Source: a virus. From it: DNA of 49,864 nt. The DNA lies in the IMG/VR virus record IMGVR_UViG_3300040801_000284, positions 1-49,864 of that record. One strand, written 5' to 3'. Below are positions 1 to 49,864 of this stretch, piece by piece. The notes below the pieces were generated by a model that saw only the letters and a program-made list of their open reading frames with translations, searched no databases and was not told where the DNA came from. Both the position numbers and the translations under genes were made by a program. The first letter of the stretch is position 1; each line of letters begins with the position of its first letter.

Positions 1-2
1 CC

Positions 3-110
3 CTTGCCTACTTCTGTTCCCCTGAAGAGTTAGAGGAACTGTCTAACAGAGAGGTCTCATCCGAGTGGATGGAGATTGTTCTTTCCCGGGATGCAGAAAC
101 GTCCCCTTAA
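3..110 (+). CDS. C-terminal fragment of an upstream gene (5' end outside window)
   Basis: The third frame is open from the window edge to a TAA at 108-110 and encodes 35 acidic residues rich in Glu and Ser. The start lies outside the window, so the function cannot be named. It contains the palindrome at 29-47 in frame and overlaps the next gene by about 45 nt. An upstream plus-strand gene would fit the layout, but a chance open frame of this length is possible. Confidence 0.4.
   Translation, partial: LAYFCSPEELEELSNREVSSEWMEIVLSRDAETSP
29..47. promoter_or_regulatory. Dispersed palindrome, 19-bp variant
   Basis: GTTAGA and TCTAAC are separated by 7 bp (the GTTAG-N9-CTAAC spacing). It lies inside the partial gene at the window start, 18 bp before the GTG of the next gene. 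It is one of three copies with this longer spacing. Confidence 0.6.
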
Positions 111-280
111 AAGTTAAGACTCGTCATGCCCCATCTTTAGATAGAATCTTGCCCGAAAAAGGTTACGTGAAAGGGAACGTACAGGTCATATCAAGAAAAG
201 CCAACGCTATGAAACAGGATGCAACCGAAAGAGAGCTAAAGGAATTTGCGAAATGGGTAAACCGGACCTTTCCACACTAA
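65..280 (+). CDS. Small HNH / endonuclease VII-like protein
   Basis: This 71-residue protein resembles the C-terminal half of phage recombination-endonuclease-VII/HNH proteins. It has a Cys pair near the N-terminus (CSFPGC), then a S-L-D-R-I signature followed by G-Y-x-K-G-N-V-Q-V-I and a tail rich in Lys and Asp. The same arrangement (SVDRV, then a Y-T-K-E-N-I-Q-L-V segment) occurs in the HNH gene at 36655-37164, so the two are probably distant paralogues. The start is GTG with GAGAGG about 10 nt upstream. It is short for the family (usually more than 120 residues), so it may be a truncated or minimal version. The end overlaps the next gene by 28 nt. Confidence 0.6.
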   Translation: MDGDCSFPGCRNVPLKVKTRHAPSLDRILPEKGYVKGNVQVISRKANAMKQDATERELKEFAKWVNRTFPH

Positions 281-1107
281 TTGACGACATTTACCAAGTC
301 ATTGCTGGGAATGGGGGTTGGGACCAAACGGTTACCAAGTTCTTTGCCGATGAACTGTCTCGGGTGGCAGAGACTCGGTTTGAGCAAAACCAACCTTCTT
401 TCAACCCACTTCGTCTGTCTGCCATGGGTCAAAACTGTAAGCGAAAGCTTTGGTATAAGGTGAACCAACCTGCTTCTGCGGAGCCGCTTAACGCAGAAGT
501 ATTGGGCACCTTCTTCTATGGTGATGTCATTGAGACCATGGTCCTTGCACTCGCTAAAGCTGCCGGTCATGATGTCCAAGGTGAACAGGACAAACTGACT
601 GTCTGTGGCATCGAAGGGCACAGGGATTGTGTTATCGATGGCGTCACCGTAGATGTAAAATCTGCGTCCAAATATGGATTCCAAAAGTTTGCTGCACATA
701 ATTTGCGGAACGATGATCCTTTTGGTTACATCAGCCAGCTATCGTCCTACGTGTATGCAGCCAAGGATGACCCCTTAGTAACTGACAAAACTCATGGTGC
801 TTTTCTGGTTGTCCAAAAGGACAGGTTCAAGTTGTGCTTAGATAAGTATGACTTTGCTGAGGAAATTGCCAACAAGGAGCGTGAGATAGAGGGTATCAAA
901 AAGTTGGTAGAGTGGCCAGTGCCACCGGACCGTATGCCCACTGTCCCCCAATCCAAGACCAGCCCCAACAAAATGCTTGGGGTGTCTTGTAACTACTGCG
1001 AGTTCAGAAAACATTGTTGGCCAGAGGCCCGCACCTTTATTTACAGCACAGGACCAGTCCATCTGGTGAAAGTCGATAAGGTTCCTAATGTCCCAGAAGC
1101 CAAGTAG
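253..1107 (+). CDS. Cas4-like PD-(D/E)XK exonuclease
   Basis: This 284-residue nuclease is probably involved in phage recombination or DNA-end processing. The PD-(D/E)XK core is visible as an acidic H-R-D segment followed by D-V-K-S-A-S near residue 135, then Q-L-S-S-Y-V-Y-A, the usual QxxxY motif. Four cysteines fit a Cas4/AddB-type iron-sulphur cluster: one in NCKRKLWY near residue 63 and three in CNYCEFRKHC near residue 250. No cas1, cas2 or CRISPR repeat is present, so a stand-alone phage exonuclease role is likelier than CRISPR adaptation. It overlaps the next nuclease gene by 20 nt, suggesting co-translation. Confidence 0.8.
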   Translation: MGKPDLSTLIDDIYQVIAGNGGWDQTVTKFFADELSRVAETRFEQNQPSFNPLRLSAMGQNCKRKLWYKVNQPASAEPLNAEVLGTFFYGDVIETMVLALAKAAGHDVQGEQDKLTVCGIEGHRDCVIDGVTVDVKSASKYGFQKFAAHNLRNDDPFGYISQLSSYVYAAKDDPLVTDKTHGAFLVVQKDRFKLCLDKYDFAEEIANKEREIEGIKKLVEWPVPPDRMPTVPQSKTSPNKMLGVSCNYCEFRKHCWPEARTFIYSTGPVHLVKVDKVPNVPEAK

Positions 1108-1444
1108 AGCCAGACACAGCAAGAACAAAGGCAAGGGCTTCCAGAACGAAGTCAGGGATAAGATTTACCAATACTTCCCGCACTTGCCAGAGGGGGATGT
1201 GAAGAGCACCACAATGGGGGAGCAGGGGGTAGACATTCAACTGTCTCACGCAGCCCAGAAGGTCTTTCCCTATGCTGTCGAGTGTAAGAGGAAGAAAGCT
1301 TTTGCAATTTATGCCATGTATGAACAGGCCGAGGCCAATAAAGCACACCTTGAACCCCTTCTGATTATCAGGGGAGATAGGAAAAAAGCCTTGGTCGTAG
1401 TAGACTTGGACCACTTCTTGGAGTTAGTCAAAAATGGAAAATGA
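1088..1444 (+). CDS. Small resolvase-like PD-(D/E)XK nuclease
   Basis: This 118-residue basic protein has a compact nuclease core: a Lys/Arg-rich N-terminus with a F-Q-N-E-V helix (candidate acidic residue), then G-V-D-I-Q-L and V-E-C-K-R-K. That matches the D-x(n)-E-x-K pattern of phage Holliday-junction-resolvase/VRR-NUC-type enzymes. It follows the Cas4-like exonuclease with overlapping frames, so the pair probably acts in one DNA-processing step. Family assignment within PD-(D/E)XK is uncertain. Confidence 0.7.
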   Translation: MSQKPSRARHSKNKGKGFQNEVRDKIYQYFPHLPEGDVKSTTMGEQGVDIQLSHAAQKVFPYAVECKRKKAFAIYAMYEQAEANKAHLEPLLIIRGDRKKALVVVDLDHFLELVKNGK

Positions 1445-1601
1445 GCAGGTATATGTCGTCCTCTACGGCATGAAGCGGTCGGTCTTTGGGTCGATCTACG
1501 GTGTCTATAAGACGCAGAAGGGGGCCGAGGAAGCAAAAGAAAAGATGGAAAGAAGTTATCCGGAGTTTACCTATTGGTATGAGATTTGGGGGGTGAGCTA
1601 A
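1434..1601 (+). CDS. Small hypothetical protein, 55 aa
   Basis: The frame starts ATG inside the end of the resolvase-like gene (11-nt overlap) and stops at TAA, whose last base is the first base of the next ATG. The product is rich in Tyr and Lys. The tight overlap on both sides supports a real, translationally coupled gene. I recognise no family. Confidence 0.6.
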   Translation: MENEQVYVVLYGMKRSVFGSIYGVYKTQKGAEEAKEKMERSYPEFTYWYEIWGVS

Positions 1602-2056
1602 TGTCTAAGACGGTAATCGATGATATTCGATATGATCCAGACACGGGTTTTATGTGGTGGAAAAAGACTGGCAAGGGTCGTAAAGTTGACACACCGATTG
1701 GTACAGTTGGTTCACAAGGATACCGAAATGTGACCCTCGCTGGCAAGCAGTACAAGGCCCACCATGTTGTTTGGTTTATTCACCACGGGTTTTGGCCAGA
1801 AGAGTTGGACCATATCAACAGAGACAAAGACGACAATCGAATTGAAAATCTCAGACTTGCTGATCGCTCTCTTCAAAACCATAACAGGGCCATGCCCCCG
1901 CCATCTTCTGGAATGGTTGGTGCAAACTGGAACAAGCGAAAGCAAAAGTATAAGTCGGCTATTAGGGTTGGCGGTTTGAACAAACACTTGGGGTATTTTA
2001 ACTGCCCTACCGCAGCCCACCTTGCGTATACGAGGGAGAAACAACATGTCTGCTAA
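1601..2056 (+). CDS. HNH endonuclease with AP2-like C-terminus
   Basis: A 151-residue free-standing homing-type endonuclease. The HNH core is visible as A-H-H-V-V-W near residue 50, D-H-I-N-R-D, then D-N-R-I-E-N-L-R near residues 72-84. The C-terminal part (G-V-x-W-x-K-x-x-x-K-Y-x-A-x-I and G-x-x-K-H-L-G-Y-F) is the AP2/NUMOD-like DNA-binding segment common in phage HNH genes. The ATG at 1601 was chosen over an in-frame ATG at 1586 because it overlaps the preceding stop (TAATG). Such genes are usually mobile and not needed for growth. Confidence 0.85.
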   Translation: MSKTVIDDIRYDPDTGFMWWKKTGKGRKVDTPIGTVGSQGYRNVTLAGKQYKAHHVVWFIHHGFWPEELDHINRDKDDNRIENLRLADRSLQNHNRAMPPPSSGMVGANWNKRKQKYKSAIRVGGLNKHLGYFNCPTAAHLAYTREKQHVC

Positions 2057-2822
2057 AACAGTAGTTGTCTGGAGTTGCGCTCACGCTGATCCTAACTGCT
2101 CTAACGAACGCTTTGACTGGCTTGGTGATCTTATTGAGGATGTCAAGCCCGACTACGTTGTTGACTTGGGTGATGGGGCTGACATGCGCAGCCTTAACTC
2201 CTACGATACTCGCTACCCGCAAGCTATTGTAAGCCAGAGTTATGAACAAGATCTTGAAACATATAATGATGCTCAGTCTCGTCTTTGGGATCGCTACCGC
2301 GTCTCCAAGAAGAAACGACCGTGGCGGATTGGGTTTGAAGGAAACCATGAGCACCGCATCAAGAAGGCTATTGCGCACGATCCGCGTTTGGAGGGCGCTC
2401 GTTACGGAGTCTCCTTCCGACACCTACAAACGGATCACTGGTTTGACGAGTATCACGAGTACACTAATTCCGCCCCCGCGCTCGTTGCTTATGACGATAT
2501 CCTCTACGGTCACTATGTTGGTTCTGGCAATTATGGTAATGCAATGGCAACTAAGCATCATGCTTATAGTCTTGTTGAAAAAACAGCCTGTTCTACAACT
2601 GTTGGTCATAGCCATAAGTTTCATCATTACCGCAAAGCTGACGCACGACCTAACCCGCTTATGGGTCTCGTTGCGGGATGTTTTAAGGGAAAAGACGAGT
2701 CTTGGGCCGGTCAAGCCAACCACGAGTGGACCCAAGGAGTGGCGATCAAATGGGGAGTAGAGAAAGGAGAGTATGACTTGGAGTGGGTTAGCATGAAACG
2801 CTTGCAGAGGATGTACGGATGA
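2046..2822 (+). CDS. Calcineurin-like metallophosphoesterase
   Basis: A 258-residue protein with most of the metallophosphoesterase signatures in order: an N-terminal S-C-A-H-A-D (the usual D-x-H is altered), G-D-G-A-D near residue 48, G-N-H-E-H-R near residue 106, and G-H-S-H near residue 190. It probably hydrolyses phosphoesters (nucleotide or nucleic acid ends); the substrate is not readable. The start at 2046 was chosen because GGGAGAAACAAC precedes it. The stop overlaps the next ATG (ATGA). Confidence 0.8.
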   Translation: MSAKTVVVWSCAHADPNCSNERFDWLGDLIEDVKPDYVVDLGDGADMRSLNSYDTRYPQAIVSQSYEQDLETYNDAQSRLWDRYRVSKKKRPWRIGFEGNHEHRIKKAIAHDPRLEGARYGVSFRHLQTDHWFDEYHEYTNSAPALVAYDDILYGHYVGSGNYGNAMATKHHAYSLVEKTACSTTVGHSHKFHHYRKADARPNPLMGLVAGCFKGKDESWAGQANHEWTQGVAIKWGVEKGEYDLEWVSMKRLQRMYG

Positions 2823-2980
2823 TCTACAACATCAACATTGTGCTTGACATCGACCCAGCATCTTCTATGATCCCTGCTGACGAGAACGAAGAGTATCTGG
2901 TTGACTTGTTCACCGATCTTCTGTATGATCTCTCGGACATACAGGTTCAAACCATCGAAGTAGAAAGGCTTTCAAAATGA
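2819..2980 (+). CDS. Small acidic hypothetical protein, 53 aa
   Basis: ATG overlaps the phosphoesterase stop, and the TGA overlaps the next ATG, so it is translationally coupled on both sides. The product is acidic (many Asp/Glu) with alternating hydrophobics at the N-terminus. No family recognised. Confidence 0.6.
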   Translation: MIYNINIVLDIDPASSMIPADENEEYLVDLFTDLLYDLSDIQVQTIEVERLSK

Positions 2981-3252
2981 CTGAAGAAGAAAAGGTCCGT
3001 ATTACAACGGATACGGCAGACATTATCCGGGTTGTTGAGAAAATCCTCTTTAACCCCGACCACAAATCCAATGAAGATGTGCTCAACGAAACTGTCCTCT
3101 CGTTGTATGGCACCCTCGTTGTTTTTGGTATTGCTGGTTATGATCTTGACCAACTTAAAGAGGTTGTGTCCGAGGCAGTGGATACCTGTGGACCCCTTAT
3201 CACAGACCTTCGTGAACAACTCTCGGCCCATGTTAGACGGAAGGCTAACTAA
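2977..3252 (+). CDS. Hypothetical protein, 91 aa
   Basis: Predicted mainly helical and mildly acidic, with a basic tail (V-R-R-K-A-N). Its last codons lie inside the palindrome at 3232-3249, and its stop overlaps the ATG of mazG. It sits between a phosphoesterase and MazG, so a part in nucleotide handling is possible, but I see no recognised motif. Confidence 0.65.
   Translation: MTEEEKVRITTDTADIIRVVEKILFNPDHKSNEDVLNETVLSLYGTLVVFGIAGYDLDQLKEVVSEAVDTCGPLITDLREQLSAHVRRKAN
3232..3249. promoter_or_regulatory. Palindrome GTTAG-N8-CTAAC on a gene junction
   Basis: An exact 18-bp copy covering the last sense codons of the 91-aa gene, 3 bp before the mazG ATG. As RNA it would put a hairpin directly against the mazG start codon. 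Confidence 0.65.
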
Positions 3253-3632
3253 TGATTACTCGTGATGATATGGTCGCCCTGTCTGGTTGGGAATACTGGA
3301 CAGAGACCCACCAACCAATCCCCCCAGAACTCTACAGCAGCTTTGTGGAGGATATGATTGTCACCCACGGTCAAGAACGTCTCATGGAGAACACCCTTGG
3401 TCTTGTGGGCGAGGCTGGTGAGGTAGCAGAGAAGGTCAAGAAAGCTGTCCGCAGAGATGGGGCACTTGATCACGAGGCTCTTATCAAAGAGCTTGGTGAT
3501 GTCCTCTTCTACACCACTGCATTGGCCAATTATTTGGGGTATGATCTTACCACAGTGATGGAAAGAAATGTGCAAAAGCTCTCCAAGCGTAAAGCGGAGA
3601 ACAAGATTAAAGGAGATGGTGATGACCGATAA
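3252..3632 (+). CDS. mazG: MazG-like nucleotide pyrophosphohydrolase
   Basis: A 126-residue protein with the MazG helical core: G-E-A-G-E-V-A-E-K-V-K-K near residue 54 and E-L-G-D-V-L-F-Y near residue 80. These are the E-x-x-E and E-x-x-D metal-binding motifs. Family members hydrolyse dNTPs or (p)ppGpp-like nucleotides. In phages they are thought to alter host starvation signalling or clean nucleotide pools, which fits the neighbouring ribonucleotide reductase. The N-terminal 40 residues precede the catalytic core and may help multimerise. Confidence 0.85.
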   Translation: MITRDDMVALSGWEYWTETHQPIPPELYSSFVEDMIVTHGQERLMENTLGLVGEAGEVAEKVKKAVRRDGALDHEALIKELGDVLFYTTALANYLGYDLTTVMERNVQKLSKRKAENKIKGDGDDR

Positions 3633-3798
3633 AAATAACCTGTCCGTCAAAGAGTCTACGGTACAAGAGCGTTCTGATGCACTTGTCGCGATGGGCGCAG
3701 AGATCGAAGCTGTACTCAACAAGTATGATCAGGTTTCCGTGCTCGAAAAGCTGGGCCTTTTTGAAACCCTCAAGTGGGTGATGATAAAAGGGGCTTGA
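3622..3798 (+). CDS. Small hypothetical protein, 58 aa
   Basis: Starts at ATG 3622 with AAGGAGATGGTG just upstream and overlaps the end of mazG by 11 nt. The product is helical and contains V-L-E-K-L-G-L-F-E-T-L. No family recognised. The -35 box of the next promoter lies at its stop. Confidence 0.6.
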   Translation: MTDKNNLSVKESTVQERSDALVAMGAEIEAVLNKYDQVSVLEKLGLFETLKWVMIKGA

Positions 3799-3822
3799 CT
3801 TTTCGGCCCCACCGAGTATAAC
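3795..3822 (+). promoter_or_regulatory. Sigma70-type promoter for ribonucleotide reductase
   Basis: TTGACT at 3795-3800, 16-bp spacer, TATAAC at 3817-3822. The start codon at 3848 follows a GGAGGATAAAC ribosome site, leaving a leader of only about 20 nt. Confidence 0.75.
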
Positions 3823-3847
3823 TCTGGGTCTTTGACGGAGGATAAAC

Positions 3848-5530
3848 ATGACTTACAAATCCAATCTTAACCCTATGTTCCGATCTAAATTCTCGGAGGA
3901 TATTTTCAATCACAAGTATAGACACGAGGGGGCCGAAACTTGGCCCTCTCTTGCTAAAACTCTTGTCGATGATGTGTGTGGCGTGAGCCTCACTAAAGAA
4001 GATCGTGATCAGTTGATCAAGTATATCACCGATATGAAATTCATCCCCGGTGGCCGTTACCTGTATTATGCTGGTCGCCCCAATAAGTTTTTTAACAACT
4101 GTTATCTTCTTAAGGCAGAAGAAGATACTCGGGAAGATTGGGCTGATCTGTCTTGGAAAGCTGAAAGTTGTTTGATGACTGGCGGCGGAATTGGTGTGGA
4201 CTATTCTGTGTACCGTGGAGAAGGCGCACCTATTCAACGCACTGGCGGGCAAGCCTCTGGCCCCATTCCCAAGATGAACATGATCAATGAGATTGGTCGT
4301 CGCGTCATGCAAGGTGGCTCCCGACGATCTGCCATTTATGCTTCTCTTAACTGGCGTCATGCTGATATTAGCAAGTTTCTCTCTGCCAAAGATTGGAACA
4401 AAATGCCTGTCGGTAAGACAGGAAAGACCCTGTGGGACATTAAACAGGAAGACTTTAACTTCCCTGCCCCACTAGACATGACCAACATTTCTGTGAATTA
4501 CGATACTGCTTGGCTGCTTAACTATTACAAAACCGGTAATCCGGGCAAGGTTTTTGTTGAAAATGTTCGGCAAGCACTTCGTACTGCCGAGCCGGGCTTT
4601 TCTTTCAACTTCTTTGACAAGGAGAAAGAAACTCTTCGAAATGCTTGCACGGAGGTTACTTCGGAAGACGACAGCGATGTGTGTAACCTTGGTTCCCTTA
4701 ACTTTGGCCGGATCAAGGATATCTACGAACTGAATGATGTGGTCCGTCTTGGCACGATGTTCCTACTCTGTGGCACCATGAAGGCTGACCTTCCCTATGA
4801 AAAGGTGCATGAGGTTCGTAGAAAGAACCGCCGTCTTGGTCTTGGTATCATGGGTATGCACGAGTGGCTAATTAAACGTGGATACAAATACCAAGTTGTT
4901 CCAGAGTTGCACCAGTGGTTGAGTGTTTATAAAGGTGTTAGCGACGACACCTCAAAGAAATTTGCGGATCGACTGTCTATCTCTCGTCCAGTCGCTAATC
5001 GGGCTATCGCCCCTACCGGAACTATTGGCATTCTTGCGGGCACTTCCACCGGGATTGAACCTATTTTTGCTGTTGCGTACAAGCGCCGATATCTGAAAGG
5101 TGGTCACAGGTGGCATTACCAGTATGTTGTGGATAGTGCGGCCCAAGAGTTGATTGACGAGTACGGTGTTGATCCCGAAAAAGTAGAGAGCGCACTGGAC
5201 CTTGCAGGAGATTATGAGCGTAGAATTGCCTTCCAAGCGGATGTTCAAGACTACGTGGATATGAGCATTTCGTCCACGATTAATCTCCCGGCTTGGGGGT
5301 CAAAGTTGAACAACGAAGACACTGTTGAACAGTTCTCAAACACTTTGGCAATGTATGCGCCCCGTCTTCGTGGCTTCACCTGTTACCCGGACGGGTCCCG
5401 TGGGGGACAGCCCCTTACCTCCGTACCTTACTCCGAAGCTGTCGAAAAGCTTGGTGAAGAATTTGAAGAGCATGTGGAAGCTCACGATATTTGTGACATC
5501 TCCGGTTCCGGTGGGAGTTGTGGAATCTAA
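3848..5530 (+). CDS. Class II (adenosylcobalamin-dependent) ribonucleotide reductase
   Basis: A 560-residue large subunit that makes deoxyribonucleotides for phage DNA synthesis. The active-site region N-A-C-T-E at 265-269 holds the thiyl-radical Cys267 with Asn265 and Glu269. Cys85 (FNNC) and Cys279 (CNLGSLN) form the expected redox pair. The glycine-rich G-G-G-I-G-V-D and P-T-G-T-I-G segments are present. The C-terminus ends in S-G-S-G-G-S-C-G-I, the shortened form of the swinging Cys tail. There is no N-terminal ATP cone and no nrdB-like gene nearby, which together with the length points to a class II enzyme using B12. Confidence 0.85.
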   Translation: MTYKSNLNPMFRSKFSEDIFNHKYRHEGAETWPSLAKTLVDDVCGVSLTKEDRDQLIKYITDMKFIPGGRYLYYAGRPNKFFNNCYLLKAEEDTREDWADLSWKAESCLMTGGGIGVDYSVYRGEGAPIQRTGGQASGPIPKMNMINEIGRRVMQGGSRRSAIYASLNWRHADISKFLSAKDWNKMPVGKTGKTLWDIKQEDFNFPAPLDMTNISVNYDTAWLLNYYKTGNPGKVFVENVRQALRTAEPGFSFNFFDKEKETLRNACTEVTSEDDSDVCNLGSLNFGRIKDIYELNDVVRLGTMFLLCGTMKADLPYEKVHEVRRKNRRLGLGIMGMHEWLIKRGYKYQVVPELHQWLSVYKGVSDDTSKKFADRLSISRPVANRAIAPTGTIGILAGTSTGIEPIFAVAYKRRYLKGGHRWHYQYVVDSAAQELIDEYGVDPEKVESALDLAGDYERRIAFQADVQDYVDMSISSTINLPAWGSKLNNEDTVEQFSNTLAMYAPRLRGFTCYPDGSRGGQPLTSVPYSEAVEKLGEEFEEHVEAHDICDISGSGGSCGI

Positions 5531-5564
5531 TAGTAATTATCTTGGACTTGACTACATAAAGTAC

Positions 5565-5592
5565 TTGACAATTCCGAAAGAGTGTGTATAAT
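5565..5592 (+). promoter_or_regulatory. Consensus sigma70 promoter upstream of phoH leader RNA
   Basis: TTGACA at 5565-5570, 16-bp spacer, TATAAT at 5587-5592: both boxes match consensus exactly. Transcription would begin near 5599, giving a leader of about 165-200 nt before the PhoH start. Confidence 0.85.
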
Positions 5593-5598
5593 TAGCCC

Positions 5599-5798
5599 AT
5601 CTTTGTTTTGTTGAAATCGTTCGGGGGTGGAAGCGAAAGAACGCAAGACCCTAGCTGCTAAGGGAGATCAACCATCCTGCGTAATACCTCGTCCCACATG
5701 GGGAGATTACTGGCGCAACCAGTTGAAAGAGTAACCGCAGGAGTGGGCCAAAGTTTTACTTAGTGCCCCTTAAATCTGTAGCAGTACCCCCAGCTAAC
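5599..5798 (+). ncRNA. Structured leader RNA upstream of phoH (candidate cis-regulatory element)
   Basis: No convincing gene occupies this stretch. It can fold into a junction closed by a long stem: 5672-5681 with 5736-5746, including a perfect 7-bp block, TCCTGCG at 5675-5681 with CGCAGGA at 5736-5742. Two hairpins lie inside: TCCC/GGGA at 5692-5704, flanked by TAAT/ATTA; and ACTGG-CGCAA-CCAGT at 5709-5723. Upstream, CGTTC 5618-5622 pairs GAACG 5639-5643. GGGGGT at 5623-5628 matches ACCCCC at 5786-5791, just before an ATG. The AGGAG at 5739-5743 is inside the closing stem. No known riboswitch class was recognised. Confidence 0.55.
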
Positions 5799-6554
5799 AT
5801 GGAATTTGAAATGCAAGAAAACGGTAAGCGGACCAAGCGAGTAAGCAAGTACAAGAAGGCAGAGGAAGAGGGCGCGTCCAAGGTAGTCAACATTGAGCCA
5901 CTGAATGAAAACCAGCGCAGGTACCTCAAGGCACTCCAGAGCCATGCTCAAGTGATTGTCACGGGTCACAGTGGTACGGGAAAGACATACATTGCTGCCA
6001 CCATGGCGGCTAACATGTATGCTCAGAAGGACATTGATAAGATCGTTATCACTCGTCCCAATGTCTCGGTTGGCAGAGAACTTGGTTACTTCCCCGGCAC
6101 TCTTGAGGAGAAGTTTGCTCCTTGGGCCGCTCCCGTTATAGATGTTCTGACCGAGCATCTTGGTAAGGGCGTTGTGGAATCGGCTATCAAGAACCGCAAT
6201 ATTGAGATGGCACCGCTGTCTACAATGCGGGGACGGTCGTTCCATGACGCCTTTATTATACTAGACGAAGCATCTAACACTACACCGGCCGAAATTAAAA
6301 TGTTTCTTACGAGGATTGGAGATAATTGCAAGGTAGTTATCAATGGGGATATTCGGCAATCTGATATCTCTGTTGAGTCCGGACTTTCGGTGGCCGTTAA
6401 GCTCGCAAAAAAAGCCGGTATCGATGTCCCCATCATCGAGTTTGGTATTGATGACATTGTACGTTCTGACCTTTGCCGAGACTGGATCATTGCCTTTGAA
6501 GACGGCTTCAAGGGACAGGGAATGGAAGATATCATAAAGGGGTTGGCAGTATGA
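5763..6554 (+). CDS. phoH: PhoH-like P-loop NTPase
   Basis: A 263-residue protein with the PhoH core: Walker A G-H-S-G-T-G-K-T at 68-75 and Walker B A-F-I-I-L-D-E-A-S-N, then R-I-G-x-x-x-K-V-V-I-N-G-D sensor region. PhoH proteins are ATPases linked to RNA metabolism and are very common in phages. The start is uncertain. GTG at 5763 has no close ribosome site, the nearest AGGAG being about 19 nt away and buried in the leader structure. The in-frame ATG at 5799 also lacks one. The first 35 residues are polar and poorly conserved-looking. The stop overlaps the next gene by 4 nt. Confidence 0.85.
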   Translation: MPLKSVAVPPANMEFEMQENGKRTKRVSKYKKAEEEGASKVVNIEPLNENQRRYLKALQSHAQVIVTGHSGTGKTYIAATMAANMYAQKDIDKIVITRPNVSVGRELGYFPGTLEEKFAPWAAPVIDVLTEHLGKGVVESAIKNRNIEMAPLSTMRGRSFHDAFIILDEASNTTPAEIKMFLTRIGDNCKVVINGDIRQSDISVESGLSVAVKLAKKAGIDVPIIEFGIDDIVRSDLCRDWIIAFEDGFKGQGMEDIIKGLAV

Positions 6555-6913
6555 AGGATGCCAGAGAAGAGATGCGTCGGCAACTCGCGGAGCTTGCTCA
6601 GCTTGACAAGGACTTGGTAAAGTCTAACGGTGGTCCTAGCAGTTATTATGACTTCCCCAAGAACATGCTCACCCTTAACGACCTGCTCGAATTCAAGGGA
6701 GACAAACATTGGCTTGGAGATTCTTTTCATCTCGCAAACGTAGTCAAGGCAGCTTGGAGGTGGGGAACAAAGAACGGAACGACAAAGGAATACGACGCCC
6801 GGAAGATCATTTACTCTGGTGCCCGTCTCCTGATGAAGTATGCCGGTGTTTCCCAAGTGAGGAAGACCCTTCAAGAAATGCTGGACGACCCACAATTTCA
6901 AGAAAGGGATTGA
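6551..6913 (+). CDS. DUF3310-like hypothetical protein, 120 aa
   Basis: The centre (Y-D-F-P, T-L-N-D-L-L-E, then a long helix with K-A-A-W-R-W-G and Y-D-A-R-K-I-I-Y) has the spacing of phage DUF3310/SaV-like proteins, whose function is unsettled (a nucleotide-kinase role has been suggested). The ATG overlaps the phoH stop, indicating translational coupling. Family assignment is tentative. Confidence 0.65.
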   Translation: MKDAREEMRRQLAELAQLDKDLVKSNGGPSSYYDFPKNMLTLNDLLEFKGDKHWLGDSFHLANVVKAAWRWGTKNGTTKEYDARKIIYSGARLLMKYAGVSQVRKTLQEMLDDPQFQERD

Positions 6914-6914
6914 T

Positions 6915-7115
6915 ATGGTTACTCTTACGTTCTTAGTGTGTATTGCAGGTGGGACTTGCTTTGGTGTAGCAGAGAAGGCGGTCTTCCCGGATCAAGAGAC
7001 GTGCGAGCAAGTGGCTCAAGATGCCCTGCTCCGGTGGAGGGAAGAGACTATTCGTGGGGAAAGGCCCCCTCATACCGCTATTCACTATTGCCTTAACTGG
7101 GGAGAAGCTACGTGA
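6915..7115 (+). CDS. Small secreted or membrane-anchored hypothetical protein, 66 aa
   Basis: Starts 1 nt after the previous stop. Residues 1-18 form a hydrophobic stretch resembling a signal peptide, followed by a charged segment with two more cysteines (C-E-Q-V near 31 and Y-C-L-N near 59) that could form a disulphide in the periplasm. No family recognised. Confidence 0.6.
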   Translation: MVTLTFLVCIAGGTCFGVAEKAVFPDQETCEQVAQDALLRWREETIRGERPPHTAIHYCLNWGEAT

Positions 7116-7285
7116 AGTCTTACGACGAGGGTTATGGAGCTTTTATCAAAGGTAACCTTGACAATCCTTACGACAGTGACAGTTATGATTATCGTGAGTG
7201 GGAACGCGGTTTTAACACCGCATACTTCAAAAATTTGGAATGGGTTAATGGCAGGAAGACCAAGAAAAAAGCCCCTTCCACTTGA
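7112..7285 (+). CDS. RMF-like (ribosome modulation factor-like) protein, 57 aa
   Basis: The GTG start overlaps the previous stop by 4 nt. The protein has the spacing typical of RMF-like proteins: an E-G-Y-x-A-F segment, G-N-L-D-N-P-Y near residue 15-21, then W-E-R-G-F-N-T-A-Y near 31-39, and a basic tail. Bacterial RMF dimerises and silences ribosomes. A phage copy might act on host translation or merely share the fold. The assignment rests on motif spacing only. Confidence 0.6.
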   Translation: MKSYDEGYGAFIKGNLDNPYDSDSYDYREWERGFNTAYFKNLEWVNGRKTKKKAPST

Positions 7286-7469
7286 GGAAGAGGCCAAAAA
7301 GTTTCAGGAGAATAAGAATAAGCTTTCTCCTCCGAAACCTATGACTGCTCGACGTTACCTCGCAGGGTGTGCCCTAGCGGGGTTGCTCTCTCGTTCGCAC
7401 AGTTACAGGCTGGCAGAGTTGAAACAGGAAGCGTATCGTATAGCCGACTACATGCTAGACGACGACTGA
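7248..7469 (+). CDS. Hypothetical basic protein, 73 aa
   Basis: The ATG at 7248 (M-A-G-R-P-R-K-K) was preferred to an upstream in-frame ATG because that would overlap the RMF-like gene deeply. The N-terminus is proline/lysine-rich; the C-terminal half is helical (A-R-R-Y-L-A-G-C-A-L-A-G-L-L) and acidic at the end. It is the last gene of the plus operon, directly before the terminator. Confidence 0.6.
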   Translation: MAGRPRKKPLPLEEEAKKFQENKNKLSPPKPMTARRYLAGCALAGLLSRSHSYRLAELKQEAYRIADYMLDDD

Positions 7470-7490
7470 GGCCCTTCGGGGCCTTTTCTT
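7469..7490 (+). terminator. Intrinsic terminator at convergent operon ends
   Basis: AGGCCC, a TTCG tetraloop, GGGCCT, then TTTCTTTT. It ends the plus-strand operon. The minus strand has no T-run after the hairpin, so it should not stop the late operon, whose last gene ends at 7491. Confidence 0.9.
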
Positions 7491-10400
7491 TTACTCAATG
7501 GGCGGGAAGATTTTATCCCAGTTCTTCACAGCGTAGAGCAAGGTCTCAAGTTGAGCCTCGTTCATGGTAGCGATATCATCTTCGTAACCAAAGTGATCCA
7601 AAGCTTCTTGCAACCTTTCTTCAGTAGAGGAAGCGTAGATATCATGCATAAGCCCGATACGAGAATCCCCCTCGTCAAAGACAGATTCCCTGATCATATC
7701 CTTGACCTGCCTTTTGGCATTTTTAAGGGCGGCGTCCACAAGAGTTTGTCGTTCTTCCAACGTGTACTTGGAAAAGTTAGGATGTTGGTCTAACATCTGC
7801 GAAATACGGAAGTTAGCCACCCTGTCAAACACCTCATCCATACGGTTCTTCATCTCCGGAGGACCTTCAAAACCAAACTCCGGAACAGCCAACCAGTAGG
7901 CCCTACCAACAGAAGCCAAGGCCCGCTCTACGTTGTTGGGTTCCGGAGACCCTCTAGCCCCCATCATGATGCGACCGTAGTCAGGAGGCTTGTCCCCAGC
8001 GGACCGGGTGGGGGTATTCCTTTCCGGAAGATTGGGGGCCTGACCAATAAGCGGGAATTGATCAATGTAGCGCATGGCTTTGTTAAGCAGTTCGTTACCT
8101 TGGCGGCGATCAGGGTTACCTTGCCCACCACGAATCATGGCAGCAATCTCGTTAAGAGGTTCCAAGGGACGAGTAGCCCCAGAAACAACCTTACCCACCA
8201 TGCTACCGGCATTATCGACAAGGGTTGCCCCAGCACCAGCAAAGTCCATACCCAGACCTTGTTGGATCATGTCTTGGACCACCTGAAGACCTTCACCAGC
8301 ACCACGGAACGTCTGGCCAACAAACAGGGCCATAACCTCTGCCTTGAGTTCTTCTGGCACAGCCTTGCCCCAATCCAACTCCAGAACACCAACACCTTGT
8401 GCTTTCGCCTCGTGACGGATGTGACCGAGAATTTGTGCCAAAGCTCTGGCGTGAGAAGTGGGATAATCATAAGTTTCATCAGCAATGGTCGGCCTTTTCT
8501 CGTTAAACCACCCATCACGAATTTGGTTCCAAGACAGCCCCTCTTCAATCTTTACTACCGCCTCGTCGGACATAGCCAATACCACGCCCCAGCCAACCAT
8601 GGCCTTTGCGATAAGGTCGCCCAACTCCTCTTCGGCAGGATCAATAACGCCACCCATCACAGGGACATATTTCTTTGCAGCATGTCTAATTGCATTGATG
8701 CCAGAGAAATCGGAGGCAACAGCAACAGTGGTGTTGAAGAAGCGACCAAAAGGGATGGCGTAGCCAAAGACACTGTTGTTAGAAAGGTTTTCAATTTGCT
8801 TGGCGAACCCGCGAGAAATACTTCTGGCTGGGCCGCCCGTCCAAGTCTTGGAGGCAGTTTCAATACCAACCCTGTTACCCGCTTTCTTCAGGACCATCTG
8901 GAACTTGTCGGTAGCCATCTCTACAGCAGCTTGATCACCAAACTTCTGGAAGAACTCGGTATAGCTCATACCGTAGGCACGGGCAATCTCCCGGTCAACA
9001 GCGGAGACAAAAGAAATCTGCTTGGTAATCTCGTCTTGAAGTTTAACCCCAGTGATGGTTTGAGCAGCGTTCGTGATCTTTTCAAGACCGGAAACAATCT
9101 TGCCGTCTCCCATGTGGAATCTTTCGGCAGCATTGATGATACCCGCATCCCCAGCCAGTTGTTCGGTAAGCTCTTTGTTCGCCTTCTCTGCCGCGAGACT
9201 ACTAAGCAAGTATCTTGCCTCATCAGCCTGTGTGTTTGGGTCAAGGATGTTTACAAAACGGCGACCAGAAGAAAGAATAGTCTCGTAACCCTTGCTGCGA
9301 AGTTCCTTGTTACCAGTCAGAAGCCCCCTTGTCATTTCGGTGGCACCAAGCACAGCATCAGATACACCATTCATGGTATACATTGCAGCCCAGCCTTGGA
9401 TGTTGGCACCCGTAGTACCAAAGTGAGACGTGAGGAGCCTCTTCCAGACAGACTGAGCATACCTGCCAATCTCGGCAGCATGTTTGGCAGCTTCGTCGGT
9501 AGCCTTTGTTCCAGCACCAAGCGCCCCACCCATTTCTTTAGTCTCCAGCAAGGCTCTGGCGGCAACACCATCGGGAGACACCTTCCCCGCAAGCTTGGAG
9601 ATGTCGCTCATGGCCAAGCCGATCATACTGTTCCGAGCCTTGTAAAGAGATGCAACTTGATTGGGGAGGTCTGCGTTCATATTGAAGCCAAGAGAAGAGC
9701 CAGTGGTCTTCTCAAAGGTCGTCACTGCATCTCGGATAACCTTGTCATCCATCCAAGAGATAATATCACCAAACCAGTTGGTAACAATGTCCCCCTCAAA
9801 CCTTCGATGATGAACAAAACCTGCATCATCCAAAGCTTCGGCAAGACCTTTGGTAAACCCACCGCTTCCATCCGGACCACCCCAGACAAGGGTTCTAAAG
9901 AAGTCGTTAGTGTTACGAAGCATGATTTCGTTCATGCCAATTTCTTCAAGCTGATCGGCAGCAATATCCTTGGCCCCCTCCCAACTCTTGATAAAGGGGT
10001 GGTCGTTAAAAGCCTTGAAGGCAGCGCTCACATGCTCCCCGATTACCTTCACGTCTGTCTTCTCCTTGACAGCATTGGTAATGAAGTCCATGTTCTTGCC
10101 CCAAGTGGCCTTCATCACACCTTCATAGTTCTGGACAGCCCTCTTGAGACCGGGCACCTTGTCAGAAAGTTTCTGAAGGGTCTTTTTGGAAATTTTACCG
10201 GTGGCCCCAAGCGCGGGAAGAACAGCAATACCAATACCTGAAAGAGCGGCCTGCCCAATACTGAAGTTTTCTTGGGAGCCTACTTCCATCTTACCGCGTT
10301 GGTAAAGGGTGTCAGCACCAACAGCAGCAATAGCGTCAATAGCACCATATTGGACAGCCTGCTTTCCCAATTCAGCAAAACTTTTCTTGGTAGTGTATTT

Positions 10401-11210
10401 GGCCATCTGCTCAGCAGCTTCCTTGGTCAGAACGTGGGCAGCCTGTTGACCAGCAAGCTTTGTACCAGCTTTCTGAGAAGCCTTGAGGGCAGCAGCCGCA
10501 GCCTTGGCACCACCAGAACTAAACGATCTACCAACCCCAAAACTAATCAGGGTAGTGGGGTCCCAGACAGCACTACGAATGTAATCCCACGTCCCATCAG
10601 CAGCTTCCCAGAAGCCATCTCCACGAGAGTAGATATTACCCATGCTGTCAAAAAGATCATAGCCGTCCTTCAGGACTGCCTTACGTTCATCGTCTGCCTT
10701 CTGAATATAACCAAACTCATTAAGCGTAGTGACGGATTGACCAGCAGCAAAAGACCGCTGGTAGTTCTGCCACATGTCCAAGGTTTCTTCATCAGACAGA
10801 GAGTCAACGTAGTCGGCAGTAGCACCACCACCAAGCCAAGTGGACTTATTCTGAATCCAGTTGCGATCATTGAACCTAGTCCGCAGGTTGGTACGGATGA
10901 CGTTCATCAGGTTCTCGTCACCAAGGATGTCTTCCTCGTTGAGGGCCTTGTCCCCATAAACTTCTTGTATATACCCGCGCACGTTACCAATCTCCAGAGT
11001 AGTCTGGGTAGGTTCAACAAACATGTCGGGAGAAAGAAAAGGGTTAGAGGGTTGGCTAACAGGGGCAACCTCAGGTTCGGGGACTTGAGTGGCTTCTAGG
11101 TCCAACTCCTGCTCCCTCCGAAGGCGCTCTTCTTCTTCCCTCTTACGCTTTTCTTCCTCGTCTTCCTCAAACATGCCGGGAGCAAGGAAGGGGTTGTTAT
11201 TATTATCCAT
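7491..11210 (-). CDS. Large internal virion protein (ejection-type), 1239 aa
   Basis: This is the largest gene and the last of the late operon. The N-terminus holds two copies of N-P-F-L-x-P-x-M-F (near residues 6 and 56) separated by a highly charged E/K/R helix. Near residues 235-345 there is an Ala/Gly-rich region with hydrophobic helices (e.g. I-G-Q-A-A-L-S-G-I-G-I-A-V-L-P) that could contact membrane. The rest is long and helical. Position next to other virion-interior genes and a muralytic protein suggests a podovirus internal-core/ejection protein (T7 gp16-like by role, not by visible homology). It overlaps the upstream gene by 8 nt. Confidence 0.6.
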   Translation of the reverse strand: MDNNNNPFLAPGMFEEDEEEKRKREEEERLRREQELDLEATQVPEPEVAPVSQPSNPFLSPDMFVEPTQTTLEIGNVRGYIQEVYGDKALNEEDILGDENLMNVIRTNLRTRFNDRNWIQNKSTWLGGGATADYVDSLSDEETLDMWQNYQRSFAAGQSVTTLNEFGYIQKADDERKAVLKDGYDLFDSMGNIYSRGDGFWEAADGTWDYIRSAVWDPTTLISFGVGRSFSSGGAKAAAAALKASQKAGTKLAGQQAAHVLTKEAAEQMAKYTTKKSFAELGKQAVQYGAIDAIAAVGADTLYQRGKMEVGSQENFSIGQAALSGIGIAVLPALGATGKISKKTLQKLSDKVPGLKRAVQNYEGVMKATWGKNMDFITNAVKEKTDVKVIGEHVSAAFKAFNDHPFIKSWEGAKDIAADQLEEIGMNEIMLRNTNDFFRTLVWGGPDGSGGFTKGLAEALDDAGFVHHRRFEGDIVTNWFGDIISWMDDKVIRDAVTTFEKTTGSSLGFNMNADLPNQVASLYKARNSMIGLAMSDISKLAGKVSPDGVAARALLETKEMGGALGAGTKATDEAAKHAAEIGRYAQSVWKRLLTSHFGTTGANIQGWAAMYTMNGVSDAVLGATEMTRGLLTGNKELRSKGYETILSSGRRFVNILDPNTQADEARYLLSSLAAEKANKELTEQLAGDAGIINAAERFHMGDGKIVSGLEKITNAAQTITGVKLQDEITKQISFVSAVDREIARAYGMSYTEFFQKFGDQAAVEMATDKFQMVLKKAGNRVGIETASKTWTGGPARSISRGFAKQIENLSNNSVFGYAIPFGRFFNTTVAVASDFSGINAIRHAAKKYVPVMGGVIDPAEEELGDLIAKAMVGWGVVLAMSDEAVVKIEEGLSWNQIRDGWFNEKRPTIADETYDYPTSHARALAQILGHIRHEAKAQGVGVLELDWGKAVPEELKAEVMALFVGQTFRGAGEGLQVVQDMIQQGLGMDFAGAGATLVDNAGSMVGKVVSGATRPLEPLNEIAAMIRGGQGNPDRRQGNELLNKAMRYIDQFPLIGQAPNLPERNTPTRSAGDKPPDYGRIMMGARGSPEPNNVERALASVGRAYWLAVPEFGFEGPPEMKNRMDEVFDRVANFRISQMLDQHPNFSKYTLEERQTLVDAALKNAKRQVKDMIRESVFDEGDSRIGLMHDIYASSTEERLQEALDHFGYEDDIATMNEAQLETLLYAVKNWDKIFPPIE
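7776..7794. promoter_or_regulatory. Palindrome, GTTAG-N9-CTAAC variant, in the late region
   Basis: A 19-bp copy inside the 3' part of the 1239-aa gene. The sixth bases do not pair, so this copy is weaker and may be chance. Confidence 0.35.
11043..11060. promoter_or_regulatory. Palindrome GTTAG-N8-CTAAC inside virion gene
   Basis: Exact 18-bp copy in the coding sequence for the charged N-terminal region of the 1239-aa virion protein. Confidence 0.5.
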
Positions 11211-12270
11211 TGAGGTATCTTTCTAGTGCTTCGGGTCCAAAAGTGCTTTCGAAGTATTGAACGATTTCCGGGTTATCCTTGTTATCCCGCAGCGTCTGAA
11301 TTGCCTTGGCAGAAGGAACGGGATACACCTTGGTGTCAGGTTGATCATACGTAAGTTCCGGATTCGGATAATCTTCAACATTAGTGGTGGCAGGAGTGTC
11401 AAAATCCTTCCAATCCTCCCGCCTGATCTTGTCAAGAATGTTCCCGTAATAAGCTTGGTCATAGCTATCCGGAACATTGCCCAGCCACCCGGTTATGATT
11501 TCGTAAGCAACTTCACCACCAACACTGCTGACAGCGCCAAAGAAGTTACCCTCCTCCAGACTTTTCAGGGCTTCGTCAAGGCGGCCCATCTCTACTAGAC
11601 CTGCGTCAGTTCCACCTTCAGCGGCAGCATCTTTGGCAACGGCCAAGCGATAACGAAGGGCATCTTCGAAGTCCAACGCAATGAGGTTACGCATCTGTCC
11701 AACTTTTCCGGGGTCGAGATACTCGGGAACAGGTTTAGTAAAGCTGATATCATACTGAGCAGCTTCGGAAGGAGTCATCAACTGCAAAGCTGTTTGACCC
11801 ATGGGCGACAAGTCATCAAGCTTCATACCCGCCATGGCAAGGAAGGGGTCCCACTCAAAAGGACTACTAGTACGTGCAATAACAATCGCCGAGTCCAGAA
11901 ACTCGTTAACCAGTTCAGGGGTAGTCCAGTCAGCCTCGCTCAAACCGAGCACAGCCTTATCAAGCAAGGCTCGACCACCAAGCTCGTTCAGGCTATCCAC
12001 CTTGTCGATAGAGACACCATACTTCTCCATAAGAATTTTGGACAGGTGATCAGCCGAATACCCAGTGGTATCTTTGCTACCACCTCCACCACCTCCGGAA
12101 GAGGAACCACCTGCTCCACCGTTCTCCTGCCAAGTCTTCAGGTAGTTTGGGGCAAGTTGGAGAAGGGTAGCCTCCCGCTTTTGCTTGAGTTCTTCCTCAA
12201 ACATTCTGCGTTTCTCTTGACGATCCATTTCGGCCTGCCAGCCTTTGGCAAACCCACTCCAGAAACCCAT
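11203..12270 (-). CDS. Virion-associated protein, 355 aa
   Basis: The N-terminus is a charged amphipathic helix (G-F-W-S-G-F-A-K-G-W) followed near residues 50-70 by a Gly/Ser-rich linker, then a helical acidic body. It overlaps its neighbours by 8 nt and 1 nt, so it is part of one translational block of interior or tail-tip proteins. No recognisable enzyme motif. Confidence 0.6.
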   Translation of the reverse strand: MGFWSGFAKGWQAEMDRQEKRRMFEEELKQKREATLLQLAPNYLKTWQENGGAGGSSSGGGGGGSKDTTGYSADHLSKILMEKYGVSIDKVDSLNELGGRALLDKAVLGLSEADWTTPELVNEFLDSAIVIARTSSPFEWDPFLAMAGMKLDDLSPMGQTALQLMTPSEAAQYDISFTKPVPEYLDPGKVGQMRNLIALDFEDALRYRLAVAKDAAAEGGTDAGLVEMGRLDEALKSLEEGNFFGAVSSVGGEVAYEIITGWLGNVPDSYDQAYYGNILDKIRREDWKDFDTPATTNVEDYPNPELTYDQPDTKVYPVPSAKAIQTLRDNKDNPEIVQYFESTFGPEALERYLNG

Positions 12271-12827
12271 CAGATATCCTCCCTAGCCATCAAACCCTTT
12301 TGCATGGGCATAGGTGCCTCCATAGAGTCTTCCATTTCCATAGCATCTTCCATAGGGTCTTCCATGCCCTCGGGACCATCGGACATCTCTTCCCGAAGTT
12401 CAGACAAACCCTCTTTAGAAAGTTTACGAAGACGGGCCTTACGCTTAAGACGTTCACGAAGCTTCTTGTCTTCAGCGTCAGCCTCTTTGTCTTCCAGACC
12501 TTCATCATATTCAATGTCCAGATCGTCAGCCACACCCTTGATAGCCTCTGCAATAGCAGGTGCCACGAGAATACCAGCATCAATCGTGTGGATACCCTCC
12601 GATACGCCAGTGCGAACAATACCCTGAACAAGCTTTTGAAGAGGGAGACCCATCTCCAAAGTATCCAGAATACGCTCCATGGTCTTGGCTTCCATAATGC
12701 GATCAAGGTAGAACATCAGTACATCTTCAGGATCGACATACTCCGGGGGACGTTCCCAAGCAAATTGCTTAGGTGCCCTCGTAAGGGATTCACCGGGGAT
12801 TGGGCCATCAAAGGGTTTGTTAAGCAT
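12270..12827 (-). CDS. Structural protein, 185 aa, Met/Glu-rich tail
   Basis: The N-terminus (P-I-P-G-E-S-L-T, then W-E-R-P-P-E-Y-x-D-P) is a signature I associate with small virion proteins encoded near internal-core genes in marine-type podoviruses. The middle is helical. Residues 105-185 are a highly charged, low-complexity segment with repeated M-E-D and K-K/R runs. Function unknown; the role in the virion is inferred from operon position. Confidence 0.6.
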   Translation of the reverse strand: MLNKPFDGPIPGESLTRAPKQFAWERPPEYVDPEDVLMFYLDRIMEAKTMERILDTLEMGLPLQKLVQGIVRTGVSEGIHTIDAGILVAPAIAEAIKGVADDLDIEYDEGLEDKEADAEDKKLRERLKRKARLRKLSKEGLSELREEMSDGPEGMEDPMEDAMEMEDSMEAPMPMQKGLMAREDI

Positions 12828-12838
12828 TGTTATTCTCC

Positions 12839-14203
12839 TTAAGCCATGTGTTTACGCATGTAGTCAGACAGGGTGTTTCCCTTAACTCGCTGACCAGTTC
12901 TCTTGTCGATGTAAGAGTCAGAGGGGTTGTAAGTGCCACCGGAAGTGAGGTGCTTCAGAAGCCCAGTTTGACCACCCAAGTGAGCCACTGCAATCATACC
13001 ATCCATGGTAACCTTGACACCATTGATTGTTTGACCAATATACCTGTCAAGCCCACGTCGCTTGATGAAGTTGCGAATGTCTTGGAAGTGCCACTTCTCC
13101 GCAGCCACCTGTGCGTCAGTATCCCGCAAGAATTGTTCGGGAGTCATGTCAGCAGGGATCGCGCCAGCTTTTTTAGCCTCTTCCAGACGCGCCCTGCTAA
13201 ATTGTACACGGCCAAAGTGCCCCTTGCCACCAGCCCCGTCTGCGTCATTCGTAGCATCCCACCGGTCAGAGCTTTCGTTATGAGCCAGACCCTTGGGACC
13301 ACCAGTATCAGTCATAAGGCTGGCAGTGCGATTAGAGAGTTTAGCCATGTCGGGGATACGCCCGGCACGAGCGTTATTCCAAGCCTCCCACAGCCAATCA
13401 GCAGGTCTTCCAGTGCCACCAGCACCCCACACAGCAGGAGTTCCATAGCCAAGGTGAACGTTCTTAGTTCCCATGTAATCCTTGTGAGCACCCCAACCTT
13501 GAATACCATTCTGGTAGCCACGGTAAAAGATTTCCTTGAAGATGGGTTGGTCTTTGGGGTTACTCCAGTCAAGAATGCGGCCAGTTTTTATGTCCACGAA
13601 GTAGGCATCGGCAGCATAACCGTCGTCATGACGAGTGCTTCCAGTGCGGCGATCCCCGTGACCTTTAGCATCCTGACCACCAGAATAAACTACCATTTGA
13701 ACACCCATCTCTTTCAAGAAGGACATATCCTTGATAAGTTTGTCGCTGACAGGTTTATTTCGAATGGTGTCATCACCATACTGATATTTCAAGTAATCAA
13801 ACTCTTTCACGGTACCTCCATTTTCTATGTGGGCGCTAAAGTCTGCCCTCATGTCTGCTTGACGCTTCTTCTCGATTTCTTCCGGAGTTCTCTGGCCCAA
13901 GGCTTCGCGGTTCTCGGGGGTGTTAGTCTGAGCTTGGAGACCTTTGACAAGCCCATTTAACCAAGACTCATAGCTATCGTCCGAAGTCTCTGCATTCCGG
14001 CTCATGAACCCGGAGGAAAAACCACCAAAGAAGCTTCCTCCGGTATCTTCGTCCTTTTTCTTTTTTCTGTAAGAGGGGGGTTCTACAAGACTAGCTCTCC
14101 GTTGTTCAGCCCCCATAAGGCGTCCACGTTGAGCACTTGCGCGAATCTGATCAGCGAGGCTAGTTTCCTCTTGACCCCCCTTATAGACTCGGGTATAGCT
14201 CAT
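12839..14203 (-). CDS. Virion-associated muralytic protein (M15-like peptidase plus lysozyme-like region)
   Basis: A 454-residue protein. Residues 170-255 show a D-Ala-D-Ala peptidase (VanY/M15-like) pattern: His192 and Asp199 in H-D-D-G-Y-A-A-D, and His250 in N-V-H-L-G-Y-G, the expected zinc ligands. Residues 308-420 resemble a lysozyme/transglycosylase-like fold (N-E-S-S-x-R-W, G-x-x-G-H-F-G-R-V-Q-F, A-E-K-W-H-F). The first 115 residues are basic and disordered-looking. Its place among internal-virion genes suggests it cuts peptidoglycan during DNA entry. No separate endolysin was seen, so it may also serve lysis. Confidence 0.7.
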   Translation of the reverse strand: MSYTRVYKGGQEETSLADQIRASAQRGRLMGAEQRRASLVEPPSYRKKKKDEDTGGSFFGGFSSGFMSRNAETSDDSYESWLNGLVKGLQAQTNTPENREALGQRTPEEIEKKRQADMRADFSAHIENGGTVKEFDYLKYQYGDDTIRNKPVSDKLIKDMSFLKEMGVQMVVYSGGQDAKGHGDRRTGSTRHDDGYAADAYFVDIKTGRILDWSNPKDQPIFKEIFYRGYQNGIQGWGAHKDYMGTKNVHLGYGTPAVWGAGGTGRPADWLWEAWNNARAGRIPDMAKLSNRTASLMTDTGGPKGLAHNESSDRWDATNDADGAGGKGHFGRVQFSRARLEEAKKAGAIPADMTPEQFLRDTDAQVAAEKWHFQDIRNFIKRRGLDRYIGQTINGVKVTMDGMIAVAHLGGQTGLLKHLTSGGTYNPSDSYIDKRTGQRVKGNTLSDYMRKHMA

Positions 14204-16059
14204 TAGAAGAGGCCCCCACCCCCAAAGATACCAGCAGCAATACTACCCACGACAGAGCCAAAGGCAGCACGATCTTCAGAATCCTGTTCCATCCTAGCAA
14301 TTTCCCTAGTCATGTTAGCAGTAATCAGAGATACACGGCGATCTTGCGCATTCTCAGAAGCGGTGAAAGCATAGGACATAAGGTCACGTTCCGTCTGCCA
14401 AAGGTAGTCAAGACCAGCGGCTGTTAGACCGGTGGCTAACTGTGCAGCCTGCATGTTGCTCTCATGCTGCGCTTGGAACTCGGTGAGAGCAATCTGCTGA
14501 CGCCACTGGGCATTGGCCTGTGCAATGATCAGTGAGTTTTGAGCATTGAACTGCTCTCGCTGAGCTTGAAGTTGCGCATTGAACTGGGAGATAGCGTTTT
14601 GTTGAGCAGCGTTAAACTGAGCATTGGCGTTAGCTTCACCAACGTTGAACATGTTAACGCGGTTCGTTTCACCGGCATTAAACATGGATACGCGGTTGGC
14701 CTCAGAGGCATTGAACTGGGCCATAGCGTTACGCTCAGCCGTGTTGAACATCTGAACTTGGTTATACTGCCCGGCATTGAATTGCTCCATAGCATTCCGC
14801 TGAGCAGCGTTGAACATATTGATGGAGTTGATTTGGTCAGCGTTGAAGCGAGAAATAGACTCTTCAAGACCGGCAAAGAACTGGTTCGTCTGGTTGATAG
14901 ACGCAGCGTTGAACTGAAGGGCAGCGTTCTGAGCAGCTTGGTCCGACAGAAGAGCGTTAGCCCTAAGCTGAGTGTTGAAAATAAGAGACTGCTGCTCGTT
15001 GGCCAGATTCTGCAACTGCATCTGAAGATAGTGCTGAGCGTCTTGAGAAGCAATCGGAAGGGCAGCTTCCATGGCAGCTTGAACAACAGCCATACCAGCC
15101 ATGGACGAGGCACCAAGACCCCTCTTCTGCATCATTGCCATGGCTTCTCGCATGGCACCAGAAGCCCACGGCGGAGTACCACCACCCTCAAACTGTTGCA
15201 TCAACTGTTCAAGTTGTCCTTGGACAGTGGCACGAGGGTCAAGCTCAGCAGTGGCAAAATCCCCACCATACATATTGAGCATATCATTCATGGCACCGGA
15301 AACTTGAGCAGCATCGTAAGTCTCGGCGGGAACATAGTCGGGGACAGAAGCTTGGGCAGCAGGAGCAGCAGTCGTCACTTGTCCAGCTTGATAGCCAGCT
15401 TGTGAAGCAGAGCCAGCTTGGGTAAGACCGGCAGTGGCGACCCCACCCACTTGGGACAATCCAGCGGTGGATACACCAGCCTGCGGAGCAGCACCAGCTT
15501 GTCCGGTCCCCGCAGCAATGAGACCGTTGTTGACACCGTCTGCGCTAAAGGTGGGGGCAGTAGCTTGAGTAACAAGAGAGGAGGGGTTTGTAATCGTCTG
15601 ACCCAAAGCCTCTCCGGACGAAGGCACTACACCCACGTTAAAGTTCTGCTGAGCCACAGCAAGATTACGCTCGGCATCCGCAAGACGTTGTTGGCGAGTG
15701 CTACTGTTAGGAGCCTCAGACAACTGTTGTAGACGAAGAGCATACAATGCTTGAGCATCGTTAAGCTGATCAGTCAACGCCTGCGGAGACACAGACGCCT
15801 GCGTACTCGTACTCATCGAACTGAGAGGAGTAAACGTTGGTGCTGTAGTCGTGGGATTACTGGTCGTGGGTGTTGACACATTAGTCGGAGACGACACGTT
15901 AGACGTATTCAAAGAGTTTAGCTGAGATTGGAGGTCTGCAATAGTAGACTCGTACTGGGGAAGAATCGTAGACCTCTGCCCAGCATTCATCCAGCCAGAG
16001 TTATCAATATAACTCTGATACTGATCAATTTGTGCCTGTAGTTCTGCTGCGGTAGGCAT
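14203..16059 (-). CDS. Virion protein with hendecad (11-residue) coiled-coil repeats, 618 aa
   Basis: The N-terminal third is Gln/Ser/Thr-rich and probably disordered. The middle contains repeated A-G-x-x-Q-A-G units. Roughly residues 385-510 form about ten tandem 11-residue units of the form F-N-A-x-x-x-N-x-x-x-M/Q, a hendecad pattern expected to make a long, slightly right-handed coiled coil. The C-terminal 25 residues are Gly/Ala-rich and hydrophobic (S-I-A-A-G-I-F-G-G-G-G), possibly membrane-active. It shares 1 nt with the downstream gene. An internal-core or ejection role is likely. Confidence 0.65.
   Translation of the reverse strand: MPTAAELQAQIDQYQSYIDNSGWMNAGQRSTILPQYESTIADLQSQLNSLNTSNVSSPTNVSTPTTSNPTTTAPTFTPLSSMSTSTQASVSPQALTDQLNDAQALYALRLQQLSEAPNSSTRQQRLADAERNLAVAQQNFNVGVVPSSGEALGQTITNPSSLVTQATAPTFSADGVNNGLIAAGTGQAGAAPQAGVSTAGLSQVGGVATAGLTQAGSASQAGYQAGQVTTAAPAAQASVPDYVPAETYDAAQVSGAMNDMLNMYGGDFATAELDPRATVQGQLEQLMQQFEGGGTPPWASGAMREAMAMMQKRGLGASSMAGMAVVQAAMEAALPIASQDAQHYLQMQLQNLANEQQSLIFNTQLRANALLSDQAAQNAALQFNAASINQTNQFFAGLEESISRFNADQINSINMFNAAQRNAMEQFNAGQYNQVQMFNTAERNAMAQFNASEANRVSMFNAGETNRVNMFNVGEANANAQFNAAQQNAISQFNAQLQAQREQFNAQNSLIIAQANAQWRQQIALTEFQAQHESNMQAAQLATGLTAAGLDYLWQTERDLMSYAFTASENAQDRRVSLITANMTREIARMEQDSEDRAAFGSVVGSIAAGIFGGGGLF
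14423..14440. promoter_or_regulatory. Palindrome GTTAG-N8-CTAAC inside virion gene
   Basis: Exact 18-bp copy in the 3' quarter of the hendecad-repeat gene. Confidence 0.5.
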
Positions 16060-16069
16060 CTAACTCTCC

Positions 16070-16279
16070 TTAGGTGATGTCAATGTCAACGTTGACATTC
16101 CGACGCTTGTAGTTTTGGTAAATAGCACGAATCTGGTTCTCTACCCTTTTCTTGAACTTAGCCCGAATTTCTGCTGGAGTCATGGGGTCACCATCACCAA
16201 GCTCATACTCCAGTGCCTCAAGAATTTCTGCCACATGTTCGTCCGGAATAGTGATCGGAATACTAAAGTCAGCCATCAA
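16070..16279 (-). CDS. Small hypothetical protein, 69 aa
   Basis: Contains a short beta-like N-terminus, an acidic helix, M-T-P-A-E-I-R-A-K-F-K-K-R-V and an alternating V-N-V-D-I-D-I tail. It overlaps the fibre gene upstream by 11 nt and probably serves tail or virion assembly. No family recognised. Confidence 0.6.
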   Translation of the reverse strand: MMADFSIPITIPDEHVAEILEALEYELGDGDPMTPAEIRAKFKKRVENQIRAIYQNYKRRNVNVDIDIT

Positions 16280-18443
16280 TCTTCTCCTTTTCTGGCTCCG
16301 TAATTACCCTCCCGTTCTCATCGGTCCAGTCAGTGTCGAGCATGTGTTGGTCATGCCTTTCCCCAATCACCAACCAAGAGATGGTATCGGAACAGTCTTC
16401 TTCTTGAGCTTCAATTTTCAGCAGGTTACCTTCAACTTTTCCCCTCACGGCAGTCCAGCCAGTTTCGTTGGAGGTAAAGCATTGGACATTCCCGTTAAGG
16501 GCAACAAAAGTGCCTTCTGTCATTCTGGCAGCTTCGTCAATATTTACCGTTGCAACACCGTTTACTAGTTCAACCCTGCCACGGTAGATGTTATCTGCTT
16601 GTGGAGCCTCTACAAAACTGTGTACAAGATAGTGAGTATTTGGCTTGACAGGGTGATCAATTTTGAACGAGCCAGATGTCTTAGAGAGAGCACCGTTAAC
16701 AGAGAGGCCCGTGGAGGTAATAGTAGCACGGGTACCTGTAGCAGCCACAAATCTCATTGTGTCTGTGCCATGTTCGTAAGATATTCTGCCTACGTCTTCG
16801 TCTGAGGGGTCCCCAAACGCCAAAATCGAATCATTACCGGCGCTTGCTGCAATAGTTAACCTACAGTCTCCGGCTCTTTCCACGATTAACCCGGTAGCAC
16901 TGTTTGTTGCCCAAGACCTTCCGCTATCACTTTCAATAACAGCAAGCTGTGGAATGTTGTCAGAAGAAGAACCAACAGAGACATTACCGTTAGAGTGTAC
17001 AAACAACCCAGCACTGTTCCCAGCAGCAAGGGTGAGTCTGCCATCTGCAAGACTGTAACTCATCCACCCTTGGCTGAGGTCTGAATTATCCCCCATGTAT
17101 ATTCCGTGGGTACCTGAACCGCTGGTGGCTGCTTCTCTGAGGTATATTCTGGCAGCATTGCCGGAATTAGACCGAAGGCCCATTTGTGCCACACCAGCCG
17201 CAGAGTCTGAAGGAAAAATTTCAAGGGCAAAATCGGCATTCCAAGAAGTGGAATTAATCCCACACGAACCAGTACTTACATCTGCAAAAAAAGTTCCGTC
17301 GCTGGTCCTTAAATCACCGGTTGTTGATACAGACCCGCCAGTAATACTAACACTATTGGAATCTTGATAAGCCATGGAACCAAGGCTGGACGACAAGGCA
17401 TACCCGCGAGTATTTACCCAAGTCTCCGTAGCATAACCAGACAAAGCAGAAGAAGTGATATAGCCACGAGTGGTAACCCAGCTTTCAGTGGCATAACCTA
17501 GTAATGCGGAAGAAGTAATATATCCCTGCGTCTGCACCCAAGTCTGTGTTGCATAACCACTAACACTGACACCGCTCAGACTACCCCCAGTGATATTAAC
17601 GCCACTAGAATTTTGGAGAGCCATTGAGCCAAGGCCGAGGTTAGTACGAGCGTCAATGACGTTATCAGCACTAGTGCCACCATACTGGATAGCAAGAGGA
17701 GAAGTAAGAGAGGTAACAGTTGCATTCAGCAAGGTGCCCGAGTAAGTGTTGGTTGCGTCGAAGATCATGTTCTCCCCGGTGCCACCCGTGAGAATAGCCT
17801 CCCCACTCTCTACCCTGTCAAGATAAGCAATGCCATCAATATACAGGTTACGAAACTCGTAAGTAGCTGAGCCAAGGTCATAGACATTGGTGGTGGTAGG
17901 TAGGACGTGAGCCGAGGGGGAAATATCTACACCCCCGTCCACGATCAAGTTACCATTCACTTGCACGTCTACAAACGTGGCATCAGCGGGCGTGGCAGCC
18001 CCAATGACAAGATTATCTGCACTACCGCCGTCAAACACCACAGAGGTGGCATCAAGGGTCGTAAATGTACCCGCAGCGGGAGTGGTCTGTCCAATAGGCG
18101 TGTTGTCAATACCTCCCCCGAGAACAGTCAGACTGTCGGTCTCAAGGGCATCAATATAAGCCGTACCGTCAATATACAAGTCTTTCCACTGATACACGGC
18201 AGTCCCAAGATCGTAAGTATCATCAGTCTTAGGGCGAAGAGCGGAAGACGTAGAAACAATGTCTTGTGCAGGACCGGTAACAGTGATAGGACCACCTTCA
18301 GCAGCAGTCCCATCGTGAGTATGGCCAGTTACAGCATTGAATGCAGCTTCAACCGCATCGTACTCACCATCAAGATCAGCCGCCCGGATGGTGTTACCGG
18401 TGGCAATATTGTCAGTGGTATCATTACGGACGTAACCAGCCAT
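16269..18443 (-). CDS. Tail fibre protein, 724 aa
   Basis: The N-terminus contains repeated Y-D-L-G-(S/T)-A-x-Y-x-(W/F) plus N-L-Y-I-D-G-x-A-Y units (two copies near 75-100 and 190-215), common in phage and marine-virus fibres. Near 300-360 lie three copies of G-Y-A-T-x-T/S-W-V-x-T-x-G-Y. The last 120 residues carry S-F-V-E-A-P-x-A-D-N-I-Y-R-G and M-T-E-G-T-F-V-A-L-N, a terminal domain seen in fibre or appendage proteins and possibly a trimerisation or chaperone module. Host receptor binding is the likely role. Confidence 0.8.
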   Translation of the reverse strand: MAGYVRNDTTDNIATGNTIRAADLDGEYDAVEAAFNAVTGHTHDGTAAEGGPITVTGPAQDIVSTSSALRPKTDDTYDLGTAVYQWKDLYIDGTAYIDALETDSLTVLGGGIDNTPIGQTTPAAGTFTTLDATSVVFDGGSADNLVIGAATPADATFVDVQVNGNLIVDGGVDISPSAHVLPTTTNVYDLGSATYEFRNLYIDGIAYLDRVESGEAILTGGTGENMIFDATNTYSGTLLNATVTSLTSPLAIQYGGTSADNVIDARTNLGLGSMALQNSSGVNITGGSLSGVSVSGYATQTWVQTQGYITSSALLGYATESWVTTRGYITSSALSGYATETWVNTRGYALSSSLGSMAYQDSNSVSITGGSVSTTGDLRTSDGTFFADVSTGSCGINSTSWNADFALEIFPSDSAAGVAQMGLRSNSGNAARIYLREAATSGSGTHGIYMGDNSDLSQGWMSYSLADGRLTLAAGNSAGLFVHSNGNVSVGSSSDNIPQLAVIESDSGRSWATNSATGLIVERAGDCRLTIAASAGNDSILAFGDPSDEDVGRISYEHGTDTMRFVAATGTRATITSTGLSVNGALSKTSGSFKIDHPVKPNTHYLVHSFVEAPQADNIYRGRVELVNGVATVNIDEAARMTEGTFVALNGNVQCFTSNETGWTAVRGKVEGNLLKIEAQEEDCSDTISWLVIGERHDQHMLDTDWTDENGRVITEPEKEKIDG

Positions 18444-18445
18444 TC

Positions 18446-20434
18446 TTAGTTCCTGTCGTGAAGCATGTATTCAATGAGGATCGTATCAAGAGAAAAGGGG
18501 GTTTGATCTGCCTCACTGAACGTATAGAGAAGAGAGTAAGTGTAACCAGAACCTGTCACCGTAACTGGAAAAATGGAGATAAGCTTATCACCGAAGTAGG
18601 ACGAATCATACACGGCGTTACCATAAGTGGAGCCGCCACCGGAGCCAGCGTTACTCAACTGTCGAGAAGTGGGCTGAATACCTCCCGGTTCGTCTTGGTC
18701 CAAGCGGAAGGCCAGTGTCCCCACAACTTCCCCGGTCGTATCCATGTGAGTCGTCACACGGTAGAAGCTCTTCCGCATCACCGGGTCATCGAAAGAAAGA
18801 TAAGGAGTGTAGAACGAGGCATTGATCGTGGTTCCGTCAAAGTCGTTCCCGCTCTCCATCTTGTAGACATAACCGGTGTTGTAAGCAAAGACGATGACTT
18901 CATCTGCATCCGGCTCAGAATAGACCGAGTCAGATACGTAGACCTTAATACCCTCTGTCTGTGCCCAAGCAATCCCTTCCGAAGTTTGGTCAGCAAACTG
19001 GGTGCCAATGAAACCCTCGGCAGCCGAGGCTTGGATAGCTGCGGAGTAACCAAAAATCCTGTATTGGTTTTTCTTTCTCACAACCAAAGAGCTAAACGAC
19101 GTGTTGTCCGTCAAGAACTGCGTCATCAAATCTTGGACGTTTCGGGAGATAACGGCCAGACCAAAGTCCCCGATACGCTCCGTAGCAGTCAGCAGGCGAA
19201 CACCATCGATATACACGAATGCAATGTCACCACCAACCTCTCGGATCGTATCGGGTTGTGAACAGCCCACGTTCTGAGTAACAGGATCAAGAACAAAATC
19301 TGAGGATGAAGAACCAGTCAGCTTGTAGATCGTGTTAGTCGAGAAAATAATAAGCTGTTCACGGAAGACGATGATGCCAGTAATGTCATGCGGAAAGGAG
19401 ATAACACCTGCCCCACTGCCACTGTCAAAGTTGTCATCATCAAACGGGACCGAGAAAGCAAGAGTATTACCCTTGGCATAAAACATGTGTTGTTTGAAGT
19501 CCGCAACAAAAGCAGCAGACTGAACATCACTTGTGGCGTCATTCATGGTAGTGAAAGCACCACCAGCATACTTGACAGGGAAGTTCACACTGTCCACGGC
19601 AACAAGTGTAGCTGTACCAGTATAGTCGTGCTGAGCAAACCTCACTTTACCCGTGGGAGCACTCCGACCAACAGACTTAAAAGTAATTACTGCATTGTCC
19701 GAGGGGGTCGAATCCAAGGCTGGGGCAATGGTAAGAGTGCAAGCCCCGGCAGTCACAGTTCCGACTGCGGTAATGGTGTAGCAAAGATTGACACCAGCAA
19801 TGGTGAAAGTATCTCCAACACCGGGCGTGAGAGTCAACCCGTCAACAGCCAACGAGGTTCCGGATTGACCACCACCATTGACAAGAACATCGCCATAGCT
19901 GGGAACACTGATACGAGTCCACGTAGAGCCACCCTCAGAGCCTTCCCAAAAATCCTTGTTCCTGCTTACAATCGTCTTACCTTCAAAATAAGCAATACCG
20001 TTGATAAGATCACTGTTGTTGGCAAACGTGACAGCAGCTTGATCCGCAGGAGAAGAAGCTAGGGCAGAGCCAAGAGTGAGGGTAGCAGTCTTGTTAGTGG
20101 AGTTATAGCTTACAGCAGAAATAGTATAAGTACCAGTCACCCCAGCAATCGTAATCGTATCGCTTGTGGTTGGCTCAGTATGAATATCGGCAATAAGAAT
20201 GGACGTACCAGATTGAGAACCACCTTGAACGACAGGCTCACCGTAAGGAGGGACATACCCGGTGTTGAATTTCTCATAGCCCAAGATACGACGATAACCC
20301 CCTTCAACAGAGGGTTCAAAATTGGTCAACTGCCTAGCAGACCCCGGCTCCATGATACCTTGCTGGAGGGGGCTGTAGTTGGTCACCAGTCCACCACGAA
20401 GGGCCAGTGGATATGTCTTCCACCTACTTGCCAT
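18446..20434 (-). CDS. Tail nozzle / tail tubular protein B-like, 662 aa
   Basis: The N-terminus (W-K-T-Y-P-L-x-L-R-G-G-L-V-T-N, then Q-G-x-x-x-P-G-S-A-x-x-L-x-N-F-E) matches the start of podovirus tail nozzle proteins (T7 gp12 role). Two copies of a beta module beginning G-G-x-Q-S-G-T-S occur near 70-125 and 185-250, and the remainder is predicted beta-rich. It overlaps the adaptor gene by 1 nt (TAATG), a typical adaptor-nozzle pairing. Confidence 0.75.
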   Translation of the reverse strand: MASRWKTYPLALRGGLVTNYSPLQQGIMEPGSARQLTNFEPSVEGGYRRILGYEKFNTGYVPPYGEPVVQGGSQSGTSILIADIHTEPTTSDTITIAGVTGTYTISAVSYNSTNKTATLTLGSALASSPADQAAVTFANNSDLINGIAYFEGKTIVSRNKDFWEGSEGGSTWTRISVPSYGDVLVNGGGQSGTSLAVDGLTLTPGVGDTFTIAGVNLCYTITAVGTVTAGACTLTIAPALDSTPSDNAVITFKSVGRSAPTGKVRFAQHDYTGTATLVAVDSVNFPVKYAGGAFTTMNDATSDVQSAAFVADFKQHMFYAKGNTLAFSVPFDDDNFDSGSGAGVISFPHDITGIIVFREQLIIFSTNTIYKLTGSSSSDFVLDPVTQNVGCSQPDTIREVGGDIAFVYIDGVRLLTATERIGDFGLAVISRNVQDLMTQFLTDNTSFSSLVVRKKNQYRIFGYSAAIQASAAEGFIGTQFADQTSEGIAWAQTEGIKVYVSDSVYSEPDADEVIVFAYNTGYVYKMESGNDFDGTTINASFYTPYLSFDDPVMRKSFYRVTTHMDTTGEVVGTLAFRLDQDEPGGIQPTSRQLSNAGSGGGSTYGNAVYDSSYFGDKLISIFPVTVTGSGYTYSLLYTFSEADQTPFSLDTILIEYMLHDRN

Positions 20435-21159
20435 TAGCCAAGTCTTTCATAAACGGGGGCGTAAGATTGGTTAACTCGTGTATCTCTTACATACTCGAAA
20501 CGGTTGATGTAGATAGACCTCATATCTTTCAACCCCATTTCAAACCTGTTGAAAGCCCGGTCCGCGTTTTCAATATCTCCCCGGAAGCTGTAGATATAAT
20601 ACATGGCTCCATCTACAATGATGTGTCGGAAGGCTTGAGGAACAGTAGGAACATCCGTGTAGAGGTTAAGATCAACGGGGAGAATGTAGTATTCGTAGAC
20701 AAGGGTGTAAGCTTGGTCGGGGGAGGGGTAGACAAGGTATTCGTTCCCCGGGCCACGAATGATAAACTTGGGGACATCACGAATGCTAGTGCTAGCAGTA
20801 TTATACTCAGCATCTGCAAACTTTTCCAAAAACTCTTCGTAATCCATCTGATGAAGTTTTTGAGTTTGGTTCCCAAGAGTGCTGCTCCTCTTGATACGAA
20901 AAGTGTTATAGTCTACATGTTTTGCATTGGTAGGTATAGTATAACGAACCGTACCCGGAGTAAGGACATCTTCCATCTCAACGTAGTTAAAGGGCCACGT
21001 GAACTTGTCTTGGTTAATGTATCGGATGGAAGAGTTGATGGCGTCCTTGGCCATTGCGTAGTAACCCTCAGAGGCAGCAAAGTTGGCCGAAGTAAGGGGC
21101 ACCTCGTTAACACGAGCGTTTACATCGTTGACAAGGCCGAGGTAGTTATAGGTGCTCAT
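20434..21159 (-). CDS. Head-tail adaptor / tail tubular protein A-like, 241 aa
   Basis: Length, a helical N-terminus beginning T-Y-L/N-Y-L-G-L-V-N-D-V-N, a W-P-F-N-Y segment near 80 and the position immediately before the nozzle gene match podovirus adaptor proteins (T7 gp11 role) that join portal to tail. It shares one base with the nozzle gene. Confidence 0.75.
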   Translation of the reverse strand: MSTYNYLGLVNDVNARVNEVPLTSANFAASEGYYAMAKDAINSSIRYINQDKFTWPFNYVEMEDVLTPGTVRYTIPTNAKHVDYNTFRIKRSSTLGNQTQKLHQMDYEEFLEKFADAEYNTASTSIRDVPKFIIRGPGNEYLVYPSPDQAYTLVYEYYILPVDLNLYTDVPTVPQAFRHIIVDGAMYYIYSFRGDIENADRAFNRFEMGLKDMRSIYINRFEYVRDTRVNQSYAPVYERLG

Positions 21160-21480
21160 TTATTTCTCCCTGATCGGAAGTTGAATAGTGCGAGAGGCGA
21201 TCAAGCTGCTGGCACCGAATGTGATCTGACAGACCACGTTATGAACAGTGTTGACGGTACCGGCAGCAATCTGTGCAGTGGCCACGGTATCAGTATTGCT
21301 GACAGCGGTAATCGTCAGACCGTTGACAGTCTCTGGTGCTGACACTGTGTTGTAAGTCCCGTCAGTATCTTCAATCTTCCACACAACACTGGTAATCGTA
21401 TCGCTCCCCAGAAAGCGGGACCAATCGATAGAGTAATCTAGGGTCTCATCCGGGTCTTTAGCTGGCCACTTCAAGCTCAT
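21160..21480 (-). CDS. Small beta-rich structural protein, 106 aa
   Basis: Begins with L-K-W-P-A-K-D-P-D-E-T-L-D-Y-S-I-D-W, a pattern typical of small phage structural proteins with an Ig-like fold, followed by alternating strands. Probably a head or tail decoration component. It ends exactly where the adaptor gene begins. Confidence 0.6.
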   Translation of the reverse strand: MSLKWPAKDPDETLDYSIDWSRFLGSDTITSVVWKIEDTDGTYNTVSAPETVNGLTITAVSNTDTVATAQIAAGTVNTVHNVVCQITFGASSLIASRTIQLPIREK

Positions 21481-21481
21481 A

Positions 21482-23407
21482 TCAGTTCCTCTTTATTGGA
21501 AAGACCGTTCTATTCTCTTGGTCAATGTAGAGAGTTACGTTAGACGGCATGGCGTCAATATGTATGACACGATGTTCGAAATCTACAAATGTTTGGGAAA
21601 GTGGGTCAAAATCCCCAATGTTATACACAGCAGCAGAGCCAGCATAACCTTGAATACTAATTATACCCAAATTTACGGAAATGTCAAGACTTGTTTGCAC
21701 TGTAGGTGCAAAACCTTGGAACAAAATACCCCCCGTTTCTGGGGGAGTAGACAGTTGGGGTTGGGGTTCATACCCCTCAATCGTAACCCCGGTTACTCCA
21801 GCCTCAACTTCGACAGACATCGTGGGGGTAACAGGGTACCCCACAACCTGCACGTAACCTGCCGGAACAGTCGGGCCAACACCGGCGCTAGGAGTCGGAT
21901 CATAACCAAGAATAGTTGCACTACCGACACTTGGCTCAGCAACCGCATCCACACCAGCAATAGCCGTGGGAGCATAGCCAAGAACCGTAACTGCACCAAC
22001 ACTGACCTCTACGTCAACGTAGACTTCGGCAGTAACCGTGGGTTCGTAGCCAAGGACGGTAATCCACCCAACAACAGGAGAAATAGAGATATTACCGTCT
22101 GCACTGGCAGTAACAGTTTGACCTTCGACAGTGACAGCGCCAACCGTAGGTTCTGCAACCACCCCAGTTCCGGCGAGGGGAGTTGGAGCATAGCCAAGGA
22201 CAGTTACAGTGCCTACCGGGGGTTCTGCCGTGGCATACACTTCAGCCAGAACAGTGGGTTCATAGCCAAGGATAACCGCAGCACCAACGGTAGGCTCAGC
22301 CGTAGTGTTAGACTGTGCGCTAACAGTGGGTTCATACCCAAGAACCGTAACCGCACCAACAGTGGGAGAAGCACCAGCGGAGCCAATTACCGTAGGTTCG
22401 TAGCCAAGGACGGTGACAGCGCCAGTGGTAGGCTCGGCAACAGCACTAAGGTTGGGGGTGGGAGCATAGCCAAGGGCAGTGACCGCACCAACAGTGGGAG
22501 AAGCTGTCTGATCTACAGTGCTTGCTTCTTCAACGAAGATGATAACAATACCGGAACCGCCTTGCGTTGGCACCATGCTGTTACGCATTTCGTAGGTGCC
22601 GCCACCACCGCCACCAGTGTTTGCTGTACCATTTGTGGCTTGGACTGACCCGGCATCATAATCACCACCGTCACCGCCACCGCCATTACCACCAGAACCA
22701 ACAGAGGCAGCAGCAGTACCAGACGCCGAGCCGCCACCGCCACCAGCATACCACGTAGGTGTGCCACTAATGCTTGACTGGACCCCTACACCACCATTAG
22801 GAGGGGTACTGGAACCGGTGTCCGTGGTACCAGTTCCTCCAGCGCCCCCACCGCCACCAGAATATCCGGTGCTACTGCTGCCAGCCGCACCTGCGTAACC
22901 TTGTCCGGAAGGAGATGCCGCGCCGCCATCATCAACGTCAGCAAAGCCACCACCACCGCCCCCACCAGAGCCACCGGCTTGTCCGGTTTGCTCCATGTTG
23001 TAGGCGATGTAGCCGCCACCAGAACCGCCGCCTGCCGCCGTGACGGTTGTGATTCCAGCGCCGGAAATAGATGACGGGTTGCCGTTCTCCGGGTTCGCCG
23101 GGGTGGAGTTGTCAGCCGCAGCGCCGGGGCCACCCACTGTTACAGCAAGTGGGGAGGCAGTGGTAACAGTTGTGGAGCTTTCAAGAAGGCCACCAGCACC
23201 ACCACCGCCGCCAGCATGGTTAAAACGGGCAGCGCCACCAGAGCCACCAGCACCGACAACCAGATAATGAATATCGCCCCCGGCACTGAAGGTGATACCG
23301 GAGGCTTGACTGGACGTGAAAATGTAAGCCGTGCCGGTCATGCCGCCATAGCTTACACTGGATACTGTGCTGTTTGCGTTGTGGGAGGATACGGTGGCTG
23401 CGGGCAT
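21482..23407 (-). CDS. Repeat-rich surface/appendage protein, 641 aa
   Basis: The first 290 residues are a glycine-rich domain with runs of G-G-G-G and A-G-G, resembling glycine-rich phage adhesins. Then follow 13 tandem repeats of about 23 residues with the core P-T-V-G-A-V-T-V-L-G-Y-E-P-T-V, degenerating towards the C-terminus. The last 45 residues are non-repetitive. This looks like a stalk or fibre built from repeated beta turns. Repeat copy number could vary between relatives. A host-binding or head-decorating role is inferred. Confidence 0.65.
   Translation of the reverse strand: MPAATVSSHNANSTVSSVSYGGMTGTAYIFTSSQASGITFSAGGDIHYLVVGAGGSGGAARFNHAGGGGGAGGLLESSTTVTTASPLAVTVGGPGAAADNSTPANPENGNPSSISGAGITTVTAAGGGSGGGYIAYNMEQTGQAGGSGGGGGGGFADVDDGGAASPSGQGYAGAAGSSSTGYSGGGGGAGGTGTTDTGSSTPPNGGVGVQSSISGTPTWYAGGGGGSASGTAAASVGSGGNGGGGDGGDYDAGSVQATNGTANTGGGGGGTYEMRNSMVPTQGGSGIVIIFVEEASTVDQTASPTVGAVTALGYAPTPNLSAVAEPTTGAVTVLGYEPTVIGSAGASPTVGAVTVLGYEPTVSAQSNTTAEPTVGAAVILGYEPTVLAEVYATAEPPVGTVTVLGYAPTPLAGTGVVAEPTVGAVTVEGQTVTASADGNISISPVVGWITVLGYEPTVTAEVYVDVEVSVGAVTVLGYAPTAIAGVDAVAEPSVGSATILGYDPTPSAGVGPTVPAGYVQVVGYPVTPTMSVEVEAGVTGVTIEGYEPQPQLSTPPETGGILFQGFAPTVQTSLDISVNLGIISIQGYAGSAAVYNIGDFDPLSQTFVDFEHRVIHIDAMPSNVTLYIDQENRTVFPIKRN
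22307..22324. promoter_or_regulatory. Palindrome GTTAG-N8-CTAAC inside repeat protein gene
   Basis: Exact 18-bp copy within the tandem-repeat part of the 641-aa gene. Only one repeat unit carries it, so it is not a by-product of the protein repeat. Confidence 0.5.
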
Positions 23408-23410
23408 GGA

Positions 23411-23896
23411 TTACGCCCCCAGTGCTTCAAGGTCCGCGATTAGATTGGCAATCAGATTTGAAGTGCGAATCGTGGTAGAAGTTGCCTCCGGAACAAAGTC
23501 ATTCTGTTCAAGAAGCGTAATATTGTAACCACCGATGTTAAGAGTAGACTGCGTATAGAAGTCGGTACCAGACAGGTTACCCAAGAGCGTGTTCAAACCA
23601 TTAAGCAGGTTTTGCTTCCTGTTGCTGACAGCAGTCATAAGGGTATTGAACTCGGCAAGAGTTGCAGGACCACCCACGTCAGCCACATAGGCTTGGGCAG
23701 CAGCAAGCTGTTTCTGAGCCTCTACTTTTGCAAACTCGTAGTTGGATTCGAGTTGGCCCAAGTTACGGACAAGTTGCTGAATAATGGACCACCGAAGAGG
23801 GCCAACCCCATCGCGGATGGATCGGGCAGTTTCAGCAGATACAACGATACCTTGGGTGACGTTATCAAACGCCGCAGGGAATCTCGAAAGTGCCAT
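23411..23896 (-). CDS. Structural protein, 161 aa
   Basis: Mostly helical with a coiled-coil-like middle (K-V-E-A-Q-K-Q-L-A-A-A-Q), and a polar C-terminus. Lies between two capsid/tail-region genes with gaps of only a few bases. No family recognised; virion role inferred from the operon. Confidence 0.55.
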   Translation of the reverse strand: MALSRFPAAFDNVTQGIVVSAETARSIRDGVGPLRWSIIQQLVRNLGQLESNYEFAKVEAQKQLAAAQAYVADVGGPATLAEFNTLMTAVSNRKQNLLNGLNTLLGNLSGTDFYTQSTLNIGGYNITLLEQNDFVPEATSTTIRTSNLIANLIADLEALGA

Positions 23897-23908
23897 GACT
23901 TACCTCCA

Positions 23909-24364
23909 TTACGAGGCAGTGACGGTGAAGACACCCGAAGTCGAAATAGTGACTTGGAACGTACCGGACGTGGTAGAAAGAGAACCACCGCCAGTATCAA
24001 GGTCGCAGTAACACACCAGAAGGTCCGTCGATTGCAGAGAGGTACCATTGGCACTCCGGACAATCACAGCATACTTGGCCGTAATCGTGGAAGTCGGCCA
24101 CGACACATCATTGATGTCCCAAGTATAGACAAGGTTAGTGTTGCCCGAAGAGGCTACGGTGATGGCGGCACCACCAGTCGTGTAGCCGTTGCCGTTAGCA
24201 ACTTCGTTGGTAGAAACATCCACCCACGTGGCGTGAGTATTTTGGTTGGGGGTGTAAGACGAAGTAACGAGGGCCATGCGGAAGTTATCGGTATCAAGAT
24301 CAATACCACCTTCTACAAGGGCCTCTACCGCCTCACCATAAACTTTCCATGCACCAGCAGCCAT
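23909..24364 (-). CDS. Beta-rich structural protein, 151 aa
   Basis: N-terminus M-A-A-G-A-W-K-V-Y-G-E-A and an S/T-rich beta-strand pattern resemble small phage structural proteins of the decoration or fibre-base type. Expressed with the capsid operon. Exact role unknown. Confidence 0.6.
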   Translation of the reverse strand: MAAGAWKVYGEAVEALVEGGIDLDTDNFRMALVTSSYTPNQNTHATWVDVSTNEVANGNGYTTGGAAITVASSGNTNLVYTWDINDVSWPTSTITAKYAVIVRSANGTSLQSTDLLVCYCDLDTGGGSLSTTSGTFQVTISTSGVFTVTAS

Positions 24365-24393
24365 TTTTCATATTCTCCTGTTTGAATACACAC

Positions 24394-24420
24394 TGGGGCT
24401 GCCCATTTCAGACAGCCCCA
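24394..24420 (-). terminator. Intercistronic hairpin downstream of a head-protein gene
   Basis: TGGGGCTG and CAGCCCCA form a perfect 8-bp stem around an 11-nt loop. There is no T-run on either strand, so it is more likely a transcript-stabilising or partial-termination hairpin that sets lower expression of downstream genes. Confidence 0.6.
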
Positions 24421-24433
24421 ATGATTAGTCTAG

Positions 24434-24919
24434 TTAGGCGAGTTGGTCGCGATCAACTTCGTCAGCCGCTTGGATTCCATCAACCGGAACCATGACCGCG
24501 TAGACACGAACCACACCGCTCGTCGGAGCAGTCGTAGCAGCATCGATTTCGAGGTCAATGGTGTCAGCCGAAGCAAACACAACCGGGACCGTGGCAGCAG
24601 CCGGGGCGTAACCACCCGCAGCAACAGCCGTGGCATCCCACGAAGCGACGAAAGCGTCAACGTCACCGCCGGTCACACCAAGCAGAAGCCGGGTGTCAAC
24701 CGATTCACCACCGAGAGCGGTGATCATCTCAATGCCCGCCGTCAGCACAACAGTGTTGGCCGGGACGTTAATGCATTCGATGATATCGGCAGCGGCAAGA
24801 GCCGAACCTTTAGCAGTGGCAGCAGCAGCGAAGTCAATCGTGACATCCGCAACCACCACCGAACGACCAGCAGTACGCGTAGCGCCCGCACCACCAGCCA
24901 GAGTCGTAACAGTAGCCAT
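24434..24919 (-). CDS. Probable head decoration protein, 161 aa
   Basis: Ala/Val/Thr-rich protein directly after the major capsid gene, the usual place of capsid stabilisation proteins. Alternating hydrophobic strands suggest a beta fold. A strong hairpin follows it, as expected for an abundantly expressed head gene. No specific family recognised. Confidence 0.6.
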   Translation of the reverse strand: MATVTTLAGGAGATRTAGRSVVVADVTIDFAAAATAKGSALAAADIIECINVPANTVVLTAGIEMITALGGESVDTRLLLGVTGGDVDAFVASWDATAVAAGGYAPAAATVPVVFASADTIDLEIDAATTAPTSGVVRVYAVMVPVDGIQAADEVDRDQLA

Positions 24920-24939
24920 AATTTAGTCTCCTTTACTGA

Positions 24940-25830
24940 TTAGGCGAGGTTGTAACGAGCGGTCGTGATCGCTTCCGGACGGAGAATCTTCCGACCGTAG
25001 AGATGCATACCACGCACGATGTCCGCGAACGAATCCGGGTCGCGATAGGTTTCGGTCTTGTTGATCTGCTCAGCGGTAGCAACAGCCGAGTCATGACCAG
25101 CGACGATGATACCGAAGTTGTCAGCCTGATCCGAAGCCGTAACAGTGCCGGGACCGGTGCCGACTTTCGGCAGGTTGTTCGACACGTAGACACGGAAGCC
25201 ATTCCACTTCGGCAGAACCAGACCATTCCGGAGGGCACCCGAGTCACCGAAGTCAGCGTTCAGGAAACGCGAATCTTCGTCCATCAGGATTTCCATCATG
25301 ATCGGGTCGATCACCAGCCAGCGACCGTCCTTATCCACGTTCTGCTGGTCGAGCAGACGACCCATGCGGTTGATCAGCATGACCGGCGAAACGTAGGTAG
25401 CAGGGAGCGCAGTGGCACCCGGCAGACGAGCAGCAACCGGGATCGAGTCACCGGTGGAACCGGCAGTCGTCAGGTTACCGAAGTTCGGACGGGTCAGCTT
25501 CATGCTCGAAAGCAGCTCGTCAGTACCAGCCGTCGAAACAGCAACCGAACCGTTGACTTGGTCATTGACCGCATCAGCGTTGGCATGCAGGGCCGACTGC
25601 TTGAAGCCCGACAGGTAGCCGAGAACTTCTTGGTCGTACTGGTCAGCCAGACGATACGCAGCACGGTTGGTGGCGAGGTCCATGAAGTTCACATGCGAAT
25701 GCTGCTCTTCAATGTCGTCAACCTTGAAAGCAAAGTAGTTAGCTTTGTCAACGGTCAGCGAGAAGTCCTCGTCATCCAGGTCTTGCGCAGTAATCTGAGT
25801 ACCACGAGCGTAGGCCGAGACCGAGATTTC
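24940..25830 (-). CDS. Major capsid protein, exon 2 (residues 62-357)
   Basis: The second exon encodes 296 residues beginning E-I-S-V-S-A-Y-A-R-G and continuing through D-K-A-N-Y-F-A-F-K-V-D-D-I-E-E and S-G-F-K, a conserved capsid pattern in P22-coat-like podovirus heads. Joined to exon 1 it gives one 357-residue protein across a codon boundary (K-E-P then E-I-S-V). A shorter frame starting in the intron (ATG at 25866) exists but would lack the N-arm. Highly expressed assembly subunit of the shell. Confidence 0.85.
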   Translation of the reverse strand, partial: EISVSAYARGTQITAQDLDDEDFSLTVDKANYFAFKVDDIEEQHSHVNFMDLATNRAAYRLADQYDQEVLGYLSGFKQSALHANADAVNDQVNGSVAVSTAGTDELLSSMKLTRPNFGNLTTAGSTGDSIPVAARLPGATALPATYVSPVMLINRMGRLLDQQNVDKDGRWLVIDPIMMEILMDEDSRFLNADFGDSGALRNGLVLPKWNGFRVYVSNNLPKVGTGPGTVTASDQADNFGIIVAGHDSAVATAEQINKTETYRDPDSFADIVRGMHLYGRKILRPEAITTARYNLA

Positions 25831-26743
25831 CAATTGCGTTACGTGAGTCTTTTTAATTTCACTCACCTACAAGTTTCCCTGTAGTTCAGACTATATCTTC
25901 ACCCCGTAGGGTGTCTGGCACTCTTGGAGAATACTTATCTACATGTTCAATCTTATACCTCATGGTATAGAACATGTAAGGGGACACGATGGAGGCAAAC
26001 TCTCTTGAGTCCTTTGTGCTAAACCTTAAGGAGTATTTGTTATTCCTCTTATCAACATCAAATTTTGGATCAAGATTGTATTTAGATTTGAACCACTCTT
26101 TTAGCAGTTCTGCTTCTTCTTTTGAACAGTACGTAGAGAGACGAGTCATGCAACCACAAGGTTTTTTTGTCTTACTGTTCTTACAAACAACCCCGGAACC
26201 ATCATCCATATACCATATGGCAAGACTCTGATCGGTTAAGTAAGACAGCATTTGCTCAGAATACTTGAAGTCTCCCGTAGGATAAAGAACCCTGTGCATT
26301 TGCCTAAAGTATTTGTGGTTTTTATAGAGTTGGTGGTTGGTGTAGGTCTTACCCGTCTTCCTGTTAAAAGCTTGGTAAGTATACAAACTGGGTTCTTTTC
26401 CACCAAGAACACTGTGTATAAGTTGTTGCTTATACTTTAAGTATTCCAGTTGAGAAGGTCCATGTCCTATAATCAATCTTGCAGTTTTTGCTGATTGATT
26501 CTTGTCCAAGTAAATTCCACCGTCCCCAATAGCACATCCATAAAGGATGCCCCTCTTACGCTTATCCATCTGTGTCCTTTCGTTAGCTACGACGAGCCAC
26601 TACTTGTTTGATTGTATTCTCTAGTCGTTGAACCTTCCCCTTCCGGGGCTTGGCTGCTGATTCCCATATCTGGAGGACTTAGGGTTCCAGCAATTCACCA
26701 GATTATCTTACTGACGTTATGCCGCCAGAAGGCCCAAAAATCT
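25831..26743 (-). mobile_element. Group I intron (IA-like) in the major capsid gene, 913 nt
   Basis: It splits the capsid gene after the codon CCT, giving the required U at the 5' splice site, and ends in G at 25831. Near the 5' end GGGCC can pair with the exon end AGCCU as the internal guide. The P7 strands are clear: ACGACTAGAG near 26617-26626 and ATATAGTC with TGAAC near 25879-25893. An AATTGCTGGAACCC segment fits the P3/P4 side. The endonuclease frame sits between the two P7 strands, and its stop codon lies in the 3' P7 segment. Confidence 0.85.
25886..26569 (-). CDS. Intron-encoded LAGLIDADG homing endonuclease, 227 aa
   Basis: Two degenerate LAGLIDADG helices are visible: L-Y-G-C-A-I-G-D-G-G near residue 9 and L-A-I-W-Y-M-D-D-G-S near residue 115, giving a single-chain enzyme. 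Such endonucleases cut intron-less alleles and spread the intron by homing. AAAGGACAC lies before the ATG. The final codons and TGA form part of the ribozyme core. Confidence 0.9.
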   Translation of the reverse strand: MDKRKRGILYGCAIGDGGIYLDKNQSAKTARLIIGHGPSQLEYLKYKQQLIHSVLGGKEPSLYTYQAFNRKTGKTYTNHQLYKNHKYFRQMHRVLYPTGDFKYSEQMLSYLTDQSLAIWYMDDGSGVVCKNSKTKKPCGCMTRLSTYCSKEEAELLKEWFKSKYNLDPKFDVDKRNNKYSLRFSTKDSREFASIVSPYMFYTMRYKIEHVDKYSPRVPDTLRGEDIV

Positions 26744-26926
26744 AGGCTCCTTGATGATGCGAACGGTGTCACCCATATTCGCGATTTCACCAAAGTAGTC
26801 CGAGTTGGTGATGTCCGAGCAGACCGTCTTTTTACGGAAAGCAAGCTGGACCTTTTTGGAATAGATTACGGACGAAAAATTGCCATTGGGCAGATTCCCG
26901 TAACCCGAAGCAGTTTGAAAAGCCAT
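26744..26926 (-). CDS. Major capsid protein, exon 1 (residues 1-61)
   Basis: The N-terminal 61 residues (M-A-F-Q-T-A-S-G-Y-G-N-L-P-N-G-N-F-S, then ending I-I-K-E-P) continue in exon 2. Unspliced translation adds 8 intron-encoded residues then stops. AGGAGG lies 5 nt before the ATG, an ideal ribosome site for an abundant protein. The frame is preserved exactly across the junction. Confidence 0.85.
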
Positions 26927-27072
26927 TGGTTTCCTCCTATTCTGGCTTATATAAGTAGGTATAAGCTGAACAGTTCTTCCAAGAGGCTAACTTCACAAGG
27001 GTGCGTCGAAGAGGATCAGTCAACAACGGGCCTTATCCGTTAGGTAGGTCTTTTCATGATGTTCGCTTGAAT

Positions 27073-27145
27073 TGGCACAGGTGTAGAGAATCGAACTCTA
27101 TCTAGCGGTTTTGGAGACCGCCGCAGCGACCACGCTGACACCTAT
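27073..27145 (-). tRNA. tRNA-Trp (CCA)
   Basis: Seventy-three nt including encoded CCA. Acceptor ATAGGTG/CACCTGT (one G-T pair), anticodon arm GCGGT-CTCCAAA-ACCGC with anticodon CCA, T-arm TAGAG-TTCGATT-CTCTA, discriminator G. The D-arm is shorter than usual. It follows tRNA-Met after a single base, so both come from one precursor. Confidence 0.9.
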
Positions 27146-27146
27146 G

Positions 27147-27220
27147 TGGTTGCGCAGGGGGGATTTGCACCCCCGTCTCCTGCTTATGAGGCAGGTGAGT
27201 TACTACTTCTCTACCGCGCA
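27147..27220 (-). tRNA. tRNA-Met (CAT), possibly tRNA-Ile2
   Basis: Seventy-four nt with encoded CCA. Acceptor TGCGCGG/CTGCGCA, anticodon stem CCTGC/GCAGG around CTCATAA, T-stem GGGGG/CCCCC. The T-loop reads TGCAAAT instead of TTCAAAT, so the near-universal T55 is G. A CAT anticodon can decode Met, or Ile (AUA) after lysidine modification; I cannot separate these by eye. Confidence 0.85.
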
Positions 27221-27272
27221 TAAAAGGGTTTAGAAGGTAGTCCACATAAAGTGGGGCTTCTTACACCCATCA

Positions 27273-27300
27273 GTTATACTAAGAAAATTTTACTTGTCAA
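27273..27300 (-). promoter_or_regulatory. Sigma70-type promoter for tRNAs and capsid gene
   Basis: On the minus strand TTGACA (27300-27295), 16-bp spacer, TATAAC (27278-27273). It lies between the scaffold gene and the tRNAs and would boost capsid expression. Confidence 0.8.
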
Positions 27301-27307
27301 GTAAAAA

Positions 27308-28189
27308 TTAACGTGCAGCACCACTTTTATCGTAAATAAAGTTTCCGGTGCGCATAGCTTCCAGAATTTCTTTTTCATACTTCTCGTAATCACGGTCGTT
27401 AAGGGCTGCAACCTTGGACTCGGACCACATCTTAGCCTCTTCATTATCTTCAACCTTGACACGAGATTTCGCGTTGACAGCAGAAGCGGCCTCTTTTTCT
27501 TTCTCTTTGCGGCTCTTCTTATCCAAACCTTTATCAACCTTGTATAGGTCAATCACTCGAATAACAGATTTGGGATCATCAGCGTTCTCATAGAGGGCAT
27601 CTTGAACCCACTTGGGTTGTTCGTCTGCCCAAGCATGGAAGTCATCCGAGTTCTTAAGTTCGTCAAAATCAGAATGAGCCTGACGAATAAGGTTCTCGGC
27701 CTGCATACGGGCAGCTTCTTCCTTGGCGGCACTGAAGTTTTTGAGTTCGCCTTCCATGGAAGCTACACGAGCATCAGCCTCCTGTTGAGCAAGAGACTTG
27801 ACAATACCCGCAATCTCCGGATACTTCTTCATCCAAGCCTGAACACTTTCTCCAGAGGCGGGCGGGATAAAGTCAGTGTTAGAGCGTTCCTCTAACTTTT
27901 TGAACTTCTCCTCCCATTCCTTTTCTTTTTGCTGCATGTGACGACGAAGATCACCATAACGCTTTTTGAAGGACTTTTCTTCCCCGGAAAGCTCTTCGTC
28001 TTCCTCTTTAGGTTTTTCTGCCGTAGCCTCCTTAGGCTCTTCTGCTTGTTCTTCCTCGGCAGTATCTCCCTTCAGAAGCTTTTCGAGTTCTTCTTCGTCC
28101 TTCCGGATTTTCTCTTGATTCGAGGATCGATATCCACGATTCATCATTCCAGCAACTTCGACTTTTTCAACTTGAGCAAGTTCAGGCAT
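27308..28189 (-). CDS. Capsid scaffolding protein, 293 aa
   Basis: Highly charged, Glu/Lys-rich, almost entirely helical protein directly upstream of the capsid gene: the standard position and composition of a podovirus scaffold. The acidic region near 30-75 is followed by coiled coil. The C-terminus (K-Y-E-K-E-I-L-E-A-M-R-T-G-N-F) is a basic helix of the sort that contacts coat protein. Acts inside the procapsid and leaves before packaging completes. Confidence 0.8.
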   Translation of the reverse strand: MPELAQVEKVEVAGMMNRGYRSSNQEKIRKDEEELEKLLKGDTAEEEQAEEPKEATAEKPKEEDEELSGEEKSFKKRYGDLRRHMQQKEKEWEEKFKKLEERSNTDFIPPASGESVQAWMKKYPEIAGIVKSLAQQEADARVASMEGELKNFSAAKEEAARMQAENLIRQAHSDFDELKNSDDFHAWADEQPKWVQDALYENADDPKSVIRVIDLYKVDKGLDKKSRKEKEKEAASAVNAKSRVKVEDNEEAKMWSESKVAALNDRDYEKYEKEILEAMRTGNFIYDKSGAAR

Positions 28190-28230
28190 TATGTTTCCTT
28201 TCTATGGGGTCCCTTCTGGGGAGTAGCCTA

Positions 28231-30117
28231 TTATTTTTGAACAGTGCGAATTTTACGATACGATTTACGCTGCATGTTGGGGCGAGAAACAAGACCACCT
28301 TTTGCGAGACCAGACATCCCGAAGGCCCTATCAAGCTCTGCGCCACCAACCCTGTCTTCTTCTCTAACATCTCGCGCAATATCCTCTGCCCTAGCTTGGG
28401 CCTCAGCGGCGGTGCGAGAGGTGCCAGTTTCTCGTTGGATTTGATCCGCACGAGCCGCCCGACGCTCCTCAGCATCGCTGTCATTAGACATCCTGCTATC
28501 TACATTTCTTGATGCTTCCGGGGCAGCAGTTCTGGTTGTAGAGTTGGGTAGCTGAGGACCAACAGCCATCCTAAGTTGGTCTGCTTGGGCTTGAGTAATA
28601 GCATCCCCCGGCAAGAGGTCATTGTCTACTACACGTGTGCGATTAGTTTCGTACCTACGAATAGCGTCCAACTCTTCAGAAGAAAGTTTGAAAGCACCTG
28701 TTGGGTCAGCAATGCCCGTCGGACGACTTGGCGGAGCCTTATCCTTACTCCAGATAGTCGGACCACCCATATCATCGGTTGGACCTTGGGGAGCTACTGC
28801 GGGCTTGCCCCCACCCGTAGTGTCGCCAGTGGAAGTTGTAGGTTGACCAGTGTGTTCGTTAACAATAGCCGGGTAGTTATCGACCACAGATTGGTAAGGA
28901 ACACCGGTCAGTCCAGTTTCAAACCTCTCGTAAAATTTATCAGTAGGGGTGATAAAGACACTTTCCCGCTTGGGAGTAGGAACATCAGATGCAACCTCTT
29001 CAATAAGCGCGTCAATACTTTCGTTAATACCAAGTCCACCACGCTTATCAATCGCAGTTTTAAGGGCTTGAAGCTCGTTATAAGCGTTAACTTGACTAAC
29101 CTTGCCCAGAGTCCCGGCGACAGCACCAACAGTTCCGGGCACTTTCCCGAGACCCTCCATGATCCCACCACCGGCTGCGGTTTTAGCCAACTCTTGGGCG
29201 CGATCCAGAGCTTGCTCCGGACTCATGGTAAAGGGGTTGGTATCTGCTGTGCTATAGGGGTCCACCTTGTTACGACCGTTAGATTCAGCGCTGTCACGAC
29301 CATCTTCATCCCACTGTTGAGAGGGGTCAGCAACATCTTCACCACGAGTAGTCTGCTCCGCGAACATCCTACGAGTCTCTTCGTTATCGGGGAAGAAGCC
29401 ATCGGGGATATCGGAGAGAGGGGTACCGTTGATGAACATGATTGACATGCGTTCACCAGCGCTATTAATATAGGTCTGTGTAGTCACGCCACCACCTGCA
29501 CCCCAATTACCGGTTCCAATACGAGAACCCCCATAACCCGGGCCGAAGCTGAAAGAGTTGTTGGGGTTCAGAATATTGCTCGTGGCTGAGCTAAGACTCC
29601 CACCAAGGATATCTTTTTCAGCAGCAGCGTAACCGCCGTCAGCCATTTGAACAGGGGCTTCTTGGCGACGGCGAAGTTCTTCCGCAGCCGAATAGCCATC
29701 CATGGCGATAGGAGCGTCACCGGGCATAGTGGGTTGTGGTGCAAACTGGTATTCGGTATTGTAGCCACCTCCAGCGAACTTACGAACAGTCGGGTCGTCA
29801 CTCGGGGGACCACCGTTGGGGCCACCCGGGGGAACAGCCTGTTGACGAGGGTCTTGACCATTGATACGACCATTACTGGCCATCTCCATCATCCCCTCTT
29901 TGGCTTTCTGAACCATACGCTCAATATGTTGAACACCAAAGTAGCGAACCACATCAGCGGGAAGTACGTATTCCCCATCACTGAGTTTGGCGTCAATATC
30001 ATCACGCACTTCTTTGGGGTTGGCACCGATAGGCACCTCATTCCCACTAACAGGATCACGTTCAATCATTCTCTCTTCTCCATGTTTTGCTGCCAGTGCC
30101 CGGCTTATCATTCTCAT
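28231..30117 (-). CDS. Structural protein, 628 aa, disordered
   Basis: The N-terminus has A-K-L-S-D-G-E-Y-V-L-P-A-D-V-V, a motif frequent in phage proteins encoded between portal and scaffold. The middle is Gly/Pro-rich and the C-terminus is Arg/Ala-rich with G-L-A-K-G-G-L-V-S-R. The start overlaps the stop of the preceding 62-aa gene (ATGA). It is probably a head-interior or portal-associated protein; the exact role is unknown. Confidence 0.6.
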   Translation of the reverse strand: MRMISRALAAKHGEERMIERDPVSGNEVPIGANPKEVRDDIDAKLSDGEYVLPADVVRYFGVQHIERMVQKAKEGMMEMASNGRINGQDPRQQAVPPGGPNGGPPSDDPTVRKFAGGGYNTEYQFAPQPTMPGDAPIAMDGYSAAEELRRRQEAPVQMADGGYAAAEKDILGGSLSSATSNILNPNNSFSFGPGYGGSRIGTGNWGAGGGVTTQTYINSAGERMSIMFINGTPLSDIPDGFFPDNEETRRMFAEQTTRGEDVADPSQQWDEDGRDSAESNGRNKVDPYSTADTNPFTMSPEQALDRAQELAKTAAGGGIMEGLGKVPGTVGAVAGTLGKVSQVNAYNELQALKTAIDKRGGLGINESIDALIEEVASDVPTPKRESVFITPTDKFYERFETGLTGVPYQSVVDNYPAIVNEHTGQPTTSTGDTTGGGKPAVAPQGPTDDMGGPTIWSKDKAPPSRPTGIADPTGAFKLSSEELDAIRRYETNRTRVVDNDLLPGDAITQAQADQLRMAVGPQLPNSTTRTAAPEASRNVDSRMSNDSDAEERRAARADQIQRETGTSRTAAEAQARAEDIARDVREEDRVGGAELDRAFGMSGLAKGGLVSRPNMQRKSYRKIRTVQK

Positions 30118-30302
30118 CCATTGACAATTTCCCTGAGTTGCTTTAGCCTACGCAGGACACGTATCGCCCCCTGATATCGGTAGATATTTTCGACATCTGT
30201 GCTAGTCTCAAGCCCTTTCCGCTCCCTTTCAATCCAAAGATCAAGTTCTTCCAAAAGGGCGTTATAGTGATTGGGCGTATTTACCAGAGATTTAATGCTC
30301 AT
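30114..30302 (-). CDS. Small helical hypothetical protein, 62 aa
   Basis: Overlaps the portal stop and the next start by 4 nt each (ATGA on both sides), so it is translationally coupled to the portal. Predicted as two amphipathic helices with many Arg/Glu. Likely a small portal- or head-associated factor; no family recognised. Confidence 0.65.
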   Translation of the reverse strand: MSIKSLVNTPNHYNALLEELDLWIERERKGLETSTDVENIYRYQGAIRVLRRLKQLREIVNG

Positions 30303-32470
30303 TCTATGCTCCCAGTATTACCGGCAAAGCCTTGGACACCCGGCGGGGGAACACTGCCAGTGCCAATATTTCCACCCCCAGAGCCTTGAGGATCAGCGGC
30401 TTGAGCGCCAGCAGGGGGCTTCTTGGGGCCACCCGGAGGACCCGGAGGACCACCCGGAGCACCGCCAATAGCGCCAACAGGAGCACCGGGAGCCTGACCC
30501 GGAGCAAGTTCGGGCGGGGGCTGTTGGAACTTCTTGAGAAGTTCGGCTTGAATAGCAGCCTCACCCATGGAGTTAGCTACCTTATCCGGATCAAGGTCCA
30601 TGGACTTTGCGATCTCACGAATGATATAATCCATCTTGGCAAAGGGTGCCAGAACAGGGTTCTGAACAATGCCAAGGAACTGCATCAGACGTTGGCTACG
30701 AACTTCGTTAGCCATAAGGGATTCAGTCCCCTCGGCCTTGACCTCAAAATCACCTTGAAGCTCGGGATCGAAGTCAAACTGCATATTGAAGTAATACAGC
30801 GATTTGCCGAGGGGACCTAGCAGATAGTCGTCAAAGTTCTTGATCACCGCACGGATAGCTCCATGGGCCGCAGACATCAGCATAGAGATGCCAGAAGCGG
30901 TTCGGCCCACGCCGGTCACGCCGGTCTGACCATGAGCAAACGAGGGGAAGCCAGTGGACTCGTCTGCCAACTGTCGAGCCTTGTCGAACATCTGCATGTT
31001 CTCTTGAGCAACATTGGGGAACTTGGTACCAAAGATTGCTTGACCGGGGGCACCACCAGAGCGACGGAAAACTTTACCCGGATACACGGTAAGGTCCTGA
31101 CCGGGGGCCAAGTTATCTTCATCAACTTCAATAAGCAAATTTCCAGACAGGGCAGCGTTGTCAATCGACATGCGCATGAAGCCATTCATGATCGTCTGGG
31201 TATCATCCATGTTTTCGGCAACACCAATGCCGAAGAAGCTATAAGGGTTCAGTTCGTAAGGAACGCAGTAATAGGGCAGGTAAGAGGGTTTGAAGGGGTT
31301 AAGGACAAAGCGAATCACTTGATCATTACAAGTCCAGATATTAACGGACACCTGCTCATTACCCTTCAGTTCTTTGGGAACCTTAACACCCTCCTGCTCA
31401 AGGAACTCTACATCCACGTAGCCCCAGAACTCCAGAACTTCGTAACGCTCCAGCGGACCTTGCTGACGAAAGTCCTCCATCTCCTGCTCCCACCACTCGG
31501 GTTGGTAGTTCTCCCCGTATTGGATAGCAAGATCAATCTTGTTGGCACGGAAATGCGGACGACGCTTGAGGGCACGAAGCTGGGACTTGGGCATCTTATG
31601 ACGCTCAATGATATACTCGGCGTCAGTCATGTTTGTAGCATCCGGGTCCGGATACAGGTTCCAGATTGAAACGTGGGAAATGTTGGGAGAAGCCTTCACG
31701 AACGGGGCATAGTCACCACCATCTGTCCACGAGGGATACTCCTTGTCCACAACAAACGGCCCCTTCATGGCACCAGTGCCCAGCAGAGCACATTCAAAAG
31801 CTGTGGACCGGAGGTGCTTCTTGCCGTCAGATTCATCGATCTGGTCGTGAATCTTCTTTTCCATCTTCTTGGCCGTGACCATGGCGGGGTAGAAAGGAAC
31901 CTGAGTAGGTCCAGTACCCGGTCCATCCTTCACAGAGTCCTTGACAGGATCAAGCTTTTTGGTTAGTGCTCCAAGCCTACTTTTGAACTCTTGGTATGTC
32001 TCCCCCGGGAGAAGTCCTTGAGGCCCCTCAGCGGCGCTCTCCGGGCCTCCTGAGGGCATTCCCGGGGCAGGGGGAGACCCTCCGGTCTGAGGGTTGGTTT
32101 CAATGTAGACCGATTCCTTGATTCCTTCGGGGAGAATAGTGGGATTGATAGAGAGAGGAAAACGGTTATTACCAAAAAGAACCTCGGTAATCTGGGCATA
32201 GGCAGCATTGACCTTGGTCTTGGTGATCTTCACAAAGACGCGAGACTTTTCTGTGGAGGTAAATTGCATGGACTTGTCATAGATACCACGGTAGTTGCGA
32301 TAGGCCCGCATCCACCGTTGTTCGTCCGCTTCACGAACTTCCGCCGCCTTCTTGAAGCGGTCACGAACATGAGCCGCAATGTTACCAACCGCAGGGTCGG
32401 TAGTCTCATCCTTCTTTACATCCTCAATAGACGAAAGGATATCGTCGTCCATGTCCAGTTGGTCTTCCAT
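30299..32470 (-). CDS. Portal protein, 723 aa
   Basis: The length, position after TerL and conserved features fit a P22-type portal: a helical N-terminus with R-W-x-R-A-Y-R-N-Y-R-G-I-Y, a central beta core with W-N-L-Y-P-D-P-D-A near 285, P-F-K-P-S-Y-L-P-Y-Y near 420 and the long C-terminal helix region. The last 80 residues are Pro/Gly/Ala-rich and disordered. It forms the 12-subunit ring for DNA packaging and exit. Confidence 0.85.
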   Translation of the reverse strand: MEDQLDMDDDILSSIEDVKKDETTDPAVGNIAAHVRDRFKKAAEVREADEQRWMRAYRNYRGIYDKSMQFTSTEKSRVFVKITKTKVNAAYAQITEVLFGNNRFPLSINPTILPEGIKESVYIETNPQTGGSPPAPGMPSGGPESAAEGPQGLLPGETYQEFKSRLGALTKKLDPVKDSVKDGPGTGPTQVPFYPAMVTAKKMEKKIHDQIDESDGKKHLRSTAFECALLGTGAMKGPFVVDKEYPSWTDGGDYAPFVKASPNISHVSIWNLYPDPDATNMTDAEYIIERHKMPKSQLRALKRRPHFRANKIDLAIQYGENYQPEWWEQEMEDFRQQGPLERYEVLEFWGYVDVEFLEQEGVKVPKELKGNEQVSVNIWTCNDQVIRFVLNPFKPSYLPYYCVPYELNPYSFFGIGVAENMDDTQTIMNGFMRMSIDNAALSGNLLIEVDEDNLAPGQDLTVYPGKVFRRSGGAPGQAIFGTKFPNVAQENMQMFDKARQLADESTGFPSFAHGQTGVTGVGRTASGISMLMSAAHGAIRAVIKNFDDYLLGPLGKSLYYFNMQFDFDPELQGDFEVKAEGTESLMANEVRSQRLMQFLGIVQNPVLAPFAKMDYIIREIAKSMDLDPDKVANSMGEAAIQAELLKKFQQPPPELAPGQAPGAPVGAIGGAPGGPPGPPGGPKKPPAGAQAADPQGSGGGNIGTGSVPPPGVQGFAGNTGSIE

Positions 32471-32480
32471 TCATGTCTCC

Positions 32481-35078
32481 TCAATAACCAAAGACTTGAT
32501 CTGCGGCTTGGAACCCGGATTGCTGAGAGGCAGGGTCAAAGTCAAAGATGCTAGACTTTGGTCTTGTCATAACCCCGTAGCGAAGAGCGTCGTACAGGTG
32601 GTCTTCAGCCTTGGTATCCACATCTTCGGGGTTGTTCTTATCCAAAGGGATAGCAGGAAGCTGGTTAATCAAGTTGGTGCAAGTATCAAAAATAACCAAT
32701 CGAGGCTCTTCAGTAAACGTATCAATCTGAAGCCTGCGGTGAATCTCGTTCTTACCGGACACTCGGGAACCCTTGGACCTGTCGGAAGGTCTCCACTTAC
32801 AACCCTTCTGGATCATCTGTTGTGCAAGAGAGGGACCACGATCTCCCCGCTGATGCCACAAAGAGCTATCCAGAACTCCATACCTGATCTTTTCCCCATC
32901 TTCAATTTCAAGGATCATGTCGGCAAGATCAGAAGCAGTTACCTTGGAGACATAAAGCTCCCGGTAGACTACGAGTTGTTCCGAGGGGGTAACTGCGAAC
33001 CACAAGACCCCCGTGTGGCTACCGTACCCATAGTCACAAGCCCTAAACTTTGTCCAAGAATCTGGAATATCATAAGGCTCAACGACATGGTCTTTCCTGT
33101 TAAACTCTGGGAAGGCGGCACCCTCATTGATATCCCAATCACCTTCCAGAAGCTGTCTGCGCTGGTGTTCCGGAAGCGAAAGCAGGTTAGCCTCATACAT
33201 CCCGTCTTCAGCAATATAGGGGTTGTCAAAAAGGGTAGCAGGAATAAACCGACGCTTGAAGAGTGGGTTACCTTCTTTACTATGCCCCTTAGGAAAAGTA
33301 ATTACTTCCTTGGTTTCAATGTTGGTTGCCCAGAAAGACTTCCCGAAAGGTGCCGGATCAACGAACATCTTCTTCACCCATTGGTGGCCGGGACCGCCGG
33401 GGTTACTTGTTGCCCTCTGATACAGCTTCAGGTTTGAGTCCTTGGTTGCACGAAGACGAGAACGAAGGTAGTCCCAAGCGTAAGGAGTAGGCCACTGAGT
33501 AAGTTCGTCAAAACCAATCCACGTAAAAGCCTGCCCTTGGTAACGAAGTACGTCATCATCCCTGTCGAGGTAGGACATCCACAAAGTGGCACCAGAAGGG
33601 GCAGTCCAAGTCTTGTCTCGTTCAGACCACTTGATACCGGGTATGGCTCGCGGGTAAAGAAGCTTGGAAGTAGAAATCAGTTCCCGAAGTTCTTCAGTAG
33701 ACCGACGAACCAAAAGCATTTTAGCATAAGGGCTGTTGAAGTTACGTACAGGGTCGGCCAGCATTGCGTAACTGTTGTGAGTGACAACAAAATCATCCGA
33801 TACATAGAGGTTATGCTCTGCCGAAACCGAGATACATCTGCCTCTGGCGGTTCGTCCAGTGTCTTCATTAATTCTTACAACCCTTCTACCAGCCTGTTTC
33901 CCTATTACACCACTCTTTTTTCGCGGCAGATTGAAGATATCATCCACATTCTGCCCAGTAATATAGGTCCTGTATGCGGTCTGGCAAATTACTCTTTCCC
34001 CAGTTTCGTTTTTATAGCTACCAACCTTCGTATACACACTGACACGATAGCCAAGAGAACGGGCAAGAAAAACAACTGCGTCAGTCAGAGACTTGGAGAC
34101 CGAGCAAAACTCTGCCCTAGCCCTGCCAGTGTCCCGATAACCATCGGTATCCATGAGTCCACGCAAGACTTCTTTGCGAGTTTCGATAGAGTTCAACAGG
34201 TAGTCATCCGGAACAAACTTGTCACTCGACTTCAAGCCAAGGAGGTTGTAGAACTCCAATGCAGAAACAATATCCTTTCGAGTCTGTCTCACGAACCTTA
34301 CAAACTGGTCTTTTACTACAACACTTGGTTGGCCAAAGTTTTTGTAGTAGTGATCCCAGTCTTCTTCATGGCTTGTAAAAGAGACCGCCTTGGTGGTCAG
34401 GCAACCATCTCCGAGAAGACACCCCATCATGTAGGGGTCAAGTTGCACTTCCCTAGGTTCAAACTCTATTGCAGAGTTGGTCTGGATAATAGCCGATTTG
34501 TTGGTTCTTTTCATGTGGCCCATCATACCGGCGGTGGAGGAGACTCTTACGCGGTCCTTACCATCTCTTGCCATCTTGTACTGCCACAGATGTTGCTCTG
34601 CAGTATCAAAAATGGTGCCATCATCGAACTCAACTTCCCAAACTGGCAACTCTTCCCACGCGAAAAGGTGAGTAATGGTTTGAGTCCCGCCAGTCACGGG
34701 GTCCGAGATAACATCCCCAACTTGCAAGTCCTGACAAGACTTCCAACCCCACGGGGTCAGGACAGACTGGTAGTCCCAGACGATCTTGCCGCCACCAGCA
34801 GCACCTCCGTAGAGAACCTCTTGCTCCGAGGCAGAGAGGAACTCGGTTTGTGGGCCGGGGTTGGGTTTGAAAATGATTTCTTGTGCTGATTGGACATTAA
34901 TTGCTGCCGGTTTCACGGTCGCTGGAGTCGAGGAGGTATTCGAACTCGTTTGCCCGGGAGGGTTCGTTTGTACTGCCGAGGCTTTCTTCTTCGAGCTTGC
35001 GGAGCGCTTCGAGCGTCTTTTGGAGGCTTTTAGCGGCACTGTAATACCCATTAGCACGCCTTCGGTTGGTTTGTTCAC
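32481..35078 (-). CDS. terL: Terminase large subunit interrupted by an intein, 865 aa precursor
   Basis: The mature enzyme would be 528 residues. Walker A (G-G-A-A-G-G-G-K then S) is split by the intein after K98. Walker B (W-I-G-F-D-E-L-T), the S-N-P-G-G-P-G-H coupling motif, and nuclease-domain acidic residues (C-D-Y-G-Y-G-S-H-T-G-V-L-W-F) follow. The start is GTG with GGGAGAGGATAAAGC upstream. The first 60 residues are low-complexity and overlap the preceding gene by 182 nt in another frame, so a later start is possible. It powers packaging and cuts concatemers; splicing is needed to rebuild the ATP site. Confidence 0.9.
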   Translation of the reverse strand: MNKPTEGVLMGITVPLKASKRRSKRSASSKKKASAVQTNPPGQTSSNTSSTPATVKPAAINVQSAQEIIFKPNPGPQTEFLSASEQEVLYGGAAGGGKIVWDYQSVLTPWGWKSCQDLQVGDVISDPVTGGTQTITHLFAWEELPVWEVEFDDGTIFDTAEQHLWQYKMARDGKDRVRVSSTAGMMGHMKRTNKSAIIQTNSAIEFEPREVQLDPYMMGCLLGDGCLTTKAVSFTSHEEDWDHYYKNFGQPSVVVKDQFVRFVRQTRKDIVSALEFYNLLGLKSSDKFVPDDYLLNSIETRKEVLRGLMDTDGYRDTGRARAEFCSVSKSLTDAVVFLARSLGYRVSVYTKVGSYKNETGERVICQTAYRTYITGQNVDDIFNLPRKKSGVIGKQAGRRVVRINEDTGRTARGRCISVSAEHNLYVSDDFVVTHNSYAMLADPVRNFNSPYAKMLLVRRSTEELRELISTSKLLYPRAIPGIKWSERDKTWTAPSGATLWMSYLDRDDDVLRYQGQAFTWIGFDELTQWPTPYAWDYLRSRLRATKDSNLKLYQRATSNPGGPGHQWVKKMFVDPAPFGKSFWATNIETKEVITFPKGHSKEGNPLFKRRFIPATLFDNPYIAEDGMYEANLLSLPEHQRRQLLEGDWDINEGAAFPEFNRKDHVVEPYDIPDSWTKFRACDYGYGSHTGVLWFAVTPSEQLVVYRELYVSKVTASDLADMILEIEDGEKIRYGVLDSSLWHQRGDRGPSLAQQMIQKGCKWRPSDRSKGSRVSGKNEIHRRLQIDTFTEEPRLVIFDTCTNLINQLPAIPLDKNNPEDVDTKAEDHLYDALRYGVMTRPKSSIFDFDPASQQSGFQAADQVFGY
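33774..34784 (-). mobile_element. Intein (class 3-type, 337 aa) with LAGLIDADG endonuclease in TerL Walker A
   Basis: It begins with Ile (no Cys/Ser/Ala at position 1) and ends V-V-T-H-N before Ser436 of the host. Block B has T-A-E-Q-H-L-W (Trp165 of the precursor), block F has R-C-I-S-V (Cys415), block G has T433. This W-C-T triplet with a non-nucleophilic first residue is the hallmark of class 3 inteins. Two LAGLIDADG motifs (M-M-G-C-L-L-G-D-G and V-L-R-G-L-M-D-T-D-G) give a homing endonuclease. Confidence 0.85.
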
Positions 35079-35352
35079 GCTTTATCCTCTCCCTCAACCC
35101 CATATGAGAAATGTAATTACCGGTCGCTTCTGACAGCCATTCTGCAACAGCACGGTAACTGTAGTTCTTCAGGTGCTCCTTGGCCTGCTCCAGTAGAAAG
35201 AGTTGTTCTGGAATAGGCTCAAGAATGTAATCGTCTTCTTCAGATACCTTATAGCCCCATGGGACAGTGTTACTTGCTCGGGGAATCTTTACCCACTTGT
35301 TCTCCACCGGGTCTGGTTCTGGAAGTTTTACTTTCCTATCTTCAATCCGCAT
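34897..35352 (-). CDS. HTH-domain protein between TerS and TerL, 151 aa
   Basis: Residues 55-95 carry a helix-turn-helix-like region (S-Y-R-A-V-A-E-W-L, then Y-I-S-H-M-G-L-R-E-R-I-K-R-E), as in recombinase/terminase-type DNA-binding proteins. The start overlaps TerS by 11 nt. Its last 182 nt overlap the TerL start region in a different frame, which is unusually long. It may be a second packaging factor or a specificity protein; function not established. Confidence 0.65.
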   Translation of the reverse strand: MRIEDRKVKLPEPDPVENKWVKIPRASNTVPWGYKVSEEDDYILEPIPEQLFLLEQAKEHLKNYSYRAVAEWLSEATGNYISHMGLRERIKREQTNRRRANGYYSAAKSLQKTLEALRKLEEESLGSTNEPSRANEFEYLLDSSDRETGSN

Positions 35353-35710
35353 CTTCTGCCTTCGGGGGTAGGATGAAAAGAGGGGTTTCTGATTTCACTT
35401 CGATCTTATCAACCTTGCCAAGACCTGTCCGATCAAGAACCTCTTTTGCAGCCGCCAGACGCTCCTTGTTGCCAAGGGCCGTAGGATTCTGTAGGATATG
35501 GTGCATTGCGTAGGCAGCCTTGGGACCGGTGCGGGCAATGTACTTCTTCGTCATCTCAAAGATTTCATCTTCAAGATTGCGGACGACTTGGCTGGTCGGA
35601 GTATTGTCAGAGTACCCCGCCAGCCTTTTCGCCACAAGTACATCCCCCTCAGCCTCTTCGAAGAGAACGTCGAGGAACTTCTGCTGTTGGGGGGTGTACT
35701 GTTTCATCAC
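35342..35710 (-). CDS. terS: Terminase small subunit, 122 aa
   Basis: The N-terminus (T-P-Q-Q-Q-K-F-L-D-V-L, then A-K-R-L-A-G-Y-S-D) is the HTH-type DNA-recognition fold of phage small terminase subunits. The C-terminal part (G-N-K-E-R-L-A-A-A-K-E-V-L-D-R-T-G-L) is a typical oligomerisation helix. Located upstream of TerL. It selects and presents phage DNA for packaging. The start overlaps the previous stop (ATGA). Confidence 0.8.
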   Translation of the reverse strand: MMKQYTPQQQKFLDVLFEEAEGDVLVAKRLAGYSDNTPTSQVVRNLEDEIFEMTKKYIARTGPKAAYAMHHILQNPTALGNKERLAAAKEVLDRTGLGKVDKIEVKSETPLFILPPKAEDAD

Positions 35711-36390
35711 TTCTTACCTTTCCCAAACTTTTTCTGGGTAGGCTTCATGGAAGCACCGCAGTTGGCCTTGACAAGACCACCCTTGGCCATACCACCAGTG
35801 CGCTTGGAGCTACGGCTCTTGTTCTTGGCGGCTTGAGCCTCGTTATTAAACGCCCTGTCAATCATACGACCAAGCGGGGACACGCGACCGCCAGCAGCGA
35901 GAGCTTCTTCACGAGCTTTCTGCTTTGCCTCACGACGTTGATTGGATTTGTCCTTGGCAGTGGGATTGGGACTCGGGGGAAGAAGGATAGAGCCAGAGCC
36001 AAAACCCTTCCCGTTACGGAGAGAACGTTGACGCATGGCCGATTCCAGACCGCGAGTCGATTGACCCATCGGGTTGCCACCACGACCCTTTTTCTCAAAC
36101 GCAGGGCCATCACCAGACGGAGGCTTGGGGGTGCCAGTGTTATTACGAGCAGGGCGGGGTTTGGGACGAGTAGAAGCCTTAGAGGTCGAAGCGGTAGACT
36201 CCGTGGAACGACGAGTCGAACCAGTGGGCTTATCATCCGTAGTTGCTTTCGCAGCATTTTCTTTTTCAGCACGAGCACGTTTCTCGGCCTTGGAGAAGAA
36301 CCTGCGAGTCTTGTAGTTGCTACCTTTGGCCTTGACCCACTCGAAGTCTACGCCTTCCTTGTAGCGTTCGCCATTATCATCTTTTGCCAT
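35707..36390 (-). CDS. Basic disordered protein, 227 aa
   Basis: Lys/Arg/Ser/Thr-rich with no predicted fold in residues 30-160. The C-terminus ends in G-G-M-A-K-G-G-L-V-K-A-N-C-G-A-S, a tail motif common in small phage proteins near packaging genes. The charge suggests DNA or RNA binding. Starts 3 nt after the preceding HNH-like gene ends and overlaps TerS by 4 nt. Confidence 0.6.
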   Translation of the reverse strand: MAKDDNGERYKEGVDFEWVKAKGSNYKTRRFFSKAEKRARAEKENAAKATTDDKPTGSTRRSTESTASTSKASTRPKPRPARNNTGTPKPPSGDGPAFEKKGRGGNPMGQSTRGLESAMRQRSLRNGKGFGSGSILLPPSPNPTAKDKSNQRREAKQKAREEALAAGGRVSPLGRMIDRAFNNEAQAAKNKSRSSKRTGGMAKGGLVKANCGASMKPTQKKFGKGKK

Positions 36391-36393
36391 TTC

Positions 36394-36630
36394 TCATTTC
36401 TTCCTTGCTGTTTTGGTCCGAGGAAAGGACCGGTTTGCTCGCTTGGTTGTCTTGGCGAGGTTTGAGGAACGGTTGTCCAAAGGGTTCCCGTTCTTATGGT
36501 GGATGTCCATGCCATCCCCTTTTTTGGCTACACCCGCCTTCATGGCTTTGTAGCGAGCACGACCACGAGCAGCGCGTTTTGCTTTCTGCTCCGGTTTTCC
36601 ATGATAATTATCGTATTCTTTACGGGCTAT
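36394..36630 (-). CDS. HNH-like small basic protein with no standard start codon, 78 aa
   Basis: The frame encodes A-R-K-E-Y-D-N-Y-H-G-K-P near the N-terminus and I-H-H-K-N-G-N-P-L-D-N-R-S-S-N-L near the middle, the HNH-type H-H and N-x-x-x-D-N-R-x-x-N-L spacing. The expected initiator position is ATA (36630-36628). An in-frame stop lies four codons upstream, and the first ATG is 30 codons downstream, after half the conserved region. An out-of-frame ATG at 36653 leads 8 codons into the region. Start by ATA, a -1 frameshift or a disabled gene are all possible. Confidence 0.55.
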   Translation of the reverse strand: MARKEYDNYHGKPEQKAKRAARGRARYKAMKAGVAKKGDGMDIHHKNGNPLDNRSSNLAKTTKRANRSFPRTKTARKK

Positions 36631-36654
36631 CGATAGTTACGCTGCGTAACCATC

Positions 36655-37164
36655 CTAAACCTCGCTTTCCCTCTTGTCAAAATGCTTGGCCACTGCGCGG
36701 CACATTTCCACGAACTCATCCATGTCAGTATCGGCTCTCCAAGAGTTTAGGGCACGACAGACCAATTGAATGTTCTCCTTGGTGTAGGGGCCACCGGGGA
36801 TTACCCGGTCAACCGAGACATTGTGGGGAAACTTCTTCCCCTTTTCCAGATGACAAGTAAGAGGCAGACCAGACAATGCACACTTGTAGTCTTGTTCCTC
36901 CAGCTTCTCCAGTAGAGTGTCTACCGAGAGCTTGTCTCTCTTCCTCCCTGCAGCGTACTGAAGACGAGAGAGGTACCTTCGCCAATTTCCAGAGATTTTT
37001 TTGTATTGGTTTTTTGTTGAAGCTCGTCCAGTAATGTACTGCCACTTACCCTTGCACTGTTCACTGCAGAATTTATGGACACCGGACTTGGGAGTAAACT
37101 CCTTGTCACACACTGCGCAGTTCTTCGGCTTCCAATTGGCGTTATCGTGATTCCATCCAGCCAT
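36655..37164 (-). CDS. HNH endonuclease with N-terminal zinc finger, 169 aa
   Basis: A zinc ribbon (two CxxC/CxxxC pairs, C-A-V-C and C-S-E-Q-C) is followed by a basic linker and an endonuclease-VII-like core: C-A-L-S-G-L-P-L, S-V-D-R-V-I-P, Y-T-K-E-N-I-Q-L-V and a helical tail. The ATG at 37164 was chosen because the upstream GTG (37188) would fall before the transcription start of its promoter. AGGGGA lies 6 nt upstream. It has its own promoter inside the late operon, consistent with a mobile free-standing endonuclease. Confidence 0.8.
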   Translation of the reverse strand: MAGWNHDNANWKPKNCAVCDKEFTPKSGVHKFCSEQCKGKWQYITGRASTKNQYKKISGNWRRYLSRLQYAAGRKRDKLSVDTLLEKLEEQDYKCALSGLPLTCHLEKGKKFPHNVSVDRVIPGGPYTKENIQLVCRALNSWRADTDMDEFVEMCRAVAKHFDKRESEV

Positions 37165-37190
37165 AACTAGTCCCCTGTCTTGATACACTA

Positions 37191-37219
37191 GTTATACTGG
37201 TAACGTACATACTTGTCAA
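37191..37219 (-). promoter_or_regulatory. Sigma70-type promoter for HNH/packaging genes
   Basis: Minus strand TTGACA (37219-37214), 17-bp spacer, TATAAC (37196-37191). It lies between the lysis cassette and the HNH gene. Confidence 0.85.
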
Positions 37220-37228
37220 GTATTTTCT

Positions 37229-37477
37229 TTACGTGGCATCTAGAAAGTGTCCATTGCAGAAGGCATCTCTTTGTCTAATCACCAGAACCCCGGTGTAGAT
37301 AGCCTCTTCGTTTGTCACCTCCACCAAGGCTTCAGCATGCTTGGCGTAGGACTCCTTGGTGATCTCGCAATAAGCCTCAGCGCTGTTTTGAACGCTTGAG
37401 CAACTCGCTACGAAGATCATCGATAGACTCGCTGCGAGGGTCATCAACCTTTTCCAAAACCTTTCTAACCCTCTCAT
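37229..37477 (-). CDS. o-spanin (Rz1-like lipoprotein), 82 aa, nested
   Basis: Starts inside the i-spanin gene in another frame. A charged N-terminus is followed by a hydrophobic stretch ending V-A-S-C (Cys26), a lipobox, so the protein should be an outer-membrane lipoprotein. It pairs with the inner-membrane spanin to fuse membranes at lysis. It is long for Rz1 and not proline-rich. Confidence 0.7.
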   Translation of the reverse strand: MRGLERFWKRLMTLAASLSMIFVASCSSVQNSAEAYCEITKESYAKHAEALVEVTNEEAIYTGVLVIRQRDAFCNGHFLDAT

Positions 37478-37610
37478 ATTCGTCCTGCTTCTCCCTGAGG
37501 ACTTCTGCCAGCACTTCCTTTTCCACCTTGCCCTTGTAGAAGAGTTTGAGGTAGACAAGAAAGGACTTGACCAATACAATGATCAAGCCCGCTGTCAGTT
37601 TCGAGTCCAT
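37377..37610 (-). CDS. i-spanin (Rz-like), 77 aa
   Basis: N-terminal membrane segment (residues 6-25) followed by a periplasmic coiled coil rich in Glu, Lys and Arg, the usual i-spanin layout. It shares one base with the holin-like gene upstream (TAATG), and the o-spanin frame begins within it. It spans the periplasm with the o-spanin. Confidence 0.75.
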   Translation of the reverse strand: MDSKLTAGLIIVLVKSFLVYLKLFYKGKVEKEVLAEVLREKQDEYERVRKVLEKVDDPRSESIDDLRSELLKRSKQR

Positions 37611-37867
37611 TACTTCTCAATCTTGGTTTCGGTGAAATAGGTACGAAGGACGGGCACCAGAGCACCGAAGACCATCAGCGCAGTCTCCAGAAACTTCTGC
37701 TCGGAGCCAGCGGGGATAATGTCGTAGAAAGAAAGAAGACCGATAATGAACGAGAGAAGACCCGTCCAGTTCAGCTTCGATTCCCAAATCTTCTTCGTCG
37801 GCAGTTTGTTCTCTTCACTCATTTCATCGCTTCCTTTGTTGATAAGGTTCTTGATCCACTTGATCAT
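37610..37867 (-). CDS. Holin-like membrane protein, 85 aa, possible dual start
   Basis: Two hydrophobic segments (about residues 35-52 and 63-80) on a small protein within a spanin cassette indicate a holin. Two starts are plausible: ATG 37867 overlapping the preceding stop, and ATG 37822 with a strong AAGGAAG site. This resembles holin/antiholin dual starts and would add 15 charged residues to the longer form. Confidence 0.65.
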   Translation of the reverse strand: MIKWIKNLINKGSDEMSEENKLPTKKIWESKLNWTGLLSFIIGLLSFYDIIPAGSEQKFLETALMVFGALVPVLRTYFTETKIEK

Positions 37868-38202
37868 TGTTGTCTATTCTCTCTGTAACTCAGCAAGAAC
37901 TCTCTCAGCAGTTGGTTCGTATTAGCAATCTCGTCATTCATCCGCTCAAGGTTCTTGTTGGTATTTGCCACCGCTTCGGTCAGCACTGCAATTTTTCTGC
38001 TCTGCTCGGCAATGGCAACATCCGCATCCTGCGACCTCACACTGGCTGCTTCCTGCCTGCGTTCAATCTGGCCAATTCTCTCATTGATCCCGGCAGCCCA
38101 CCACACTGCTGCGGCACTTTGCATGAAGATGGTAAAAATAAGGGCAATGGGGACCCTTTTGTCCAAGTGCCACTGGCGATCACTACCGTCTTCTGCCATC
38201 AT
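37864..38202 (-). CDS. Membrane-anchored coiled-coil protein, 112 aa (lysis cassette)
   Basis: A charged N-terminus (E-D-G-S-D-R-Q-W-H-L-D-K-R-V-P), one membrane segment (about residues 19-37) and a long coiled coil with A-N-T-N-K-N-L-E-R-M. It could be a second holin-type or pre-spanin component. The ATG at 38202 was chosen because it forms ATGA with the previous stop. No precise family. Confidence 0.65.
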   Translation of the reverse strand: MMAEDGSDRQWHLDKRVPIALIFTIFMQSAAAVWWAAGINERIGQIERRQEAASVRSQDADVAIAEQSRKIAVLTEAVANTNKNLERMNDEIANTNQLLREFLLSYRENRQQ

Positions 38203-38480
38203 GCTCTCCGTCTGTTGGCCAATTTCTCGTGGGGGTAGTCTTCCCAAGAGAGTTTCTCGTCAACGTGATGGCAAAGTTTTGGGTCCAGCATCCCTTCTTT
38301 CAGCATAGCCCACTCCACGTAGTCCAGAGTGTACCAGTTGCCTGTCTTTTGGAAGAGATGTTCCCTCACATAGAAGACATCGGAGTGAGGGATGTAGACG
38401 GAGAAGAGAAATTCGTTATCGTTCTTGGCTATCGCCTTATAAAACTCTTCAATGACGCTCTCGTTGACAAAAGTTTTCAA
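38199..38480 (-). CDS. Hypothetical protein, 93 aa, first gene of the late operon
   Basis: Starts with TTG at 38480 after an AGGGG site. The product has a mixed alpha/beta appearance, rich in aromatic and charged residues. The nearest -10 box is only 12 nt upstream of the start, so transcripts from that promoter would be almost leaderless; transcripts from the more distal promoter at 38786-38813 have a long leader. Function unknown. Confidence 0.65.
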   Translation of the reverse strand: MKTFVNESVIEEFYKAIAKNDNEFLFSVYIPHSDVFYVREHLFQKTGNWYTLDYVEWAMLKEGMLDPKLCHHVDEKLSWEDYPHEKLANRRRA

Positions 38481-38491
38481 AGTTGCCCCTA

Positions 38492-38520
38492 GTTATACTA
38501 TAGTGTTTGCCCGTTGTCAA
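38492..38520 (-). promoter_or_regulatory. Late-operon promoter P1
   Basis: Minus strand TTGACA (38520-38515), 17-bp spacer, TATAAC (38497-38492). Confidence 0.8.
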
Positions 38521-38785
38521 CCCTTTTTTTGGGGATGAAAGAAAAAAGTTGGTTGTGTTGGGCGTTTGGTATAGTGATGAAAGGAAAAATCCTACTCTCC
38601 CCCTTTCTCCAAACCAAAATCTCCTACTTAAGGTACCACTAGAGGTCATACCTTAGGTATCTACCTTAAGTAATACTCTAGATTTTAAGTTTTTTAAGGA
38701 GATATAGAGAGGATAAGATACTGTTAAGTGCTTGAAGTGTACTCTAGTGGTCTTCTAGAGTCCTCTCTAAGTATCACTTAAGTAT

Positions 38786-38813
38786 ATTATACACAAAAAT
38801 TCACGTTTGTCAA
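38786..38813 (-). promoter_or_regulatory. Late-operon promoter P2 (full consensus)
   Basis: Minus strand TTGACA (38813-38808), 16-bp spacer, TATAAT (38791-38786): both boxes match consensus. Its transcript passes through the palindrome cluster at 38627-38785 before reaching the first gene. Confidence 0.85.
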
Positions 38814-39329
38814 GAGGAAAAACAACCTGAACCCCACTTTTTTTCATTTCAGGGGCTTCCAGACTCTCCCGCCGGGGACTACAACCTAAATTTGGGCGTA
38901 TTTTCAGCCCTTTCAACCGTGTTAGTCGCCCGTCTAACAGGTTGTAATACCGGCGTGGTCTCTTTCTCTCCCCCACTCTCCTAGATAAAACCCCTCTCTT
39001 GTGTAATATTTAACCAGTTGGTTAAGTGTCAGGGCATAAACTTTAGTTTATATTAGCACTTTTCGAACATTTTTGTAAACCACGTAAGGTTTACAGACCC
39101 AATTTTCCCCCCGCTGTCAGAGGGTGTATACAACGCAACCCGGAACGGGTGGGTGGCCCATGCCCCCGGTGTGACATTTAGGCAACACTTCTGATCGTAG
39201 TGTTCCGCTTTTGTTCTCGTCGGTTCGTGTTAGCGCAAATTCTAACAGATCGTTAGCACACAAACGATTCCGTTATGGCGGAAAGCCTCCGCAATCTTGG
39301 CTGGGGTATTTTGATACCACATGCCGGAT

Positions 39330-39344
39330 GTTAGAGCTTCTAAC
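39330..39344. repeat. Palindrome, short-spacer variant
   Basis: GTTAGA and TCTAAC with only 3 bp between them, flanked by AT and AT, giving ATGTTAGA...TCTAACAT as a near-perfect dyad. The spacing differs from the other copies by 3 bp. Confidence 0.6.
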
Positions 39345-39513
39345 ATAGACCGGTTCTAGATGCATCCCCCCAATCATCCACACCCGAATGATTGTTACAA
39401 TAGATCACAAGAACGAGAGAATTGTTACAAGGGGTTGTTAGACCGCCCTCTAACGGCTAAATCTTGTCTCACCGGGCCAAGACGGTTCGGCCAAACCTTA
39501 TGGAGACAAGATC

Positions 39514-40140
39514 ATGAATAACGCTATCGAAACCACTGTTGCCGCTTCGAACGAGACCGCCACCGTCAAAGACATCGCCAAGAAAGCCCGCGCCGCCGAG
39601 CGTATGGGCCGCAAGGCAGAACGCGAGTGGGCCGATGTCGGGGCCGACATGCTGGCCGCCGGGTTCACGCTGGAGAATATCAAGAAAGGCGAGTCCATGC
39701 GCCCGATGTTCGACGATTTGGCCGCTCGCTCGCTTGTGTTCGTTGCACATGAAGATCATGGCGAGGGGTCTCTTTCGGAAAAGGCACTCAAGGTGCTGTT
39801 CTCCAAGGCCAAGGGCGACACTGTGCTCTGCACTACCAAGGGCGCGGACGGTGGCGCGGTCGAGCGTAGCAAGCAATGGGTGCAGATGCAGTTGGACAAG
39901 CCGCGCAAGCGCCTGATTGCGGCGCTCAAGCGTGCCATCGCCAAGCGCGACGGCAAGAAGGAAGCCCCGGCCACGTCATCCAAGACTGATCTGCAAAAGG
40001 TCGCGGAGCGTCTCCAGTACCTTATGAACCGGACCGCCGACGAGTCGCCCTTGTGCAAGGATGTCGCCAAGGCGCAGGCGGGGATCACGGCGCTGGCCAC
40101 CATGTTCGGCGTGTCGAAACTAGTCAAGACGCCTGAATGA
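39514..40140 (+). CDS. Hypothetical basic protein, 208 aa
   Basis: Starts at ATG with GGAGACAAGATC upstream, just after a palindrome, and is followed by another palindrome and a terminator-like hairpin, so it forms a one-gene unit. It is Ala/Lys-rich and mostly helical, with a basic stretch near residues 125-155. GC content and codon use (GCC, GGC, CGC) are visibly richer than in the structural region. Its position first in the region suggests an early gene, possibly a DNA-binding takeover protein; no family recognised. Confidence 0.65.
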   Translation: MNNAIETTVAASNETATVKDIAKKARAAERMGRKAEREWADVGADMLAAGFTLENIKKGESMRPMFDDLAARSLVFVAHEDHGEGSLSEKALKVLFSKAKGDTVLCTTKGADGGAVERSKQWVQMQLDKPRKRLIAALKRAIAKRDGKKEAPATSSKTDLQKVAERLQYLMNRTADESPLCKDVAKAQAGITALATMFGVSKLVKTPE

Positions 40141-40165
40141 TCCGTTAGACTGCGGTCTAACACTC

Positions 40166-40194
40166 GCCCCGGCTGGGAAACTGGCCGGGGCTTT
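40166..40194 (+). terminator. Terminator-like hairpin after the 208-aa gene
   Basis: GCCCCGGC and GCCGGGGC form a perfect 8-bp stem with a 10-nt loop, followed by only TTT, so termination is probably partial. Confidence 0.65.
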
Positions 40195-40230
40195 CGCATG
40201 TCTACTCGCCGGGCATCGTCCCGGCCAAGC

Positions 40231-40447
40231 CCGATAGTAGTCTGATAGAATGGGTGGGCTGGGTGGATGGGTGGCCGAGGCCGGTATAGTTTCCTATAGC
40301 TTCCTGTCCGCTAACGCTGCCCGATAGTAACCGATAGTAGTGGGGTGGATGGGTGGGTTAGTTAGACTTTGCTCTAACAATCACCAAAATAAAAAGTTTT
40401 TTTCTTCCTCAAAAACGCTTGACAATGGTTTGTTATTATGGTATAGT
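40231..40447. other. Iteron-like, G-rich and AT-rich segment (candidate origin)
   Basis: CCGATAGTA occurs three times (40231, 40321, 40331) and GGGTGGATGGGTGG occurs twice exactly (40261, 40343). Positions 40252-40271 fit a four-tract G-quadruplex pattern (G3 with loops of 1, 2 and 5). An A/T-rich stretch follows at 40385-40416 next to a strong promoter. Direct repeats next to an AT-rich stretch are typical of replication origins, but no initiator gene is visible. Confidence 0.45.
40419..40447 (+). promoter_or_regulatory. Sigma70-type promoter for the small-gene operon
   Basis: TTGACA (40419-40424), 17-bp spacer, TATAGT (40442-40447). The transcript would carry the palindromes at 40520 and 40627 as hairpins in a long leader. 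Confidence 0.85.
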
Positions 40448-40552
40448 GGGTGTGTTGTCAGTGATTTGTTTCCAAGGTTCGGAACCCGGCCCGCCTGTAG
40501 GCTCGCCCACCGACCTTGCGTTAGACGGTGCTCTAACGGCTCTTTGACATTG

Positions 40553-40690
40553 ATGGCAATATGCCTGCTAGGGGAAACCCGAGGATGCAGGGAAAGCGAC
40601 AAGCTGTGTCGCACGGTGCTTGTCCTGTTAGACGATGCTCTAACGGGTGCAGGATCAAGAAAGCGCAAGGGACGCAATTCCCGTATGTGA
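40553..40690 (+). CDS. Possible small basic protein, 45 aa
   Basis: An ATG frame within the leader, containing a palindrome in frame. It is Arg/Lys-rich at the end and Cys-containing at the start. No good ribosome site is seen, so it may be non-coding leader RNA instead. Confidence 0.25.
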   Translation: MAICLLGETRGCRESDKLCRTVLVLLDDALTGAGSRKRKGRNSRM

Positions 40691-40756
40691 GAAATGGTTA
40701 GCGGAAACGGTACGAGTGCAGGAAAGGGGTTAAGCAATACGAGTTATCTGCCAACC

Positions 40757-40843
40757 ATGCTACCGACAAACTCGAAGCGCAAGCAACGTAAAGCACAGCG
40801 GACTTATCACCCACGTCGCGGACCCGAAAAGAGCGATGGCTAG
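40757..40843 (+). CDS. Possible tiny basic peptide, 28 aa
   Basis: Lys/Arg/Gln-rich frame whose stop overlaps the next ATG. The ribosome site is weak. Included because its coupling to the next frame resembles neighbouring small-gene junctions. Confidence 0.3.
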   Translation: MLPTNSKRKQRKAQRTYHPRRGPEKSDG

Positions 40844-40985
40844 GAATAGAGCGGCACAGACGCCGGTCTTGAACGAGGCCATGCTGGCAAGCGCAAAAGA
40901 TAGATCGAATGGTAGTGATTGGGATCGGCAAGCGATAGCGCCCCCACACTACCCCGGTCGTGTTAGAGTAGCGACTAACACCTGA
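40836..40985 (+). CDS. Small hypothetical protein, 49 aa
   Basis: Begins at an ATG overlapping the preceding stop and ends just after the palindrome at 40962-40979, which encodes part of its C-terminus (V-R-V-A-T-N). Polar and basic. No family recognised; moderate support from gene packing. Confidence 0.4.
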   Translation: MARNRAAQTPVLNEAMLASAKDRSNGSDWDRQAIAPPHYPGRVRVATNT

Positions 40986-41012
40986 TGAGAACGCTCGAAA
41001 CCGGAGAGATCG

Positions 41013-41192
41013 ATGATTAACGAGAAAGACGAACTGCGCCAGTGGCTGGCGAGCATTCCGAAAAAAGAGAGGAACGCCAAGACCCGGCGCTACATCGCCA
41101 AGGAGCAGGCGAAGGCGCTGGGACTGGCTCGCAAGCGGTGCGGGGCGGCGATGCCCTTCTCCCACTTCGGCCAAATGATGCGGAACCGTTAG
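41013..41192 (+). CDS. Small basic hypothetical protein, 59 aa
   Basis: Has a GGAGAG ribosome site, a helical Lys/Arg/Ala-rich body and an S-H-F-G-Q-M-M-R-N-R end. The TAG stop lies inside the palindrome at 41188. The base composition is GC-rich. Possible nucleic-acid binding; no family recognised. Confidence 0.6.
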   Translation: MINEKDELRQWLASIPKKERNAKTRRYIAKEQAKALGLARKRCGAAMPFSHFGQMMRNR

Positions 41193-41205
41193 AGGAGAGG
41201 CTAAC
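41188..41205. promoter_or_regulatory. Palindrome on gene junction (41192 stop / 41206 start)
   Basis: Exact copy containing the upstream TAG and ending one base before the ATG of the membrane peptide gene. Confidence 0.7.
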
Positions 41206-41325
41206 ATGAGAATCTTTTTTCTTCTCACTCTGTTCGTAACAATGCCTGCCATTGTGCTGGGTGTGATGTGGGGGCTGATCTACCTTCTGACATGGGTGCA
41301 GTTTGCCCTGCTGATCTGGGGTTAG
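41206..41325 (+). CDS. Small membrane protein, 39 aa
   Basis: Almost entirely hydrophobic after M-R-I, with one or two membrane segments (L-L-T-L-F-V-T-M-P-A-I-V-L-G-V-M and I-Y-L-L-T-W-V). The ATG directly abuts a palindrome, and the TAG stop lies in the next one. It could alter the host membrane or exclude superinfecting phage; this is inference. Confidence 0.6.
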   Translation: MRIFFLLTLFVTMPAIVLGVMWGLIYLLTWVQFALLIWG

Positions 41326-41338
41326 ATCGGGGGCTAAT
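41321..41338. promoter_or_regulatory. Palindrome (one mismatch) on gene junction (41325 / 41339)
   Basis: GTTAG-N8-CTAAT. The upstream stop is inside it and the next ATG begins at the following base, the same geometry as the 41188 copy. Confidence 0.6.
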
Positions 41339-41626
41339 ATGAAAAGGGTTTTCAAAGAATTAAACTCAATCCTTTACATGGGTGGGGTAGGTAAATGGGA
41401 CATTCTTACCAATCCCTATGGCACCGTCGCGATGGTGGATACAAGTCCAACCAAGTATCTTCCTGGGCGTATTATCCACCTGATCCCCACAAGGTTAGCG
41501 AAGCTGCGGACTTATGAAGAGTTGGCTTGTCACGATCACTCCAAGTATTTTCCAACCAAGGATGAATATGAACGAGCGGTGACAATCCTGCAACTGTTCG
41601 GCGGATACACAGAAGAGGAGAGTTAG
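41339..41626 (+). CDS. Paralogue-family protein A, 95 aa
   Basis: Shares with several downstream genes an N-terminal M-G-G-V-G-K-W-D-I segment and a C-terminal I-L-Q-L-F-G-G-Y. The family looks like a small alpha/beta domain. Function unknown. The stop lies in the palindrome at 41622. Confidence 0.7.
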   Translation: MKRVFKELNSILYMGGVGKWDILTNPYGTVAMVDTSPTKYLPGRIIHLIPTRLAKLRTYEELACHDHSKYFPTKDEYERAVTILQLFGGYTEEES

Positions 41627-41639
41627 AGAAATGTCTAAC
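41622..41639. promoter_or_regulatory. Palindrome overlapping a stop and a start (41626 / 41631)
   Basis: Exact copy holding the TAG of the upstream gene and the ATG of the HTH gene in its spacer. A protein or hairpin here would directly cover that start codon. Confidence 0.75.
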
Positions 41640-41855
41640 AGGTTTGAACGCTTCCATGACAGCGGGAACAAGGCCATGTATGGTCACATCGAATACGGAT
41701 ACAGCGAGGGACACCGAGCCGAGGTGTGTTACACCGTGCGCTACCTGATGCGCGAGGGACACACCAAGAGCAAGGCCGTGGCCAATACCGCCTTCGCCTT
41801 CAACGTAGGCAAGTCCAGCATCTACCGCTGGCTGTCGAAGGAACTGCGCGCATGA
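41631..41855 (+). CDS. Small helix-turn-helix protein, 74 aa
   Basis: Residues 45-70 read S-K-A-V-A-N-T-A-F-A-F-N-V-G-K-S-S-I-Y-R-W-L, a helix-turn-helix with a recognition helix. The N-terminus is polar with H-D-S-G and H-R-A-E-V. The gene starts inside one of the palindromes, so it is a natural candidate for an autoregulating protein that binds them (inference). Its stop overlaps the next start. Confidence 0.7.
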   Translation: MSNRFERFHDSGNKAMYGHIEYGYSEGHRAEVCYTVRYLMREGHTKSKAVANTAFAFNVGKSSIYRWLSKELRA

Positions 41856-42070
41856 GGGGCAAGGCATACCGTCGCCATCACGAGCAGCGCATGAGGCAGA
41901 GGGCGCGCAAGAGCCGGGTGCTTGCCGCGTGGGCTGATGAGGGTGCAGTTAGACGTTGGGCTAACAACATGGCCAAGTGCTCGTGCTTCATGTGTAGCGG
42001 GCACAAGGACGAACCCACGTTGCAGGAGATGCGCTGCAAGCTGAGGGAGAAAGACGGCGATGTTCGCTAA
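41852..42070 (+). CDS. Small Arg-rich protein with Cys cluster, 72 aa
   Basis: A strongly basic N-terminal half is followed by C-S-C-F-M-C-S-G-H, a possible zinc knuckle, and an acidic/basic helix. Contains the palindrome at 41948 in its coding sequence. ATGA overlap with the HTH gene suggests they are made together. Confidence 0.6.
   Translation: MRGKAYRRHHEQRMRQRARKSRVLAAWADEGAVRRWANNMAKCSCFMCSGHKDEPTLQEMRCKLREKDGDVR
41948..41965. promoter_or_regulatory. Palindrome inside small Cys-cluster gene
   Basis: Exact GTTAG-N8-CTAAC copy in coding sequence. Confidence 0.6.
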
Positions 42071-42473
42071 CGAACCAAGGTGGTCTTGTTTCATGAGCAG
42101 CATGTTGCGGGACTGCCAAGAAAAACCCCATGATCCAGAGGTCAGTAAGGTGCAGTTCGTTGGTGGCATTGGTGACTTCGACATCTGGATTATGTGGGAA
42201 GATACCACCAGCAAGAACATCCCCCTCGACGTGCGGGTGTTCGTCAAGGACGGACACGAGCGGGCTAGGCGGGCCAACTACGATTGGTTGCTGCCGACAC
42301 CGAGTGGGAAACTTCGCTATGCGATGGGCTTCCAAATAGACCTCGACCTGACGGAAGAGGAACTCGACCAGATATCCCACTACCTCAACATCTTCTGCCC
42401 TAGCATATGGGCGGAAGCTGCGCGTGTAGGGTATACAGAAGAATCCCCCGCTTCAGAACCAGTTGACTACTAA
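42060..42473 (+). CDS. Paralogue-family protein B, 137 aa
   Basis: Has the family core F-V-G-G-I-G-D-F-D-I-W-I-M near residue 35 and a C-terminal Y-L-N-I-F-C-P-S segment, with D-V-R-V-F-V-K-D-G-H between. The N-terminus M-F-A-N-E-P-R-W is like that of paralogue D (M-E-P-R-W). Overlaps the Cys-cluster gene by 11 nt. Function unknown. Confidence 0.7.
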   Translation: MFANEPRWSCFMSSMLRDCQEKPHDPEVSKVQFVGGIGDFDIWIMWEDTTSKNIPLDVRVFVKDGHERARRANYDWLLPTPSGKLRYAMGFQIDLDLTEEELDQISHYLNIFCPSIWAEAARVGYTEESPASEPVDY

Positions 42474-42491
42474 AGATTAGTATGTTATAGT
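42463..42491 (+). promoter_or_regulatory. Sigma70-type promoter for the AAA+/VWA module
   Basis: TTGACT (42463-42468), 17-bp spacer, TATAGT (42486-42491). The leader of about 70 nt carries the palindrome at 42530-42547. Confidence 0.85.
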
Positions 42492-42529
42492 GTAAATGTA
42501 ACCAGTCAATCTGTTTTCTTTTTCATCTC

Positions 42530-42547
42530 GTTAGACGATGCTCTAAC
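42530..42547. promoter_or_regulatory. Palindrome in the leader of the AAA+ gene
   Basis: Exact copy, identical over all 18 bp to the one at 40627-40644, located 20 bp before the ATG. Confidence 0.75.
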
Positions 42548-42567
42548 AACACTGGAGATAATATCTC

Positions 42568-43665
42568 ATGGCTAACAACGTCAAGATGTACGACCTGTCC
42601 ATCGACCAAATCGTGGCCCTTCTCATGACGGGTGGTCACATCAACACCACCTACGTCGAAGGTGCGATGGGTTCGGGCAAGTCTTCCATTCTCAAGATGC
42701 TGTCCAAGACGCTGGCTGCCACCCACAAGGGTGTGTATTTCGACTGCACCACCAAGGACTTGGGCGACATCATGCTTCCCCGCCTGAAGGACTTGGATGG
42801 AAACGACTATGTTCGTTTCGCAACCAATGAAGAGTTGGGTATGCACTTCCACGAGCAGCCCATCGTCCTTATGCTGGATGAGTTTGGCAAGGCCAACCCC
42901 TCCGTGAAGAACGCCCTTCTTCGTCTGCTGCAAGAGCGGGAGATCGGACCCTACAGGCTGCACGAGAAGAGCATCGTGTTTGCCACGTCCAACTTGGGTG
43001 CCGAGGGTGTGGGTGACCTGCTGCCCCCGCATGGTCGCAACCGCATCACCGTCATCACCATGCGCAAACCTTCGCATCTGGAATGGATTGAGTGGGGCAT
43101 CAACAACGATATCGACCACTCGCTGCTGGCATGGGTGCGCGAACATCCGCAAGCGTTCCATGACTTCACCGAGGTCAAGAACCCTGATGATAACGAGTAT
43201 ATCTTTCACCCCAAATCGCAGCGTTCTGCCTTCGTCACTCCCCGTTCGTTAGAGAAGGCGTCTAACTGGCTCAAGCTGCGTGACCGGCTTGATGACCAGT
43301 CTGTGACGGCTGCTCTCATCGGGACTGTGGGTGCTCGTGCTGCGCAGGACATGATGGCTTTCACCAAGTTGGCCGACCAACTGCCTACGCTGGCGCAGAT
43401 CAAGGCCGACCCGGCCAATGCCACCGTCCCCACCTCTGCCGCTGCCATCTGCATGGTGGTGTATCGTGCGCTGGGTGCGATGGACAAAGACTTGGTCGAC
43501 CCGTGGATGGACTACCTCGACCGTCTCGACAAGGAGGCGCAGGGGATGTTCGCCAATGGTGTGCGCTCTCCCAAGTACCAGAACCAAGGTCTTGTGCTCA
43601 CCAACAAGAAGTTCACCAAGTGGGCGATGGCCAACAACTACATGTTCGCCGCTGACCGCAAGTGA
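42568..43665 (+). CDS. MoxR/CobS-like AAA+ ATPase, 365 aa
   Basis: Walker A G-A-M-G-S-G-K-S at 32-39, Walker B I-V-L-M-L-D-E-F at 99-106, sensor F-A-T-S-N at 138-142 and a following R-N-R arginine-finger-like segment place it in the MoxR/CobS group. Such ATPases act as chaperones or metal-chelatase motors with a VWA partner, here encoded at 46061-47287. ATP-driven remodelling of a host or phage protein is likely; the target is unknown. Confidence 0.85.
   Translation: MANNVKMYDLSIDQIVALLMTGGHINTTYVEGAMGSGKSSILKMLSKTLAATHKGVYFDCTTKDLGDIMLPRLKDLDGNDYVRFATNEELGMHFHEQPIVLMLDEFGKANPSVKNALLRLLQEREIGPYRLHEKSIVFATSNLGAEGVGDLLPPHGRNRITVITMRKPSHLEWIEWGINNDIDHSLLAWVREHPQAFHDFTEVKNPDDNEYIFHPKSQRSAFVTPRSLEKASNWLKLRDRLDDQSVTAALIGTVGARAAQDMMAFTKLADQLPTLAQIKADPANATVPTSAAAICMVVYRALGAMDKDLVDPWMDYLDRLDKEAQGMFANGVRSPKYQNQGLVLTNKKFTKWAMANNYMFAADRK
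43248..43266. promoter_or_regulatory. Palindrome, 19-bp variant, inside the AAA+ gene
   Basis: GTTAGA-N7-TCTAAC in coding sequence, the same spacing as the copy at 29-47. Confidence 0.6.
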
Positions 43666-43673
43666 TGGCTTGG

Positions 43674-43700
43674 GGGGAGGCTGTTAGTCTCCCCTCTAAC
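43674..43700. promoter_or_regulatory. Palindrome overlapping an alternative GC hairpin
   Basis: The exact copy at 43683-43700 overlaps GGGGAG (43674-43679) pairing with CTCCCC (43689-43694). The two folds exclude each other in the gap between the AAA+ and DUF3150-like genes. Confidence 0.65.
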
Positions 43701-43743
43701 ACTAGGAACTACCAACAACCCACTGACATCTAGGAGAAAAAAG

Positions 43744-44646
43744 ATGTTCAACTTTGAGACCAACGTGAACACCAACGTCCCGTCCCTGTCCTCTTCCGCC
43801 ATGCTGGTAGAGGTCAACATCGGCTTCTGGTCTGGGCGCAAGCAGGACAAGAAAGCTGCCAAGGACATCGAACTGATGAAGGGTGCTAAGGCAGGCTCCG
43901 GTTCCTACAGCAAGAAGCTTCTGGGTGACTGCCCGGAACTTGATGCGATCCAGAGTTTTGTCACCACCTTCCGAGTGAACCGTCACTACCAGTACACCCA
44001 CCCGTGGAGTGACACCGGCCCCCGCCTGCTGCTCACGTCTCGTTACTTTGATTACCACAAAGTGGCGACCGAGGCTCAACAAATCTTCTATGGTTTGGTC
44101 AACACCTTCCTTTCTGCGTATGATACGCTGCGTAGCAAGGGGCCTGAGAACCTTGGCGAACTGTGGAATGATCGTGACTACCCCACCGTCGATCAACTCC
44201 GCAAGAAGTTTTACTTCAACATCAACTACATGCCCCTGCCTGACAGCGGAGACTTCCGTGTGGATATTGGTAATGAGGCGGTGGAAGAGTTGAAGTCTCG
44301 TTACGAGGAAGCCTACAGCCGTCAGCTTGAGGGTGTGATGACAGATGTGTGGAGCCGTCTGCTCAAGACGCTGGAGCCTATCTCCAAGATGCTCACCGAG
44401 GTTCCTGAAGGCGAGCGCAAGTACCCCATGCATCGGTCGGTCTTTGATCGTGCGATGGAGATTGCCAAGCTGATGGAGGATGTGAACATTACTCACGACC
44501 CCCAGATGCAGGCTACCCAACGTCAACTGGTCAGCACTTTCCAAGGTTTGTCTGTTGACATGGTGAAGTACGACAGCAACCTGAAGGCCGAGACCAAGAA
44601 GAAGGTGGACGAAATCCTTGCCACCCTTCCCTCTCTCGACATGTGA
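43744..44646 (+). CDS. DUF3150-like protein in AAA+/VWA module, 300 aa
   Basis: A mainly helical protein with F-W-S-G-R-K-Q-D-K-K near 30 and a long central helical region ending Y-F-N-I-N-Y-M-P-L-P, then a coiled-coil C-terminus. Length, composition and position between a MoxR-type ATPase and a VWA protein match phage DUF3150 proteins; the match is by context and feel, not search. Likely an adaptor between the ATPase and the VWA partner. Confidence 0.6.
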   Translation: MFNFETNVNTNVPSLSSSAMLVEVNIGFWSGRKQDKKAAKDIELMKGAKAGSGSYSKKLLGDCPELDAIQSFVTTFRVNRHYQYTHPWSDTGPRLLLTSRYFDYHKVATEAQQIFYGLVNTFLSAYDTLRSKGPENLGELWNDRDYPTVDQLRKKFYFNINYMPLPDSGDFRVDIGNEAVEELKSRYEEAYSRQLEGVMTDVWSRLLKTLEPISKMLTEVPEGERKYPMHRSVFDRAMEIAKLMEDVNITHDPQMQATQRQLVSTFQGLSVDMVKYDSNLKAETKKKVDEILATLPSLDM

Positions 44647-44652
44647 TCCAGC

Positions 44653-44685
44653 AGAGGGGCGGTTCCAGTTAGCCACCCCTCTAAC
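44653..44685. promoter_or_regulatory. Palindrome overlapping an alternative hairpin after the DUF3150-like gene
   Basis: AGAGGGG (44653-44659) pairs with CCCCTCT (44676-44682), overlapping the exact palindrome at 44668-44685. This is the same arrangement as at 43674. Confidence 0.65.
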
Positions 44686-44698
44686 ACCGGGGGTTATC

Positions 44699-44992
44699 AT
44701 GCTAGTCCCAAGATATAATAAGTGGGCAAGTAAACGTGTAGAGAGGGAAAGACGGGCCATTGTTCAGTATAAAGAGTTTGATGTGATACAGAGCGATGGA
44801 CCCTATACCTATATCCTTCTCTGCCCACATGGATTTACTTCTTTCAAAAACAAGGAGGAAATCTTACACACCTTGGATAATTTCAACTGCCACCCAAGGA
44901 GGTACAAAACAGTTCATACCAACACGAAGACGTGGCCTGACAAAGAGACACGAGAAGTACTTATCGCAGCCATCAGAATATTCGGAGGTTAG
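44699..44992 (+). CDS. Paralogue-family protein C (divergent), 97 aa
   Basis: Basic N-terminus, then a core with Y-I-L-L-C-P-H-G-F and a C-terminal A-A-I-R-I-F-G-G. The family motif at the front is weak, but the end matches the other paralogues. The next gene begins 1 nt after the stop. Confidence 0.6.
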   Translation: MLVPRYNKWASKRVERERRAIVQYKEFDVIQSDGPYTYILLCPHGFTSFKNKEEILHTLDNFNCHPRRYKTVHTNTKTWPDKETREVLIAAIRIFGG

Positions 44993-44993
44993 G

Positions 44994-45308
44994 ATGGAAC
45001 CTAGATGGTACAATCAAGCCTATAGCGAACGGGAAGACCTGCGCTTTATCGGTGGTGTAGGTAGGTTTGACCTATGGCTATTTAACAAACGTCACCCAAA
45101 AGACGAAGTCTGTGTTAGAGTGGTTACAGGCCACAGCCCTGCGTATTGGGACACCATAGAGTTTATTGGCCCCAACAAGACGTGGCCAAGGTTCAGACAC
45201 AATGAGGACAAGGTCAAGCCGAACCTATTCGAATACAGGATGATCCTGAGATTTGCAAAAGTCTTTGGTGGCCTGCCTTTGAGGGAGTTTGAAGATGAGA
45301 CGCCGTGA
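44994..45308 (+). CDS. Paralogue-family protein D, 104 aa
   Basis: Starts with GGAGGTTAGG just upstream. Contains F-I-G-G-V-G-R-F-D-L-W-L-F near residue 17, V-R-V-V-T-G-H-S-P-A-Y-W and R-F-A-K-V-F-G-G. Best preserved member; the order motif-strand-helix suggests a compact alpha/beta domain. Confidence 0.7.
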   Translation: MEPRWYNQAYSEREDLRFIGGVGRFDLWLFNKRHPKDEVCVRVVTGHSPAYWDTIEFIGPNKTWPRFRHNEDKVKPNLFEYRMILRFAKVFGGLPLREFEDETP

Positions 45309-45699
45309 CAGGAGAGAAGAATCAGGCGTACACTTCATATGTGCCTTTGGGGCTTACGATCTTATAGTGTTTGACAACACAAGTAATCGTGAGGCGCATA
45401 CCAAAGACCCAAAAGATTTGTCTGTGGTGTGTATGGAAAGTGAAGAAAGTTTCTTCTCCATCCACGGCATAGACAGGTTCTTTCGCTACGCACGGGCTAA
45501 TGCCGAAGAGAGAAAGCGAATAGCCTCTTCCGAGGTGGTGTTGCATAAAGACGACGAGGAATGGTTTGACTCGGATGCCGTGTTCAGTAACATTCCAACC
45601 AAACGTATACTGACCGACATACACGATATCTTACCACTCGCAGCCCACGCACTGAAATGTTTTGGAGGTTACGTAGAAACACTTGACGATACAGAATAA
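45295..45699 (+). CDS. Paralogue-family protein E, 134 aa
   Basis: Family core I-C-A-F-G-A-Y-D-L-I-V-F near residue 15 and A-L-K-C-F-G-G-Y near the end, with a longer middle region. The ATG at 45295 (basic M-R-R-R-D start) was used rather than an in-frame TTG two codons earlier. Overlaps gene D by 14 nt. Confidence 0.65.
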   Translation: MRRRDRREESGVHFICAFGAYDLIVFDNTSNREAHTKDPKDLSVVCMESEESFFSIHGIDRFFRYARANAEERKRIASSEVVLHKDDEEWFDSDAVFSNIPTKRILTDIHDILPLAAHALKCFGGYVETLDDTE

Positions 45700-45711
45700 A
45701 TATGCTATAAG
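45683..45711 (+). promoter_or_regulatory. Sigma70-type promoter before paralogue F
   Basis: TTGACG (45683-45688), 17-bp spacer, TATAAG (45706-45711), followed by GGAGG before the ATG at 45733. Confidence 0.75.
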
Positions 45712-45732
45712 TGTGGATGGACGGAGGTAAAC

Positions 45733-46044
45733 ATGTTCGAACCACAGCACACTTTCTTGGACGACTATGACTACGAGTTTCTTGGTAGTGTAGAGGGTAT
45801 AGACCTTTGGCTGGATAAGGACGGGGATGTAAGAGCCTACCACCCCGATGGATCGTGGGATTATTTCTCTGTTAGAGGGTCGTCTAACGATTTAGTCAGG
45901 GTAACTAACGATACATCCATGACTACCAAGAGCCTGTTCCTTATCAAGCGTTACCTCAGGGCTTTCTGTCCTGACCTTGGCAGTAGGGCCAAGCACATGC
46001 AAACCCTGCCTCGCCACCTTGACGACGACGAAGACGAACTCTGA
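45733..46044 (+). CDS. Paralogue-family protein F, 103 aa
   Basis: Core F-L-G-S-V-E-G-I-D-L-W-L-D near residue 16 and Y-L-R-A-F-C-P-D near 78, the same C-terminal variant as protein B. The acidic tail is D/E-rich. The palindrome at 45871-45888 encodes V-R-G-S-S-N in the middle. Lies directly before the VWA gene. Confidence 0.7.
   Translation: MFEPQHTFLDDYDYEFLGSVEGIDLWLDKDGDVRAYHPDGSWDYFSVRGSSNDLVRVTNDTSMTTKSLFLIKRYLRAFCPDLGSRAKHMQTLPRHLDDDEDEL
45871..45888. promoter_or_regulatory. Palindrome inside paralogue F
   Basis: Exact copy in coding sequence. Confidence 0.6.
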
Positions 46045-46060
46045 TCACAGGAGAACAGAC

Positions 46061-47287
46061 ATGTTCATGAACCAGAACCTCACCCCCGAGCAGCGCCTGC
46101 ACAAGGCTGCCGTGGATATCATGGCCAACCCCAAGTACATGGCGCTGTCTGGCGTCATGATGATCGGCAAGCGTGTCGTGTCTGACGATGTGCCCACTGC
46201 CTGCACCAATGGCCGCGACGAGTGGTATGGTCGTGCGTTCGTTGACAGCCTCAACGATGCCGAACTTCGCTTCCTTGTGCTCCACGAGGTGTACCACAAG
46301 CTGTTCCGCCACCTGCACACTTGGTATCATCTTTACAAGGAAGATGCCAAGCTGGCCAACGCTGCTTGTGACTACGTTATCAACGTAAAGATTTCTGACG
46401 ACAACAGTAGCGACAAGTTCGCCACGATGACTGGCCCCCTCACCCGTGGGCTTCTTGATCCCAAGTATCGTGGATGGGATAGCGCCGCCGTGTTTATCGA
46501 CCTGAAGAAGCAGGGTAAAGGCGGTGGCCAAGGTCAAGGCCAAAGTCAAGGTCAGGGTCAAGGTCAGGGTCAGGGCGAAGGCTTCGATGAGCATGACTGG
46601 GAAAATGCTCAAGAAATGAACGAAGAAGAGAAGCGCGAACTGGCCCGTGACATTGACGAGGCTATCCGTCAGGGTGCCCTTGTCGCTGGCAAGACTGGTA
46701 CGGGTGGTGATCGTGACTTCTCCGATCTGCTCAAGGTTCAGGTAGACTGGCGAGAAGTGTTGCGTGAGTTTGTTACTTCCACCTGTGCAGGTAGCGACTA
46801 CTCTACCTACAAGCGTCCCAACCGCCGTTACCTTGGTGCGGGTCACTACTTCCCCTCCGGTATCTCCGAGCGTGTTGGAGAACTTGTGCTTGCCTGCGAC
46901 ATGTCCGGTTCCATCGGTGACCCCGAGATTCGTGTCATCCTGAGTGAGGCCAAGGGTATCCTTGATACGGTCAAACCCGAGGCTGTGCGTATCCTGTACT
47001 GGGATACCGAGGTGTGTGGTGATGAACGTTACGAGATGCATGAACTTGACACCATGATCCAATCCACCAAGCCCAAGGGTGGTGGTGGCACCGATCCTAC
47101 CTGTGTCCCTGCCCACATGCAAGACCACAACATCACTCCTCAAGCCGTCATCATGTTCACCGATGGGTATGTAGGTAACAACTGGGGTTCTTTCAACTGC
47201 CCTGTCCTGTGGGTGATCGTGGATAATGACCGGGCTGTCCCCCCGTTCGGCAAGGTTGTCCACGTCAAAGCGAGGGATTTGTCCTGA
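46061..47287 (+). CDS. VWA-domain protein with HExxH metallopeptidase-like N-terminus (CobT/DUF2201-like), 408 aa
   Basis: HEVYH at 75-79 within a helical N-domain looks like a zinc-peptidase motif. A Gly-Gln repeat linker at 154-174 separates it from a VWA domain with MIDAS residues D-M-S-G-S at 280-284, G-G-T-D at 342-345 and T-D-G at 367-369. This architecture is the usual partner of MoxR/CobS-type ATPases. The ATG at 46061 has AGGAGAACAGAC upstream. The last codon overlaps the next start. It could be a chaperone-adaptor, protease or chelatase-like subunit. Confidence 0.8.
   Translation: MFMNQNLTPEQRLHKAAVDIMANPKYMALSGVMMIGKRVVSDDVPTACTNGRDEWYGRAFVDSLNDAELRFLVLHEVYHKLFRHLHTWYHLYKEDAKLANAACDYVINVKISDDNSSDKFATMTGPLTRGLLDPKYRGWDSAAVFIDLKKQGKGGGQGQGQSQGQGQGQGQGEGFDEHDWENAQEMNEEEKRELARDIDEAIRQGALVAGKTGTGGDRDFSDLLKVQVDWREVLREFVTSTCAGSDYSTYKRPNRRYLGAGHYFPSGISERVGELVLACDMSGSIGDPEIRVILSEAKGILDTVKPEAVRILYWDTEVCGDERYEMHELDTMIQSTKPKGGGGTDPTCVPAHMQDHNITPQAVIMFTDGYVGNNWGSFNCPVLWVIVDNDRAVPPFGKVVHVKARDLS
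46525..46582 (+). repeat. Gly-Gln coding microsatellite
   Basis: Tandem 6-bp units of the GGTCAA/GGTCAG type encode the G-Q linker of the VWA protein. Copy number is likely to vary between relatives. Confidence 0.8.
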
Positions 47288-47559
47288 TGTCTGAGACAGG
47301 CTTCGTCATAAACTTTATGTCCAAAGAACATAGGGAGTTAGTCTCCAGTCTAACAATGCTAATGCTTCCTCCAAATATCAAAGCGGACATGGAGAATGCG
47401 GAAATTCAAAGTGTGGACTACAAGAAACAACATTTCCTGCTGCACGTCAGGGTAAATCTTATTGCTAATCGTCACACCTATTATGTTCCGCACCTCATGG
47501 TGGAGCTTGCAAGAATAGCCAAGTTGCAACAAGTTCCTGCCTATGTGGGTCGTTGGTAA
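47287..47559 (+). CDS. Hypothetical protein, 90 aa
   Basis: Starts at the last base of the VWA gene (TGATG). Alternating strands and helices, with no clear motif. The palindrome at 47337-47354 is in frame in its first quarter. The next gene overlaps by 17 nt. Confidence 0.6.
   Translation: MSETGFVINFMSKEHRELVSSLTMLMLPPNIKADMENAEIQSVDYKKQHFLLHVRVNLIANRHTYYVPHLMVELARIAKLQQVPAYVGRW
47337..47354. promoter_or_regulatory. Palindrome inside 90-aa gene
   Basis: Exact copy, 50 bp after the gene start. Confidence 0.6.
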
Positions 47560-47980
47560 CTTTAAGGAGTTGATAGCCTCTTACTCAATCCTCGAAGGTG
47601 TTCAAGAACTTGGTGCCATTGAACATTGGAAGATTGACACAAGTTCCGGCTACCTGTTGCTTTATTACTACGCCGAGTCAATAAAGTGGTATGATTCTGA
47701 CCCCTATGTTCAGTCAGTCAAGAGTCTGTTAGAGTTATCCCGGCACATGTGTGAGCAGAGAAATCTTCCGGGTGCCTATTCCATACTTCGTGTCGGTGAG
47801 GAGTGGAAAGATATCGAAGATGATGTAGAATACTTTAACCCTGAAAACGAGTTTGCTCGTGGGCGTAGTGTAGAAATCTACTACGATCTTCTGGACAGAC
47901 ACAACCTTACCCGAAAGATAGACCACAAGCTAGATGGTGTTAGCCTAGCCTCTAACAAGGAGAAAGAAAATGGACTTTGA
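47543..47980 (+). CDS. Hypothetical protein, 145 aa
   Basis: Rich in Tyr/Trp/Glu, with a helical body and a polar C-terminus. Ends with the palindrome at 47939-47956 encoding V-S-L-A-S-N just before its last codons, and overlaps the next gene by 11 nt. No family recognised. Confidence 0.55.
   Translation: MWVVGNFKELIASYSILEGVQELGAIEHWKIDTSSGYLLLYYYAESIKWYDSDPYVQSVKSLLELSRHMCEQRNLPGAYSILRVGEEWKDIEDDVEYFNPENEFARGRSVEIYYDLLDRHNLTRKIDHKLDGVSLASNKEKENGL
47939..47956. promoter_or_regulatory. Palindrome near the end of the 145-aa gene
   Basis: Exact copy 14 bp upstream of the next gene's ATG (47970), so it also sits next to a start codon. Confidence 0.65.
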
Positions 47981-49007
47981 ACAAGTCAGAAACCTCTACA
48001 AGAATACCTCCCCGCTGGTGAGCAACAGGTTTGGTAAAGAACTAAACCTTCGGCCTATTGACAGGAGAAAGTTCTACCACCATGTCTACAAGTTTAGCAA
48101 CAACTGCTACGCAATCTATGATGGGGGTGCAGGAGACCCACTCCTCGACATGTGCACCCCCGAGGGTTTTCGGCCGTGGCCCAGAGGATCGAACCCCTAC
48201 CTGAAACCAGCGGGGTGGATTGATGGACGGACTGCCAAACGTTTTGCCCCCCTTCTGTTCAAGCGTTTTGTTCGTCGTGGCAGGGTTTATGAGCAAGTAA
48301 CAATCCGCAATGGCTGCGGTAAATATCGGCATGATGGCAGGCTCAGACTTCTTCGCGACTACTTGCCGTATGGGCTGACCATGCCTTTTACAAATGATGG
48401 GAAGCAATACGTAGAGTGTCAGGGGCAGAGATACTTCCTTGCCAAGGATACCATGGCCCCGCCAAACGTTGTCAAACGTGGGTGGTCAAGCTTCGTCAAG
48501 GAACTAAAGCCCTATCACCCCGGTTCAGCAGACAGGCCAAGTCTGGTGTTCGAAAGAGTAGATGGTGACTCTTGGTACTACCTCAAGGGTGGACTTACCG
48601 AGACTGTCAAGAGGTACAGGGTGGACACCAAGGAGAAGAATAAATACAAGAAGTATCTGAAAGATTTTTCAGATCATGTCTTCACGGTGTATGCGCTGAT
48701 GACGCAAGGAAAACGGTCTTGGGATTTTCGTCAGGAAGTCTACGAAGAGTTCGCAACTTTGCGTAACGTGCAGACTAGCCGCGACCCGTTTAACGCATCC
48801 TATATACCTCTGTGGCGTCAGGCACTTAAGGACACAAACCACGAAGCCTATCTTTGCCTTGTCAAGCTGGTCTGTTACAGGACAAAAATGTTGAGAGAGA
48901 GGTCGGTGGTAGAGGATTCCATGAAGTCCTTGAGGGCTTCTATTAACGCTTCTGTCAACGTCCTCCTTGGATTTACTCGCACAATTGAAGAAGAAAGGAA
49001 GCAGTAA
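47970..49007 (+). CDS. Hypothetical protein, 345 aa
   Basis: Basic, Tyr/Arg/Lys-rich protein. The first half has a beta-like Cys/Gly pattern (N-N-C-Y-A-I-Y-D-G-G) and the second is helical. It resembles the following partial gene in layout (N-terminal beta, Y-K-G/F-K-G, then a helical tail with a Y-x-x-W/F-R-Q-E segment), suggesting a pair of divergent paralogues. Function unknown. Confidence 0.6.
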   Translation: MDFEQVRNLYKNTSPLVSNRFGKELNLRPIDRRKFYHHVYKFSNNCYAIYDGGAGDPLLDMCTPEGFRPWPRGSNPYLKPAGWIDGRTAKRFAPLLFKRFVRRGRVYEQVTIRNGCGKYRHDGRLRLLRDYLPYGLTMPFTNDGKQYVECQGQRYFLAKDTMAPPNVVKRGWSSFVKELKPYHPGSADRPSLVFERVDGDSWYYLKGGLTETVKRYRVDTKEKNKYKKYLKDFSDHVFTVYALMTQGKRSWDFRQEVYEEFATLRNVQTSRDPFNASYIPLWRQALKDTNHEAYLCLVKLVCYRTKMLRERSVVEDSMKSLRASINASVNVLLGFTRTIEEERKQ

Positions 49008-49008
49008 G

Positions 49009-49864
49009 ATGTATGATTTTCCTTGTCACTTCAGCAGGCTTGTTGAACTCGGAACAGATTCTGCTGGATTTACCATATCACCTGAATTGTCCGCTCTTAT
49101 CAACAAGCTACAGAAAGTTAGAAGCCTGTCTAACTTGAAGCTTTACCACTACAAGGGTCTAAAATCTGGTTATGTCTTCTTTGCCTCTGAACAAGAGCCT
49201 TTCGTTCGTGGTGGGGTATACAAGGAAGATGGTAAATATATCATCCTCTCCCCCACCTGCACTAACAACAAATACAGAAAATACGACATAGACCATTATA
49301 AAACAAAAACAAAAGACCCTAACCGTGCCTACAAGCTTGCCATTGAGCATCTCCAGTTCAGTGTCCAGACCATGCTGTCAATGTCCGAGGTTATGCAGGG
49401 GTACTACAATACTTGGGAAAGGCGCGAACTCAAGGGTATTCGAGATGGATTAGATGAAAAATACAGGGGGCTGTTTCATACGCCAACATACTCAAGAAGT
49501 ATGGCCTCTCGTGTACCACCCGGTGTGGAAATGTTCTTGCGGTTAGTCAAAGGTCTTACTATTTCTGAAGAAGAAAAAGCCCGAGCTTTGGATTTGGCCG
49601 AACGTTTTGAAAACTATAAAAGAAAAGAGGCAGAGCATCCAGAGAACTACGAGGTTTACCTTTTCCAAAAAAGTGCAGTTGTAATGCAACATCAAACTAG
49701 GAAGTATAAAGAGTTTTCTTTGGAAAATCTCCCCGAAGAAATAAAGGGAAGTGTTGCAGCTTTGCAACTCCTTGAGCAGGGGAACTACGTGGATGAGTTG
49801 GGTGTGAAGGTCAACCCGAGGGTCTTCTTTCTCACGAAGAAACCCGGCCAAGTCACTCTGACCA
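49009..49864 (+). CDS. Hypothetical protein, 5' part (285 codons, 3' end outside window)
   Basis: The ATG lies 1 nt after the previous stop, with AAGGAAGCAGTAAG upstream, and the frame stays open to the window end. It has a beta-like start, Y-H-Y-K-G-L-K-S-G-Y near residue 46, then charged helices. The palindrome at 49117-49134 is in frame near residue 38. No recognised family. Confidence 0.7.
   Translation, partial: MYDFPCHFSRLVELGTDSAGFTISPELSALINKLQKVRSLSNLKLYHYKGLKSGYVFFASEQEPFVRGGVYKEDGKYIILSPTCTNNKYRKYDIDHYKTKTKDPNRAYKLAIEHLQFSVQTMLSMSEVMQGYYNTWERRELKGIRDGLDEKYRGLFHTPTYSRSMASRVPPGVEMFLRLVKGLTISEEEKARALDLAERFENYKRKEAEHPENYEVYLFQKSAVVMQHQTRKYKEFSLENLPEEIKGSVAALQLLEQGNYVDELGVKVNPRVFFLTKKPGQVTLT
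49117..49134. promoter_or_regulatory. Palindrome inside the terminal partial gene
   Basis: Exact copy in coding sequence, about 106 bp after the start codon. Confidence 0.6.

Follow-up and report, generated by a model that had tools for sequence, protein, structure and literature searches.

Class 3 inteins have been surveyed extensively: 1701 were counted in nr by 2020, 82.5% of them with LAGLIDADG motifs, and the surveyed members lack Cys at residue 1 and carry a Cys at block F position 4 (F:4) (PMC7891396). In mycobacteriophages, both P-loop inteins of the terminase large subunit (TerL) and class 3 TerL inteins have been described (PMC5050341). The TerL1-a inteins of that study are inserted directly after the Walker A Lys of the phage TerL, and the class 3 TerL inteins reported alongside them are TerL1-c and TerL1-e. 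A further counterpart is found in a catalogued phage genome, that of Thiohalocapsa phage LS06-2018-MD04 (OP947166, L093 in our set), in which the motifs GGAAGGGK↓L and THN↓S (↓, splice junction) enclose an intein with the Trp-Cys-Thr (WCT) triplet of class 3 and a LAGLIDADG endonuclease. Among solved structures, mycobacterial class 3 DnaB inteins (6riy and 6rix, MchDnaB1; 6bs8, Mycobacterium smegmatis) provide the best small splicing-domain references. Our literature search found no paper on inteins in TerL of the HMO-2011 type.

Here, we analyzed an intein in the TerL gene of a marine-type phage, IMG/VR virus record IMGVR_UViG_3300040801_000284, of which the window comprises 49,864 nucleotides. 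A frame on the minus strand (32481..35078) remains open for 865 codons; its ends encode a phage TerL with a Terminase_6N Pfam match, and its middle is an insert. Translation starts at the GTG at 35078 or possibly at an in-frame ATG nine codons later (codon 10). The N-extein (34785..35078, minus strand; residues 1-98) ends in YGGAAGGGK, including the Walker A portion GGAAGGGK (34785..34808, minus strand), and the C-extein (32484..33773, minus strand) supplies the remaining ATPase and nuclease parts. In sequence searches, the spliced form was nearest to the TerL proteins of Roseobacter phages CRP-9 (77% identity), CRP-603, and CRP-2 and of Puniceispirillum phage HMO-2011, all of which apparently lack an intein, since the spliced query aligned to them in one piece. 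About 1.6 kb upstream of TerL, at 36655-37188 (minus strand), lies an HNH/endonuclease VII-like gene (phrog_1035, phrog_3322).

The insert comprises 337 residues, Ile1 to Asn337 (33774..34784, minus strand; precursor residues 99-435), with the flanks GGAAGGGK↓IVWDYQ and DFVVTHN↓SYAML. It splits the Walker A Lys-Ser pair precisely, the Ser (33771..33773, minus strand) serving also as the +1 residue. These boundaries are supported by an unusually good set of controls. Among 80 related viral TerL loci, 78 lack the insert and read straight through YGG(A/S)AGGGKS; their proteins share 72-86% identity with the spliced form from the window. The boundaries are unique, because the empty-site relatives fix the junction and no junction residue permits a shift by one codon. 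A preliminary description of this DNA had proposed the same coordinates, an insertion point separating Lys from Ser in Walker A, and an Ile start, and had named a different junction with a Cys or Ser first residue as grounds for rejecting the assignment. The empty-site relatives exclude such a junction; the proposed coordinates and the insertion point proved exact. The precursor numbers given there, Cys415 and Ser436, are right if translation begins at the GTG. We consider it almost certain that a mobile class 3 LAGLIDADG intein invaded the TerL P-loop codons of an HMO-2011/Roseobacter CRP-like phage. The insertion site, the empty sites of the relatives, and the conserved catalytic residues support this, and structure prediction adds a Hint plus LAGLIDADG fold.

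The two remaining loci of the 80 both carry an intein. One (L002) has an intein 44% identical to that of the window at exactly the same bond. The other (L037:1-490), whose TerL is 74% identical to the window's, begins inside an intein, so that the C-terminal portion of another class 3-like element (KCITV...SVTKN) is seen. Its insertion bond appears to be GG↓SAGGGKS, which places it about six codons upstream relative to the common Lys↓Ser bond, and Lys replaces the penultimate His.

The sequence features defining class 3 are all present, and the fold, PDB, and tree evidence agree with them. Residue 1 is Ile rather than Cys or Ser. Block B reads DTAEQHLW and provides His65 (B:10; 34590..34592), Leu66, and Trp67 (B:12; 34584..34586), all features in this paragraph being on the minus strand. 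Block F, GRCISVSAEHNLYV, contains Cys317 (F:4; 33834..33836), the predicted branch-point nucleophile, and block G, DDFVVTHN↓S, contains Thr335 (G:5; 33780..33782) and the C-terminal splice residues His336 and Asn337 (33774..33779), followed by Ser436 at +1. When the window intein was aligned with 12 divergent phage and viral-contig homologues, Cys317, Thr335, His336, Asn337, and His65 were invariant and Trp67 was present in 11 of 13 rows; in a second alignment of divergent homologues (26 rows), all six residues were invariant. The Trp, Cys, and Thr that the preliminary description had assigned to blocks B, F, and G thus occupy the class 3 positions and are conserved in homologues, and this invariance across homologues rules out a chance occurrence of the triplet. 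The Ile start would also suit a class 2 intein, in which there is no residue 1 nucleophile and the +1 residue attacks the N-terminal junction directly. However, class 3 is told apart from class 2 by its Cys at F:4, Trp at B:12, and Thr at G:5. The window intein has all three, and no classified homologue has lost the Cys or the Thr, which makes a class 2 intein extremely unlikely.

The intein also contains a LAGLIDADG homing endonuclease domain, at about residues 115-290 (33915..34442, minus strand), recognized by Pfam as Hom_end (4.6e-9) and LAGLIDADG_3 (1.5e-6). Its two motifs, CLLGDG and RGLMDTDG, retain the expected catalytic Asp residues, D126 (34407-34409, minus strand) and D214 (34143-34145, minus strand); the endonuclease noted earlier at this locus is therefore a two-motif enzyme, apparently intact as judged from its sequence. 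AlphaFold2, run with the 26-row alignment, returned a model with a mean pLDDT of 95.1 and a pTM of 0.92, a confidently predicted Hint fold joined to a LAGLIDADG domain. In a Foldseek search, the model matched PI-SceI best (1ef0, E 1.9e-17), which likewise joins Hint and LAGLIDADG parts; 6riy, 6rix, and 6bs8, all class 3, came next among small splicing domains. A PDB sequence search recovered the same two groups, including these three entries. The mycobacterial chains share the Hint fold and the class 3 active site with the window intein but differ in their length of about 140 residues, in the missing endonuclease domain, and in their host protein, DnaB helicase. One might consider that the insert has decayed and lost splicing, leaving TerL dead, as splicing is so far a prediction and Ile1 is uncommon among relatives. 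Nonetheless, the frame is open, all splicing and endonuclease catalytic residues are retained, the TerL exteins look intact, and packaging would be expected to require TerL, so that we regard decay as very improbable.

By analogy with characterized class 3 inteins (PMC5222942, PMC7664689, PMC7891396), the window intein is predicted to splice. His65 would activate Cys317, and Cys317, together with His65 and Thr335, would attack the Lys98-Ile99 peptide bond, giving a block F thioester; the N-extein would next pass to Ser436, cyclization of Asn337 would release the intein, and an O-N shift would join the exteins, restoring GGGKS and with it the ATPase activity. Because Ser436 doubles as the Walker A Ser, the precursor should be unable to bind ATP; that the terminase is dead before splicing can thus be soundly inferred. 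Homing is likewise predicted, in that the endonuclease would cut the P-loop DNA of TerL alleles lacking the intein, at the empty site GGCGGCAAG/AGTTACGCA, and repair would spread the intein.

The block of ATP binding expected before splicing raises the possibility that the intein acts beyond a selfish element as a timed or redox-sensitive switch delaying terminase ATPase activity, and a mycobacterial DnaB intein has been reported as an oxidative stress sensor (PMC6195587). However, the intein is absent from almost all close TerL relatives (78/80), and in a relative with a closer TerL (L115) this site is occupied by an intein of a quite different kind, as a selfish element predicts. We therefore consider such a switch quite improbable, and it is slightly harder still to believe that the intein is kept for more than homing, namely because its splicing, dependent on one active-site cysteine, would time or gate the packaging of DNA.

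Automatic classification of 172 homologous inteins from phages, viral contigs, and bacterial genomes showed that every one has the F:4 Cys and the G:5 Thr, with WCT in 169 and ICT, NCT, and FCT in one each. These inteins were picked for their resemblance to that of the window, and some contigs, though few, may have been sampled twice, so that the counts are no estimate of class frequencies. Most occupy a GK↓T/S P-loop junction: the N-extein ends in GK in 123/172, and the +1 residue is Thr (139), Ser (32), or Cys (1). The first residue is Ala in 127, Leu in 10, Ser in 9, Val and Gly in 6 each, and Ile in 1 (L105); Val, Leu, and Ile together account for 17. The uncommon Ile1 is the one difference found from the surveyed class 3 inteins (PMC7891396) and counts against a mobile class 3 element, although aliphatic residues also occupy this position in related TerL inteins. 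In 10/172 homologues the class 1 and class 3 signatures are mixed, with F:4 Cys and G:5 Thr retained but residue 1 being Ser (9) or Cys (1); these include L110, L131, L132, L143, L172, and L185.

In HMO-2011/Roseobacter CRP-type phages and their relatives, the TerL P-loop is a recurrent site of class 3 inteins. At the same TerL site, homologous inteins were 56% (L103), 44% (L002), 40% (L105, in a more distant TerL), and 34% (Thiohalocapsa phage) identical to that of the window. A maximum likelihood tree of 38 inteins paired the window intein with L103 (100/100), followed by L002 and L105, and placed it in a clade of seven rows (100/100). The members of this clade are class 3 inteins of the P-loop whose extein motifs resemble GGAAGGGK↓S; none begins with Ala, the first residue being Ile, Val, Leu, or Gly and thus mostly aliphatic. 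The Thiohalocapsa phage intein falls in a different part of the tree, despite the shared site and class. The likeness to TerL1-a concerns the insertion site; the TerL family differs, being Terminase_6-like in the window, and the identity between the inteins is low.

L115 combines a TerL 65% identical to the window's, the highest value among intein-bearing relatives with both junctions in view, with an intein just 37% identical and outside the seven-row clade, which suggests that the same TerL site was probably invaded more than once. Vertical inheritance with TerL is not favored, as the closest TerL proteins (86%) are intein-free and the L115 intein lies elsewhere in the tree. A viral-contig scan with the intein alone as the query yielded one distant locus only. 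No near-identical copy was present in the searched collections, which may omit near-identical records; recent mobility is accordingly putative. One empty-site relative (L003) matches 117/120 bases of window positions 33654-33773, directly downstream of the insertion point, and about 82% further on. This is no more than suggestive of a possible recombination or co-conversion tract, since the stretch also encodes a conserved motif.

The window intein is clear-cut yet unremarkable, and many relatives occupy similar sites in phages and bacteria. It adds a well-defined class 3 case and leaves the picture of intein function unchanged; its practical value lies in its use as a splicing-tool candidate and as a homing case study. 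The view that class 3 inteins are comparatively rare and phage-associated undersells their abundance, given that GK↓T/S relatives are plentiful and occur in bacterial genomes as well. Many bacterial genomes (L195, L198, L201, L205, L208, and others) also carry homologous class 3 inteins at PLAYMRGR↓TLNDAF, in hosts that we presume to be PhoH-like proteins.
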